A stretch of DNA of 42,605 nt from Limosilactobacillus sp. (GTDB lineage: Bacteria; Bacillota; Bacilli; Lactobacillales; Lactobacillaceae), in contig JAUMUE010000010.1 of the NCBI GenBank assembly GCA_030530845.1, positions 2,192 to 44,796 on the forward strand, given 5' to 3'. The translations under genes were made by a program, and so were the position numbers. The notes under the pieces are model-generated. The model ran no database searches. It saw only the letters and a program-made list of their open reading frames with translations, and was not told the origin of the DNA. The first letter of the stretch is position 1. Each line of letters opens with the position of its first letter. This document shows, piece by piece, positions 1 to 42,605 of this stretch.

Positions 1-369
1 ACGATCGGCGACGATGGTACTGCCACGATCACCTACCCTGACGGCTCTATCGACACCATCCCTGGCACTGACCTCGTTTACCAAAACGACAACTCAGGCT
101 CCAATACAGACCGTGACGTCCACGATGGAGGCACCAACGCCGACAACATTACACCAACCGTACCTGGTAAGACTGGTGTAGACGACACAACGAACCTCTC
201 TGATGGTGAAAAGGATACCGTCAAGGACAAAGTGAATGACGCTAACCAAGGCAACTTCCCTAATGACACCACTGTAACAATTGGTGACGATGGTACTGCT
301 ACGATCAAGTACCCTGACAGCTCTGTTGACACTATTCCTGGCACTGATCTTGTTTACCAAAATGACAAC
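1..369 (+). repeat. Tandem 276-bp coding repeat (one partial and one near-full copy)
   Basis: The segment encoding IGDDGTATI...YQNDNSG occurs at 1-99 and again at 277-375, with related but synonymously diverged codons. The repeat unit is 92 codons. More copies probably lie upstream of the window. Confidence 0.75.
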
Positions 370-621
370 TCCGGTGCAGCCAACGGAAACACTAACGCTG
401 GAGCAGGTAATAGCAATGCTGGCAACACCAACAACGGTGAAGGTGGCACTAGCGCAACCGTAGCAAACAACACCGCTACTGCCCCCGCAACGAAGCAAGC
501 TCAACAGACCAAGTTGCCACAATCTGGTAACCAAAAGAGCATTGCAATGGTAGCACTCGGTTCACTCCTGGGATTAGGCGCACTGGGATTAGCTTTCGGT
601 CTCAAACGCAAGAAAAACTAA
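1..621 (+). CDS. LPXTG-type cell-wall-anchored repeat protein, C-terminal part (5' end outside window)
   Basis: The frame is open from base 1, so this is the 3' end of a longer surface protein. Two copies of a repeat built around IGDDGTATI and YPDxSxDTIPGTDLVYQNDN start at bases 1 and 277, giving a 276-bp (92-aa) period. The YPDGS-DTI pattern resembles Rib/alpha-like surface repeats. Between the copies lies an acidic segment with LSDGEKDTVKDKV. A Gly/Asn/Ala/Thr-rich wall-spanning stretch follows, then a sorting signal: LPQSG, a hydrophobic segment and an RKKN tail. The motif has Ser where canonical LPXTG has Thr. Sortase anchoring is inferred from this architecture. The gene ends at a strong terminator and is convergent with the MetQ-like gene. 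Ligand and adhesion role cannot be told from this fragment. Confidence 0.85.
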   Translation, partial: TIGDDGTATITYPDGSIDTIPGTDLVYQNDNSGSNTDRDVHDGGTNADNITPTVPGKTGVDDTTNLSDGEKDTVKDKVNDANQGNFPNDTTVTIGDDGTATIKYPDSSVDTIPGTDLVYQNDNSGAANGNTNAGAGNSNAGNTNNGEGGTSATVANNTATAPATKQAQQTKLPQSGNQKSIAMVALGSLLGLGALGLAFGLKRKKN

Positions 622-640
622 TTAGTCACTAACTAATAAA

Positions 641-679
641 AATAAGGACCTGGCAATCGCTGCCAGGTCCTTATTTTTG
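641..679. terminator. Intrinsic terminator, probably bidirectional
   Basis: Perfect 15-bp stem (641-655 with 661-675), 5-nt loop ATCGC, followed by a T-run on the plus strand and a T-rich stretch on the minus strand. It sits between the convergent surface-protein and MetQ-like genes. Confidence 0.9.
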
Positions 680-686
680 TGTATTA

Positions 687-1547
687 TTATTTTTCTAAGT
701 AACTGATTGGCTTTTCGGTGTTAACCTTTGTGCCTTGGAACTTCTTAGCAATCCACTTTTGAATATTCTTATTGTGGTAAAGCTTAACAAGTTTCTTGTA
801 CGTCTTGTTGTTTTCGTTCTTCTTTGCGGTGGCGAGAACATTGATATTGTCCTTAGTGCTTTGGTCAATCTTTTCGTGGTAGATGGAATCAGTCAGCACG
901 TTCAGGTGACCGGTTAAGGCGATGGTGTTCCCAATCAATACCAGATCAGTGGTCTTCAGAACCCGTGGACCAGTCGTATCATCGATTTCCTTGAATTGCA
1001 GGTGCTTTGGATTAGATGCAATACCTTCAGTACCACTGGTTGCGCCAAAGTTCTTCTTCAGCGTGATCAAACCAGCACTTTGCAAGAGCTTAAGGCCACG
1101 TGACGTGTTGGCTGGGTTGTTAGCAATCGCTACAGTAGCACCATCAGGAACGTCGCTGATCTTCTTGTAGCGGTCGGAGTAAATACCCATGGGTTCCAAG
1201 TAAGTTGTCCCAAGCGCCGCAATTTGCTCATTCTTGTTGTCCTTGTTGTAGGCTTGCAGGTATGACCAAGATTGGAAGGCGTTAACGTCAACTTGCCCTT
1301 CTGCAGTGGCCTTATTCAATGCGACGGGGTCACTGAAGCCCTTGACGCGGAGTTTGATTCCAGCCGCCTTCGCTTCCTTGGATTTGGCGATGTGATCCCA
1401 AATTTGTTCGTCAGTACCAACTGTCCCTAATGTGATCGTACCTTTAGCAGAGGTCCCCCCACTGGCAACATTTTTCAATCCGAATCCGGCAGCGATCACA
1501 ATCACGATGCCGACGATCCAACATAAAATCTTCCCCTTTTTCTTCAT
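687..1547 (-). CDS. MetQ/NlpA-family substrate-binding protein, membrane-anchored, probably methionine uptake
   Basis: The protein matches the NlpA/MetQ family, the binding component of D/L-methionine ABC importers: GTITLGTVG start of the mature domain, VDVNAFQSWSYL, YLEPMGIYSD and ANNPANTSRGLKLL. Mature length is normal (286 aa). Two ATGs are close together; the second (1547) is chosen because GGAGG then lies 6 nt upstream, while the first ATG (1553) abuts the ribosome binding site. Unusually there is no lipobox: the only Cys lies before the hydrophobic segment (about residues 9-24), so anchoring is probably by an uncleaved transmembrane helix. It follows luxS by 11 bp, so it is the second gene of the Met T-box operon. 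No MetN or MetP gene is adjacent, so its transporter must be encoded elsewhere. Confidence 0.85.
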   Translation of the reverse strand: MKKKGKILCWIVGIVIVIAAGFGLKNVASGGTSAKGTITLGTVGTDEQIWDHIAKSKEAKAAGIKLRVKGFSDPVALNKATAEGQVDVNAFQSWSYLQAYNKDNKNEQIAALGTTYLEPMGIYSDRYKKISDVPDGATVAIANNPANTSRGLKLLQSAGLITLKKNFGATSGTEGIASNPKHLQFKEIDDTTGPRVLKTTDLVLIGNTIALTGHLNVLTDSIYHEKIDQSTKDNINVLATAKKNENNKTYKKLVKLYHNKNIQKWIAKKFQGTKVNTEKPISYLEK

Positions 1548-1558
1548 ACGCATCCTCC

Positions 1559-2035
1559 CTATTCAACCACGTGGCGTTCGAATGGCTTGTCGGAAATTCC
1601 TTCGTCGAGAATCTTCTTAGACCATTCCTTTGCGGAAAAGAGTGAGTGGTCGCGGTAGTTCCCGCAGGATTCGATCGTCGTGCCTTGGACGTCTTTCCAT
1701 TCGATCTTGTAGGCAATTTCTTCCAGTGATTCCTTCAGTGCCTTGGCGATCTCTGTGGTGGTGTGTTCGCCCCAGGTGATGAGGTGGAATCCGGTCCGGC
1801 AGCCAAATGGAGAACAGTCAATCACACCTTCTAAGCGATCACGGAGCAACCCTGCCAGCAAGTGTTCGATCGTGTGCAATCCGGCCGTTGGAATCGCGTT
1901 TTCGTTTGGTTGGACCAGGCGCAAATCGTAGTTAGAAATCTTGTCGCCCTTTGCCCCTTCTTCCACCGCAATCAAGCGGACGTATGGTGCCAATACCTTC
2001 GTGTGATCTAATGTAAAACTTTCTACTTTTGCCAT
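1559..2035 (-). CDS. luxS: S-ribosylhomocysteine lyase LuxS
   Basis: LuxS cleaves S-ribosylhomocysteine to homocysteine and the AI-2 precursor DPD in the activated methyl cycle. All signature residues are visible in this 158-aa protein, the normal family length: metal ligands H54 and H58 (HTIEH), C124 ([10 protein letters not shown]) and the catalytic C79 (SPFGCRTGF). The start at 2035 (MAKVESF) is preceded by GAAAGGAAG at good spacing; a longer in-frame extension would run back through the T-box terminator and is rejected. It is first in an operon with the MetQ-like gene, downstream of a Met T-box leader, so homocysteine recovery is coupled to methionine supply. Confidence 0.97.
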
Positions 2036-2075
2036 AATAAATACTTCCTTTCTTGATGAGTGATAGTGGGACAAA

Positions 2076-2378
2076 TAAAAAACGCCCCGAAAAAGCTCTC
2101 TCCTAGCTTTTCGGGACGTCAAACTCTTTAAAAGTTAGCGTGTTACCACCCTGATTCGGTAAAGTCTCGCAACCTTACCCTCAATGAGTACACCTAAACG
2201 GTAGACTCAAGCGCTGTACCGGGCGCCACCCGTGAGTCGCTTACCAGAGGCTCGCAACTCTCATTTGCTCCAAGACCATCTTCGCATTTCTTGGTACCAC
2301 CGCTTCTCACCAATCACGACTCTCTGTAAAGTCCGTCGAAATGTTACTCATCTTTTCTCAGCGTTTTCTAATTTATTT
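2076..2378 (-). promoter_or_regulatory. T-box leader (Met-tRNA responsive) of luxS-metQ-like operon
   Basis: Read on the minus strand, the leader has the T-box sequence AGGGTGGTAACACG (2152-2139), an AGAGAG...GGTGAGAAG distal stem I region and a candidate ATG specifier at 2279-2277 in the context GAAGATGGTCTTGGAG. That context is identical in the second Met T-box at 39130-39432. The leader terminator is a stem at 2119-2105 pairing with about 2098-2083, followed by a T-run. Uncharged tRNA-Met is expected to favour read-through. Confidence 0.88.
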
Positions 2379-2384
2379 GAGATT

Positions 2385-2413
2385 ATGATAAAGGATGGCC
2401 AGATGAAATGCAA
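2385..2413 (-). promoter_or_regulatory. Sigma-A promoter of the luxS operon
   Basis: On the minus strand TTGCAT (2413-2408) and TATCAT (2390-2385) are separated by 17 bp, placing the start just ahead of the T-box stem I. Confidence 0.7.
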
Positions 2414-2426
2414 GCATAAAATCAAA

Positions 2427-2458
2427 AAAAATCTCGTTTCACGTGAAACGAGATTTTT
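2427..2458. terminator. Perfect 32-bp palindromic terminator with a parS-like core
   Basis: Left arm 2427-2442 and right arm 2443-2458 are perfectly complementary; A-tract and T-tract flank the stem, as in an intrinsic terminator for the minus-strand gene ending at 2461. Its centre at 2435-2450 reads CGTTTCACGTGAAACG, differing from the parS consensus TGTTTCACGTGAAACA only at the two outermost bases. Confidence 0.75.
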
Positions 2459-2460
2459 GA

Positions 2461-2787
2461 TTAACGACCGCCGATTAGCTTGGCAGTTTGTTCTTCCAGG
2501 CGCATGGTCAAGTCGTCAGCATTTTTGCGAAAGTCAGCGACAAAGCTCTCACCGGCTGGGCTAATCGTACCCACCAGTTCGCCCATGAAGTCGGTAACTC
2601 GGAGCTTATCCCCGTCCCACTTCACGTCGTCATAGTGACCTTCTAAGGCTTCGTCGAAAAAAGCTTGCAGAATGTCGCGGACCGCATTTTTGATAACTTC
2701 ATCTTCAGTGACGTCTTCACCGTGTAGTTTGCGTTGTGCAACCTGCATTACGACATCGTCCATACTTTGCGGAATTTCAACACTCAT
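2461..2787 (-). CDS. Hypothetical protein, 108 aa
   Basis: I do not recognise this family. The protein is small, acidic and lacks a signal peptide or membrane segment. The first half is predicted helical (MDDVVMQVAQRKL, EDEVIKNAVRDILQAFFDEAL), followed by a short DDVKWDGDKLRVTDFMGELVGTI stretch that could form strands and a helical end. The start has GGAGG-like sequence just upstream. It lies 12 bp after the 368-aa unknown gene, so the two form an operon that ends at the palindromic terminator. A cytoplasmic partner of the upstream protein is possible but only inferred from co-transcription. Confidence 0.75.
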   Translation of the reverse strand: MSVEIPQSMDDVVMQVAQRKLHGEDVTEDEVIKNAVRDILQAFFDEALEGHYDDVKWDGDKLRVTDFMGELVGTISPAGESFVADFRKNADDLTMRLEEQTAKLIGGR

Positions 2788-2799
2788 CGCAATTTCCTC

Positions 2800-3906
2800 C
2801 TACTTCTTGTGGCGCTTCTTAGCACGTGCCTTTTTTCTAAACTTAATACCCTTAGGAGCGCGGTGCTTAGTCACACTACCACTTGTGCGCTTGGCAGCTT
2901 GGGCTTGATCGTAACGGCGCCATGGGTGTAAGAGTTCGCGCATGAAATCGACCACTTCTTGTTTGTGTTCGTCCATCCAGTTTTCTGCACCCTTCACGTC
3001 TTCGGGTTCGATACCGTGACTACGAACGAATGAAGTCATCAGTTGGTTTTCACGGTCAGCACGGCTCATACCTGCCAAGACTTCTTCTGATGCTTGCATG
3101 TTGGCGATGGCCTTAAGCGCAGTGCGGTATTGTTCCATGTCGATTTGTTCAGTCCGCTTGAGGTAGTCAAACAGAGCTTGAGCAGTTGGCACGATGTTGA
3201 GAATTTGGTCCGGCTTGATATCTGGATCAAGTGGCATCATCATACCCAGGACAGTTTGTAAGTCGTTGAATTCCCAGCCATTTGGGTAATCCTTGTATTC
3301 TGAAACCATCAAAGTGATGAATTCAGAGATCAGGTACTTTTGGCTCTTTGCGTCGAGCTCGGAGTTCTTGAATTCGGCTTCAGTATCAACAGCACTAGTT
3401 GCCTTTTCGATGAACGCCTTTAATTCAGAGTCGGAAAGTGGCTTAACTTCCTTGCGAGGTGCAACAGTTTCTTCCACTTCTGCCTTTTGTTCAACGACCT
3501 TGTTTTCAGAAACCTTGACAGCAGAACTAGTTGCAGGAGCGTCACCGTTTAATTGTGCAAGGGTCTTGTGTGCCTTACGACATTCGTTCATAGCTGACCG
3601 TTGTTCGTCGATGGCTGCTGTCAATTCGTCTAAATTGTCAGCCTTCTTAAATGTCAGGTAGGCCTTCAAAACAGGGGCGACCGCGATCCCGTATTGATTG
3701 GTGAGTGCTGGGTCGGCGATAAATTCACCAACCATTACATCCTTCACCGCTTGGGGCGTCCACGCGGTGTCGGCTAGGTGCTGTTCTTCCATCATGTGCT
3801 TCATGAAACTGCTCAAGATATCTTGGGCATGCTTTTGTTGATTAGCAGATAGCTGATTGTACGTGGACGAAGCAAGAAACTTTTTGATACTATCTTGTTC
3901 GTTCAT
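2800..3906 (-). CDS. Hypothetical protein, 368 aa, with Lys/Arg-rich C-terminal tail
   Basis: No family recognised. The N-terminal ~115 residues look helical. A low-complexity Ala/Val/Glu/Lys linker (about 120-165, e.g. VVEQKAEVEETVAPRKEVKPL) separates them from a second helical region. The last ~25 residues are strongly basic (HRAPKGIKFRKKARAKKRHKK), which suggests nucleic-acid or ribosome contact, by inference only. No signal peptide or membrane helix. Two ATGs are near: 3912 sits only 3 nt after GAGGAG, whereas 3906 has 9 nt spacing and is preferred. It is co-transcribed with the 108-aa gene and diverges from greA. Confidence 0.75.
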   Translation of the reverse strand: MNEQDSIKKFLASSTYNQLSANQQKHAQDILSSFMKHMMEEQHLADTAWTPQAVKDVMVGEFIADPALTNQYGIAVAPVLKAYLTFKKADNLDELTAAIDEQRSAMNECRKAHKTLAQLNGDAPATSSAVKVSENKVVEQKAEVEETVAPRKEVKPLSDSELKAFIEKATSAVDTEAEFKNSELDAKSQKYLISEFITLMVSEYKDYPNGWEFNDLQTVLGMMMPLDPDIKPDQILNIVPTAQALFDYLKRTEQIDMEQYRTALKAIANMQASEEVLAGMSRADRENQLMTSFVRSHGIEPEDVKGAENWMDEHKQEVVDFMRELLHPWRRYDQAQAAKRTSGSVTKHRAPKGIKFRKKARAKKRHKK

Positions 3907-3987
3907 TTTCATATACTCCTCTGTATAATTGAAATTACCCTACTATCATATCATAATTAAGGCATAAATATAAAAGAGGGATGCGGA

Positions 3988-4488
3988 ATGCAGAAAAAGA
4001 AGATTATTGAAGCGATGAAAAATGTCTATTTCCAGAAGATGACTAAGAGTGGTTACAAGGAAATTGAAGACGAAATAGCTAAGTTGCAGGCCCAACGACC
4101 AGCAAAGATTGAACAACTCAAGGCTGCCCGTGCGCTGGGTGACTTGTCAGAAAACACAGAGTACAGCACTGCCAAACGGGAACTCCGCCACTTGGAAAGT
4201 CGGTTGCGCTGGCTCAACAAGCAGCTCCAGTACTCCGAAATTGTGACGCCGGAATCTGCAAACGAGGTCGACCTCGGCACTAAGGTCACTCTCCGTTTTG
4301 AAGATGATGAGGACGTAACGACATACGAGATCGTCGGAAAGCAAGAAGCCGACATCGCCAAGCAAAAAGTTTCCTTCGACTCCCCTCTCGGCCGGGCAAT
4401 CATGCACCAATCAGAGGGCGCAACCGTTACTGTAGAGGCACCTCAGGCTTCTTACGAGGTCACCATCCAAAAGATCGAATTATCTTAA
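3988..4488 (+). CDS. greA: Transcription elongation factor GreA
   Basis: GreA rescues backtracked RNA polymerase by stimulating transcript cleavage through the secondary channel. The N-terminal coiled coil (about residues 15-85) carries RPAKIEQLKAARALGDLSENTEY, including the acidic tip residues D52 and E55 (GDLSENTEY). The C-terminal FKBP-like domain has VDLGTKVTLRFED and SPLGRAIMHQSEGATV. At 166 aa it is slightly longer than the usual ~158 because of an N-terminal extension; GAGGG seven nucleotides ahead of 3988 supports this start, although ATG 4015 would give the standard length. Lactobacilli often carry more than one Gre-like protein, so this could be a paralogue. Confidence 0.9.
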   Translation: MQKKKIIEAMKNVYFQKMTKSGYKEIEDEIAKLQAQRPAKIEQLKAARALGDLSENTEYSTAKRELRHLESRLRWLNKQLQYSEIVTPESANEVDLGTKVTLRFEDDEDVTTYEIVGKQEADIAKQKVSFDSPLGRAIMHQSEGATVTVEAPQASYEVTIQKIELS

Positions 4489-4583
4489 AAAGAAAAAATT
4501 TTACTCGTGAACAAAAGCGCTTCCAGTGACGAAATGGCGCAAATTTTTACGTTTATTCGTCAAACTGCCACAAGATATTGTGC

Positions 4584-4612
4584 TTGCATTTGGCTTTTTA
4601 GGTCCGTACAAT
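4584..4612 (+). promoter_or_regulatory. Promoter of pnuC
   Basis: TTGCAT (4584-4589) and TACAAT (4607-4612) with a 17-bp spacer, about 60 bp ahead of the pnuC start. Confidence 0.7.
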
Positions 4613-4627
4613 ACTATATGTTGTGTT

Positions 4628-4667
4628 TATAGCGCTATAGACCTCCAAATCACTATATATTGGGGTC
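4628..4667 (+). promoter_or_regulatory. pnuC leader: 12-bp palindrome and RBS-sequestering hairpin
   Basis: A perfect palindrome TATAGCGCTATA lies at 4628-4639, near the expected +15. It is followed directly by GACCTCCAA (4640-4648), which pairs with TTGGGGTC (4660-4667) with one bulged T. The 3' arm contains the only plausible ribosome binding site (GGGG, 8 nt before the ATG), so the hairpin could block translation. Other pnuC genes are known to be controlled by NAD-type riboswitches or repressors; membership of any described class here is not shown. Confidence 0.5.
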
Positions 4668-4673
4668 GCATTT

Positions 4674-5420
4674 ATGTTAACAAATTATATTAAATTCCTT
4701 GGTCACCAATTAAAGGGTTGGCCACAACAAAATTACTACCTGTTCTTCTTTAGTTTAGGTTGCCAAGTGATGACGCTGGCTAACAATCCAATCACCTGGA
4801 TTACCGTCATCACATTCATCGGTACCACGCTCGGTGTGCTCTGTGTGCTCGCCATCAACGCCGCCAAGTCTGTCAACGGTGTCCTCGGTATCCTGTCCGC
4901 AATTTGTTTCATCATCGTTGGTTTCAACGCCAAGAACTACCTGAGTATCGCGGAACAAATTGCCTACGTGATCACCCTCGACATCCCCGTCCTCTTGTCA
5001 GCTAACTGGAACGTCAACATGGCATCCAAGATCCGCCAATTTACTGCCAAGAGTTGGTGTGTAGCGATTGTCGCAACCGGGATCGTCTACCTCGTGTCAG
5101 GTTACTTGATTGGTACCTTCACCGACGACCCACGTCCATGGATTGATGCAATTAGTTTTGCCATCAGCCTGACTGCCGGTGTGATCTGCTTCCTGCGTTT
5201 CAACAACCAATACTTCTGGTGGTTGGCATCCGGTCTGGCACAAATCGTTCTCTGGTTTGTTTCATACCGCCAAGGATCCGCAACCCTCGCTATGGCCGTC
5301 AACAGTTCAATCTACCTGATTAATGACGTCCTCGCATTCACCATCTCTCCTTGGTACAACAAGAAGGAACGTGAACGGGTAATCGCACAAGAAACTGAAT
5401 ACGCAAATAGCTTGCAATAA
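4674..5420 (+). CDS. pnuC: PnuC-type nicotinamide riboside (vitamin B3) transporter
   Basis: A 248-aa polytopic membrane protein of the PnuC family, which facilitates uptake of nicotinamide riboside or a related vitamin for NAD synthesis; uptake is normally trapped by an intracellular kinase. About seven hydrophobic segments are visible. The diagnostic C-terminal region has FWWLASGLAQIVLWF and NSSIYLINDVLAF, matching the W-x2-W and N...Y-x3-N-D pattern of the family. The leader hairpin masks the ribosome binding site, so translational control is plausible. The gene is monocistronic and ends at a strong terminator. Vitamin specificity (nicotinamide riboside versus another) is inferred from the family. 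Confidence 0.88.
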   Translation: MLTNYIKFLGHQLKGWPQQNYYLFFFSLGCQVMTLANNPITWITVITFIGTTLGVLCVLAINAAKSVNGVLGILSAICFIIVGFNAKNYLSIAEQIAYVITLDIPVLLSANWNVNMASKIRQFTAKSWCVAIVATGIVYLVSGYLIGTFTDDPRPWIDAISFAISLTAGVICFLRFNNQYFWWLASGLAQIVLWFVSYRQGSATLAMAVNSSIYLINDVLAFTISPWYNKKERERVIAQETEYANSLQ

Positions 5421-5422
5421 GC

Positions 5423-5460
5423 AAAATGCCATTTGAGAAACATCTCAAATGGCATTTTTT
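5423..5460 (+). terminator. Intrinsic terminator after pnuC
   Basis: Perfect 16-bp stem (5423-5438 with 5443-5458), loop AACA and a six-base T-run. It also lies downstream of the convergent dehydrogenase gene. Confidence 0.92.
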
Positions 5461-5475
5461 GTTTCACGTGAAACA
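5460..5475. promoter_or_regulatory. parS site (ParB binding), exact consensus match
   Basis: TGTTTCACGTGAAACA is a perfect 16-bp palindrome equal to the Bacillus-type parS consensus TGTTNCACGTGAAACA. It lies between convergent genes, immediately after the pnuC terminator. parS sites nucleate ParB (Spo0J) complexes and are concentrated near oriC in Firmicutes. Confidence 0.85.
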
Positions 5476-5477
5476 CA

Positions 5478-6464
5478 CTATCCGTAAACTTCAAATTGTG
5501 GGCGCTTGCCGTTAATAATTGCGACAGCGTCATCGAGTGCCATCCCCACCATATTGCGGACCGCAGTGTTGGTGAAGAATGCGTTGTGTGGTGAAATTAA
5601 AACGTTAGGCATTGCGCGCAGAATCTTGTAGTCTTCCGGAAGTTCTTCTGGTGTCACCTTTTTCTCGAAGAATTGACCTTCACTGGCCAGTGTATCGAGT
5701 GCAGCCCCAGCGATTTCGTGGTTTTGCAGGGCAGCGATCAAGTCATCTGTATTAACGATTCCGCCCCGTGCGACGTTGATAAGGTAGGCAGTGTCCTTCA
5801 TCTTCTTAAAGGCTTCCTTGTCGATCAGGTTGGCCGTTGATTCATTCAGTGGCGTGTGCAAGGTCACAATATCGGCCGTCTTCAGTACCGTGTCAAGGTC
5901 GGTGTATTCCAGGTACGGACTAAGTTCCACACGGTGAATTGGGTCGGTCGCAATCACCTTGGCGCCGAGTGCGGAATACAGTTGAGCCGTGGCCCCACCG
6001 ATGTGTCCAGCACCGATAATTCCGACTGTCAGGTTGTAGATTTCAGTACTTTCCAAGCCTGGCCAGGTGAAATCCAAATTATCCATTCGTTGGTCGAAGT
6101 AGCCGAGCTTGCGGACGAGACGCAGCGCTTGGGTCAGCCCCATTTCAGCGATTGCCCGTGGTGAATACGCAGGCACATTGGTCACTGTCAGGCCGTATTT
6201 CTTTGCCAAAGCGAGGTCGATCATGTCGAAACCTACCATCCGGGCCGTCAATTGCTTGATACCGTACTCATGGAGTTTTTCGTACACGACCGGCTCTAAA
6301 TCTTGGGTCTGCTGGAAGACGATCCCGTCATAACCCTTCGCCATGTCGACCGTGTCCTTTGTCAGCATCTCATCGACGCAAGTGACTTCTACGCCCGTCT
6401 TATCGGACCATTCCTTAATGTATGGTTTTTCAGGTTCGAGCAAGGAATATAATAATATCTTCAT
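5478..6464 (-). CDS. D-2-hydroxyacid dehydrogenase (D-LDH / D-hydroxyisocaproate dehydrogenase type)
   Basis: NAD-dependent reduction of a 2-oxoacid to the D-2-hydroxyacid. The 328-aa protein has the family layout: Rossmann motif G151-x-G-x-x-G156 (GIIGAGHIGG), an acidic residue at the end of the second strand (D174, NAD preference), and catalytic R233 (NVARGGI), E262 and H293 (SPHNAFF). The start at 6464 (MKILLYS) has GGAGGATT in front; a longer frame overlaps the aminotransferase and is rejected. It follows the aminotransferase gene by about 10 bp, so the substrate is more likely an amino-acid-derived oxoacid (branched or aromatic) than pyruvate alone. D-lactate dehydrogenase remains the alternative. 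Confidence 0.9.
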   Translation of the reverse strand: MKILLYSLLEPEKPYIKEWSDKTGVEVTCVDEMLTKDTVDMAKGYDGIVFQQTQDLEPVVYEKLHEYGIKQLTARMVGFDMIDLALAKKYGLTVTNVPAYSPRAIAEMGLTQALRLVRKLGYFDQRMDNLDFTWPGLESTEIYNLTVGIIGAGHIGGATAQLYSALGAKVIATDPIHRVELSPYLEYTDLDTVLKTADIVTLHTPLNESTANLIDKEAFKKMKDTAYLINVARGGIVNTDDLIAALQNHEIAGAALDTLASEGQFFEKKVTPEELPEDYKILRAMPNVLISPHNAFFTNTAVRNMVGMALDDAVAIINGKRPQFEVYG

Positions 6465-6474
6465 GATAATCCTC

Positions 6475-7626
6475 CTACCACGTAATCTGCTTGAGCTTTG
6501 CGACGGCTTTTTTGAGTGTTTCCAATGGCTGGGTCGCCGCGATCCGGACAAACCCTTCGCCACATTCACCAAAGGCAAGCCCTGGCACGACCAGGATTCC
6601 CGCCTTTTTCAGCAGTTGATCAGCGAATTCCACTGACTTCATCCCCGTCGCCCGGATATCCGCGAATACGTAGATACTACCTTGGACCGGGCTGACATCG
6701 AGCCAGTCGATCTTTGGCAGCTCAGTTTGGAGATATTCCAGCCGTTCTTGGAAGGTCTTGATAATTGGAGCTACCAGCTCGTCGTGGTGTTTGAGTGCGT
6801 ACAGTCCCGCTTCTTGTGAAATTGATGGAGCAGCAAAGGTCACCGAATCGTTCACGGCCCCCACAGCCCCGATAAGCCATTCTGGGCCCATAATGTATCC
6901 GAGTCTCCAACCGGTCATTGCGAAGTTCTTAGACATCCCAGAGACGATCGCAACGTGTTCTGGGGCGAATTTGGCGATCGGTGTGAACACTTGCCCCGGC
7001 ATCAGGTAGTCGGCGTAAATTTCGTCACTAAAGATCAACAGGTCCTTTTCCTTCGCCAGGTCAGCGAGTGCCTTAGCTTCATCTTCGGTCATCACGTTAC
7101 CGGAAGGGTTGTTTGGCGTGTTGATTGCGATTGCCTTGGTCTTTGCGGTAACTTTCTTGGCGATTTCGTCCGCGTCGATCTTGAATCCGTCTTCTGGCTT
7201 ACCATCGACAATCACCGGAACACCCTGTGCCATCTTAACTTGGCTGACGTAGGGTGAGAAACATGGTTCGGGAATAATCACTTCATCCCCGGGATCCAAA
7301 ATTGCTTGGAATGCTAAGAAAAGTGCATGTTCGGCACCGACCGTCACCATCACTTGTTCCGGTTGATATTTCAACTGGTATTGGTCGAAATAGTAGTCAC
7401 AGATTGCCTCGCGCAGTGCGGGCATCCCCATCGCAGCAGTGTAGTGAGTCGCACCATCCTTAGCCTTAGCAAACGCTGCGTCGATAATCGCTGCCGGAGT
7501 GGTCAGATTAGGATCACCAACTGACAAGTCAATTACGTCGTCCATCTTCGCAGCGAGTGCACAAACATCAGCCAAGATATTAGGCGCTGGTGTTTGGTAG
7601 GTTTTGCTTAACTTCGAACTGTCCAT
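6475..7626 (-). CDS. Class I/II PLP aminotransferase (aromatic/branched-chain amino acid type)
   Basis: 383-aa fold-type I aminotransferase. Visible features are GDPNLTTP near residue 37, the NTPNNPSGNV substrate/PLP segment (169-178), D201 and Y204 (SDEIYADY) for the pyridine ring and the Schiff-base lysine K233 in SGMSKNFAMTGWRLGY. The start ATG is preceded by GGAGGAATAT. It forms a two-gene operon with the D-2-hydroxyacid dehydrogenase, which would reduce the oxoacid produced by transamination. This is a route for amino-acid catabolism and NADH reoxidation, and for flavour compounds in lactic acid bacteria. Exact amino-acid preference cannot be read from the sequence. Confidence 0.9.
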   Translation of the reverse strand: MDSSKLSKTYQTPAPNILADVCALAAKMDDVIDLSVGDPNLTTPAAIIDAAFAKAKDGATHYTAAMGMPALREAICDYYFDQYQLKYQPEQVMVTVGAEHALFLAFQAILDPGDEVIIPEPCFSPYVSQVKMAQGVPVIVDGKPEDGFKIDADEIAKKVTAKTKAIAINTPNNPSGNVMTEDEAKALADLAKEKDLLIFSDEIYADYLMPGQVFTPIAKFAPEHVAIVSGMSKNFAMTGWRLGYIMGPEWLIGAVGAVNDSVTFAAPSISQEAGLYALKHHDELVAPIIKTFQERLEYLQTELPKIDWLDVSPVQGSIYVFADIRATGMKSVEFADQLLKKAGILVVPGLAFGECGEGFVRIAATQPLETLKKAVAKLKQITW

Positions 7627-7657
7627 ATATATTCCTCCGATCTCAAATATTAGAGAT

Positions 7658-7687
7658 AGTATATACCGTTATTTTGAATAAGTCTAA
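7658..7687 (-). promoter_or_regulatory. Probable promoter of the aminotransferase operon
   Basis: On the minus strand TTAGAC (7687-7682) and TATACT (7663-7658) are 18 bp apart. Twin TTATGCATAA palindromes lie just upstream. Confidence 0.5.
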
Positions 7688-7691
7688 CAAT

Positions 7692-7733
7692 TTATGCATA
7701 ATATTAAAATTTTTGGTGTCTTTTATGCATAAA
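7692..7733. promoter_or_regulatory. Pair of TTATGCATAA palindromes, 31 bp apart
   Basis: Identical palindromes TTATGCATAA at 7692-7701 and 7723-7732, each followed by an A/T-rich ATATT or ATATTA. Centre spacing is 31 bp, about three helical turns, and both are directly upstream of the aminotransferase -35 box. They look like tandem sites for a dimeric regulator; which one is unknown. Confidence 0.5.
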
Positions 7734-7740
7734 TATTAAT

Positions 7741-7780
7741 AAAACTCCCCTGACCTTTCAGCCAAGGGAGTTTTATTTTT
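7741..7780. terminator. Intrinsic terminator after the SemiSWEET operon
   Basis: AAAACTCCC (7741-7749) pairs with GGGAGTTTT (7766-7774), extended by CTGA/TCAG (7750-7753 with 7758-7761). T-tracts follow on both strands. It is the first terminator downstream of the minus-strand pgi-fructokinase-SemiSWEET operon. Confidence 0.8.
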
Positions 7781-7781
7781 A

Positions 7782-7858
7782 ACTATCATGTGGGCGAAGA
7801 TAGACGTAATTAAATCAATTGCGAGAAAGATCGCTCGGAGAAGTCCGAACATGGTAGT
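7782..7858. ncRNA. Candidate structured RNA (branched, 77 nt), strand uncertain
   Basis: A 10-bp closing stem (ACTATCATGT 7782-7791 with ACATGGTAGT 7849-7858) encloses two hairpins that abut each other and the closing stem with no unpaired base: GCGA-6-TCGC (7821-7834) and TCGGA-4-TCCGA (7835-7848). A weaker AATT/AATT stem (7808-7820) may form a third arm. The closing stem is complete on the plus strand (one U-G pair) but has one A-C mismatch on the minus strand. No known RNA family was recognised and it lacks tRNA features. It could be part of the operon 3' UTR or an antisense RNA. Confidence 0.35.
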
Positions 7859-7940
7859 ACATATGTAATTAGAAATGTTGATGATTAGATGATTATTATT
7901 AAAATTTAGTCTCTCTCAAATACCAAATTTACTTCTCGCA
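7859..7940. other. AT-rich 3' untranslated stretch, nothing recognised
   Basis: The sequence between the branched structure and the SemiSWEET stop codon is AT-rich, has no ORF with a ribosome binding site and no clear hairpin. On the minus strand TTGGTA about 17 bp ahead of TTTAAT is a weak promoter candidate. Confidence 0.4.
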
Positions 7941-8204
7941 TTAGTGCAAGGCAGTAAAGAAAGTAATGAAACCAAAGATAACACCTGGGAAATTAGCTAC
8001 GAAGATGGCCCAGTCACGTTCCTTCTTGAAGTATGCGTAAATTGACCAAAGAGTACAGTTAACACCAGCTACGAATGGTTGAAGTGGTGCACAGTACGCT
8101 CCGTTCAAGTTGTTTTGAATTTGCGGAATGTATGAAACGTACATACAAACAGCGATAATACTTGCAACAATGCTTAAAACCCGGATAAATTTACTTTCAT
8201 TCAT
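7941..8204 (-). CDS. SemiSWEET (PQ-loop) sugar transporter, canonical copy
   Basis: An 87-aa protein with three hydrophobic helices, the size of bacterial SemiSWEETs, which dimerise to make a sugar-conducting channel-like carrier. The PQ-loop hinge P27-Q28 (SYIPQIQNN) is intact, and the helix 2 and 3 signature residues are present (VNCTLWSIYAY with N49 and W53; NFPGVIFGF with N71). AAGGAGAG precedes the start. It is the third gene of an operon with pgi and fructokinase (31-bp gap), so it probably moves the unphosphorylated hexose that the kinase traps. Direction of transport and the exact sugar are not shown by the sequence. Confidence 0.88.
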   Translation of the reverse strand: MNESKFIRVLSIVASIIAVCMYVSYIPQIQNNLNGAYCAPLQPFVAGVNCTLWSIYAYFKKERDWAIFVANFPGVIFGFITFFTALH

Positions 8205-8235
8205 TACTATAATCTCTCCTTAAAACGTCTATAAA

Positions 8236-9114
8236 TTATTCAGTGGCAGCCTTTAATGCCAAGGCAAAGTCACCGATAGTAGCAGAACCATTATTCTTAG
8301 CTAATGGCATCGTGATGTATTCATCAACATCCCCAACTTCTACATAATCGTTGAGTAACTTCTTGAATTCGGCACGAACCTTCTTCAAGAATTCTTCACT
8401 GACAACCCCACCACCAAAGATGATTTGGCCTGGGCGGAACATCAGTGTACAGTCAACGGCTGCTTGAGCAACGTAGTAAGCCATGATGTCCCAAGTGTGG
8501 TCTGTCAATGGAACATCCTTTCCCTTCTTGCCTGTACGTGCTTCAAAGGTTGGACCACTTACCAACCCTTCCAAACAGTCACCATGGAAAGGACAGATAC
8601 CCTTAAAGTCGAGGTCATCTGGGTGACGCTTCAGCCGAATGTGACCCATTTCTGGGTGGCCTAATTCACCGACGAACTTGCCGTCGATAACAGCACCGGC
8701 ACCACAACCGGTACCAATGGTGTAGTAAACCAGGGAGTTGATACGCTTGTTGAAGAGAGTCGACAATACGTATTCACCGTAAGCAGAACCGTTTACGTCA
8801 GTGGTCCATGCAATTGGAATATTGAAGTGCTTCTTGAATGGTCCGATGAAGTCCGTGTCTGACCAACCTGGCTTTGGTGTGTTGGTGATGTAACCGTACT
8901 TAGGTGAGCTCTTACGGATTTCGATTGGGCCAAATGAAGCGATACCAATTGCGGAAAGTTGGTCCTTGTATTGGTCGAACCATTCAATACATTTTTGAAT
9001 AGTTTCTTCAGGAGTGGTAGTTGGAATGTGAATTGAATCTTGAATTTGGTAGTTGATGTTACCTACAGCACAAACGAACTTGGTCCCACCAGCTTCAATA
9101 CTTCCTAATAACAT
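8236..9114 (-). CDS. ROK-family fructokinase
   Basis: 292-aa ROK sugar kinase that phosphorylates fructose with ATP. Visible features: N-terminal phosphate loop SIEAGGTKFVC, catalytic D106 (TTDVNGSA), GTGCGAG phosphate binding (134-140) and the zinc motif H158...C174-x2-H177-x2-C180. The compact length and the sequence around FGPIEI and ITNTPKPGW fit the ROK fructokinase (ScrK/GmuE-like) branch better than glucokinases of ~320 aa, but glucose or mannose activity cannot be excluded. It lies 28 bp after pgi and 31 bp before SemiSWEET, giving uptake, phosphorylation and isomerisation in one operon. AGGGGG stands 8 nt before the ATG. Confidence 0.9.
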   Translation of the reverse strand: MLLGSIEAGGTKFVCAVGNINYQIQDSIHIPTTTPEETIQKCIEWFDQYKDQLSAIGIASFGPIEIRKSSPKYGYITNTPKPGWSDTDFIGPFKKHFNIPIAWTTDVNGSAYGEYVLSTLFNKRINSLVYYTIGTGCGAGAVIDGKFVGELGHPEMGHIRLKRHPDDLDFKGICPFHGDCLEGLVSGPTFEARTGKKGKDVPLTDHTWDIMAYYVAQAAVDCTLMFRPGQIIFGGGVVSEEFLKKVRAEFKKLLNDYVEVGDVDEYITMPLAKNNGSATIGDFALALKAATE

Positions 9115-9142
9115 AATAGGTACCCCCTAGCTTAATTAACAA

Positions 9143-10501
9143 TTAGTTGTTCTTTTCCATATCTTCACGGAGTTTCTTACCGATTTCTTCGTAGCCAGGC
9201 TTACCAAGAAGGCCAAACATGTTAGTCTTGTAAGCTTCAACACCTGGTTGGTTGAATGGGTTGATACCGTTCAAGTAACCAGAGATAGCGATTGCCACTT
9301 CAAAGAAGTAAATCAGGTAACCCAGTGTGTATTCATTTTCTTCTGGGATGTGTACAGTCATAACTGGAACACCACCAGCAGTGTGGGCAGCGACAACGGC
9401 TTCGTATGCCTTAGTGTTGGCGAAGTCCATGGTCTTGCCTTCAAGGTATTGGAGTCCGTCAAGGTTGTCTTCTTCGGCAGGAATTTCAACGTCGAAGTTT
9501 GGCTTGTCCAACTTAACAACAGTTTCCATCAAGAAACGGCGACCTTCTTGGATGTATTGACCAAGTGAGTGGAGGTCAGTTGTGAAGTTAGCGCTTGATG
9601 GGTAAATACCCTTTTGATCCTTACCCTCTGATTCGCCGGCTAATTGCTTCCACCATTCAGCGAACATCCGCATGTTTGGTTCGTAGTTTTCCAGCAATTC
9701 AGTTTCGTAACCCTTGCGGTAAAGTATGTTACGGTATGCAGCATATTGGTAAGCTTCGTTCTTTGTAAGGTCAGCGTCTACGTAATCCTTTTCAGCTTGT
9801 GCAGCACCTTCCATCAACTTATCGATGTCAGCGCCAGAAGCTGCGATTGGCAAGAGACCAACTGGGCAAAGAACTGAGTAACGACCACCGACACCATCTG
9901 GAATAACGAAGGTTTCGTAACCATTAGCATCCGCTTCGGTCTTCAGTGCACCGCGCGCCTTATCAGTAGTAGCGTAGATCCGCTTGTTAGCTTCTTCCAA
10001 ACCATACTTTTCGATTAACTTCTTCTTGAAGATCCGGAAAGCAATTGATGGTTCGGTAGTAGTACCAGACTTGGATACAACATTAACTGAGAAGTCGTGG
10101 TCGCCGATCAATTGGAGCAGGTCGTGAACGTAAGTAGAGCTCAGTGAGTTACCTGCAAAGAGAACAAATGGGTACTTGCGGTCTTCTGCGCTTTGAGCTT
10201 GGTAGAAGGTGTTGTGCAAGAAGTCAATTGCCATTTGTGCACCGAGGTAAGAACCACCGATACCGATCACAACCAGGAAGTCTGAGTCAGATTGAATCTT
10301 CTTCGCAGCCTTCTTGATGCGGTCAAATTCTTCCTTGTCATACTCAGTTGGCAAGTGCAACCAATCGCGGAAGTCTGCACCAGCACCAGTTCCGTTACGG
10401 AGTTGGTCGTCAGCAGCCTTAACCATTGCTTGCATTTCGCCAAGTTCGTTGTCATTAACAAATTGCTTTAATCCATGTGAGTCAAATGAAAGATGTGCCA
10501 T
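9143..10501 (-). CDS. pgi: Glucose-6-phosphate isomerase
   Basis: Interconverts glucose-6-phosphate and fructose-6-phosphate in the cytoplasm. The 452-aa protein is the usual length for Firmicute Pgi and shows [13 protein letters not shown] (about 80-92), [15 protein letters not shown] (sugar-phosphate binding), GGRYSVL, and [14 protein letters not shown]. It is first in the operon with fructokinase and SemiSWEET. In a heterofermenter lacking 6-phosphofructokinase, Pgi would run from fructose-6-phosphate to glucose-6-phosphate to feed the phosphoketolase pathway. Its promoter shares a palindrome with the divergent second SemiSWEET gene and a cre-like site overlaps its -10 region. Confidence 0.97.
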
Positions 10502-10570
10502 AATACGCTCTCTTCTTTCTAGTTTTTTTATAAATTATAGGCCAAATTTGTTACTTTGTTAACGATATTT

Positions 10571-10586
10571 ATGATAGCGCTTACTA
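10571..10586. promoter_or_regulatory. cre-like site (CcpA) over the pgi -10 region
   Basis: ATGATAGCGCTTACTA matches the cre pattern WTGNAANCGNWNNCWW with one mismatch. It covers the predicted pgi -10 (TATCAT on the minus strand, 10576-10571), a position expected to cause carbon catabolite repression. Confidence 0.6.
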
Positions 10587-10599
10587 TACAAAATGTCAA
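10571..10599 (-). promoter_or_regulatory. Promoter of the pgi-fructokinase-SemiSWEET operon
   Basis: On the minus strand TTGACA (10599-10594) lies in the left arm of the 18-bp palindrome and TATCAT (10576-10571) follows after a 17-bp spacer. Confidence 0.75.
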
Positions 10600-10610
10600 C
10601 CGGTTGACAT
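10593..10610. promoter_or_regulatory. 18-bp palindromic operator, LacI-family type, shared by divergent promoters
   Basis: ATGTCAACCGGTTGACAT is a perfect palindrome with the central CG typical of LacI-family operators. Each arm supplies a perfect -35 hexamer TTGACA, one for pgi and one for the second SemiSWEET, so a bound repressor would block both. The LacI-type regulator at 22438-23376 is a candidate binder, unproven. Confidence 0.7.
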
Positions 10611-10632
10611 AAAAAAATTATAGATATATTAT
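10604..10632 (+). promoter_or_regulatory. Promoter of the second SemiSWEET gene
   Basis: TTGACA (10604-10609) and TATTAT (10627-10632) are separated by 17 bp. The -35 is the right arm of the palindromic operator. Confidence 0.75.
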
Positions 10633-10700
10633 AGTGTTGAAAGTGGGTTATTGCGCTAATTTGCACAAACTTTGCATTTATTTGAAAGGACTTATTTATT

Positions 10701-10985
10701 ATGGATAGTCAAAAACCAACACTTAAGCAACGGGTTCGTCTCGTTACTGGTAATATCGCTACTATCGCATGTTTGGTTATGTACTTCTCATACATCGGCC
10801 AAATCATGTCAAACTTTTCTGGTCATCCAGTTTCACCTGTTCAACCATTGTGTGCTGCGGTTAACGCCACATTATGGGTTATCTATGGTTGGGTAAAGCC
10901 TGACAAGAAGGACTGGCCTGTTATCATTGCCAACTTCCCTGGTATTATCTTCGGGTTAGTTACTGGTATCACTGCCATTTTCTAA
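10701..10985 (+). CDS. SemiSWEET-family membrane protein with GQ in place of the PQ motif
   Basis: A 94-aa, three-helix paralogue of the SemiSWEET at 7941. Shared features are the S-Y-I-x-Q helix 1 motif, PVQPLCAAVNATLWVIYGW (N55, W59) and IIANFPGIIFGLVTG (N78). The conserved hinge proline is replaced: SYIGQI (G33-Q34) instead of SYIPQI, as the codon ggc at 10797-10799 shows. This proline lets the helix bend during transport in characterised family members, so transport kinetics or partner choice may differ. The two paralogues could form a hetero-oligomer, an inference. GAAAGGA precedes the start. It is monocistronic with its own terminator. Confidence 0.85.
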   Translation: MDSQKPTLKQRVRLVTGNIATIACLVMYFSYIGQIMSNFSGHPVSPVQPLCAAVNATLWVIYGWVKPDKKDWPVIIANFPGIIFGLVTGITAIF

Positions 10986-10994
10986 ATCCAAATC

Positions 10995-11029
10995 AAAAAG
11001 GACGCGAGTTTTCATCTCGCGTCCTTTTT
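10995..11029. terminator. Bidirectional intrinsic terminator
   Basis: Perfect 14-bp stem AAAAAGGACGCGAG (10995-11008) with 11016-11029, T-runs on both strands, between the convergent SemiSWEET and macrodomain genes. Confidence 0.92.
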
Positions 11030-11033
11030 CGCG

Positions 11034-11534
11034 TTAGAGGGCATTTTTATAGGCTTGTTCAGTGGTAGGGTCGAAGCAGACCATCGTCACCGTTTCGATG
11101 TAGTTGGCCATTTGGAGAAATTCACGGATAGTAGTGATCGCAATTTTGGCCGCACGATCAATTGGAAATCCATAGACGCCGGTACTGATTGATGGAAAAG
11201 CAACGGTCCGGCAATGGTATTCCTCAGCTAACTCGAGGCTGTTGCGGTAGGAATTTGCCAGCAGCATGTCCTCGTCGTAGTTACCGCCATTCCAGATGGG
11301 TCCCGGAGTATGGATGATGTATTTGGCAGGCAGGTTGAAGCCACTCGTGAGCCGTGCCTCCCCTGTTGGACAACCACCGAATTTTTCACAGGCCGCATAA
11401 AGTGCAGGTCCGGCAGCGCGGTGGATTGCACCATCAACTCCACCTCCACCCATCAAAGTCGTATTGGCAGCGTTGACGATCGCATCCCCGTCAAAAGTCG
11501 TGATATCGCCCCTAATTACTCGAATTTCACTCAT
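11034..11534 (-). CDS. Macrodomain protein, O-acetyl-ADP-ribose deacetylase (YmdB) type
   Basis: 166-aa single macrodomain that binds ADP-ribose and hydrolyses its derivatives. Signature segments are present: RGDITTFDGDAIVNAANTTL (N-terminal ADP-ribose pocket), GGGGVDGAIHRAAG, HTPGPIW and the SISTGVYGFPIDRAA loop that cradles the phosphates. The ATG at 11534 is preferred because AAGGG stands about 10 nt upstream; an upstream GTG would place the ribosome binding site inside the gene. It stands alone between terminators. Deacetylase activity is inferred from the family. Confidence 0.92.
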   Translation of the reverse strand: MSEIRVIRGDITTFDGDAIVNAANTTLMGGGGVDGAIHRAAGPALYAACEKFGGCPTGEARLTSGFNLPAKYIIHTPGPIWNGGNYDEDMLLANSYRNSLELAEEYHCRTVAFPSISTGVYGFPIDRAAKIAITTIREFLQMANYIETVTMVCFDPTTEQAYKNAL

Positions 11535-11555
11535 CAAAATCACCCTTTTCTACAT

Positions 11556-11582
11556 AAAAAACCAGGGCAGTGCCTGGTTTTT
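11556..11582 (-). terminator. Intrinsic terminator after pepO
   Basis: AAAAACCAGG pairs with CCTGGTTTTT around a short GCAGTG loop, with T-runs on both strands, directly downstream of the pepO stop codon. Confidence 0.85.
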
Positions 11583-11585
11583 CTT

Positions 11586-13490
11586 TTACCAAATATTCAC
11601 GCGGTCTTCTGGAGCCTTGTACATCTTATCGCCAGGCTTGATGTCAAAGGCGGTGTAGAAGTCAGCGAGGTTTTGTACTTGAACGTTAGCACGGAGCTTT
11701 TGTGGTGCGTGCACGTCGATGGAAAGCAGTAATTGTTGGTATTGTTCCGTGGCCTTCATGCGCCAAACTGTTGCCCAGTTAATGAAGAAGTCTTCGGCAT
11801 TGAAGTCGTCTTCTAACTTGGCAGCTTCCAGAGCACATGAGAGTCCCCCACCATCAGCGATATTTTCAGAGACGGTCAACTTACCATTTACTTCTTGACC
11901 GGCAATTGGCAAACCATCGAACTCTTCAATCATCTTTTGGGCCAACTTCTTGAAGTGGTCAGAATCTTCCTTGGTCCACCAGTTGTTGAGGTTACCGTAT
12001 TCATCAAAAAGCGCACCGTTGTTGTCAAAGGCGTGAGAAATTTCGTGAGCGATAACTGCACCGATTCCCCCGTAGTTTTGACTAGAGTTTTGCTTCAGTG
12101 AGTAGAATGGAGCCTGCAGGATAGCGGCTGGGAAGACGATAATATTCTTGAATGGGTGGTAGTATGCGTTGACAGTAGCAGCGCTCATTTCCCACCGCAT
12201 CCGGTCCACCGGATTGTTCCAGCGACCGAACATTTCCTTATTTGCGACGATGTTAATTTGCATTAGGTTATCAATCAAGGAAGCAGATTCATCGACTTTG
12301 AATTGGTCATACAATGCTGGAATATTGTCTGGGTAACCAACTTGGATGCCGAGTTTTTCGAGTTTGAGAACTGCCTTGTCGCGTGTGGCTTGACTGAGCC
12401 AGGTGTTATTGGAAAGGCGGTCCTTGTATACCTTGATCATTTGTTCAACCATGTGGTGTACGTTGGCCTTGGCTTCGGGGCCGAAGTACTTCTTACCGTA
12501 GTAGTCACCGGCAACTTGGCTGAAGATGTCGCGGGCCAAGTAGTAGGCAAACTTTTCTTGGCTAACGGGCTTCTTCCGACCAGAAAGCGCACGGCTGTAA
12601 CGACCGTTGATTTCACGGGTTTCGTCATCGAGGTAGCTGGCGTTGTCGCGGATTGTGTTGATTGTTACCCATGCCTTAAAGAGGTCAAAGTGGCCCTTCA
12701 AAATACCGTCGAGTGCTTTCAGGTATGCGGGTTCCATAACAATCACCTTGTCTGGAGTAGCGTCAACTAATTGCTTGATCACACTTGCCAGGTCAATTTG
12801 GTCGGTGGATTCTGCCACTTCGGCAACGGTCCGTGGGTTGTACATCTTACTGTAGTCCGCAGATTCTTCGGCAGACTTAACGTTTGGAGCAAGCAGCGCA
12901 TCAAAGGCCTTGGCGTCTGCGATCAGCTTATCAGCAGTTGCTTTGTCGTAACCGAGCTTGTCCAGCAGTGCAGCGACCATATCTGTCCAGAGTTGGAGTA
13001 GTTGGTCGTGTTGGTCCTTCTTGTCATCTTGGTAATAGGACTTATCTGGCAAAATAAGTGACGGAGCACCGAGGAAGAGCGCGTAAACTGTCGCGTTTTT
13101 CATATCGGCATCGATATCAAATGCGACGGGAGATGGAATCCCGGCCATAATCCAGTCATACCAGCGTGCTTGGAAGTCGGAATATGAGTTTACCGCTTCG
13201 ACGTCATCCAAGACCTTCTTCAGTGGTGCGGGACCGACTTGCTTGCGGTGGTCAAAGTCACGTGCGACACGGTAGAGCTTAATCATTTCGTTAAACTTAC
13301 CGTCGTCTTTGTGTTCCTTTCCTTCCGCAAATGCTGAAAAGTCGGCCATCATTTGCTTATCAATATCGTCAACGAGGTCGTTAAACCCACCGGTTGCAGG
13401 CTTATCGTCAGGGATCTTGGCGTCCTTGATCCATTCACCGTTGACAGCTTCGTACAAATCATCTTTGATCAAATCTTTGTTAATTGCCAC
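11586..13490 (-). CDS. pepO: M13-family endopeptidase PepO
   Basis: Cytoplasmic zinc oligopeptidase of the neprilysin family, used by lactic acid bacteria to trim casein-derived and other peptides. The 634-aa length fits PepO. The zinc site is complete: HEISH (482-486) and the third ligand in SENIADGGG (E542). The NAYYHPFKNIIVFPAAILQAPFY signature precedes it. No signal peptide or membrane anchor is seen. The start is placed at GTG 13490 (MAINKDL), with AAGGAGGA seven to eight nucleotides upstream; the longer frame begins with TTG inside the ribosome binding site. Single gene with its own terminator. Confidence 0.95.
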   Translation of the reverse strand: MAINKDLIKDDLYEAVNGEWIKDAKIPDDKPATGGFNDLVDDIDKQMMADFSAFAEGKEHKDDGKFNEMIKLYRVARDFDHRKQVGPAPLKKVLDDVEAVNSYSDFQARWYDWIMAGIPSPVAFDIDADMKNATVYALFLGAPSLILPDKSYYQDDKKDQHDQLLQLWTDMVAALLDKLGYDKATADKLIADAKAFDALLAPNVKSAEESADYSKMYNPRTVAEVAESTDQIDLASVIKQLVDATPDKVIVMEPAYLKALDGILKGHFDLFKAWVTINTIRDNASYLDDETREINGRYSRALSGRKKPVSQEKFAYYLARDIFSQVAGDYYGKKYFGPEAKANVHHMVEQMIKVYKDRLSNNTWLSQATRDKAVLKLEKLGIQVGYPDNIPALYDQFKVDESASLIDNLMQINIVANKEMFGRWNNPVDRMRWEMSAATVNAYYHPFKNIIVFPAAILQAPFYSLKQNSSQNYGGIGAVIAHEISHAFDNNGALFDEYGNLNNWWTKEDSDHFKKLAQKMIEEFDGLPIAGQEVNGKLTVSENIADGGGLSCALEAAKLEDDFNAEDFFINWATVWRMKATEQYQQLLLSIDVHAPQKLRANVQVQNLADFYTAFDIKPGDKMYKAPEDRVNIW

Positions 13491-13556
13491 GTTAAATTCC
13501 TCCTTCAAGAATCTCTGTCTTAATTATACTATCTTTAGGAGATCGGCCAAATGATT

Positions 13557-13856
13557 TTAATCCTCTTGGAATGGGCGCAGCAGTTCCATCCCGCTACTAC
13601 CGGAGTACCATGAGGGGTTCTTTTGGATCATTTCGCTGACTTGCTTGTAGTCAAATAGGTCGTACTTTCCTTTGATCAGCCCTGCTTTTTGGAGCGCGCG
13701 GGCAAAAATTATATCGCGGTCGTGCAGAAATTGGATACTTCCCATGTCGTCAAGAAGACTCCAGCTTTGGTTCAAAATGGCGACGGCGTGAAGATACTGT
13801 TCGTCACGGATAATCGCACGTTTGAGCATCATTGGATTTAATAAGTGCTGTGTCAT
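13557..13856 (-). CDS. Hypothetical protein, third gene of MoxR/VWA operon
   Basis: 99-aa soluble protein of no family I recognise. It is mostly helical by inspection (LKRAIIRDEQYLHAVAILNQSWSLLDD; IIFARALQKAG) and ends SWYSGSSGMELLRPFQED. Its ATG overlaps the stop of the VWA gene by one base (TAATG), so translation is coupled and the product probably works with the MoxR ATPase and VWA protein. Possible roles as adaptor or client are inference only. Confidence 0.75.
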   Translation of the reverse strand: MTQHLLNPMMLKRAIIRDEQYLHAVAILNQSWSLLDDMGSIQFLHDRDIIFARALQKAGLIKGKYDLFDYKQVSEMIQKNPSWYSGSSGMELLRPFQED

Positions 13857-15076
13857 TAATAATCTCCTTTCAGTTCAAAGACGTGGCTGCCTGGTGCATC
13901 TACCGAGAGTTGATCGGCGCGGTTTGTCAGGAGCCAGTAAACATTATTGTAGTTGTGATCGGTAATTTTTCTTTCGCCCCAGCCGTCTGTGATGATGACG
14001 ACCAGTGAGCGCTTTGATATTTTTTGGTCTTGCATGAAATCAAATACGGCCTGGAAGCTGGTACCACCGCCACCGATACGCTCATATTTAATCCGTGCAC
14101 CCGGCTTGACCTTTTGCCCTTGTTCATGGACGGCGGCGTCAAAGGAGTAAATCGTCAACGGGATCTTGAGCATACGGTTCATTTCACTAATGTGTGTCAG
14201 TGTCGTCCCCAACTCGTCTTCGGTGATCGAACCGGAATTGTCGACGAAGATGGTGATTTCTGGAACCAGACGTGCGACTTTCCCTGGCAGGTCCATCCGC
14301 ATTGGTTGACGGCGATTAAAACGGGCGTGAGTGTCACGTTGCCCCCGAGCGATCTTGCCCATTTCCCGCCGAAGCAAGAGTTTCCACATCTCAGTAGTAC
14401 CGCCAGAATTTGCACTCACACCGCTCACACTGCTGCCAGGAATTGTCCCCCGGTCTTTGTATGGTGTGCTCTTAGTGGCGTTGTAGATCAACTTCTGGAA
14501 GCTCATCTGCCGGATCCGCGAATTCCGCTGAGCCTTGGCAGAAGATTGCCATTGGTCGTGAGATTCATGCGCCGGCTGGTTTTTAGCCTTGCCGTCACCC
14601 TGCTTGGCCATCGTGGAACGTAACTTCTGCTTTTCCTCGCCTGACAGGTTTTCCAAGATATTCAGGTAAACCTGTGAGTCCTGGAACTCCTTGAAATCTG
14701 CGTCAATGTATCGTTCCGCCCATTCCAGCGAGAAAGTCCCAGGCGCATCCTCTGATAATCCCTGGTTGACTGCGACGTCGGTGGCAATGTTGACCAAGTC
14801 CTGATCGGGGTGGTCATCATAGCGGAGCGGGTGGCGCCACGCAATGTGGAGGGCGTTATGTTCCAAGAGGAGTATCGCGTCGTCATCACGGAGCTTGGCG
14901 AATTCGTTCGGGTTGATTTTGAGGCAAATCTCGTTGTCGACCCATACAAGACCAGTCGCTGCCTCAAATTCTGTATCAAACTTGCGGGGCAAGAAGAGCA
15001 GGATTTCACCCAAGAAACGCTTCTCACGCAGGATTTGGGAGACCAGGTAGGACAGTCGCGCTTGTTGATTGGCCAT
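13856..15076 (-). CDS. VWA-domain protein with N-terminal metallopeptidase-like region (DUF2201 type)
   Basis: 406-aa partner of the preceding MoxR ATPase. The N-terminal part carries an E72-H73-x3-H77 pattern (LEHNALHIAWRH), as in the metallopeptidase-like domain of VWA_2/DUF2201 proteins. A low-complexity linker (about 145-190) follows. The C-terminal von Willebrand A domain has the metal site D279-x-S281-x-S283 (VDNSGS), the Thr in GGGGTSFQ and ITDGWGE. MoxR-VWA pairs act like chelatase or chaperone machines that remodel a target complex. It overlaps the MoxR stop by one base at its start and the 99-aa gene by one base at its end. The target is unknown. Confidence 0.88.
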   Translation of the reverse strand: MANQQARLSYLVSQILREKRFLGEILLFLPRKFDTEFEAATGLVWVDNEICLKINPNEFAKLRDDDAILLLEHNALHIAWRHPLRYDDHPDQDLVNIATDVAVNQGLSEDAPGTFSLEWAERYIDADFKEFQDSQVYLNILENLSGEEKQKLRSTMAKQGDGKAKNQPAHESHDQWQSSAKAQRNSRIRQMSFQKLIYNATKSTPYKDRGTIPGSSVSGVSANSGGTTEMWKLLLRREMGKIARGQRDTHARFNRRQPMRMDLPGKVARLVPEITIFVDNSGSITEDELGTTLTHISEMNRMLKIPLTIYSFDAAVHEQGQKVKPGARIKYERIGGGGTSFQAVFDFMQDQKISKRSLVVIITDGWGERKITDHNYNNVYWLLTNRADQLSVDAPGSHVFELKGDY

Positions 15077-16218
15077 TATTTCTGGTCCCCGCGGGTGGCG
15101 ATAACTGCCAAGTAGTTGTACAGTGCGACTACTTCTTCAGCGTCGTTATTGTACATTCTCTCCAGGGCAGGCAGGCCACTGATGGTGATTGCGACTGCCA
15201 TTTGACCATCTGGCTGAACTTCCTTGAGCAGGTCATGGAAGAGTTTGGCGTTTTTGGCATCGTCCAGTAATTCGTGGTCATTTTTAAGCCAATCTTGGAG
15301 TGCGATTACCTTGCTAGCTTCGTCAAACTCCTGGAAAGTAGCGATTGGGTCATCGGACGACAAAATTGCTTCGATATCAGATTCGCTTCCAGAAGTGTTA
15401 AAAAATTCCGCAAATGACGTTCCGACTTCCATTCCGAGGTCACCACAGGCCAATTCAGCCACCAGTTCACGGCGCAGAGTCTTTGGCACACCTTCTAATT
15501 GGTCGAAGTTAGTGGCGACACGTTCCCATGCCCGGGGAGTTGGGTGGAGATCATCTGCACCCTGTGACTTCATCGACAAACATTCGGGGTGCTTCGTCAG
15601 GTAGTCAATCACGAGCGGGTTGATTTGTGGTTGCCGGTTCTTGGCCCATTCCAGCCATTCAGCAGCCGATGTCTCCATCACCATGCGGACAGTCCGGTCA
15701 CGGATTGCGTCATCCCCGGCCGTAACGTCGTAATCAGTGTCTTCAAAGCCGGTCATGGAGCTATCAGGGTTTTCCGCGATGATAATCTTGACCGTGTCAG
15801 GCAACTGGATACTGTTGATTTGGCGCTGTAGAACCAGGTTCATCAGTTCGCTTTGCACGGCCTGGGTTCCCCGGTTGAATTCGTCCAGGAACCAGATGAT
15901 GCTTTGGTCTGGGTTTTCTTCGGCGGTCTTGATGATATCGACCAGGGTTTGTGAGTACCCAAATTGGACGTTAGCGAGCCGCCCGTAATTCTTCGTTTCC
16001 ACGAAAGAATCGCTGGTCAGAGGTGGCACCGGGATTGCCAGGTCACCCTTTTCACTCAAGCTGACCACCGTGGTGAATAACTTTGCTCCTTCTTTTTTGG
16101 CGATTTCTTGCACGAGCGCTGACTTACCGATCCCGGCCTCCCCGACGATATTTGGTACATTTCCCGCACGCAAAACCAGTGGTACAGCGGTCAATAATTG
16201 TTGGTATGTGAGTGCCAT
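15076..16218 (-). CDS. MoxR-type AAA+ ATPase
   Basis: 380-aa AAA+ ATPase. Walker A is G26-x4-G-K-S33 (GEAGIGKS), Walker B is IIWFLDEFNRG (D112-E113), and an arginine-rich sensor region (AIRDRTVRMVM) follows. This is the MoxR clade that pairs with VWA proteins. GGAGGAATT precedes the ATG. Gene order ATPase-VWA-small protein with one-base overlaps indicates a tightly coupled machine. The C-terminal ~150 residues include an acidic segment (SGSESDIEAILSSDD) and are helical. The process served in this organism cannot be told. Confidence 0.9.
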   Translation of the reverse strand: MALTYQQLLTAVPLVLRAGNVPNIVGEAGIGKSALVQEIAKKEGAKLFTTVVSLSEKGDLAIPVPPLTSDSFVETKNYGRLANVQFGYSQTLVDIIKTAEENPDQSIIWFLDEFNRGTQAVQSELMNLVLQRQINSIQLPDTVKIIIAENPDSSMTGFEDTDYDVTAGDDAIRDRTVRMVMETSAAEWLEWAKNRQPQINPLVIDYLTKHPECLSMKSQGADDLHPTPRAWERVATNFDQLEGVPKTLRRELVAELACGDLGMEVGTSFAEFFNTSGSESDIEAILSSDDPIATFQEFDEASKVIALQDWLKNDHELLDDAKNAKLFHDLLKEVQPDGQMAVAITISGLPALERMYNNDAEEVVALYNYLAVIATRGDQK

Positions 16219-16283
16219 GTAATTCCTCCTCAGTTGAAATAGATAAAATTTGTTCTATGCTTATAAAAAGTGTGGTGTTAAAA

Positions 16284-16628
16284 ATGATTAAAATTGACAG
16301 AATCTACGCTAAACCGGCCGATTTAAACGGGGTCCGGATCTTAGTCGACAGAGTGTGGCCCCGCGGAGTCTCAAAGGCCAGCGCCCACCTCGATTACTGG
16401 ATGAAAGACGTTGCCCCCACTACCGAACTGCGGAAGTGGTTTGCTCATGATCCCGCCAAGTATGCGGAGTTCCGGGACCGCTATCGTGAAGAATTGAAAA
16501 CTAACCCTGCCCTCGATGAACTCAAGGACGTGGTCAAAGCCAATCCTGATAGGCCCATCATACTCTTATATGGCGCAAAAGACACAGCTCACAACCATGC
16601 GCTCGTCTTGCAGGAAGTCTTAGAATAA
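16284..16628 (+). CDS. DUF488 family protein
   Basis: 115-aa protein with the family pattern RIYAKPADLNGVRILVDRVWPRGVSK, LDYWMKDVAPTTELRKWFAHDP and ILLYGAKDTAHNHALVL. DUF488 proteins are small cytoplasmic proteins of unsettled function. The start at 16284 gives the family's usual N-terminus (MIKIDRIYAKP), though the ribosome binding site (GTGGTG) is weak. An ATG at 16257 is possible but poorly supported. It diverges from the MoxR operon. Confidence 0.88.
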   Translation: MIKIDRIYAKPADLNGVRILVDRVWPRGVSKASAHLDYWMKDVAPTTELRKWFAHDPAKYAEFRDRYREELKTNPALDELKDVVKANPDRPIILLYGAKDTAHNHALVLQEVLE

Positions 16629-16631
16629 AAC

Positions 16632-16676
16632 AAGGGTGGCGCGAGATTGGTCGTACCACCCTTATTTTATTTTTTT
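16632..16676. terminator. Intrinsic terminator
   Basis: AAGGGTGG (16632-16639) pairs with CCACCCTT (16656-16663), followed by a long T-rich tract on the plus strand and TTGTTTTATT on the minus strand. It lies between convergent genes. Confidence 0.8.
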
Positions 16677-16987
16677 AATTCAGCGAGGCCTTGTTGTAAA
16701 ACATCATCGTCGACGGTCACGGTCAAGAAGCGTTGCAGAGGCGTTTCGCTGTGACGGTCCTTAAAGGCCATTGGTTCGGCAGCCAAGATCACGACTGTCA
16801 GGTTATTTTCCGTCAGCATCAATTGGCCAGGAGCGGTGAACTTGCCCTTGGTGTGCTTACCCGTCCGCCAAGTGTGCACCTTTGCATCCCCGTTTTGGTC
16901 AAACTTTAATTGATACTTACCATCCGCGTCAGGTTCGACAGGGATTCCGGTAAATTTCTGAACATCATACTTATCTTTTTTGCCCAT
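16667..16987 (-). CDS. Hypothetical protein, 106 aa
   Basis: Small soluble protein without a recognised family. A basic start (MGKKDKYDVQKF) precedes a beta-rich pattern (KYQLKFDQNGDAKVHTW, GQLMLTENNLTVVILAAEPM, RFLTVTVDDDVL). ATG 16987 is chosen because AAGGTGG lies 7 nt upstream. It is a single gene, convergent with the DUF488 gene and divergent from nnrE. Confidence 0.75.
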   Translation of the reverse strand: MGKKDKYDVQKFTGIPVEPDADGKYQLKFDQNGDAKVHTWRTGKHTKGKFTAPGQLMLTENNLTVVILAAEPMAFKDRHSETPLQRFLTVTVDDDVLQQGLAELKK

Positions 16988-17106
16988 TTTTATACCACCT
17001 TTTATTTCCAACAACCAGTTTACCGATTTTTTATTAAGTTGTCACACAACAATTATGTTACAAAGCGTGGTATTTTATAATTATCTTCAACAAGGAGATC
17101 ATATCA

Positions 17107-17742
17107 ATGAAACAAGAAGCAATCACAGCAGAAGAAATGCGCCACTACGACTCGTACACCATCAACACGATTGGGGTTCCATCCCTGGTCTTGATGGAAC
17201 GGGCTTCACTGGCGGTGAGAGACGAAATTCTGAACGGCTACCCGATCGCATTAAAGCACGTGGTTGTGGTCGCCGGGAGCGGAAATAACGGCGGTGACGG
17301 ACTCGACATTGCCCGCCTCCTCCACATCGCAGGTGTCAAAGTCACGATCTTAAACGTCGGTAATCCGGACCACGCGTCTGATGAGCACAAGGTCCAAGAC
17401 AAGATCTGCCAATACTACCAAATTCCGCAAACGACTGACCTGACGATTCTGCGTGACGCCACCTTGATTGTCGACGCCATGTTTGGGATTGGGATCGACC
17501 GGGAAATTACAGGTAACTATGCCGCTGCAATTGAGGCGATCAACGCTACTGACGCGGTCGTGATCGCAGTCGACATGCCATCCGGGATCAACACCGACAC
17601 TGGTGAGGTGATGGGCGTCGCGGTCAAGGCCACGGCCACCGTCACCTTCGCATTCAACAAGGTCGGCTTAACCACCGGCGCAGGCAAGGAATTCGCCGGA
17701 CGCGTGATTATTGCTGATGATATGGGAACATACAAAGTTTAA
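17107..17742 (+). CDS. nnrE: NAD(P)H-hydrate epimerase (YjeF N-terminal domain)
   Basis: Epimerises damaged (R)-NAD(P)H hydrates to the S form for the ADP-dependent dehydratase. The 211-aa protein is the stand-alone epimerase domain: GSGNNGGDGLDIARLL (about 58-73), LIVDAMFGIGIDR (122-134) and AVDMPSGINTDTGE. The kinase-like dehydratase domain found fused in E. coli YjeF is absent, so NnrD must be encoded elsewhere. CAAGGAGAT precedes the ATG. It is followed after 13 bp by a flavin nitroreductase, probably in the same transcript. Both deal with nicotinamide cofactor redox or damage. Confidence 0.95.
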   Translation: MKQEAITAEEMRHYDSYTINTIGVPSLVLMERASLAVRDEILNGYPIALKHVVVVAGSGNNGGDGLDIARLLHIAGVKVTILNVGNPDHASDEHKVQDKICQYYQIPQTTDLTILRDATLIVDAMFGIGIDREITGNYAAAIEAINATDAVVIAVDMPSGINTDTGEVMGVAVKATATVTFAFNKVGLTTGAGKEFAGRVIIADDMGTYKV

Positions 17743-17755
17743 GTGAGGTAATACT

Positions 17756-18511
17756 ATGTTTGAAAATGACACAATTACTAATCAACTCCACCACCGCTCA
17801 ATTCGGGCATTCAAGGATCAAACATTAGACAAGGACCAATTAGAAACGCTCTACCAGGTTGCGAGTCACACTTCATCCAGCATGTTCTTGCAACAATTCT
17901 CCATCATCCACGTGACTGATGAAAACTTGCGGGAAAAGATACGGGAAATTTGCCACCAACCATACGTCGGCGCAAACGGTGACCTCTTCATCTTCGTCGC
18001 TGACCTCTACCGCAACCAACAAATCCGTGCCCACGAAGGAAACGACGCCGGACGCCTGAAGAACACCGACGTCTACTTCCAAGCCACCCAGGACACGATC
18101 CTGGCAGTGCAAAACTTCTTGAACGCCGCTGAAAGCATGGGCCTCGGTGGTGTCGTCCTTGGTTCTATCAACAACGATCCAAAAGCATTGATCAAGGTGC
18201 TCGACCTGCCAAAGATGACGATGCCAATTCTCGGCCTGCAAATTGGTGTGCCGGACCAAGAACCACAATTGAAGCCACGGCTGCCACTCGGTTTAAGAGT
18301 CTTTGAAAACCACTACAACCATGACGTCGACTTCGACAAGCTGGCCGAATACGACAAGGAAGTGGAAACCTACTACGACCTGCGTGATACCAACAAACGG
18401 ATTGACTCATTCAGCATGCAAATTAACGGAAAGAAGCTCAACAACCACGAGTCCACGCGTGACGAAATTTCTGACGCAATCAAGGAACAAGGTTTGGCAC
18501 AAGACTTCTAG
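17756..18511 (+). CDS. NADPH-dependent flavin oxidoreductase / nitroreductase (NfrA type)
   Basis: 251-aa FMN-dependent oxidoreductase of the FRP/NfrA branch. It starts with HHRSIRAFKDQTL, the FMN phosphate-binding Arg pattern, has SSSMFLQQFSII near residue 40, AESMGLGGVVLGSINNDP (about 124-141) and the GLQIGVPDQEPQLKPRLP segment. It reduces flavins, nitro compounds or quinones with NAD(P)H in the cytoplasm. GAGGTAATACT precedes the ATG, and the gene is joined to nnrE. A strong terminator follows. Physiological acceptor is unknown. Confidence 0.92.
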   Translation: MFENDTITNQLHHRSIRAFKDQTLDKDQLETLYQVASHTSSSMFLQQFSIIHVTDENLREKIREICHQPYVGANGDLFIFVADLYRNQQIRAHEGNDAGRLKNTDVYFQATQDTILAVQNFLNAAESMGLGGVVLGSINNDPKALIKVLDLPKMTMPILGLQIGVPDQEPQLKPRLPLGLRVFENHYNHDVDFDKLAEYDKEVETYYDLRDTNKRIDSFSMQINGKKLNNHESTRDEISDAIKEQGLAQDF

Positions 18512-18515
18512 CATA

Positions 18516-18552
18516 AAAAAGCGCTATGGAACAGCATTCCATAGCGCTTTTT
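18516..18552. terminator. Bidirectional intrinsic terminator
   Basis: Perfect 16-bp stem (18516-18531 with 18537-18552), 5-nt loop CAGCA, T-runs on both strands, between the convergent nitroreductase and hisS genes. Confidence 0.92.
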
Positions 18553-18554
18553 AA

Positions 18555-19832
18555 TTACTTGAGGTATTTTGCTGGGTCGGCAAGGAAGTCATCAACTTTA
18601 ACGTCAACAGCATCCTTGGTAGCAGCGTTCTTCAATTGGAATTGGCCTTCGCTCACTTCACGATCACCAAAGACGGCGAAGTACTTCGCGTTACGACGGA
18701 AGGCTTCCTTGATTTGCTTACCAACCTTCACACCACTGTAGTCCTTGTCGGCGATGATGCCTTGTTGGCGAATCTTGTTGAGGACTTCAAAGGCGAGTGC
18801 ATCCCCGGTCTCGTCTGCACTAGCGAGGAAGAGGTCAACAGAATCTTCTGGTGCGAATTCTGGGTTTTCTTCTTGGAGCAAGATCATCAGACGTTCAACA
18901 CCCATACCGAAACCGATACCCCCTTCTTCAGGGCCACCGAGTTGGGAAATCAAGCCGTTGTAGCGACCACCGGCACAGACAGTTGTGTAACCACCGCCGA
19001 ATGCTGGGGAGTTGGACATGATTTCAAAGATGGTGTGATTGTAGTAGTCCAAACCACGGACCATGTTGCTGTCGATTTCGTATTCAATTCCTAACTTCTT
19101 CAGCAATGCTTGTACTTGGTCAAAGTATGATTGTGATTCTTCGTCGAGGTATTCGAGAATTGAAGGAGCGCCGGCAACGATCTTCTTGTCGCCTTCATCC
19201 TTACTATCAAGGACACGGAGCGGGTTCTTGTAGAGACGTTCTTGGGAATCCTTGCTCAATTCGTCGTAGTGTGGTTTCAAGTAGTTGATCAAAGCTTCAC
19301 GGTAGTCTTCACGAACTTGCTTGTTACCGAGGGTGTTGATCACTAACTTAACGCCTGGCACACCGAACTTCTTGAAGAGGTTCATGGCCATTGAGATAAC
19401 TTCAACATCAATTTGTGGTGATTCGTTGTTCAGCGCTTCAACCCCGATTTGGTGGAATTCACGTTGACGGCCTGATTGTGGACGTTCGTATCTGAACATT
19501 GGTCCCATGTAGTAAACCTTGTATGGCTTTGGATATTCTGGACCGTAGAGCTTGTTTTCAACGTATGCACGGACAACTCCGGCAGTACCTTCAGGACGAA
19601 GAGCGATGTGACGGTCACCCTTGTCGTTAAAGTCGTACATTTCCTTTTCCACGATGTCAGAAGTGTCACCCACGTTACGTGAGAAGACATTGTAATCTTC
19701 AAACATTGGCGTGCGGATTTCGCGGTAACCAAATTGCTTGAAGACCTCACGTGCGTTTGATTCAACCTTTTCCCATAAACCAGTCGTACCTGGAAGCAGG
19801 TCGGCCGTTCCTTTAGGCTTTTGATATTCCAT
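18555..19832 (-). CDS. hisS: Histidyl-tRNA synthetase
   Basis: Class II synthetase charging tRNA-His. The 425-aa protein shows motif 1 region FEDYNVFSRNVGDTSDIVEKEMY, motif 2 MFRYERPQSGRQREFHQIGVE, the histidine A box RGLDYYNHTIFEI and motif 3 GFGMGVERLMILL, then the anticodon-binding domain with SGVKVGKQIKEA. The start at 19832 (MEYQKPKGTADLLPG) has AAAGGAG upstream; the ATG at 19850 precedes that site. A T-box leader controls it. The aspS gene that often follows hisS in Firmicutes is absent here; a terminator follows directly. Confidence 0.97.
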   Translation of the reverse strand: MEYQKPKGTADLLPGTTGLWEKVESNAREVFKQFGYREIRTPMFEDYNVFSRNVGDTSDIVEKEMYDFNDKGDRHIALRPEGTAGVVRAYVENKLYGPEYPKPYKVYYMGPMFRYERPQSGRQREFHQIGVEALNNESPQIDVEVISMAMNLFKKFGVPGVKLVINTLGNKQVREDYREALINYLKPHYDELSKDSQERLYKNPLRVLDSKDEGDKKIVAGAPSILEYLDEESQSYFDQVQALLKKLGIEYEIDSNMVRGLDYYNHTIFEIMSNSPAFGGGYTTVCAGGRYNGLISQLGGPEEGGIGFGMGVERLMILLQEENPEFAPEDSVDLFLASADETGDALAFEVLNKIRQQGIIADKDYSGVKVGKQIKEAFRRNAKYFAVFGDREVSEGQFQLKNAATKDAVDVKVDDFLADPAKYLK

Positions 19833-19852
19833 AATAATTACTCCTTTCAAAA

Positions 19853-20108
19853 GAAAAACCCTCTAAGGATCATACCTTAGAGGGTGATTTAATCACTGTC
19901 CCACCTCTGTTCACAGCAACCTCACAGCTACTGCCTCAGGAAGTTAGATAACTTCGCGACGATAACGGGTCAACCGGAGTCGGCTACTAGATTTCACCGG
20001 CTCAGCTAGGTAGAGGTGGAGTCACAGACGCGACTAGCTCTCAGCACCGCTAGCTCTCTGTCATGGTGCGCCTGCTTTTGTTCTACTTCATTGCTATTAA
20101 TTAGCTCA
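19853..20108 (-). promoter_or_regulatory. T-box leader of hisS (His-tRNA responsive)
   Basis: On the minus strand the leader has an AGAGAG-containing stem I, a candidate CAC (His) specifier at 20018-20016, a T-box sequence AGGTGGGACAGTG (19906-19894) and a leader terminator (19885-19875 with 19868-19858, then TTTTT). The T-box sequence departs from the usual TGGNACCGCG in its last bases but keeps the TGGNAC core that contacts the tRNA end. Confidence 0.85.
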
Positions 20109-20114
20109 TGAGTG

Positions 20115-20123
20115 ATTTTACCA
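20115..20123 (-). promoter_or_regulatory. Probable extended -10 promoter for hisS leader
   Basis: The minus strand reads TGGTAAAAT, an extended -10 element, about 7 nt ahead of the likely T-box start. No good -35 hexamer was seen. Confidence 0.4.
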
Positions 20124-20146
20124 TAAACCACCATGTTTGGGTAATG

Positions 20147-21331
20147 TTATTTACTGAGCACCTTGGTCTTTTTCAGACGGTTCATGTAAATCGTCACGAT
20201 CGCAAGAGTGACAGTCATCAGGACGAAGACGGAAATGAACAGATCGTTGTAATTTCCTTGATCGATCACGAATCCACCATAGAGCGGACCGATTGCACGA
20301 CCGATCGACATCGTAATATTGAGCATCCCCTGGTAGTGTCCAGTTTCGTCCGCGGTGGTCAGCTGGGCAATCCAGGCTGGCAGTCCCGCGAAACTGGCCA
20401 TTTCACCAATCGTCAACACCGTAAAGTCGATCGCAAAGGCCCAGATGGTGTTTGCGAAAATCAGCAAGAGGAAGGAGCTGGCAAAAATCAGCAGCCCAAT
20501 CATGATCTGTGTCGACAGCTTGACGTATGGGGAGAGCTTGTTGATGAGGGGTTGCCCGATGATAATCAGGATCCCGTTGAGCGTCCACAGCAGACTGTAG
20601 GCGTAAAATGGGATGCCCTGGCTCGTCATGTGGACCGCCATCACGCTTTCCCAGAGTGAGTAGCTCAGGTGGACGGTGACGTAATTGATCAAGATCAGCC
20701 AGATGAAGGCGATGATCTTGCGGTGACTTCCGGCGCCCCGTGCTTGTTTGACCGCGGCCTTGCGTTCTGTGACTGGCACGCGGACGTTCAAGGTAAAGAT
20801 CACGACCAGAGTCAGGAGGCCATAGAAGATCGAGCCGACCGCAAAGACCAGCACGACACTAATTGGCAACAAGACACCGACAGCTAACGTCCCGATCACG
20901 ACCCCAATGTTGAAGGCCATGTAAATGTAGTTGAACACGTAACGTGAGCTGAAGTGCTTGACCAGCGAACCGTATGAGTTGATCACGGTCATGTTGATCC
21001 CGTCACCGAAACTGTTCATCATCATTAAGAGCGCGAACCATGGCCAGCTGTGTTGGAAAATCAGCGCCACGATCGCGCAGGTGGAGATGACCACCCCGAC
21101 GACAGCCGTCTTGTACTGGTCCCAATGGTCAAACATCCATCCACCAGCATAATTGCCGGCCATCATACAAATTGAAATAAAGAGCATTACTACCCCCGCC
21201 GTTGTCAGCGTCTCGTGAAGGTAGTTGTGTACATACATTGTGGTCAATGGCCATAAAAACGCAGCCCCGGTGTTATTCAGCAAACTTGCCAGAGCAACCC
21301 ATTTAAGCTTGACCTGCTTCTGCGTTGTCAT
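20147..21331 (-). CDS. MFS transporter, DHA1-like
   Basis: 394-aa protein with about twelve hydrophobic helices in two halves joined by a basic loop (TERKAAVKQARGAGSHRK, near 190-207). The loop 2-3 motif appears as GGWMFDHWDQYKT, and the second half has GQPLINKLSPYVK. This is typical of drug or metabolite exporters of the major facilitator superfamily; the substrate cannot be read from sequence. The 206-aa membrane gene lies 25 bp upstream on the same strand and may be co-transcribed. It ends within 30 bp of the hisS promoter with no clear terminator of its own. Confidence 0.88.
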   Translation of the reverse strand: MTTQKQVKLKWVALASLLNNTGAAFLWPLTTMYVHNYLHETLTTAGVVMLFISICMMAGNYAGGWMFDHWDQYKTAVVGVVISTCAIVALIFQHSWPWFALLMMMNSFGDGINMTVINSYGSLVKHFSSRYVFNYIYMAFNIGVVIGTLAVGVLLPISVVLVFAVGSIFYGLLTLVVIFTLNVRVPVTERKAAVKQARGAGSHRKIIAFIWLILINYVTVHLSYSLWESVMAVHMTSQGIPFYAYSLLWTLNGILIIIGQPLINKLSPYVKLSTQIMIGLLIFASSFLLLIFANTIWAFAIDFTVLTIGEMASFAGLPAWIAQLTTADETGHYQGMLNITMSIGRAIGPLYGGFVIDQGNYNDLFISVFVLMTVTLAIVTIYMNRLKKTKVLSK

Positions 21332-21356
21332 TTTTTCACCTCAGTTAGAGTCAACT

Positions 21357-21977
21357 TTAGTGTTCAGATACCATATCGGATGATGGGACCCGTAATAATG
21401 TGTAAGTGAATGCATCCCGGTTTGCACGTAAACCAAGTCCATTCAAGACGGTATTCTTGTAGTGAACAGTCATTTCAGCAGCGAATGCTTGTCCTGTCGC
21501 ACTGTTTTCCTTCGCTAACTTCGCCCTGCTCCAAGGGAGTGTGCTAGCTTCAAGCGGAATCACACGGTCGCCATCAGCAACTGATCCAAATCGTGAATTA
21601 GTCGTGATCTTGTTGCCTTCAGCCCAGTAAGTGTATGAAATAACTGGACGTGAGCCGTTCTTACTCCGTTCAGCTTCGACATAGTAGTAATTGTCCTTGC
21701 TGTTGTGGAGTTGCAGTGGCTTGTACTTTGTGGAAATGTAGGTTTGATTATTGTTTTTAATATCCACGTGGCGGAAGAAAGTGAGGTAAGACATGCCCCC
21801 AAGCCAAACCAAAGCTACTACCAGAAGTCCGACGTAGCGCCAGAACAACTTGGCAGAAAAAGCCTTCTTCGTCTTTGCAATCAGCATCAATTGTTGGACA
21901 CGAATGTAGTGAATAGTCCAGCAGAGAAAGGCTACTGCGCAAATCCACACAATCCATCCTAACCAATTCCATGTCAT
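21357..21977 (-). CDS. Conserved membrane protein, 206 aa (lactobacillar family)
   Basis: Two N-terminal transmembrane helices (about residues 4-24 and 46-68) separated by a short basic loop, then an extracytoplasmic domain of ~135 residues with many Tyr and Thr (STKYKPLQLHNSKDNYYYVEAE). The layout resembles an uncharacterised lactobacillar family known as LVIS_2131; this assignment is from memory and unverified. No catalytic motif is visible. It may be co-transcribed with the MFS gene downstream. Confidence 0.65.
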   Translation of the reverse strand: MTWNWLGWIVWICAVAFLCWTIHYIRVQQLMLIAKTKKAFSAKLFWRYVGLLVVALVWLGGMSYLTFFRHVDIKNNNQTYISTKYKPLQLHNSKDNYYYVEAERSKNGSRPVISYTYWAEGNKITTNSRFGSVADGDRVIPLEASTLPWSRAKLAKENSATGQAFAAEMTVHYKNTVLNGLGLRANRDAFTYTLLRVPSSDMVSEH

Positions 21978-22207
21978 AATAAAATCTCCATTTCTCTAGT
22001 CACAATCTTATACTTTGATTATCACACAAAAAGCTAATTCTGTCCTATTATTTCGTTTCATTTTTTATTAAGAAGTAAGCGTTATACTTAAGATACAGCG
22101 TTTTTTGTGCTAAACTAAGTACGTGTCAAAACGAGAGTAATTTTTACAAATGAAATTATGGCATATGAGAAATGGTAGTTACCTGATTACTGAGGAGGCT
22201 CAGATTT

Positions 22208-22393
22208 ATGGAAAATATGAGTGAGTTGGCTCAACAATTGATTCAATTTGAGCGTGATCATGACATGAATGATAATGAAGTGGCGTTAGGTAGTCACCTG
22301 ACTGTAGAACGCATTCACGACATTAAATGTTCAAACTCAGCTGCAAACGCAGAAGAAGTTGAATTACTGCAAAGATTCATGCAAAGCAAGTAA
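22208..22393 (+). CDS. Small protein, 61 aa, HTH-like (possibly LBP_cg2779-like)
   Basis: Short acidic protein with a pattern close to a truncated Xre-type helix-turn-helix (AQQLIQFERDHDMNDNEVALGSHLTVERIHDIK). GGAGG lies 11 nt before the ATG. It recalls a small conserved lactobacillar family, but without a search this remains tentative. It is single and convergent with the LacI-type gene across a strong terminator. Confidence 0.65.
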   Translation: MENMSELAQQLIQFERDHDMNDNEVALGSHLTVERIHDIKCSNSAANAEEVELLQRFMQSK

Positions 22394-22400
22394 TTACAAT

Positions 22401-22440
22401 AAAGGAGCCGCAACAGGCAGAGATGTTGCGGCTCCTTTTA
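22401..22440. terminator. Bidirectional intrinsic terminator
   Basis: Perfect 15-bp stem (22401-22415 with 22424-22438) and T-rich flanks between convergent genes. The 3' arm overlaps the stop region of the LacI-type gene. Confidence 0.9.
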
Positions 22441-23376
22441 TTTATTAAATGTTACTGGTAAGATAACGTTTTCGATTTTGCTCTTAGGTTCTTCAATCCG
22501 CTTAAGAAGAGTTTCAATCAACTTTTCTGCGATTTCAGGGATTGGCTGAACAACAGTTGGTAAGAATGGTGCGATCTTTTGGATAACTTGTGATCCGTCG
22601 TAACCAGTGACGAAGAAGTCCTCGCCCATTCGCTTGCCGTTTTGACGGTAAACAGAGGCGATTTCCAAGGCATTAATATCATTTGATGCAACCACACCAT
22701 CGTAAATGCCAGGGAATGTCTGTGCTAAGTCGATATCCTTAAGGTTCAATGGTTCGAAGCTACGACTTTCTTCGGTCAGCTTGTCAAGAACCCCTTGCAG
22801 ACGGTTCAGAGTTGGTGAAGCAGAAGTATCTTCATCGACAACGACTGCAATGTGGCGAACATCATGTTTCAGCAAGTATTCAACCGCCATTCGTCCGCCA
22901 TTATAGTTATCTGATGAGACGATGGGAATATCGTCGGACAGGTAACGGTCAAATGACACGATCGGTGCTGAACTTTGATTGTATTCTTCAACATCGAGGT
23001 TGTGAGAACTAGAGATAATCCCGTCAACTTGGTTTGCCAGCAGCATGTTCAAATATTCATGCTCAATTTCTGGATTTTCCGCTGAAGAAGCGATGATTGT
23101 CTTGTAGCCCTTACTGAAGAGTTGAGTTTCAATTTCATTACCCAATTCCGCAAAGAAGGGGTTTTTCAAATTAGGGAAAATCAAGCCAATAAACTTGGAA
23201 GGCTTCCCCTGCATCGCACGTGCCAATGCGTTGGGTTGGTAATTCAATTGACGCATCGCTTCGTGGACTTTATTTATTGTTTTTTCACTTAATGAACCAT
23301 AATTATTAATCACGCGTGAGACAGTTGTAATGGACACTCCCGCTAGTGCCGCAACGTCTTTTAACTTCGCTACCAT
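22438..23376 (-). CDS. LacI-family transcriptional regulator (ScrR/RbsR-like)
   Basis: 312-aa repressor. The N-terminal helix-turn-helix and hinge are classic (KLKDVAALAGVSITTVSRVINN; RQLNYQPNALARAM), followed by a periplasmic-binding-like sugar domain with IGLIFPNLKNPFFAEL, PIVSFDRYLSDDIPIVSSDNYNGG and FFVTGYDGS. The core looks closest to sucrose or ribose repressors. At 312 aa it is slightly short of the usual 330. No sugar gene adjoins it, so its targets are elsewhere. The CG-centred palindrome at 10593-10610 is the best candidate in this window. No copy of that palindrome lies at its own promoter. Confidence 0.9.
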   Translation of the reverse strand: MVAKLKDVAALAGVSITTVSRVINNYGSLSEKTINKVHEAMRQLNYQPNALARAMQGKPSKFIGLIFPNLKNPFFAELGNEIETQLFSKGYKTIIASSAENPEIEHEYLNMLLANQVDGIISSSHNLDVEEYNQSSAPIVSFDRYLSDDIPIVSSDNYNGGRMAVEYLLKHDVRHIAVVVDEDTSASPTLNRLQGVLDKLTEESRSFEPLNLKDIDLAQTFPGIYDGVVASNDINALEIASVYRQNGKRMGEDFFVTGYDGSQVIQKIAPFLPTVVQPIPEIAEKLIETLLKRIEEPKSKIENVILPVTFNK

Positions 23377-23721
23377 AGTTAAACCTCGTGTAAAAATTTC
23401 TCTAACTTAGTATTATATCTCAATGCTTAAAAAACTGGAAATTTCATCGGGAAATTATGTATGTTTCATTTATCATTTGTTGCAAAAAAAGTTTTCACTT
23501 GATAATTCTTTCATATAACCGTTATAGCAGGGTTTTGAAGGCATCAAATTAAGAAATATTTAGCATTTTCAACATTAGTAGTGATAGCTGTTTGACGGTG
23601 TTTTTTTGTGATGATAATTTAATAATCAGTTAATAACTTAAGAAGTTCTTAAACAATTTATATTTACCTTTGAATTTCCAAAAAGAAAATTTCTTATTAC
23701 AGATTGGGAGGCCTAGAAACT
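23377..23721. promoter_or_regulatory. 345-bp divergent intergenic region (LacI-type / LysM hydrolase)
   Basis: AT-rich, no ORF. For the LacI-type gene, TATAAT lies on the minus strand about 50 bp ahead of the start with a poor -35. For the hydrolase, TTGACG (23592-23597) and TAATTT (23615-23620) are 17 bp apart, giving a 5' UTR of roughly 95 nt. No CG-containing cre site or WalR-type direct repeat was found by eye. Confidence 0.5.
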
Positions 23722-25230
23722 ATGAAATCAGATCTTAATAATTCCACACATTACAAGCTTTACAAGAGCGGTCGTAAGTGGGTTGTTGCCAGTTTGACAG
23801 CAGCTACCTTGCTTACTGCTTCAGTTGCTGCTCACGCTGATACTACTACTGATCAAGCTAACAACAACCAAGCGCAAGCACAAACCGCTCAAACACAACA
23901 ACAAAACACTCAACAACAATCTACTCAACAACAAAACACTGTTGACTTGAACTCCTTGCACTTCACTAACTCTGCAAGTCACCAACAATTCATCCAAAGT
24001 GTGGCTCCTGGTGCTATCGAAACCTGGAAGCAATACGGTGTTTTACCTTCAGTTACTGTTGCTCAAGCTGCTGTTGAAAGTGCCTGGGGTAACTCAGCTC
24101 CTGCCAACAACATGTTTGGTATCAAGGGTTCATACAACGGTCAATCAGTTAGCTTAAGAACTCGGGAAGTTATTAATGGTAAGAGCGTCTACATCTACGA
24201 CAACTTCCGTGCTTACCCAAGTCGTAACGAATCAATTGAAGATCATGGTCGTTTCTTAGCAGTTAACCCACGTTACAACAACCTTCTTTGGGACACTAAC
24301 TATGTTTCAGTTACTAACAAATTGAAGGCTGACGGTTATGCTACCGATCCATACTACGCATCTACTCTGCAAAGCATCATCCGTAGCTTCAACCTTACTC
24401 AATTGGACAACATTGCAATTGCTAACAAGTCTGTTGATGTTAACAAGCAAACCCAAACTGATACTGGTGCATCATCAAGCTACAGTGGTTCAAGCAACAC
24501 AAACTACTACACTGTTCAAGGCGGTGACACCCTCTCAGGTATCGCTAACCGCTTCTCTACTACGGTTAACACACTTGCTTCATTGAACAGCATTCAAAAC
24601 GTCAACCAAATTTACGTTGGTCAACGTCTCTTGGTACGTCAAGCTAGTTCACAAACTTCTACTAACACTACTACTGCTACTACTAACAGCAGCAGCCAAA
24701 GCACTTACACTGTTAAGAGCGGTGACACTCTTTCCGGTATCGCCGGTCAATTTGGCATGAACTACAGCCAACTTGCTCAACTCAACAACATTTCAAACCC
24801 TAACCGGATCTACGTTGGTCAAGTACTTCAATTGAAGAGTGGTAGCACTACTGTTTCAACCAACACTGCATCACAAAGCACTAGCTCTACTTCAGCCGGT
24901 AGCTACACTGTCAAGAGTGGTGACACTCTTTCCGGTATCGCTGCTAAGTTCGGTATGAGCTACAGCCAAGTTGCTCAACTCAACAACATTTCAAACCCTA
25001 ACCGGATTTACGTTGGTCAAGTGCTTAAGTTAAGCGGTAGCACTTCATCAACTAGTTACTCAACTAGTTCACGTCAAACCAGCTCAGTAAGCGGTGGATA
25101 CACTGTTAAGAGTGGTGACACCCTTTCAGGAATCGCTGCCCAATACGGTGTTAACTGGAAGTCTCTTGCACAACGCAACAACATTTCAGCTCCATACACC
25201 ATTTACGTTGGTCAACGTCTGAGTTTCTAA
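23722..25230 (+). CDS. Secreted N-acetylglucosaminidase with four LysM domains
   Basis: 502-aa peptidoglycan hydrolase. The N-terminus is a KxYKxGKxW-type signal peptide (KLYKSGRKW at 12-20, hydrophobic 21-36, likely cleavage after AHA-39). A Gln-rich linker (about 45-72) leads to a glucosaminidase domain (about 82-226) with catalytic Glu E119 ([10 protein letters not shown]) and NNMFGIKG. Four LysM repeats follow at about 262-305, 328-371, 394-437 and 459-502, each [13 protein letters not shown]...IYVGQ, joined by Ser/Thr linkers. Repeats 2 and 3 are nearly identical. The ATG at 23722 has GGGAGG upstream; an earlier in-frame TTG is the ribosome binding site region. Role: cell separation or wall turnover. 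Confidence 0.95.
24700..25230 (+). repeat. Tandem LysM coding repeats
   Basis: LysM units 2 to 4 repeat at about 198-bp spacing (units 2 and 3 share long identical stretches such as CAACTCAACAACATTTCAAA), indicating recent duplication or conversion. Confidence 0.75.
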
Positions 25231-25251
25231 ATTTTGTTAAAGTTACTAAAC

Positions 25252-25289
25252 AAAAAGTAAAGCATGTTCGCGCATGCTTTACTTTTTTT
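25252..25289 (+). terminator. Intrinsic terminator after LysM hydrolase
   Basis: Perfect 15-bp stem (25252-25266 with 25273-25287), loop TTCGCG, T-run. Confidence 0.92.
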
Positions 25290-25361
25290 ATGTTTAAAAG
25301 CTACCATTGACCTTGATAGAACATACCCCACATAGTTTTTCACAGAAAGTAAGTGATTGCG

Positions 25362-25670
25362 ATGATTGAACAATATTCTGGGGATCTTTCTAACATCGTC
25401 AAGGCGAGTCAATTGTTTAAAATCCTCGGTAATCCAAAGCGACTTAACCTGCTCTATCTTCTTATTCAAGATTCATATACTGTGACCGAGATCAGCGAGA
25501 AGCTGAATTGGGAACAATCTGGGGTATCTCACCAACTGCAGATACTTCGGAAATTTAACCTCGTCCAACAACACAGACAAGGTAAAGAAATTATTTATGA
25601 GCTAAATGATCCGCAAGTTATGACTATGATTGCGGACGCGTTAAGTCATGCTGATATTATTATGAAATAG
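25362..25670 (+). CDS. ArsR-family transcriptional regulator
   Basis: 102-aa winged-helix protein. The core ASQLFKILGNPKRLNLLYLL, VTEISEKLNWEQSGVSHQLQILRKFNLVQQHRQGKEIIYEL is the ArsR pattern. No clear cysteine metal site is present (there is no Cys), so sensing by thiols is unlikely; a histidine/acidic site near the C-terminus (SHADI) is possible. The start is uncertain: ATG 25362 is given, with GTG 25353 the alternative; neither has a strong ribosome binding site. No metal transporter adjoins it; mntH lies 6 kb away. Target genes unknown. Confidence 0.85.
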   Translation: MIEQYSGDLSNIVKASQLFKILGNPKRLNLLYLLIQDSYTVTEISEKLNWEQSGVSHQLQILRKFNLVQQHRQGKEIIYELNDPQVMTMIADALSHADIIMK

Positions 25671-25700
25671 AAAAATCAGGCGTTGAGTCGCCTGATTTTT
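25671..25700. terminator. Bidirectional intrinsic terminator
   Basis: AAAAATCAGGCG (25671-25682) pairs with 25689-25700 around TTGAGT, starting right after the ArsR stop codon. Confidence 0.9.
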
Positions 25701-25704
25701 CCGT

Positions 25705-25938
25705 TTAAACAAACTTGAGCGTGAAATTTTCTTCGTGGTCAACATCCTTGACTACGACCTTCTTGCCATCCGTGAATTGACGGCTAGAAACCCAGAAGCT
25801 TGGATGCCGGTGCGCATAAAATTGAAACTTGTAAAATGGTGCTGAGCTATCTTTATCGAATTGCATTACTCCTTGTGATCCGTCCGAGCATCGTACAGTT
25901 TGCGTCTTATCATTATTTTGAACAAATACTGTAATCAC
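25705..25938 (-). CDS. Hypothetical protein, 77 aa
   Basis: Small protein, probably all-beta (ITVFVQNNDK, VRCSDGSQGVMQF, FYKFQFYAHRHPSFWVSSRQF, VVVKDV, NFTLKFV). No family recognised. The start is GTG 25938, because GGAGGTG stands 6 nt upstream; an ATG at 25953 overlaps that site. Stand-alone gene. Confidence 0.7.
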   Translation of the reverse strand: MITVFVQNNDKTQTVRCSDGSQGVMQFDKDSSAPFYKFQFYAHRHPSFWVSSRQFTDGKKVVVKDVDHEENFTLKFV

Positions 25939-26035
25939 TTTTAACACCTCCATTATGATTATATATCTTTTTAGGTGTACCTAAAAGCAATAACAGTCCC
26001 CATCAAACATCTTGTCCTAATATTCTGTGAACGTA

Positions 26036-26070
26036 AAAAATCCTGCCCGTAATATACGGTGCAGGATTTT
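26036..26070 (-). terminator. Intrinsic terminator after the large ABC gene
   Basis: AAAATCCTGC pairs with GCAGGATTTT, extended by CCGT/ACGG, downstream of the minus-strand stop at 26076, with T-rich flank. Confidence 0.8.
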
Positions 26071-26075
26071 GTTAG

Positions 26076-28058
26076 TTAATCGGCTGCTAAGGCGTCGATT
26101 GGATTCAATTGAGCAGCGTGACGTGATGGATTCAGTGCCGCGATCACTGAAATAACGATTGCAATCACTACTGCGAAGACGACATTGCCGAATGAAATTT
26201 GCACGATATTGTACTTAATCATGCCGTACAGAGCCTTGTTCAAGACAAACTGAACGATCCCAGCAATGACCAGTGCGAGGACGGCAGAGAAGAGTCCGAT
26301 AAAGACTGATTCCATCGTAAAGAGACGGCGGATATCCTTCTTCCGTTCACCCAACGCCCGCAGGATACCAATTTCCTTAGTCCGTTCAGATACTGACATA
26401 AACATCGTGACGATAATCATCAGAGCAGAAACCAGCAGCGAAATTCCGGCAATAGCTGCCAGGATAGTTGAAGCTAAGTTAACGTAAGTTTGCACCGTCT
26501 TCAGGATCGAACCGACTGTGATTGCACCGAGGATCCGGTCACCAGAATTATTTTCAAGTCGATTAATCCGTTTAGCGACCTTATTAACCTTGGAAAGGCT
26601 CTTGGCGGAGACAGCAATGAAATTAGGGCGTGTATCCGCGTTCTTAGCCTTTAACATGTCTTGCATGGTATTGTAGTCAATCACGGTTTGTGCGGCCGCA
26701 CCGTCGCTGATACCAGCCACAGTAACCGTTCCATCGATCTCAACCGGTTGAGACTTGCTATCGATCCAGGCAAAGGTTAATTGGACCTGTTTACCAATCA
26801 TATCCTGATAGTTTTTGTTTCCAGTCAGCTGGGTGGCCTGTTCCTTAGTCAAGATAATTTGACCACGACCAGGTTTGTGACCAGCCTTAATTGAACTAGC
26901 GGCGATGTTTTGGCTCCAGGTGATCATATTGGTGCCGCTTTGTTGCAGATTACTATAGTTCAGACGGTAGGTGCCGACCATATTACCGTTTTCGATTGAG
27001 CTAACACCCTTGACCTTCGCGAGTCGGGCCAGATCAGACTGGTCGATAATCATAGATTGTGGATCAGCCAACATGCTTTCACGCATTGAGGTTTGAAGTT
27101 GAACCTGTGTCATCTTCTTCCCAGTTGGATTCTTAACCACCGTAATTGCCCGGGGATTGGTGATGGAATTGATTTGGTTCTGGATGTACCCGTTAATACC
27201 ATTTCCCAAACCGCTAAATAAGAGCACCGCAAATATCCCGATCGCAGTCCCAAGCATGATCAAGGAGTTTCTCCAGAAGTTTCTCATCATGTGCTTGAAG
27301 GCCATCTTGTAGCTATCAATTGCTGGCAGGGTCTTTGGTTTAATATTATTGGTATCTTCTGGAATCTCATACGCAGGACGCAGGCGAGTGTCTCCGTCGA
27401 TCTTACCATCAGCCAAGTGGACGATTCGGGTACCGTGGTCCGCCACTTCTTGTGAGTGTGTGACCGCAATCACCATCTTACCGTCCTGGGCAATTTCGTC
27501 GAGCAGATGCAAGACTTCTTGGGTGTTTTGTGAATCCAAGGCACCAGTTGGCTCATCGGCAATGATAATTTGTGGATCACTAGCCAGAGCACGCGCAATC
27601 GCCACCCGTTGTTTTTGTCCCCCAGAGAGATGCTTAGGCCGTTTGTGCATCTGGTCGCTCAGGCCCACCTTCTCGAGCAGTTTAACGGCCCGTGCGCGCT
27701 TTTCTTCCCGACTGAGGTCAGTCATATCTAATGCAACCAAAACGTTGTCTAAGACGCTGAGGTAGGAAATTAGGTTGTATGACTGGTAGATATAGCCGAT
27801 CATTGCACGACGGTAATCGTCAAGTTGCTTTTCCTTCTTGTGGTCCAGCAACTCACCATCAATCAGCACTTGACCGGTGAAGTTCCGGTCCAAGCCACCG
27901 ATGATATTCATCAAAGTGGACTTCCCGCCCCCAGATTCACCGAGAATTGAGACGAATTCGCCCCGTTCAAACTGCAAATTGATTCCCTTTAATACCGGAA
28001 ATGCTTGATTATCAAGGTAATAGGACTTTTCAATCCCCTTTAATTCTAGAAACGCCAC
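26076..28058 (-). CDS. MacB-like ABC transporter, ATPase fused to FtsX-type permease
   Basis: 660-aa fusion. The N-terminal ATPase (1-230) has Walker A GESGGGKST, Q-loop YIYQSYNLI, signature LSGGQKQRVAIARAL, Walker B IIIADEPTGALD and the switch His in VTHS. A transmembrane helix (about 270-292) is followed by a large extracytoplasmic MacB-type domain (about 295-525) and three C-terminal helices with SERTKEIGILRALGERKKDIRRLF. MacB-type pumps couple ATP hydrolysis to movement of substrate such as peptides or drugs. The start is GTG with GGAGGGGG upstream. It lies downstream of a TetR-controlled ABC operon, separated by 119 bp containing a Noc site, so it may have its own promoter. Confidence 0.92.
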   Translation of the reverse strand: MAFLELKGIEKSYYLDNQAFPVLKGINLQFERGEFVSILGESGGGKSTLMNIIGGLDRNFTGQVLIDGELLDHKKEKQLDDYRRAMIGYIYQSYNLISYLSVLDNVLVALDMTDLSREEKRARAVKLLEKVGLSDQMHKRPKHLSGGQKQRVAIARALASDPQIIIADEPTGALDSQNTQEVLHLLDEIAQDGKMVIAVTHSQEVADHGTRIVHLADGKIDGDTRLRPAYEIPEDTNNIKPKTLPAIDSYKMAFKHMMRNFWRNSLIMLGTAIGIFAVLLFSGLGNGINGYIQNQINSITNPRAITVVKNPTGKKMTQVQLQTSMRESMLADPQSMIIDQSDLARLAKVKGVSSIENGNMVGTYRLNYSNLQQSGTNMITWSQNIAASSIKAGHKPGRGQIILTKEQATQLTGNKNYQDMIGKQVQLTFAWIDSKSQPVEIDGTVTVAGISDGAAAQTVIDYNTMQDMLKAKNADTRPNFIAVSAKSLSKVNKVAKRINRLENNSGDRILGAITVGSILKTVQTYVNLASTILAAIAGISLLVSALMIIVTMFMSVSERTKEIGILRALGERKKDIRRLFTMESVFIGLFSAVLALVIAGIVQFVLNKALYGMIKYNIVQISFGNVVFAVVIAIVISVIAALNPSRHAAQLNPIDALAAD

Positions 28059-28162
28059 TATTTCCCCCTCCGATCGTGTTCATACTTACTTTAATTCTAT
28101 AATACTTGCACGATTCTAGACGATAATCATTGAAAGCTTAACAATCACTTTAGAATTCAATT

Positions 28163-28176
28163 ATTTCCCGGGAAAT
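28163..28176. promoter_or_regulatory. Noc-binding site, exact match
   Basis: ATTTCCCGGGAAAT, a perfect palindrome equal to the B. subtilis Noc-binding site, extended to 16 bp by flanking T and A. It lies in the gap between the two ABC ATPase genes. Noc is a ParB paralogue that links nucleoid position to cell division. Confidence 0.75.
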
Positions 28177-28177
28177 A

Positions 28178-28852
28178 TTATTTTGTCTTCGTTAATTTTC
28201 CGTCCATGATTTCATAAATATGATCTGCATAATCTTTCAATCGGAGGTCATGAGTAACTACAATGATGGATTTATTGTGCTTAACCGCCATTTTCTTTAG
28301 TAATTCTCCAACGACTTCAACCCTGTTGCTATCAAGTGCAGCGGTCGGTTCGTCAGCGAGAACAATCTCAGGATTAGGGTAAAGTGCCCGAGCGATTGCG
28401 ACGCGTTGATTTTGACCACCTGACATTTCGTCTGGGTAATGGTCAAGCAATTTATCAATCCCAAGTTCCTCCAGCAAGGCTTTTAACTCTTCGTCTGACA
28501 TATTATCAGTCTTCTTCGTCTTGGTTACGAACTTTAATTGATCCCGAACATTCAGAAATGGCAGCGAGTTGTATGATTGCAGGATAAACCCAATCTTGTT
28601 TAAGCGTAAATTATCCCTTTGCTTGTTAGTTAATCCCTCCAAGTTTTGACCGTCGACTATTACGTTTCCCTCACTTGGACTGAGTAGACCTCCCGCAATC
28701 GTAAGAAATGTGCTCTTTCCTGATCCTGATGGCCCAAGAATCAAGCTTAATTCACCACGATTGGCACTGAAATTTACGTTTTCAAGGACATTAACTTTAC
28801 TAATCCCTTCACCGAAACTCTTGGAGATATTATTTAATTCAATTACTGACAT
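28178..28852 (-). CDS. ABC transporter ATP-binding protein (antimicrobial-peptide/macrolide exporter type)
   Basis: 224-aa ATPase: Walker A LGPSGSGKST, Q-loop FILQSYNSLPF, signature MSGGQNQRVAIARAL (Met replaces the usual Leu), Walker B IVLADEPTAALD and VTHD. The ATPase pairs with the FtsX-type permease gene located 10 bp upstream on the same strand. With the TetR gene these form a compact operon. Such MacB/LolD-type systems often export or resist antimicrobial peptides; the substrate here is unknown. Confidence 0.92.
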   Translation of the reverse strand: MSVIELNNISKSFGEGISKVNVLENVNFSANRGELSLILGPSGSGKSTFLTIAGGLLSPSEGNVIVDGQNLEGLTNKQRDNLRLNKIGFILQSYNSLPFLNVRDQLKFVTKTKKTDNMSDEELKALLEELGIDKLLDHYPDEMSGGQNQRVAIARALYPNPEIVLADEPTAALDSNRVEVVGELLKKMAVKHNKSIIVVTHDLRLKDYADHIYEIMDGKLTKTK

Positions 28853-28862
28853 ATTGGACCTC

Positions 28863-29933
28863 CTAATTATTCATTGCTCGTACCGGGTCAATTTTGACAA
28901 TCATCCGTACTGGGAGAAGCGCTCCAACAACACCAAGCATAACCAAAACAACTACAATCACAGAAACAAGCTGCCATTCAAATACTAGCGGAACTCCCAT
29001 CGGAATCATCTTGGCAGTCAATAATGTCAATAACAAACCGCCAGCGATTCCAGAGACCATCAACAGCATTGATTGGTGGATTGTTGAAGCCACCAGGTAA
29101 GTTGAAGGAATCCCTTGAGCTCGTAGCACTGCATAGTTTGCCATCTTTTGCATCGTCAGGATGTATAAGAACACCGCAATGATGACCAGGGAGATAACCA
29201 TTAAGAACCCAATCATGAAGGCAAAGGTGTTATTTTGTGCGGAGTATCCCGGAAGCTTTTGGATGAACTGGTTAGCTGTATAGTGCTGTAAGTTACTGAA
29301 ACGTTCTGATTTTTCACTTTGGTTGATAAAAATACCACTTGCGACGGACTGTTCGTTAAAGCCACGCAGGTCCTTCCAAGTTGTCAGATCACCATAGATT
29401 ACAGGCGCTACATTCAACTTCGAGTTCTTTGCAAAACCAACAATCTTGAACTTGTCTTTTCCGGAGTTCAGCGTGATGTAGTCACCTAATTTGTAGCCTT
29501 TACTCAAGAGTCCTTGATCAGCGACCACTTCATCAGCTTTTTGCGCATGACGACCTGACGCCAGAGGGATATTATGTTTCGCGATATATTGATCACGATC
29601 TAATCCAATGAATTGGGCACTTTGCTTCAGTGACTTACCTTCTGTCTTCTTCACAACAACAGCAACCTGTCCCACCAGTGCTTCGTGTGAATTTAACTTC
29701 TTGCCTTTTAACTGGTCTTTAGTAATCACTGATTGTCCCAGACTGTCATTTGCATTCTTATTTAGGAAAACAGTCTGTGTATCCCAGGTACTAATCGCAG
29801 CCTTGTTTTCATTCGCTAATCCGATCATTAGTCCCATCAGCACGAACATCAGGTAGCTGATCATCACAATCATTGCGACAATCAAACTGTAGCGCACCTT
29901 TTCACGGCGAATTTCTTTGATTGCAAGAAACAT
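28863..29933 (-). CDS. FtsX-type ABC transporter permease
   Basis: 356-aa permease. One N-terminal helix (about 14-38) precedes an extracytoplasmic domain (about 40-235), then three helices (about 238-262, 280-310, 320-345). The end has ALLPVRMIVKIDPVRAMNN, the typical FtsX C-terminal cap, and AVLRAQGIPSTYLVAS is the coupling segment. Its ATG lies one base from the TetR stop. It works with the 224-aa ATPase encoded next. Confidence 0.9.
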   Translation of the reverse strand: MFLAIKEIRREKVRYSLIVAMIVMISYLMFVLMGLMIGLANENKAAISTWDTQTVFLNKNANDSLGQSVITKDQLKGKKLNSHEALVGQVAVVVKKTEGKSLKQSAQFIGLDRDQYIAKHNIPLASGRHAQKADEVVADQGLLSKGYKLGDYITLNSGKDKFKIVGFAKNSKLNVAPVIYGDLTTWKDLRGFNEQSVASGIFINQSEKSERFSNLQHYTANQFIQKLPGYSAQNNTFAFMIGFLMVISLVIIAVFLYILTMQKMANYAVLRAQGIPSTYLVASTIHQSMLLMVSGIAGGLLLTLLTAKMIPMGVPLVFEWQLVSVIVVVLVMLGVVGALLPVRMIVKIDPVRAMNN

Positions 29934-29934
29934 A

Positions 29935-30453
29935 TTATCCCTCCTTTAATATATCTACTAACACACTGTGCAGACGATTCAGGATCATATCGCTTTCTTC
30001 AGAATGAACTAGTCCTTCCCTAATCGCCTGGTGTGTGAGAGTCATGACAGCCCACTCTTTCTTATCTAGTGGCAGCAATTTCGAAGGAGCATCCACCTCA
30101 ATTAGTGATTCGTTAATTGTGTAATGACGCTTAAGTAACTCACGGTACTGGCTGTCGTGAACTTGTTCAATAAAATCTGCCACCTGCTTTGTATATTGAT
30201 CAGCACTAAGAATGGTGTGATTACGGATGTCCTTACTGTGTAACTTCAGCAAGGAATCTCGGTAAACATATGTATAAGCATCTTTAATATCTTCAAAATA
30301 CTTATAGAAAGCACCTCGGGCAATACCCGCTTCTTTAACGATTCTCGCCACTTGTGCATTCGCAAGATTATGTTCACTGAATTCGTGCAATAAAGCTTGT
30401 GTGATTAGGTTCTTCTTTTCATCCGACAAGTTTTCAAAAGTTAAGCTTGGCAT
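29935..30453 (-). CDS. TetR-family repressor of the ABC operon
   Basis: 172-aa regulator. The N-terminal helix-turn-helix is clear (ITQALLHEFSEHNLANAQVARIVKEAGIARGAFYKYFEDIKDAYTYVY). The ligand domain is short and helical. The second ATG (30453) is used because AAGGAGGA abuts the first ATG at 30459. It is the first gene of the operon with permease and ATPase, and two TGACA-N3-TGTCA sites lie at its promoter, so autoregulation and substrate-induced export are likely. Confidence 0.92.
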   Translation of the reverse strand: MPSLTFENLSDEKKNLITQALLHEFSEHNLANAQVARIVKEAGIARGAFYKYFEDIKDAYTYVYRDSLLKLHSKDIRNHTILSADQYTKQVADFIEQVHDSQYRELLKRHYTINESLIEVDAPSKLLPLDKKEWAVMTLTHQAIREGLVHSEESDMILNRLHSVLVDILKEG

Positions 30454-30468
30454 AAACATTCCTCCTTA

Positions 30469-30483
30469 GTGACACGGTGTCAC
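30469..30483. promoter_or_regulatory. TetR operator 1
   Basis: GTGACACGGTGTCAC, a perfect 7-1-7 palindrome located between the promoter and the TetR start, overlapping the leader just upstream of the ribosome binding site. Confidence 0.7.
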
Positions 30484-30500
30484 CTTATTTCTGATCTAAC

Positions 30501-30527
30501 CCTATACCCAAAGTGACACCATGTCAA
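30501..30527 (-). promoter_or_regulatory. Promoter of the TetR-ABC operon
   Basis: On the minus strand TTGACA (30527-30522) is followed after 15 bp by TATAGG (30506-30501). The spacing is short, but the -35 hexamer is perfect and lies inside operator 2. Confidence 0.55.
30514..30526. promoter_or_regulatory. TetR operator 2, over the -35
   Basis: TGACACCATGTCA shares the TGACA-N3-TGTCA pattern with operator 1 (30470-30482). Start-to-start spacing is 44 bp, near four helical turns. Confidence 0.65.
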
Positions 30528-30545
30528 CATTTATGCAAAAGAAAA

Positions 30546-30584
30546 AAACATTTCGCGAGATATTTCCCGGGAAATGTTTTTGAG
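30546..30584 (-). terminator. Terminator of the mannitol dehydrogenase gene, with embedded Noc site
   Basis: On the minus strand AAAACATTTC pairs with GAAATGTTTT across a loop and is followed by a T-run. The 5' arm and loop contain the Noc site at 30562-30575. Confidence 0.75.
30562..30575. promoter_or_regulatory. Noc-binding site, exact match (second copy)
   Basis: ATTTCCCGGGAAAT, identical to the copy at 28163-28176, 2.4 kb away, and equal to the B. subtilis Noc-binding site. Confidence 0.75.
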
Positions 30585-30592
30585 AGTTAATA

Positions 30593-31606
30593 TTAAGCTT
30601 CTTCGCCGGCGATCTTAACAACAGCCTTTGAAACGTTTTCGATTCGGCCGTTAACAAAGTCGTCAACTTGGTCTACATCGAATTCGTGTGAGAGCAATGG
30701 AAGAACGTCAACCTTACCTGAACCCATCAGAGCAATTGCATCAGCAAAGCAGTAAGGGTTGATGAAGGCACCTTGGATCTTCAGTTGCTTTTGGAATACT
30801 TCATAACTGTTAATGGAGAACTTGTCGTCTGGGTTACCCACACCGAACATAGAAACTTGACCACCGCGAGCTGCAGCTTCAACGGCTTGTTCTTGCGTTT
30901 CTGGACGACCAACAGCTTCGATAACGATGTCGTATTCGTTTTCAGGAATCTTTTCGCCCTTCTTAGTGTTGATAGTCTTAGCACCGAACTTTTCAGCGTT
31001 AAGCTTCAACTTAGCGTCGTTACGACCACTAAGGGTAACTTCGCTAACACCGTATGCGAGAAGAGTTTGAACGAATAATTGACCCATGAAACCATCACCG
31101 ATAACCAAAGCCTTTTGGTATGGGTGGATTTCGAGCAAGTCAACACCGTGAACAGCACATGATAATGGTTCAGTAACGGCAGCTGCCTTTAATGAAAGAC
31201 TGTCAGGAATTGGGTAAACAACCTTAGCTGGTGCAGTGAAGTAGTCTTCAAAACCACCGTCACGAGTAACACCAACAGCATCAAGGTGTTCACACATTTC
31301 TGGACGTGAAGTACGACAGAACTTACATTCACCACAGTAGATGTTAGGGTCAACTGCGACACGGTCCCCTACCTTCACGTTTGTAACTTCGGAACCAACC
31401 TTAGCAACAACACCAGAGTTTTCGTGACCTAAAACGATAGGAGGAACAGCACTAGCTGAACCTGGAAGACCTGCGTACAATGCGTGGTCAGTACCACAAA
31501 TACCAGCGTAAGCAGTGTGAACTAACACTTCAAATGGCTTGATTTCTGGAGTTTCTACATCCTTAACTTCTAATTGCTTAGTACCCGTTAATACAAGTGC
31601 TTTCAT
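30593..31606 (-). CDS. Zinc-dependent mannitol 2-dehydrogenase (medium-chain dehydrogenase family)
   Basis: 337-aa MDR-family enzyme. Catalytic zinc ligands are C37 (GICGTDH) and H61-E62 (LGHENSG); structural zinc cysteines are C91, C94, C97 and C105. The cofactor loop is VIGDGFMG. From memory the protein is close along its full length to Leuconostoc mannitol dehydrogenase (ALVLTGTK start, HALYAGLPGSA, DPNIYCGECKFCRT, VGVTRDGGFEDYFTAPA, SKAVVKIAGEEA end). It would reduce fructose to mannitol while reoxidising NAD(P)H, the hallmark of heterofermenters. Another polyol dehydrogenase is the alternative. It is a single gene with a strong promoter and terminator. Confidence 0.82.
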   Translation of the reverse strand: MKALVLTGTKQLEVKDVETPEIKPFEVLVHTAYAGICGTDHALYAGLPGSASAVPPIVLGHENSGVVAKVGSEVTNVKVGDRVAVDPNIYCGECKFCRTSRPEMCEHLDAVGVTRDGGFEDYFTAPAKVVYPIPDSLSLKAAAVTEPLSCAVHGVDLLEIHPYQKALVIGDGFMGQLFVQTLLAYGVSEVTLSGRNDAKLKLNAEKFGAKTINTKKGEKIPENEYDIVIEAVGRPETQEQAVEAAARGGQVSMFGVGNPDDKFSINSYEVFQKQLKIQGAFINPYCFADAIALMGSGKVDVLPLLSHEFDVDQVDDFVNGRIENVSKAVVKIAGEEA

Positions 31607-31635
31607 AATTTCAATTCTCCTTAACTTTCATATAT

Positions 31636-31649
31636 GTTCACTATTGAAC
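31636..31649. promoter_or_regulatory. Inverted repeat downstream of the mannitol dehydrogenase -10
   Basis: GTTCA-CTAT-TGAAC lies between the -10 box and the ribosome binding site, in a position where a bound regulator would hinder transcription. Binder unknown. Confidence 0.4.
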
Positions 31650-31656
31650 GAACTTT

Positions 31657-31686
31657 ATTATAGTTAAGTACTGTATTATTTGTCAA
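31657..31686 (-). promoter_or_regulatory. Promoter of the mannitol dehydrogenase gene
   Basis: Perfect hexamers on the minus strand: TTGACA (31686-31681) and TATAAT (31662-31657) with an 18-bp spacer. The -35 is the edge of a degenerate CG-centred repeat (TGTCAAACGTTGGTAA, 31681-31696). Confidence 0.8.
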
Positions 31687-31737
31687 ACGTTGGTAAATTT
31701 AACGTTTTACATATGAAAAGATCAATAATGACGGGCA

Positions 31738-31790
31738 TTGAAAACGCTAATATTAGCAAAAAAAATTTAAAAAATGGGTAAGCGGTTTCT
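31738..31790. promoter_or_regulatory. Two cre-like sites between mannitol dehydrogenase and mntH
   Basis: TTGAAAACGCTAATA (31738-31752) differs from the cre pattern TGWAANCGNTNWCA at one position; GGTAAGCGGTTTCT (31777-31790) differs at two. They lie about 50-100 bp upstream of the mannitol dehydrogenase -35. The rest of the 31687-31836 stretch holds no recognised gene. Confidence 0.4.
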
Positions 31791-31836
31791 TAGTTATTAG
31801 ACCGCCTATCAGATGTTTGATACTGAATTTCAAGCC

Positions 31837-31868
31837 ATGGAAATGCCTATATATCGGCAAATTTCCAT
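31837..31868. promoter_or_regulatory. Imperfect hairpin/operator candidate before mntH
   Basis: ATGGAAAT-GCC (31837-31847) mirrors GGC-AA-ATTTCCAT (31856-31868) around TATATATC. It overlaps the first base of a candidate mntH -35 (TTGAAT 31868-31873; extended -10 TGCTAACCT at 31888-31896). The A/T-rich TGCC/GGCA arms recall metal-repressor boxes, but no match to a specific MntR consensus is claimed. Confidence 0.4.
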
Positions 31869-31969
31869 TGAATAGCAATAATTTTTATGCTAACCTAACA
31901 AAGTATTCGAATTAAGTTAAATTTGATTACCAATCGAGTTAACAAAATAAAATGAAAGGTGGATTTGGC

Positions 31970-33553
31970 GTGGACAACACAAAAAATCAACACAAGAAGC
32001 GTGGATTAATTTCCTACGCAAACGGTAAGTCACTCGAGGAAATCAACGGAACTGTCGAAGTACCACGTGGCAAAGGTTTCTTTAGAACATTATTTGCCTA
32101 CTCTGGTCCTGGTGCCCTGGTCGCTGTTGGGTACATGGATCCAGGTAACTGGTCAACTTCAATTACTGGTGGTCAAAGCTTCCAATACACACTAATGACT
32201 ACTATCTTGATTTCAAGTTTGATTGCGATGTTGCTTCAATACATGGCGGCTAAACTCGGAATCGTGAGTCAAATGGACCTCGCCCAGGCAACACGGGCAC
32301 GTACCGGTAAAGCATTAGGTGTAATTCTTTGGATCATGACTGAATTAGCCATTATGGCCACTGATATTGCGGAAGTTATTGGTGCGGCGATTGCGCTGAA
32401 CTTGCTCTTCCACATTCCATTGATCCCTGCCGTATTCATTACGGTCTTGGACGTTTTTGTTCTGTTACTTTTGACCAAGATCGGTTTCCGGAAGATCGAA
32501 GCGATTGTTGCTTGTCTGATTCTGGTAATCCTCTTCGTTTTCGCATACCAAGTCGCATTGTCAAACCCTGATTGGGCGGGTGTCTTCGGTGGTTTAGTTC
32601 CATCTGCTAAGGCAATTTCTCAAAGCCCAACGGTTGGTGGTATTACCCCACTGACTGGTACTTTGGGTATCATTGGTGCCACTGTTATGCCTCACAACTT
32701 GTACCTGCACTCAGCTATTTCCCAAACTCGGAAGACTGATCACAATGACCTGGAAAGCATCCGTCAAACTGTTCGCTTCACCACTTGGGATTCCAACATC
32801 CAATTATCATTAGCATTTATTGTTAACTCCTTGCTCTTAATCATGGGTGTTGCCGTATTTAAGACCGGTGCGGTACAAGATAGTTCATTCTTCGGTTTAT
32901 ACGATGCTTTGAACAACACTTCAATGCTTAGTAATCCCGTTCTGATTGCGGTCGCTAAGTCCGGTATATTATCAACTCTGTTCGCCGTTGCCCTGCTTGC
33001 TTCTGGTCAAAACTCAACCATTACTGGTACTTTGACCGGTCAAGTTATCATGGAAGGTTTCGTTCACATGAAGATGCCTCTCTGGGCACGTCGTCTGATT
33101 ACGCGGATTCTTTCCGTACTTCCAGTTCTCGCCTGTGTTGCGATGACGACTGGTGAAACCACTGTCCAACAACACAACGCATTGAACCTTTTGATGGAAA
33201 ATTCTCAGGTCTTCCTTGCCTTCGCCCTTCCATTCTCAATGTTGCCATTGTTAATGATGACTAACAGTGAAGTTGAAATGGGTGAATTCAAGAACCGCCT
33301 ACTCGTCAAGATCTTCGGTTGGATTTCTGTACTCGGCCTGACTTTCTTGAACCTCTACAACCTTCCATCTACTTACGAAGGTTTTGGCATCTGGTCTAAG
33401 GGACTCTCTGACACCCTGGCTTACATTTCCATCGTGATCATCATCTGCCTTTTGATCTGGACCTGTGTCGAACTCTACCGCGGTAACAAGCGTTTTGCTG
33501 CTGAAGGCAAAGGCTTTGCCCAAAAAGAACAGATGATGGCTGAAGAAGACTAA
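31970..33553 (+). CDS. mntH: Nramp-family Mn2+ (divalent metal) transporter MntH
   Basis: 527-aa proton-coupled Mn2+/Fe2+ importer with about eleven helices. The metal-site motif DPGN is at 57-60 (GYMDPGNWSTS) and the helix 6 motif MPHN near 240 (GATVMPHNLYLHS). The GQNSTITGTLTGQVIMEGF segment is the conserved Nramp transport signature. GTG 31970 (MDNTKNQ) is taken as the start because GGTGG lies 7 nt upstream; the ATG at 31952 overlaps it. Manganese uptake is important in lactobacilli, which use Mn2+ against oxidative stress. A hairpin-like repeat in front may be the metal-responsive operator. Confidence 0.95.
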   Translation: MDNTKNQHKKRGLISYANGKSLEEINGTVEVPRGKGFFRTLFAYSGPGALVAVGYMDPGNWSTSITGGQSFQYTLMTTILISSLIAMLLQYMAAKLGIVSQMDLAQATRARTGKALGVILWIMTELAIMATDIAEVIGAAIALNLLFHIPLIPAVFITVLDVFVLLLLTKIGFRKIEAIVACLILVILFVFAYQVALSNPDWAGVFGGLVPSAKAISQSPTVGGITPLTGTLGIIGATVMPHNLYLHSAISQTRKTDHNDLESIRQTVRFTTWDSNIQLSLAFIVNSLLLIMGVAVFKTGAVQDSSFFGLYDALNNTSMLSNPVLIAVAKSGILSTLFAVALLASGQNSTITGTLTGQVIMEGFVHMKMPLWARRLITRILSVLPVLACVAMTTGETTVQQHNALNLLMENSQVFLAFALPFSMLPLLMMTNSEVEMGEFKNRLLVKIFGWISVLGLTFLNLYNLPSTYEGFGIWSKGLSDTLAYISIVIIICLLIWTCVELYRGNKRFAAEGKGFAQKEQMMAEED

Positions 33554-33572
33554 ATCTAATCAGTTTCGTTAT

Positions 33573-33608
33573 AAGTGATCCGAATATTCGGGTCACTTTT
33601 TTATTTTT
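33573..33608 (+). terminator. Intrinsic terminator after mntH
   Basis: AAGTGATCCGAA (33573-33584) pairs with TTCGGGTCACTT (33587-33598), one wobble, then a T-run. Confidence 0.85.
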
Positions 33609-33725
33609 CTGCAATCTTTATTCACATTTTCTTTAATTTTTGCCGATATAGTATAAGCATACTCCCATTAAACATATTGCTTAAACGACCGTTCCCCCCA
33701 TTACCGGTCGTTTTATTTTTTTTGC
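33609..33725 (+). ncRNA. Candidate small RNA or orphan transcription unit ending in its own terminator
   Basis: A second intrinsic terminator (AAACGACCG 33683-33691 with CGGTCGTTT 33705-33713, then a long T-rich tract) lies about 80 bp after the mntH terminator with no ORF between. A TATAGTATAAG stretch near 33647-33657 could be a -10, which would give an RNA of about 60 nt. The -35 is weak, so this is only a candidate. A backup terminator is the simple alternative. Confidence 0.3.
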
Positions 33726-33801
33726 TCGCTAACGAATGATGATATAATATACTAGATATTTATTAGATACGAAAAGCCGAATCCCCATACGAGGTGACTT
33801 T

Positions 33802-34293
33802 ATGAATAATAATCAATCTAGACCTAGCCGGGTCCAAATGTATGATGAAAGCAAACGACGGAGCCCCAAGAAAAAGGGTCCCAAGAAGCCAATGAAGGGC
33901 GGTAAGAAGACCTTCATGATTATGCTTGGTGTTTTATTGGGAATTTTATTCATCTCCATCATTGTCTTTGCCATCAAGCAACAAAACCCCATTGCTAATA
34001 ACGACAGCTCTAGCGTAACAACGAGTTCTAAGAGTAGCAGTCACAAGAAGCATAGCACTCACAAGAGCGACGATGACGATGATGACATAGATGATGGTAG
34101 TAGCGATGATGAAGATTCAGATGATTACTCCTTCTTATTCAAGGACAGCTCCAGCTCACAAAGCTCTAGCCAACAATCATCAAGTCAACAACAAAACGAT
34201 CAACAAAATCAACAACAGCAGCAACAACAAAACCAACAACAAGGTCAAAGTACTCAACAAAGCAACGCACAACCTGCACAAAATAGCCATTAA
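33802..34293 (+). CDS. Single-pass membrane protein with Ser/Asp/Gln low-complexity exterior
   Basis: 163 aa. A very basic cytoplasmic N-terminus (about 1-36, many Lys) precedes one transmembrane helix (about 37-62). The remainder is predicted outside: Ser/Lys/His-rich, then an Asp-rich run with DDDDDD, then Ser/Gln and an almost pure Gln/Asn tract to the end. GAGGTGA precedes the ATG. No domain is recognised. The charge layout fits a type II (N-in) membrane protein whose disordered tail reaches into the cell wall. The gene stands alone; a wall- or division-related role is speculation. Confidence 0.75.
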   Translation: MNNNQSRPSRVQMYDESKRRSPKKKGPKKPMKGGKKTFMIMLGVLLGILFISIIVFAIKQQNPIANNDSSSVTTSSKSSSHKKHSTHKSDDDDDDIDDGSSDDEDSDDYSFLFKDSSSSQSSSQQSSSQQQNDQQNQQQQQQQNQQQGQSTQQSNAQPAQNSH

Positions 34294-34327
34294 AATCGTT
34301 TTTGAAAAACTTTTTTAATAAAAAGCC

Positions 34328-34355
34328 TTGTCAAACTTTTACTGGGTGTTATAAT
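34328..34355 (+). promoter_or_regulatory. Promoter of the thrS leader
   Basis: TTGTCA (34328-34333), 16-bp spacer, TATAAT (34350-34355). Confidence 0.75.
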
Positions 34356-34361
34356 CAAAAT

Positions 34362-34616
34362 CAATCAGAGGATATGTAAGCAGTTAGTGCTTGACCAGGG
34401 AGATATGACCTAGGCTGGAAGTCATATTTAGTTACGACTGCTTGTACCACCTCAATATTGATTATTGGCCGAGATAAGGCTGATCGGGTCGTGTCCGTTA
34501 ACACACCATAGAGAGAGTTTTTTTATAATACTCTGAACATGGGTGGAACCACGCTAACTATTTGATAATTAACGTCCCTAGTGCATACACATAGTATGTA
34601 CTAGGGACGTTTTTAT
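34362..34616 (+). promoter_or_regulatory. T-box leader of thrS (Thr-tRNA responsive)
   Basis: T-box sequence GGGTGGAACCACG at 34541-34553, a candidate ACC (Thr) specifier at 34446-34448, a stem III-like GAGAGAGT/ACTCT and a leader terminator (34572-34588 with 34594-34610, one wobble, then T-run) directly before the ribosome binding site. Confidence 0.88.
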
Positions 34617-34639
34617 TTTCACAAAGGAGAGGATTTAGT

Positions 34640-36442
34640 ATGGCACAAGTTGCAATTATGTCTAACGACGGTTCAGTCAAGAAGATTGACCGTGATTCAA
34701 AAGAAGGATTAGAAGCGCTTCGTAAGCTTTCTGCATTATTACTGAAGAGCGCTTTACAACAAGAATTCAAGGGTATTCGTCTCGGGGAAGCAGTTGCTGA
34801 TGAAGATGATTTCCACGTTGATTCTGACAAGGATGACCAACAAGTATCTGCTGATGAATTGGAAGCATTACAAGACGCTTTAGTAGGTATCGCTAAGGAA
34901 GCTAAGGTTGAATTCGTGGAAGTTGACCTCGACGAAGCTTTGGCAGAAGTTAAGGATGACCCATACTCAAGCGAATTATTAAAGGAAGCTGCTAAGGATG
35001 GCAAGGTCGCAATGTACCAAGCAAACGGCACAAAGATCTTGGCTGACGACGACATTCTGGTTTACGGTAACCTGATCAAGCACTTGAAGCTCTTATCTGT
35101 TGCCGGTGCTTACTGGAAGGGTATGTCATCAAACCCAATGCTTCAACGTATTTACGGCACTGTCTTCTACAACAAGGAAGCTCTTGAAGAAGACATGAAG
35201 GCTCGTCAAGAAGCTCGTGAACGTGACCACCGTGTAATCGGTAACCAACTCGACCTCTTCTTTGTTGATCCTAAGGTCGGTGCCGGTTTGCCATACTGGT
35301 TACCAAATGGTGCTACGATTCGTCGTACCATCGAACGTTACATCATCGACCGTGAAGTTTCAGATGGCTACAAGCACGTCTACACTCCAGTTCTGATGAA
35401 CCTCGATGCTTACAAGACTTCTGGTCACTGGGAACACTACCGCGATGACATGTTCCCACCTATGGACATGGGTGACGGTGAAATGCTTGAATTGCGTCCA
35501 ATGAACTGCCCAAGTCACATCCAAGTCTTCAAGCACCACATCCGTTCATACCGTGACCTTCCACTCCGGATCGCTGAACTTGGTATGATGCACCGTTACG
35601 AAAAGTCTGGTGCCCTCTCAGGTCTTCAACGTGTTCGTGAAATGACTTTGAACGACGGTCACACTTTCGTTGCTGTTGACCAAATCCGTTCTGAATTCGC
35701 CAAGATCTTGAACCTGATCATGGACGTATACAAGGACTTCGACATCACAGATTACTCATTCCGTCTTTCTCTTCGTGACCCTAAGAACACTGAAAAGTAC
35801 TACGGTAACGACGAAATGTGGGACGAATCCCAAAAGCTTCTGAAGGCTGCCATGGATGACTTGAACCTTGACTACTACGAAGCTGAAGGTGAAGCCGCAT
35901 TCTACGGTCCAAAGCTTGATATCCAAACTAAGACTGCTCTTGGTAACGAAGAAACTATGTCCACTATTCAATTGGACTTCATGCAACCTGACCGCTTCGG
36001 CCTTTCATACGTTGGTTCAGACGGTAAGGAACACATGCCAGTTATGATCCACCGTGGTATCGTTGGTACTATGGAACGGTTCATTGCTTACCTGACTGAA
36101 ATTTACAAGGGTGCCTTCCCTACTTGGTTGGCTCCAGAACAAGTTCACATCATCCCAGTTAGTGAAGAATCACACGGTGACTACGCTAAGCAAGTTGCTG
36201 CTAAGTTAAAGGCAGCTAACATCCGTGTCGTTGTTGATGACCGGAACGAAAAGATGGGTTACAAGATTCGTGAAGCCCAAACTAACAAGGTTCCATACAC
36301 GCTGGTTGTTGGTGACGATGAAGTTAAGAACAACTCCATGTCAGTTCGTAAGTACGGTGAACAGGAACAAAACAGCATGAGTCAAGACGAATTCATGAAC
36401 ATGATCCTCGATGACATCGCATCATACTCACGTAAAAACTAA
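34640..36442 (+). CDS. thrS: Threonyl-tRNA synthetase lacking the TGS domain and with a dead editing domain
   Basis: 600-aa class II synthetase, about 40 aa shorter than usual. The catalytic core is intact: zinc ligands C290 (RPMNCPSH), H341 (NDGH) and H471 (MIHRG), motif 2 [17 protein letters not shown], motif 3 [10 protein letters not shown] and a normal anticodon domain (500-600). The N-terminal TGS domain is missing. The editing domain keeps its outline ([31 protein letters not shown]), but the HxxxH pair is replaced by K29...L33. The CxxxH pair is also absent: no Cys occurs before C290. Hydrolysis of Ser-tRNA-Thr in cis is therefore not expected. A T-box controls the gene. A second, editing-competent copy may exist elsewhere. 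Confidence 0.95.
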
Positions 36443-36455
36443 TAGCTGATACACA

Positions 36456-36492
36456 AAAGACCTGCGAGGCAATTGCCAAGCAGGTCTTTTTA
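36456..36492. terminator. Intrinsic terminator between thrS and UMF1 gene
   Basis: AAAAGACCTGC (36457-36467) pairs with GCAGGTCTTTT (36480-36490) around a GAGGCAATTGCCAA loop, between convergent genes. Confidence 0.85.
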
Positions 36493-36493
36493 G

Positions 36494-37741
36494 TTACTTT
36501 TCATTGGTGATTTTAGGTAATGCCAGGAAAATCAGGAGTCCAACTGCGAATAAGATTGCAAGTGACGCGACACCAATTGTTGATTTTCCCGTCCATTGTG
36601 TGACCGCACCGACGATTACCGGTCCCATGATGGCTGAAAATTTACCGAGGATGTTGTAGAAACCAAAGAATTCACTACTGGAGTTTTTTGGAACCAACTG
36701 ACCGAAGTAAGAACGGCTCAACGCCTGCAATCCACCCTGCGTGGTCCCAATCAAAATGGCCAGGAACCAGAAATCGAATAGGTTGTGAAGGCGGATCGCA
36801 TAAAGGCAAATGAAGAGATACATCGAGATTCCCGTCAGAACGGCAGCACGGTTGTTAGTGTGGCGAGCGAGCCAGCCGTAAAAGAGCGAGAATGGAAAGG
36901 CAATTAATTGCACCACCAACAGTACAATCATCAGCATTGACGTGTTCACGCCCATGTCCTTCCCGATTGACGTGGCCATAGTGAAGATTGTGTCGACACC
37001 GTCAATATAGAAGAAGTAAGCGATAAGGAACCAGGTAATCTGCCGATACTGTCTGATGTGGTAAAAGGTACTGCGGAGACGGCGGAAACTGTCCAAAAGT
37101 GGATTATCCACCGACTGAACGGCAAAGCGCTGTTGACCATGACGAAGCAGTGGCCAGGCGAAGATGATCCACCAGACCGCAGCGATCACGAAGCTAAACC
37201 GTGCGACACCATATGCGGACAGTACCCCACCGAAGCCATTGGTCAGCTGTGCGGCGAGGAAGATGATAAAGGCGATGACACCACCGAGGTAGCCCATTCC
37301 ATAACCAGTCGTTGATACCAGGTCCATCTGGCGGTTGTCAGCGACGTCAGTCAGAAAACTATCGTAAAAGAGATTTCCACCCGAATAACCGACAACACTC
37401 AAGATATATACCGCCAGCAAGAGTTGCCAGTGGGGTGGTGAAACAATCGCTAAGCCAAACGTCAAGGCGATTCCGGCCCATGTAAAGATATTGAGCAAGC
37501 GCCGTTTCGCCCGGGGATAGTCCGCCAATGCCCCTAACAGCGGAGCCAGCAATGAGATCAGCAGAGTTCCGAAGCTGTTGGCGTAACCCCAATAGGCCGT
37601 CGAGTCAGCCGCCGACACACCCGCATCCCCGGCCACCGCCTTAAAGTAGACCGGCAGGACCGCTGTGACAACCAGGATCCCGTAGCCCGAGTTTGCCCAG
37701 TCGTAGAAGATCCATTGCCATTGTTGTTTTGTGATTTTCAC
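36494..37741 (-). CDS. UMF1-family MFS transporter
   Basis: 415-aa membrane protein with about twelve helices. The family signature FYDWANSGYG is at the N-terminus, and GNLFYDSFLTDVADNRQMDLVSTTGYGMGYLGG matches the second conserved block of UMF1 (Atg22-like) transporters. GTG 37741 (MKITKQQWQW) is chosen: AGTAGGTG lies just upstream and the longer ATG form would overlap the previous gene. It follows the phosphodiesterase by 7 bp, so uptake or efflux of a product of that enzyme is possible. Substrate unknown. Confidence 0.88.
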   Translation of the reverse strand: MKITKQQWQWIFYDWANSGYGILVVTAVLPVYFKAVAGDAGVSAADSTAYWGYANSFGTLLISLLAPLLGALADYPRAKRRLLNIFTWAGIALTFGLAIVSPPHWQLLLAVYILSVVGYSGGNLFYDSFLTDVADNRQMDLVSTTGYGMGYLGGVIAFIIFLAAQLTNGFGGVLSAYGVARFSFVIAAVWWIIFAWPLLRHGQQRFAVQSVDNPLLDSFRRLRSTFYHIRQYRQITWFLIAYFFYIDGVDTIFTMATSIGKDMGVNTSMLMIVLLVVQLIAFPFSLFYGWLARHTNNRAAVLTGISMYLFICLYAIRLHNLFDFWFLAILIGTTQGGLQALSRSYFGQLVPKNSSSEFFGFYNILGKFSAIMGPVIVGAVTQWTGKSTIGVASLAILFAVGLLIFLALPKITNEK

Positions 37742-37748
37742 GCTACAC

Positions 37749-39041
37749 CTACTTTCTGATGACACCATTGATGGCCTTACCAGCAGTAGGAGCTGGATAA
37801 TGCAGACCTAAGAGCTCCGCAAAGGTTGGCCCCTCGTCAACGAGGTGTGCACCGTCAACCGTCGCCCCTTGCTTGATGTCAGGTCCGACAAAAATGGCTG
37901 TGGTGTAGTAGTCCGCCTTGTTTGGTCCGTATCCGTGAACACCACGGTAGCGGTCATGGCTACCAAGAGTTTTTGGATCAACCGTCTCAACTACAGCGGG
38001 CCGGTTGACCTCGTCAGTGAAGTAATATCCGGCCTTGGCCTCAACCAGGAAGGCGCATGCGGGATCCGCACCGAGTTTGACGGCCTCGGCACCGTCGTAG
38101 ATATGTTCCACACCCTCGACGCCCGCAATCACCTGTTTAACTGTGCCCCGTTCCACGTTGCCACGAACATAGACGTAGGTTTCACCATCACAGGTCTTGG
38201 CGGTCACCTTCCAGTTATTCCGGTAGGTCGACTTGCCGTCCAGCGGTGTCAGCCATCCTTCCCGCGCGAAAATTTCGTTCAGGTGAATCATCTTGTCGAC
38301 GTTAATCTGGTAGTGGTCACCGAGAATTACGAAATTGGTGTGGTCGTAAGTCCCTGCTTCCTTGGTAGCGGCGATGATTTGTGCGACCCGGTCATCGTGA
38401 CGTTTCAGAGCTGCCTTGGCCTCATCTGAGCGCACTCCGTAACGGTGACGCATGCTGTCCATGTCAACCAGGTGGATCAATGTCAGGTCCGGTTGCTTGT
38501 TCTTGAGCGTATCGATGGCGCAGGCGGTAATGAAGTCGTCGAGCCATGGTTGCTTGATGCCGTGTCTGAGCTTACCGTAGCGGTGATTCATCTGTGCCAA
38601 GAAGAGTGGCGAGCTTGCCTTGAGTGATACCAGCACCTGGTTTGTCCAAATCCGGTTAGGAAAAATTTCAGCCAGGTTATAGTCGATTTTGCTTCCGGCG
38701 GTGACTGGCCAGAGGAATGCGGCCGTGGTCATCCCCGCCTCCCGTGCAACATCGTACAGTGGTGTAGCCTTGATATTCTTACGGTACCAGTACCAGTCTG
38801 GTGATTCCCGGCGTGGTTGCAGCTTAGTATTATTAACGATGCCGTGAACTGCTGGGTACTGACCGGTGATGATTGAGGTGTGTGATGGGTAAGTCAGAGT
38901 TGGGAAAATCCCCTCCACCTTTTTCACCCAGGTGCCCTGCTCAATTAATTTTGCTAAATTTGGCACGAGATCACGTAATTCATCCAGGTCCCGAAAGCCC
39001 ATGGAGTCCAGTGAAATCACGACTAATTTATTTTGTTTCAT
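37749..39041 (-). CDS. Alkaline-phosphatase-superfamily nucleotide pyrophosphatase/phosphodiesterase
   Basis: 430-aa type I phosphodiesterase. Metal and catalytic residues are visible: D12 (VISLDSMG), nucleophile T50 (FPTLTYPSHTSIITG), D/H of HLVDMDSMRHRYG, and DH of ILGDHYQIN, plus RYRGVHGYGP near the C-terminus. The order fits the NPP/ENPP family, which hydrolyses nucleotide or phospholipid phosphodiesters. No signal peptide is seen, so it is probably cytoplasmic, unlike many relatives. It forms an operon with the UMF1 transporter. Substrate not determined. Confidence 0.88.
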   Translation of the reverse strand: MKQNKLVVISLDSMGFRDLDELRDLVPNLAKLIEQGTWVKKVEGIFPTLTYPSHTSIITGQYPAVHGIVNNTKLQPRRESPDWYWYRKNIKATPLYDVAREAGMTTAAFLWPVTAGSKIDYNLAEIFPNRIWTNQVLVSLKASSPLFLAQMNHRYGKLRHGIKQPWLDDFITACAIDTLKNKQPDLTLIHLVDMDSMRHRYGVRSDEAKAALKRHDDRVAQIIAATKEAGTYDHTNFVILGDHYQINVDKMIHLNEIFAREGWLTPLDGKSTYRNNWKVTAKTCDGETYVYVRGNVERGTVKQVIAGVEGVEHIYDGAEAVKLGADPACAFLVEAKAGYYFTDEVNRPAVVETVDPKTLGSHDRYRGVHGYGPNKADYYTTAIFVGPDIKQGATVDGAHLVDEGPTFAELLGLHYPAPTAGKAINGVIRK

Positions 39042-39094
39042 GTTGTTTCTGCCCTCTATTTGAGAATGTATAATAACATTTTAACAAATTCATA

Positions 39095-39123
39095 TTGACA
39101 TTCACGAGTAAAGTCAATATGAT
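39095..39123 (+). promoter_or_regulatory. Promoter of the MetE-like gene
   Basis: TTGACA (39095-39100), 17-bp spacer, TATGAT (39118-39123). A TTGAC...GTCAA inverted repeat (39095-39117) overlaps it. Confidence 0.8.
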
Positions 39124-39129
39124 ATATTA

Positions 39130-39432
39130 AAATTAAATTAGAACTTGCTGAGAAGAGATGAGTAAGTTAGTGGAGCCTGCACAGAGAGTTGCGGTTGATG
39201 AGATGTAATCTGGCGAACCTGACTGAAGATGGTCTTGGAGCATTTACGGGTGGCGAGCGATAGGTAAGCTGCCCACGATTGACGACCGATAAAACGTCTA
39301 TGTTTACCTGCGGGTGTACATACCGAGGGCGAGGCTGCGAGGTCTTGCCAAATTAGGGTGGTAACACGTTAATTAACGATTTAAATTGACGTCCCTAGGA
39401 AGAGTTTAATCACTTTTCCTAGGGACTTTTTA
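39130..39432 (+). promoter_or_regulatory. T-box leader (Met-tRNA responsive) of the MetE-like gene
   Basis: T-box sequence AGGGTGGTAACACG at 39355-39368, GAAGAGATGAGTA and AGAGAG in stem I, ATG specifier candidate at 39229-39231 in the same GAAGATGGTCTTGGAG context as the luxS leader, and a terminator (39391-39401 with 39416-39426, then T-run). Confidence 0.9.
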
Positions 39433-39485
39433 TTTGCTCAAATTCCAGAACCCGCTCCGATCAAGCAATGAAAGGACAGATTATT

Positions 39486-40613
39486 ATGACTGAATTTACA
39501 ACACGCACTACTTCACCATTCCGTTACGATGTCGTTGGAAGTTTCCTCCGTCCTGAAGAATTGAAGGAAGCTCGAGAAAAATTTGCCCAGGGCGAGATCA
39601 CTCATGATGAGTTGAAATCTGTAGAAGACAAATTGATTATTGATCTAATTAAAAAAGAAGAAGCTGTTGGCCTCCACGCTGTCACTGACGGTGAATTTCG
39701 CCGTAGCTACTGGCACCTCGACTTCTTCTGGGGACTGCATGGTGTGAAACACGTCCACCTGCCACATGGGTACTTCTTCCACGGCGAAGAAACTCGTAAT
39801 GACTCCGCCCAACTAGACGGAAAGATCTCCGGGGAAAATCACCCATTCGTGGAACATTTCAAGTTTGTCCGTGACCATGTTTCACGTGGAACACAGGTAA
39901 AGCAGACCATCCCCGCCCCCGCCCAATTGTTAGAAGAGCTTACTCGTCAAGAAAACGTCGAGAGCGTAAATGCGGTATATGATTCACGCAACGACCTTGA
40001 TAAGGATGTCGTAAAGGCTTATCGCAAAGTGATTCAATCATTGTATGACGAAGGTTGCAGAACGATTCAATTGGACGATTGTACCTGGGGAATCGCCGTT
40101 AGTTCCGTCTTCCAAGAAGAATTAAAGGACTCATATTATAGCTCTGCGGAACGGCAAGAATGTTATCTCAAAGCCAACAACGAAGTAATCGCAGACTGGC
40201 CAGACGATTTGACCATTAACACACATGTCTGCCGTGGTAACTACCACTCTACTTGGGCTGCTTCTGGTGGATACGGACCGGTAGCGGATACCCTGCTGGC
40301 CAGAGAACAGGTCAACGCATTCTTCCTCGAATATGATTCTGAACGCTCTGGTGGATTTGAACCGCTGCAAAGTGTTCCCGATGATAAGTATGTAGTGATC
40401 GGATTAATTACTTCTAAGAGCGGGGAGTTAGAGGACAAGGGCACGATCCTCGAACGAATCAAGGAAGCCGCAAAGTACCACCCACTCGACAAGCTTTGTC
40501 TGAGTCCGCAATGTGGTTTTGCATCCACGGAAGAAGGCAATATTTTGACCGAAGAACAACAGTGGAAGAAAGTTGCTTTAGTGAAGGAAATTGCAGAAGA
40601 AGTTTGGGGATAA
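39486..40613 (+). CDS. MetE C-terminal-like methionine synthase family protein (YxjG/YxjH type)
   Basis: 375-aa cobalamin-independent methyltransferase resembling only the C-terminal catalytic barrel of MetE. Zinc ligands are H247 and C249 (NTHVCRGNYHS) and C343 (LSPQCGFAS). The N-terminal MetE half is absent, as in YxjG/YxjH proteins, which make methionine from homocysteine with a methyl donor that may differ from methyl-tetrahydrofolate. ATG 39486 is chosen with AAAGGA 9 nt upstream; the ATG at 39468 precedes it. The Met T-box supports a methionine role and links it to luxS, which produces homocysteine. A parS site lies inside at 39878-39893. Confidence 0.9.
   Translation: MTEFTTRTTSPFRYDVVGSFLRPEELKEAREKFAQGEITHDELKSVEDKLIIDLIKKEEAVGLHAVTDGEFRRSYWHLDFFWGLHGVKHVHLPHGYFFHGEETRNDSAQLDGKISGENHPFVEHFKFVRDHVSRGTQVKQTIPAPAQLLEELTRQENVESVNAVYDSRNDLDKDVVKAYRKVIQSLYDEGCRTIQLDDCTWGIAVSSVFQEELKDSYYSSAERQECYLKANNEVIADWPDDLTINTHVCRGNYHSTWAASGGYGPVADTLLAREQVNAFFLEYDSERSGGFEPLQSVPDDKYVVIGLITSKSGELEDKGTILERIKEAAKYHPLDKLCLSPQCGFASTEEGNILTEEQQWKKVALVKEIAEEVWG
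39878..39893. promoter_or_regulatory. parS site inside the MetE-like gene
   Basis: TGTTTCACGTGGAACA is the reverse complement of TGTTCCACGTGAAACA, a consensus form of Bacillus parS. It encodes HVSRGT within the coding sequence. Confidence 0.75.
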
Positions 40614-40617
40614 GCCC

Positions 40618-40665
40618 TAAAAAATAAGCGCCGCAGCCAATTCAGCTCCGACGCTTTTTCTTATT
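40618..40665. terminator. Imperfect intrinsic terminator
   Basis: AAAAATAAGCG pairs with CGCTT(TTTC)TTATT around an interrupted inner stem (CGCAGC with GCTCCG), T-rich on both strands, between convergent genes. Confidence 0.6.
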
Positions 40666-40897
40666 TCACTAATTTGCCAACAACTTCAAGCCGTGACAAT
40701 ACTTGAGTTCCGTGTGGGGAGATCTCCTTGATTTCCTTGGTCAGATCATTCCCAGCATGGAAACCGTGGTGTTGTCCACCAGCCCAGCCACCACTATTGG
40801 AAACGTCATATACGACTCCATCGACAGCGATGTAAGCAGGGTGACCATCTTGGCCGTCAGCTTGCTTTAATTCTTCGAGAGTAAATTCTTTATCCAT
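40661..40897 (-). CDS. Cytochrome b5-like heme/steroid-binding domain protein
   Basis: 78-aa single domain: FTLEELKQADGQDGHPAYIAVDGVVYDVSNSGGWAGGQHHGFHAGNDLTKEI, the small 'predicted heme/steroid-binding' form of the cytochrome b5 fold found in many lactic acid bacteria. Candidate ligands are in GGQHHGFHAG and SPHG. No membrane anchor or signal is present. ATG 40897 is used, with GGAGG 9 nt upstream. Function in organisms without respiratory heme synthesis is unsettled. Confidence 0.88.
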   Translation of the reverse strand: MDKEFTLEELKQADGQDGHPAYIAVDGVVYDVSNSGGWAGGQHHGFHAGNDLTKEIKEISPHGTQVLSRLEVVGKLVK

Positions 40898-40962
40898 GAA
40901 CGCATACCTCCGATCATATAGCATCTACAATTTAACTATACCGCAATAGCGAAAATAGTACA

Positions 40963-41463
40963 TTAAATATGCTTAACCGTCAAAACTTTCACCATGTTGT
41001 ACCAAACTTCTCCTGCGTGGTCTGATGTCGACACGCCGGCCTTGGTGAACCCATTTTTCTCGTAGAAAGGAACGTTTTTTTCTAGTGAAGTCAACGAAAT
41101 AGTTTCTCGAAACGCCAATCTTGCGACCTCTTCTATCCCCGCCAGCAATTCACTGCCCAGGCCTTGTCCACGGTAATCAGGAGCGACAGCAATCGATAGG
41201 ATCAGTTGGTGCCCGCCGATTGGAAAATTGCGACTGGTGTGCTCGTACATATCATCGTTCACATATTTCTCCCGGCTTGCCGGACCAACGATGAAGCCAA
41301 CTACCCTATCACCATCGCGTGCGACTAAGAAAGTATCAGGCAGCAGCTCAATCCGTTGGCGAAAGGCTTCCGGTGTGCCGGCCTCTTCTTCGCTGAATCC
41401 GGCCCGTTCGATTGCCATAATTGCGTCCAAGTCGGCGAGAGTAGCGTGATTAATCTTTACCAT
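40963..41463 (-). CDS. GNAT-family N-acetyltransferase
   Basis: 166-aa acetyl-CoA-dependent transferase. The acetyl-CoA loop is VAPDYRGQGLGSELLAG, preceded by the strand LILSIAVAPD, and EKNVPFYEKNGFTKAGVS is the C-terminal GNAT signature. The conserved arrangement recalls serotonin/polyamine-type acetyltransferases, but the substrate is not assignable. The start at 41463 (MVKINHATLADLDAI) overlaps the end of the LysR gene by 14 bp, indicating co-transcription; the longer frame is antisense-free but lacks a ribosome binding site and is rejected. Confidence 0.9.
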   Translation of the reverse strand: MVKINHATLADLDAIMAIERAGFSEEEAGTPEAFRQRIELLPDTFLVARDGDRVVGFIVGPASREKYVNDDMYEHTSRNFPIGGHQLILSIAVAPDYRGQGLGSELLAGIEEVARLAFRETISLTSLEKNVPFYEKNGFTKAGVSTSDHAGEVWYNMVKVLTVKHI

Positions 41464-42334
41464 CGACCATTGCCCCCATTTCTTTAATAAAAATTTTTCC
41501 AACATTTTGCAGTTGATAATTCTTTTTCCAAACCAAAATATTGTTATCGACAATTTCTGGCACAAGTGGTCGGAATTCCAACCCGCTTCTCTTGTCCGTA
41601 TTTGCAAGGCCATCATAAGCCAAAGCCGTGCAAGCTCCCGTTTTAATCAACATCGCTACGTTAAAGAGCAGATTGTAATTGCCAACAAATTTATATTGAT
41701 TAATCAGATCACCCGCCCAATGCCGAAACGTGTCTTGTCGTTCCGTTTGCGCTGATGTCATTAATTTTTGTCCAACTAAATCTTTTGGTGTAATTTCCTT
41801 CTTATTGACGAGCGGATTATTTTCGTCCATCAAAAGGCCCCAACGATTAGAGCTTTGAAGTGGCAAGGTGTTGTACTTGGTTAAATTTTCGTGTCCCATC
41901 AGCACAGCAAATTCGATGACACCAGTATCAAGCTGGTGGCGTATCGTTTCATTATCACCGCTGACTAAGTTAATACGGATATTCGGATATTTTTTCATCA
42001 TCTCCGCAATTTTCCCCATCAGCGGTTCGATTGCCATCGTTTCACCTGATCCGATATTAATTGTCCCACTAACAATTTGATTACTACTCAGTTGGTTAGT
42101 GGTGTCATCAGCTAATGAAACAATTTCTTTAGCACGATTAAATAGGTACTCACCTTCTTGCGTTAGCTGGATCCGGCGATATCCCCGTTCGAATAGAGTA
42201 ACTCCTAATTCACGTTCCATTTCTCGCACCTGCCGAGACAAAGATGGCTGAGAAATATGGAGTCTTTCCGATGCACCAGAAATAGTTCCCTCACGTACGA
42301 TTTCAATAAAGTACCGCAGAAGTCGAATTTCCAT
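41450..42334 (-). CDS. LysR-family transcriptional regulator
   Basis: 294-aa regulator. The winged helix is textbook (MEIRLLRYFIEIVREGTISGASERLHISQPSLSRQVREMERELGVTLFER), followed by a linker helix and the effector domain from about residue 90 (GTINIGSGETMAI). It diverges from the gene starting at 42452, which it probably controls, and overlaps the GNAT gene downstream. Start at 42334 has GGAGATAG upstream. Effector unknown. Confidence 0.92.
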   Translation of the reverse strand: MEIRLLRYFIEIVREGTISGASERLHISQPSLSRQVREMERELGVTLFERGYRRIQLTQEGEYLFNRAKEIVSLADDTTNQLSSNQIVSGTINIGSGETMAIEPLMGKIAEMMKKYPNIRINLVSGDNETIRHQLDTGVIEFAVLMGHENLTKYNTLPLQSSNRWGLLMDENNPLVNKKEITPKDLVGQKLMTSAQTERQDTFRHWAGDLINQYKFVGNYNLLFNVAMLIKTGACTALAYDGLANTDKRSGLEFRPLVPEIVDNNILVWKKNYQLQNVGKIFIKEMGAMVDGKD

Positions 42335-42379
42335 TTAACTATCTCCTATACTTTTTAGTTATACACATCAATGTAATAT

Positions 42380-42406
42380 AAGTATTTCACATTCAAATTA
42401 TAATAC
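42380..42406. promoter_or_regulatory. Inverted repeat in LysR/acetyltransferase divergent region
   Basis: AGTATT (42380-42385) mirrors AATACT about 15 bp later, enclosing a TATAAT. It is a candidate LysR binding region or plus-strand promoter overlap; support is weak. Confidence 0.3.
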
Positions 42407-42451
42407 TCTAATATTAAGTCAACAACTTACAAAAAGAAAGGAAGATAAGAA

Positions 42452-42605
42452 TGAAAAATCCACTAAACCCAGAACTAGAAAGAAAAATCGTTCCGATCGT
42501 AGAAGAAAACATGCCCCGGATTCAAGACATTAATACCAATCCACACACTCAAGATGAAGTTCTTGAAATTCTTGGCAAGGTTATCGGCCAAAAAATTGAC
42601 TCCTC
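42452..42605 (+). CDS. 5' end of a probable sugar O-acetyltransferase (cut by window end)
   Basis: The first 51 codons are visible: KNPLNPELERKIVPIVEEN, INTNPHTQDEVLEILGKVIGQKID. GAAAGGAAG stands before the ATG. The helical N-terminus ending in EILGKVIGQKIDSS resembles the cap that precedes the hexapeptide-repeat domain in maltose/galactoside-type acetyltransferases, but that domain lies outside the window, so the call is tentative. It diverges from the LysR gene. Confidence 0.5.

Follow-up and report, generated by a model that had tools for sequence, protein, structure and literature searches.

A predicted LacI-family operator common to divergent pgi and SemiSWEET promoters in Limosilactobacillus

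The region between pgi and SemiSWEET 2

The sequence analysed here, referred to as the window, is a stretch of 42,605 nucleotides from the draft genome of a Limosilactobacillus species. It carries a minus-strand cluster of genes for glucose-6-phosphate isomerase (pgi), fructokinase (frk) and SemiSWEET 1 (SS1), and a second SemiSWEET gene (SS2) that diverges from it. The features on which the analysis turns are the following.

7941–8204, minus strand: SemiSWEET 1 (MtN3_slv), PF03083 above cut-off
8236–9114, minus strand: fructokinase ScrK, NF045550 at 417.8 bits (cut-off 400)
9143–10501, minus strand: pgi, glucose-6-phosphate isomerase, PF00342 above cut-off
10571–10576, minus strand: -10 box TATCAT of the predicted pgi promoter, 17-bp spacer to the -35 box
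10572–10585, minus strand: cre-like box AGTAAGCGCTATCA, overlapping the pgi -10 box, one mismatch to TGWAANCGNTNWCA
10593–10610, no strand: perfect 18-bp palindrome ATGTCAACCGGTTGACAT, predicted LacI-family operator spanning both -35 boxes, kept in relatives
10594–10599, minus strand: -35 box TTGACA of the predicted pgi-fructokinase-SemiSWEET 1 promoter, inside the palindrome
10604–10609, plus strand: -35 box TTGACA of the predicted SemiSWEET 2 promoter, inside the palindrome
10627–10632, plus strand: -10 box TATTAT of the predicted SemiSWEET 2 promoter, 17-bp spacer to the -35 box
10701–10985, plus strand: SemiSWEET 2 (MtN3_slv), PF03083 above cut-off
22438–23376, minus strand: LacI-family protein (the window LacI), named as the regulator in an earlier note on this DNA, but improbable in that role at this operator

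The palindrome has a CG centre and lies halfway between the start codons of pgi (10501, minus strand) and SS2 (10701, plus strand); counted from its 16-bp core, TGTCAACCGGTTGACA, both aligned start codons are 92 bp away. The earlier note had described TTGACA on each strand of the palindrome and 17-bp spacers leading to TATCAT for pgi and TATTAT for SS2, and these coordinates, letters and distances agree exactly with the sequence. Hexamers of the sigma-A type at 17-bp spacing are thus present on both strands and form a candidate divergent promoter pair. At the level of sequence this supports the arrangement that the note had proposed, a predicted LacI-type operator that doubles as two -35 boxes and is common to two promoters placed back to back.

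Counting only layouts whose four boxes each deviate at one position at most and whose two spacers are 17 bp long, we find a single one in the window and none in 100 dinucleotide shuffles. The palindrome by itself is not decisive, because the window contains two perfect 18-bp palindromes and its shuffles contain a mean of 0.16 and a maximum of two. A chance palindrome is ruled out by the absence of the layout from all 100 shuffles together with the presence of the motif in 31 of 50 genomes. We also considered an RNA hairpin or terminator; no loop is left between the palindrome arms. A -10 box common to both promoters, as in E. coli, is ruled out, as the two -10 boxes are separate (10571–10576 and 10627–10632). 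Elsewhere in the window, the perfect palindromes TCGTTTCACGTGAAACGA (2434–2451) and TGTTTCACGTGAAACA (5460–5475) resemble parS sites, judged by what we take to be the parS consensus. Another perfect palindrome, TATTTCCCGGGAAATA (28162–28177), lies between two ABC-transporter genes and is perhaps the operator of a TetR-like gene at 29935–30459.

We found pgi and SS2 diverging from the palindrome in seven distinct sequences: the window, L. oris (L024/L052), L. viscerum (L051), L. panis (L021/L050) and genomes G029 (L023), G031 (L022) and G014 (L162). The palindrome is kept in relatives with the same gene order, contrary to the loss that the earlier note had named as grounds for refutation. In six of the seven sequences both -10-like hexamers (at most two mismatches) stand at exactly 17 bp. 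The exception is L. panis DSM 6035, which has TACTTG on the SemiSWEET side beside an apparent deletion relative to G031. Both arms of the G031 palindrome read TTGATA, so the symmetry has been kept through a change in each arm. Both -10 boxes are also present at a dehydrogenase–SS2 pair (L220) in timonensis, which a sucrose phosphorylase gene (849 bits, cut-off 334.4) adjoins. Genes of the SS2 type (at least 132 bits) occur in 15 genomes, with the palindrome within 420 bp upstream in nine and absent there in six; in three of these six (G015, G045 and G046) a LacI gene separates SS2 from the palindrome–pgi unit. As side observations, G031 has two pgi copies (L022 and L117) with their own operator variant at each, and the relatives with the pgi–SS2 pair have a conserved block resembling TTAACGNTTT (10553–10567 in the window) close to where pgi transcription is predicted to begin.

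The cre-like site that the earlier note had placed over the pgi -10 box has one mismatch to TGWAANCGNTNWCA, which we take to be the cre consensus, and is conserved: a box with at most one mismatch is found in 19 of 23 pgi promoters, compared with 1.5% of shuffles. The same scan elsewhere matched 6/13 for SS2, 7/19 for voc (a glyoxalase-like gene), 4/16 for frk, 1/20 for mdh (a zinc-dehydrogenase gene) and 0/20 for SS1, and by position the SS2 matches are mostly the pgi box read from the other side. Two relatives (L161 and L165) instead have the cre-like box on the downstream side of the -10 box. The genome encodes CcpA (475.8 bits, cut-off 442.35) which, with the predicted cre, supports catabolite repression of the pgi side. 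Further cre-like boxes occur in several pgi leaders.

Operator sites in the genome and across the genus

We scanned the genome with the 16-bp core and used the reversed pattern as control. With at most two mismatches there are six sites compared with none for the control, and with at most three there are 11 compared with three. Three of the six lie inside long open reading frames (window 26738, C36:1263 and C22:1298; C9, C22, C36 and C45 are contigs of the same genome outside the window). Three sites are plausible operators, namely those at pgi–SS2, at voc-mdh on C45 (two mismatches in 16 positions) and at yitT on C9. A plausible regulon in this genome comprises pgi-frk-SS1 and SS2 in the window and the voc-mdh-ldh-mfs stretch on C45, with yitT as an uncertain member. 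The C9 site (C9:75107; L013 9107), a palindrome with one mismatch, precedes a yitT-family gene by 61 bp; GGTTAT (three mismatches) stands at 17 bp, and there is no clear -10 box.

Of 50 Limosilactobacillus genomes, 31 contain the 16-bp core when one mismatch is allowed, and none contains the reversed pattern. The same palindrome also precedes fructokinase, SS1 and the voc-mdh operon, and thus marks a candidate fructose/mannitol regulon; the scans of genome and genus thereby bear out the co-occurrence with other sugar genes to which the earlier note had looked for support. The C45 dehydrogenase (C45:8371–9390) matches PF08240 and PF00107 above cut-off, as expected of a zinc-dependent alcohol dehydrogenase, and alcohol dehydrogenase is the only label among the 15 plasmid relatives listed. 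It presumably resembles the mannitol dehydrogenase of lactic acid bacteria, from which we take the mannitol name, and the dehydrogenase of the voc-mdh operon is probably a mannitol dehydrogenase.

From the best matches, rather than as a complete census, we collected at least 62 different sites that are centred on CG and deviate at no more than two positions. Of the 62, 44 lie within 320 bp of the start of a query gene (eleven such genes were used), and the 18 that do not were left out of the side counts. The 54 gene-facing sides belong to pgi (21), SS2 (10), voc (10), mdh (6), frk (4), SS1 (2) and yitT (1). Of these 54 sides, 45 have a -10-like hexamer at a distance of exactly 17 bp, compared with 3 of the 26 that face no known gene and 1 of the 8 that face a LacI gene (Fisher p = 6e-10 for the first two, with kinship ignored, so that p values overstate independence, as genomes and sites are related). 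The -10 box at 17 bp is missing on four of the six mdh sides and three of the ten SS2 sides; in two mdh promoters TATAAT stands one base pair further away, at 18 bp. On the sides without a known gene, TTGACA itself is kept in 17 of 26 cases. The earlier note had called such mirror-image economy uncommon. This holds in so far as only some operators appear to be used in both directions, whereas two outward TTGACA boxes are an effect of symmetry and occur in every perfect operator of the regulon.

The L. reuteri genome G036 has no operator site in the genus scan, although the mannitol dehydrogenase of L. reuteri is described as fructose-inducible in the accessible part of PMC5218481, and other wiring therefore exists. 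On the L. fermentum DR9 plasmid (L222) there is no site with at most three mismatches in 10,270 bases. On this plasmid an SS2-like and an alcohol dehydrogenase gene diverge, with only a degenerate operator core, CGTCAACCGGTTTAGC. A few genes in the collected loci were matched in more than one frame (C45-type LacI gene L163 in G016, dehydrogenase L156 in G009 and voc L174 in G031), which may be real or reflect assembly errors.

The candidate regulator

The genome encodes seven LacI-domain proteins. The earlier note had assigned the operator to the window LacI. A second protein, encoded on C45 (C45:6728–7717), is 43% identical to it, and the two have a ScrR-like DNA-binding domain in common. We counted proteins as C45-type at 340 bits or more and as window-type at 215–250 bits, the latter checked in seven relatives by fetching the loci. 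C45-type proteins occur in 30 of the 50 genomes, and a site with at most one mismatch is found in 29 of these 30 compared with 2 of the 20 genomes without one. Those two are G020, which is 66% complete, and L. pontis (G032), which is 99% complete and has a perfect operator at voc-mdh (L118). The one C45-type genome without such a site, G039, has sites with two mismatches, and in timonensis (G047), where there is no C45-type LacI, SS2 adjoins a two-mismatch site. Window-type proteins occur in 44 of the 50 genomes, and their presence is unrelated to that of sites, which are found in 27 of the 44 genomes with them and in four of the six without.

Gene neighbourhoods were examined for 36 of the 44 C45-type matches. 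The gene lies within 550 bp of a site in 23, at 1.2–2.0 kb in six, and in seven there is no site in the fetched stretch; of these seven, two (G021 and G028) are at contig ends and two have a variant palindrome at pgi. There is no CG-centred near-palindrome within 300 bp upstream of the window LacI gene, and none of seven loci around window-type genes in relatives has the motif with at most three mismatches. By sequence the window LacI is still a candidate, because it has a canonical recognition-helix core (ITTVSR). It is nevertheless disfavoured by the absence of a palindrome at these loci and by the genome counts, which do not uphold the earlier assignment, and the C45 ScrR-like LacI is probably the regulator. 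No palindrome lies upstream of the C45 LacI gene in this genome, so no autoregulation is visible. Outside the genus, homologues of the C45 type (E at most 1e-85) are present in 55 of 350 genomes of the family and 15 of 40 genera, and among nine loci from other genera examined with flanks of about 1.5 kb, one (L216) has the palindrome.

Recognition helix and operator also vary together. The usual helix of C45-type proteins is KTTVSR, KTTASR or VTTVSR. Five paralogs have a changed helix: KNTASR (G011 and G044), KATVSH (G033) or KATASR (G013 and G017). All five adjoin altered palindromes upstream of voc-mdh or pgi-frk, which read TTTCAACCGGTTGAAA with G011, G044 and G033 and TACAAACCGGTTTACA with G013 and G017. 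In the last two, where the promoters are TTTACA-17-TATTAT and TTTACA-17-TATGAT, the arm has kept its role as a -35 box, 17 bp from a -10 box. The five helix changes may represent only three independent events.

Predicted regulation and related systems

The arrangement resembles the ScrR/SacR regulons of lactic acid bacteria described in PMC4052901 and PMC2329647, in the parts available, in its even palindrome with a central CG (which PMC4052901 gives for most LacI operators), its position 30–140 bp upstream of starts, its sugar-gene targets and a nearby cre. A further likeness is the G at -7, which PMC2329647 gives for the SacR operator of L. plantarum; the palindrome has G at -7 and C at +7 (TGTCAACC/GGTTGACA). 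It differs in that the targets are pgi, fructokinase, two SemiSWEETs and a dehydrogenase operon, that each half-site doubles as a -35 hexamer, and that the LacI protein falls below every named equivalog cut-off in NCBIfam (best match NF047341, RbsR, 213.8 bits, cut-off 382; TIGR02417, 146.1 bits, cut-off 389.55). The core AACCGGTT does not match the SacR1/SacR2 consensus WNNNNNAACGNNTTNNNNNW given in the available part of PMC7419226, and we therefore call the protein ScrR-like rather than ScrR. In Leuconostoc lactis AV1n, a ScrR gene precedes genes for mannitol dehydrogenase and fructokinase, and this ScrR-type repressor seems to co-regulate both (PMC9875047); the genus is different, and the accessible part of that paper names no operator, pgi or SemiSWEET. 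A single operator is said to govern two divergent transcripts at L. casei levR/levABCDX (cited in PMC2329647, partial text), where regulator and sugar differ. The bidirectional promoters of E. coli, as far as the available text of PMC12825309 describes them, likewise have symmetric elements at which opposing polymerases cannot bind together. They share the -10 box, and the commonest distances between their starts are 10, 18 and 23 bp, whereas here the -35 region is shared and the predicted starts are about 75 bp apart. A local LacI-family regulon with one operator common to divergent promoters is thus of a kind already known, in an economical layout. Searches of the open-access literature turned up no description of this operator, nor of a SemiSWEET belonging to such a regulon; an earlier one may exist in supplements or in RegPrecise.

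We infer, with a probability of about 0.75 for the explanation as a whole, that one operator and the C45 ScrR-like LacI control both promoters, with CcpA acting on the pgi side. The palindrome would supply the -35 box of the pgi-fructokinase-SemiSWEET 1 promoter on one strand and of the SemiSWEET 2 promoter on the other, and the LacI protein would come from elsewhere in the genome, where its gene lies beside a second operator and the voc-mdh operon. Without inducer, one LacI dimer would cover both -35 boxes and block both promoters. The inducer, probably fructose or a derivative, would relieve repression, and both promoters could then fire with polymerases in competition; since two polymerases need overlapping DNA, they should exclude each other. 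On the pgi side, CcpA bound to the cre-like box that overlaps the -10 box would add catabolite repression.

Read together, the genes suggest two fates for fructose, phosphorylation followed by isomerisation or reduction to mannitol, with the SemiSWEETs as possible importers of fructose or exporters of mannitol. The genome has two PTS_EIIC matches, whose best models (beta-glucoside and lactose/cellobiose) are both below cut-off, and a profile search of this 96% complete draft found no EII-Sor, which hints at a non-PTS entry of fructose. The earlier description of SS2 as an uptake protein is a guess, and the physiological role of the SemiSWEET family is called unknown in the available part of PMC5972207.

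It is conceivable but unlikely that the operator is bound by the window LacI as well as the C45 LacI, in which case one might respond to fructose and the other to sucrose. Their DNA-binding domains are similar, and L. pontis combines a window-type LacI and a perfect site with no C45-type LacI, but many genomes with the window type only have no site at all. Nor do we think it probable that the element is mainly a pgi promoter whose SS2-side -35 box is a little-used by-product of operator symmetry: the SS2-side -10 box stands at exactly 17 bp in six of the seven pgi–SS2 pairs, even though L. panis has lost it and arms facing no known gene elsewhere often keep TTGACA without a -10 box. That the window LacI is the repressor, with operator and promoters unchanged, is very improbable; its gene is on the same contig and its ScrR-like domain has the canonical core TTVSR, but there is no palindrome near the gene here or at the seven loci of relatives, and 17 of the 44 genomes with a window-type protein have no site with at most one mismatch while four of the six without one do. 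Ordinary divergent promoters with accidentally mirrored -35 boxes deserve hardly any credence, for although perfect 18-bp palindromes arise by chance at a mean of 0.16 per shuffled window, the motif recurs in 31 of 50 genomes against 0 of 50 for the control, with the same gene set alongside and with covariation of helix and operator.

We tentatively raise a broader possibility. The operator specificity of a LacI protein may have settled on the sigma-A -35 consensus, and every perfect operator would then be a latent two-way promoter, because each half-site is a -35 box. The pgi–SS2 operator would be one that is used both ways, with polymerase exclusion balancing a fructose/mannitol facilitator against fructose catabolism, and the SemiSWEETs would be the fructose or mannitol carriers that these bacteria otherwise seem to lack. 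If this is true, a gene landing beside an operator could become co-regulated at once.

The analysis moves attention from the window LacI to the C45 LacI as regulator, and offers a natural example of a single element that is both a predicted operator and a pair of -35 boxes. For heterofermentative lactobacilli it puts forward a candidate regulator, with its operator and target genes, for the use of fructose and the probable formation of mannitol, and it places two SemiSWEETs in a fructose/mannitol context.
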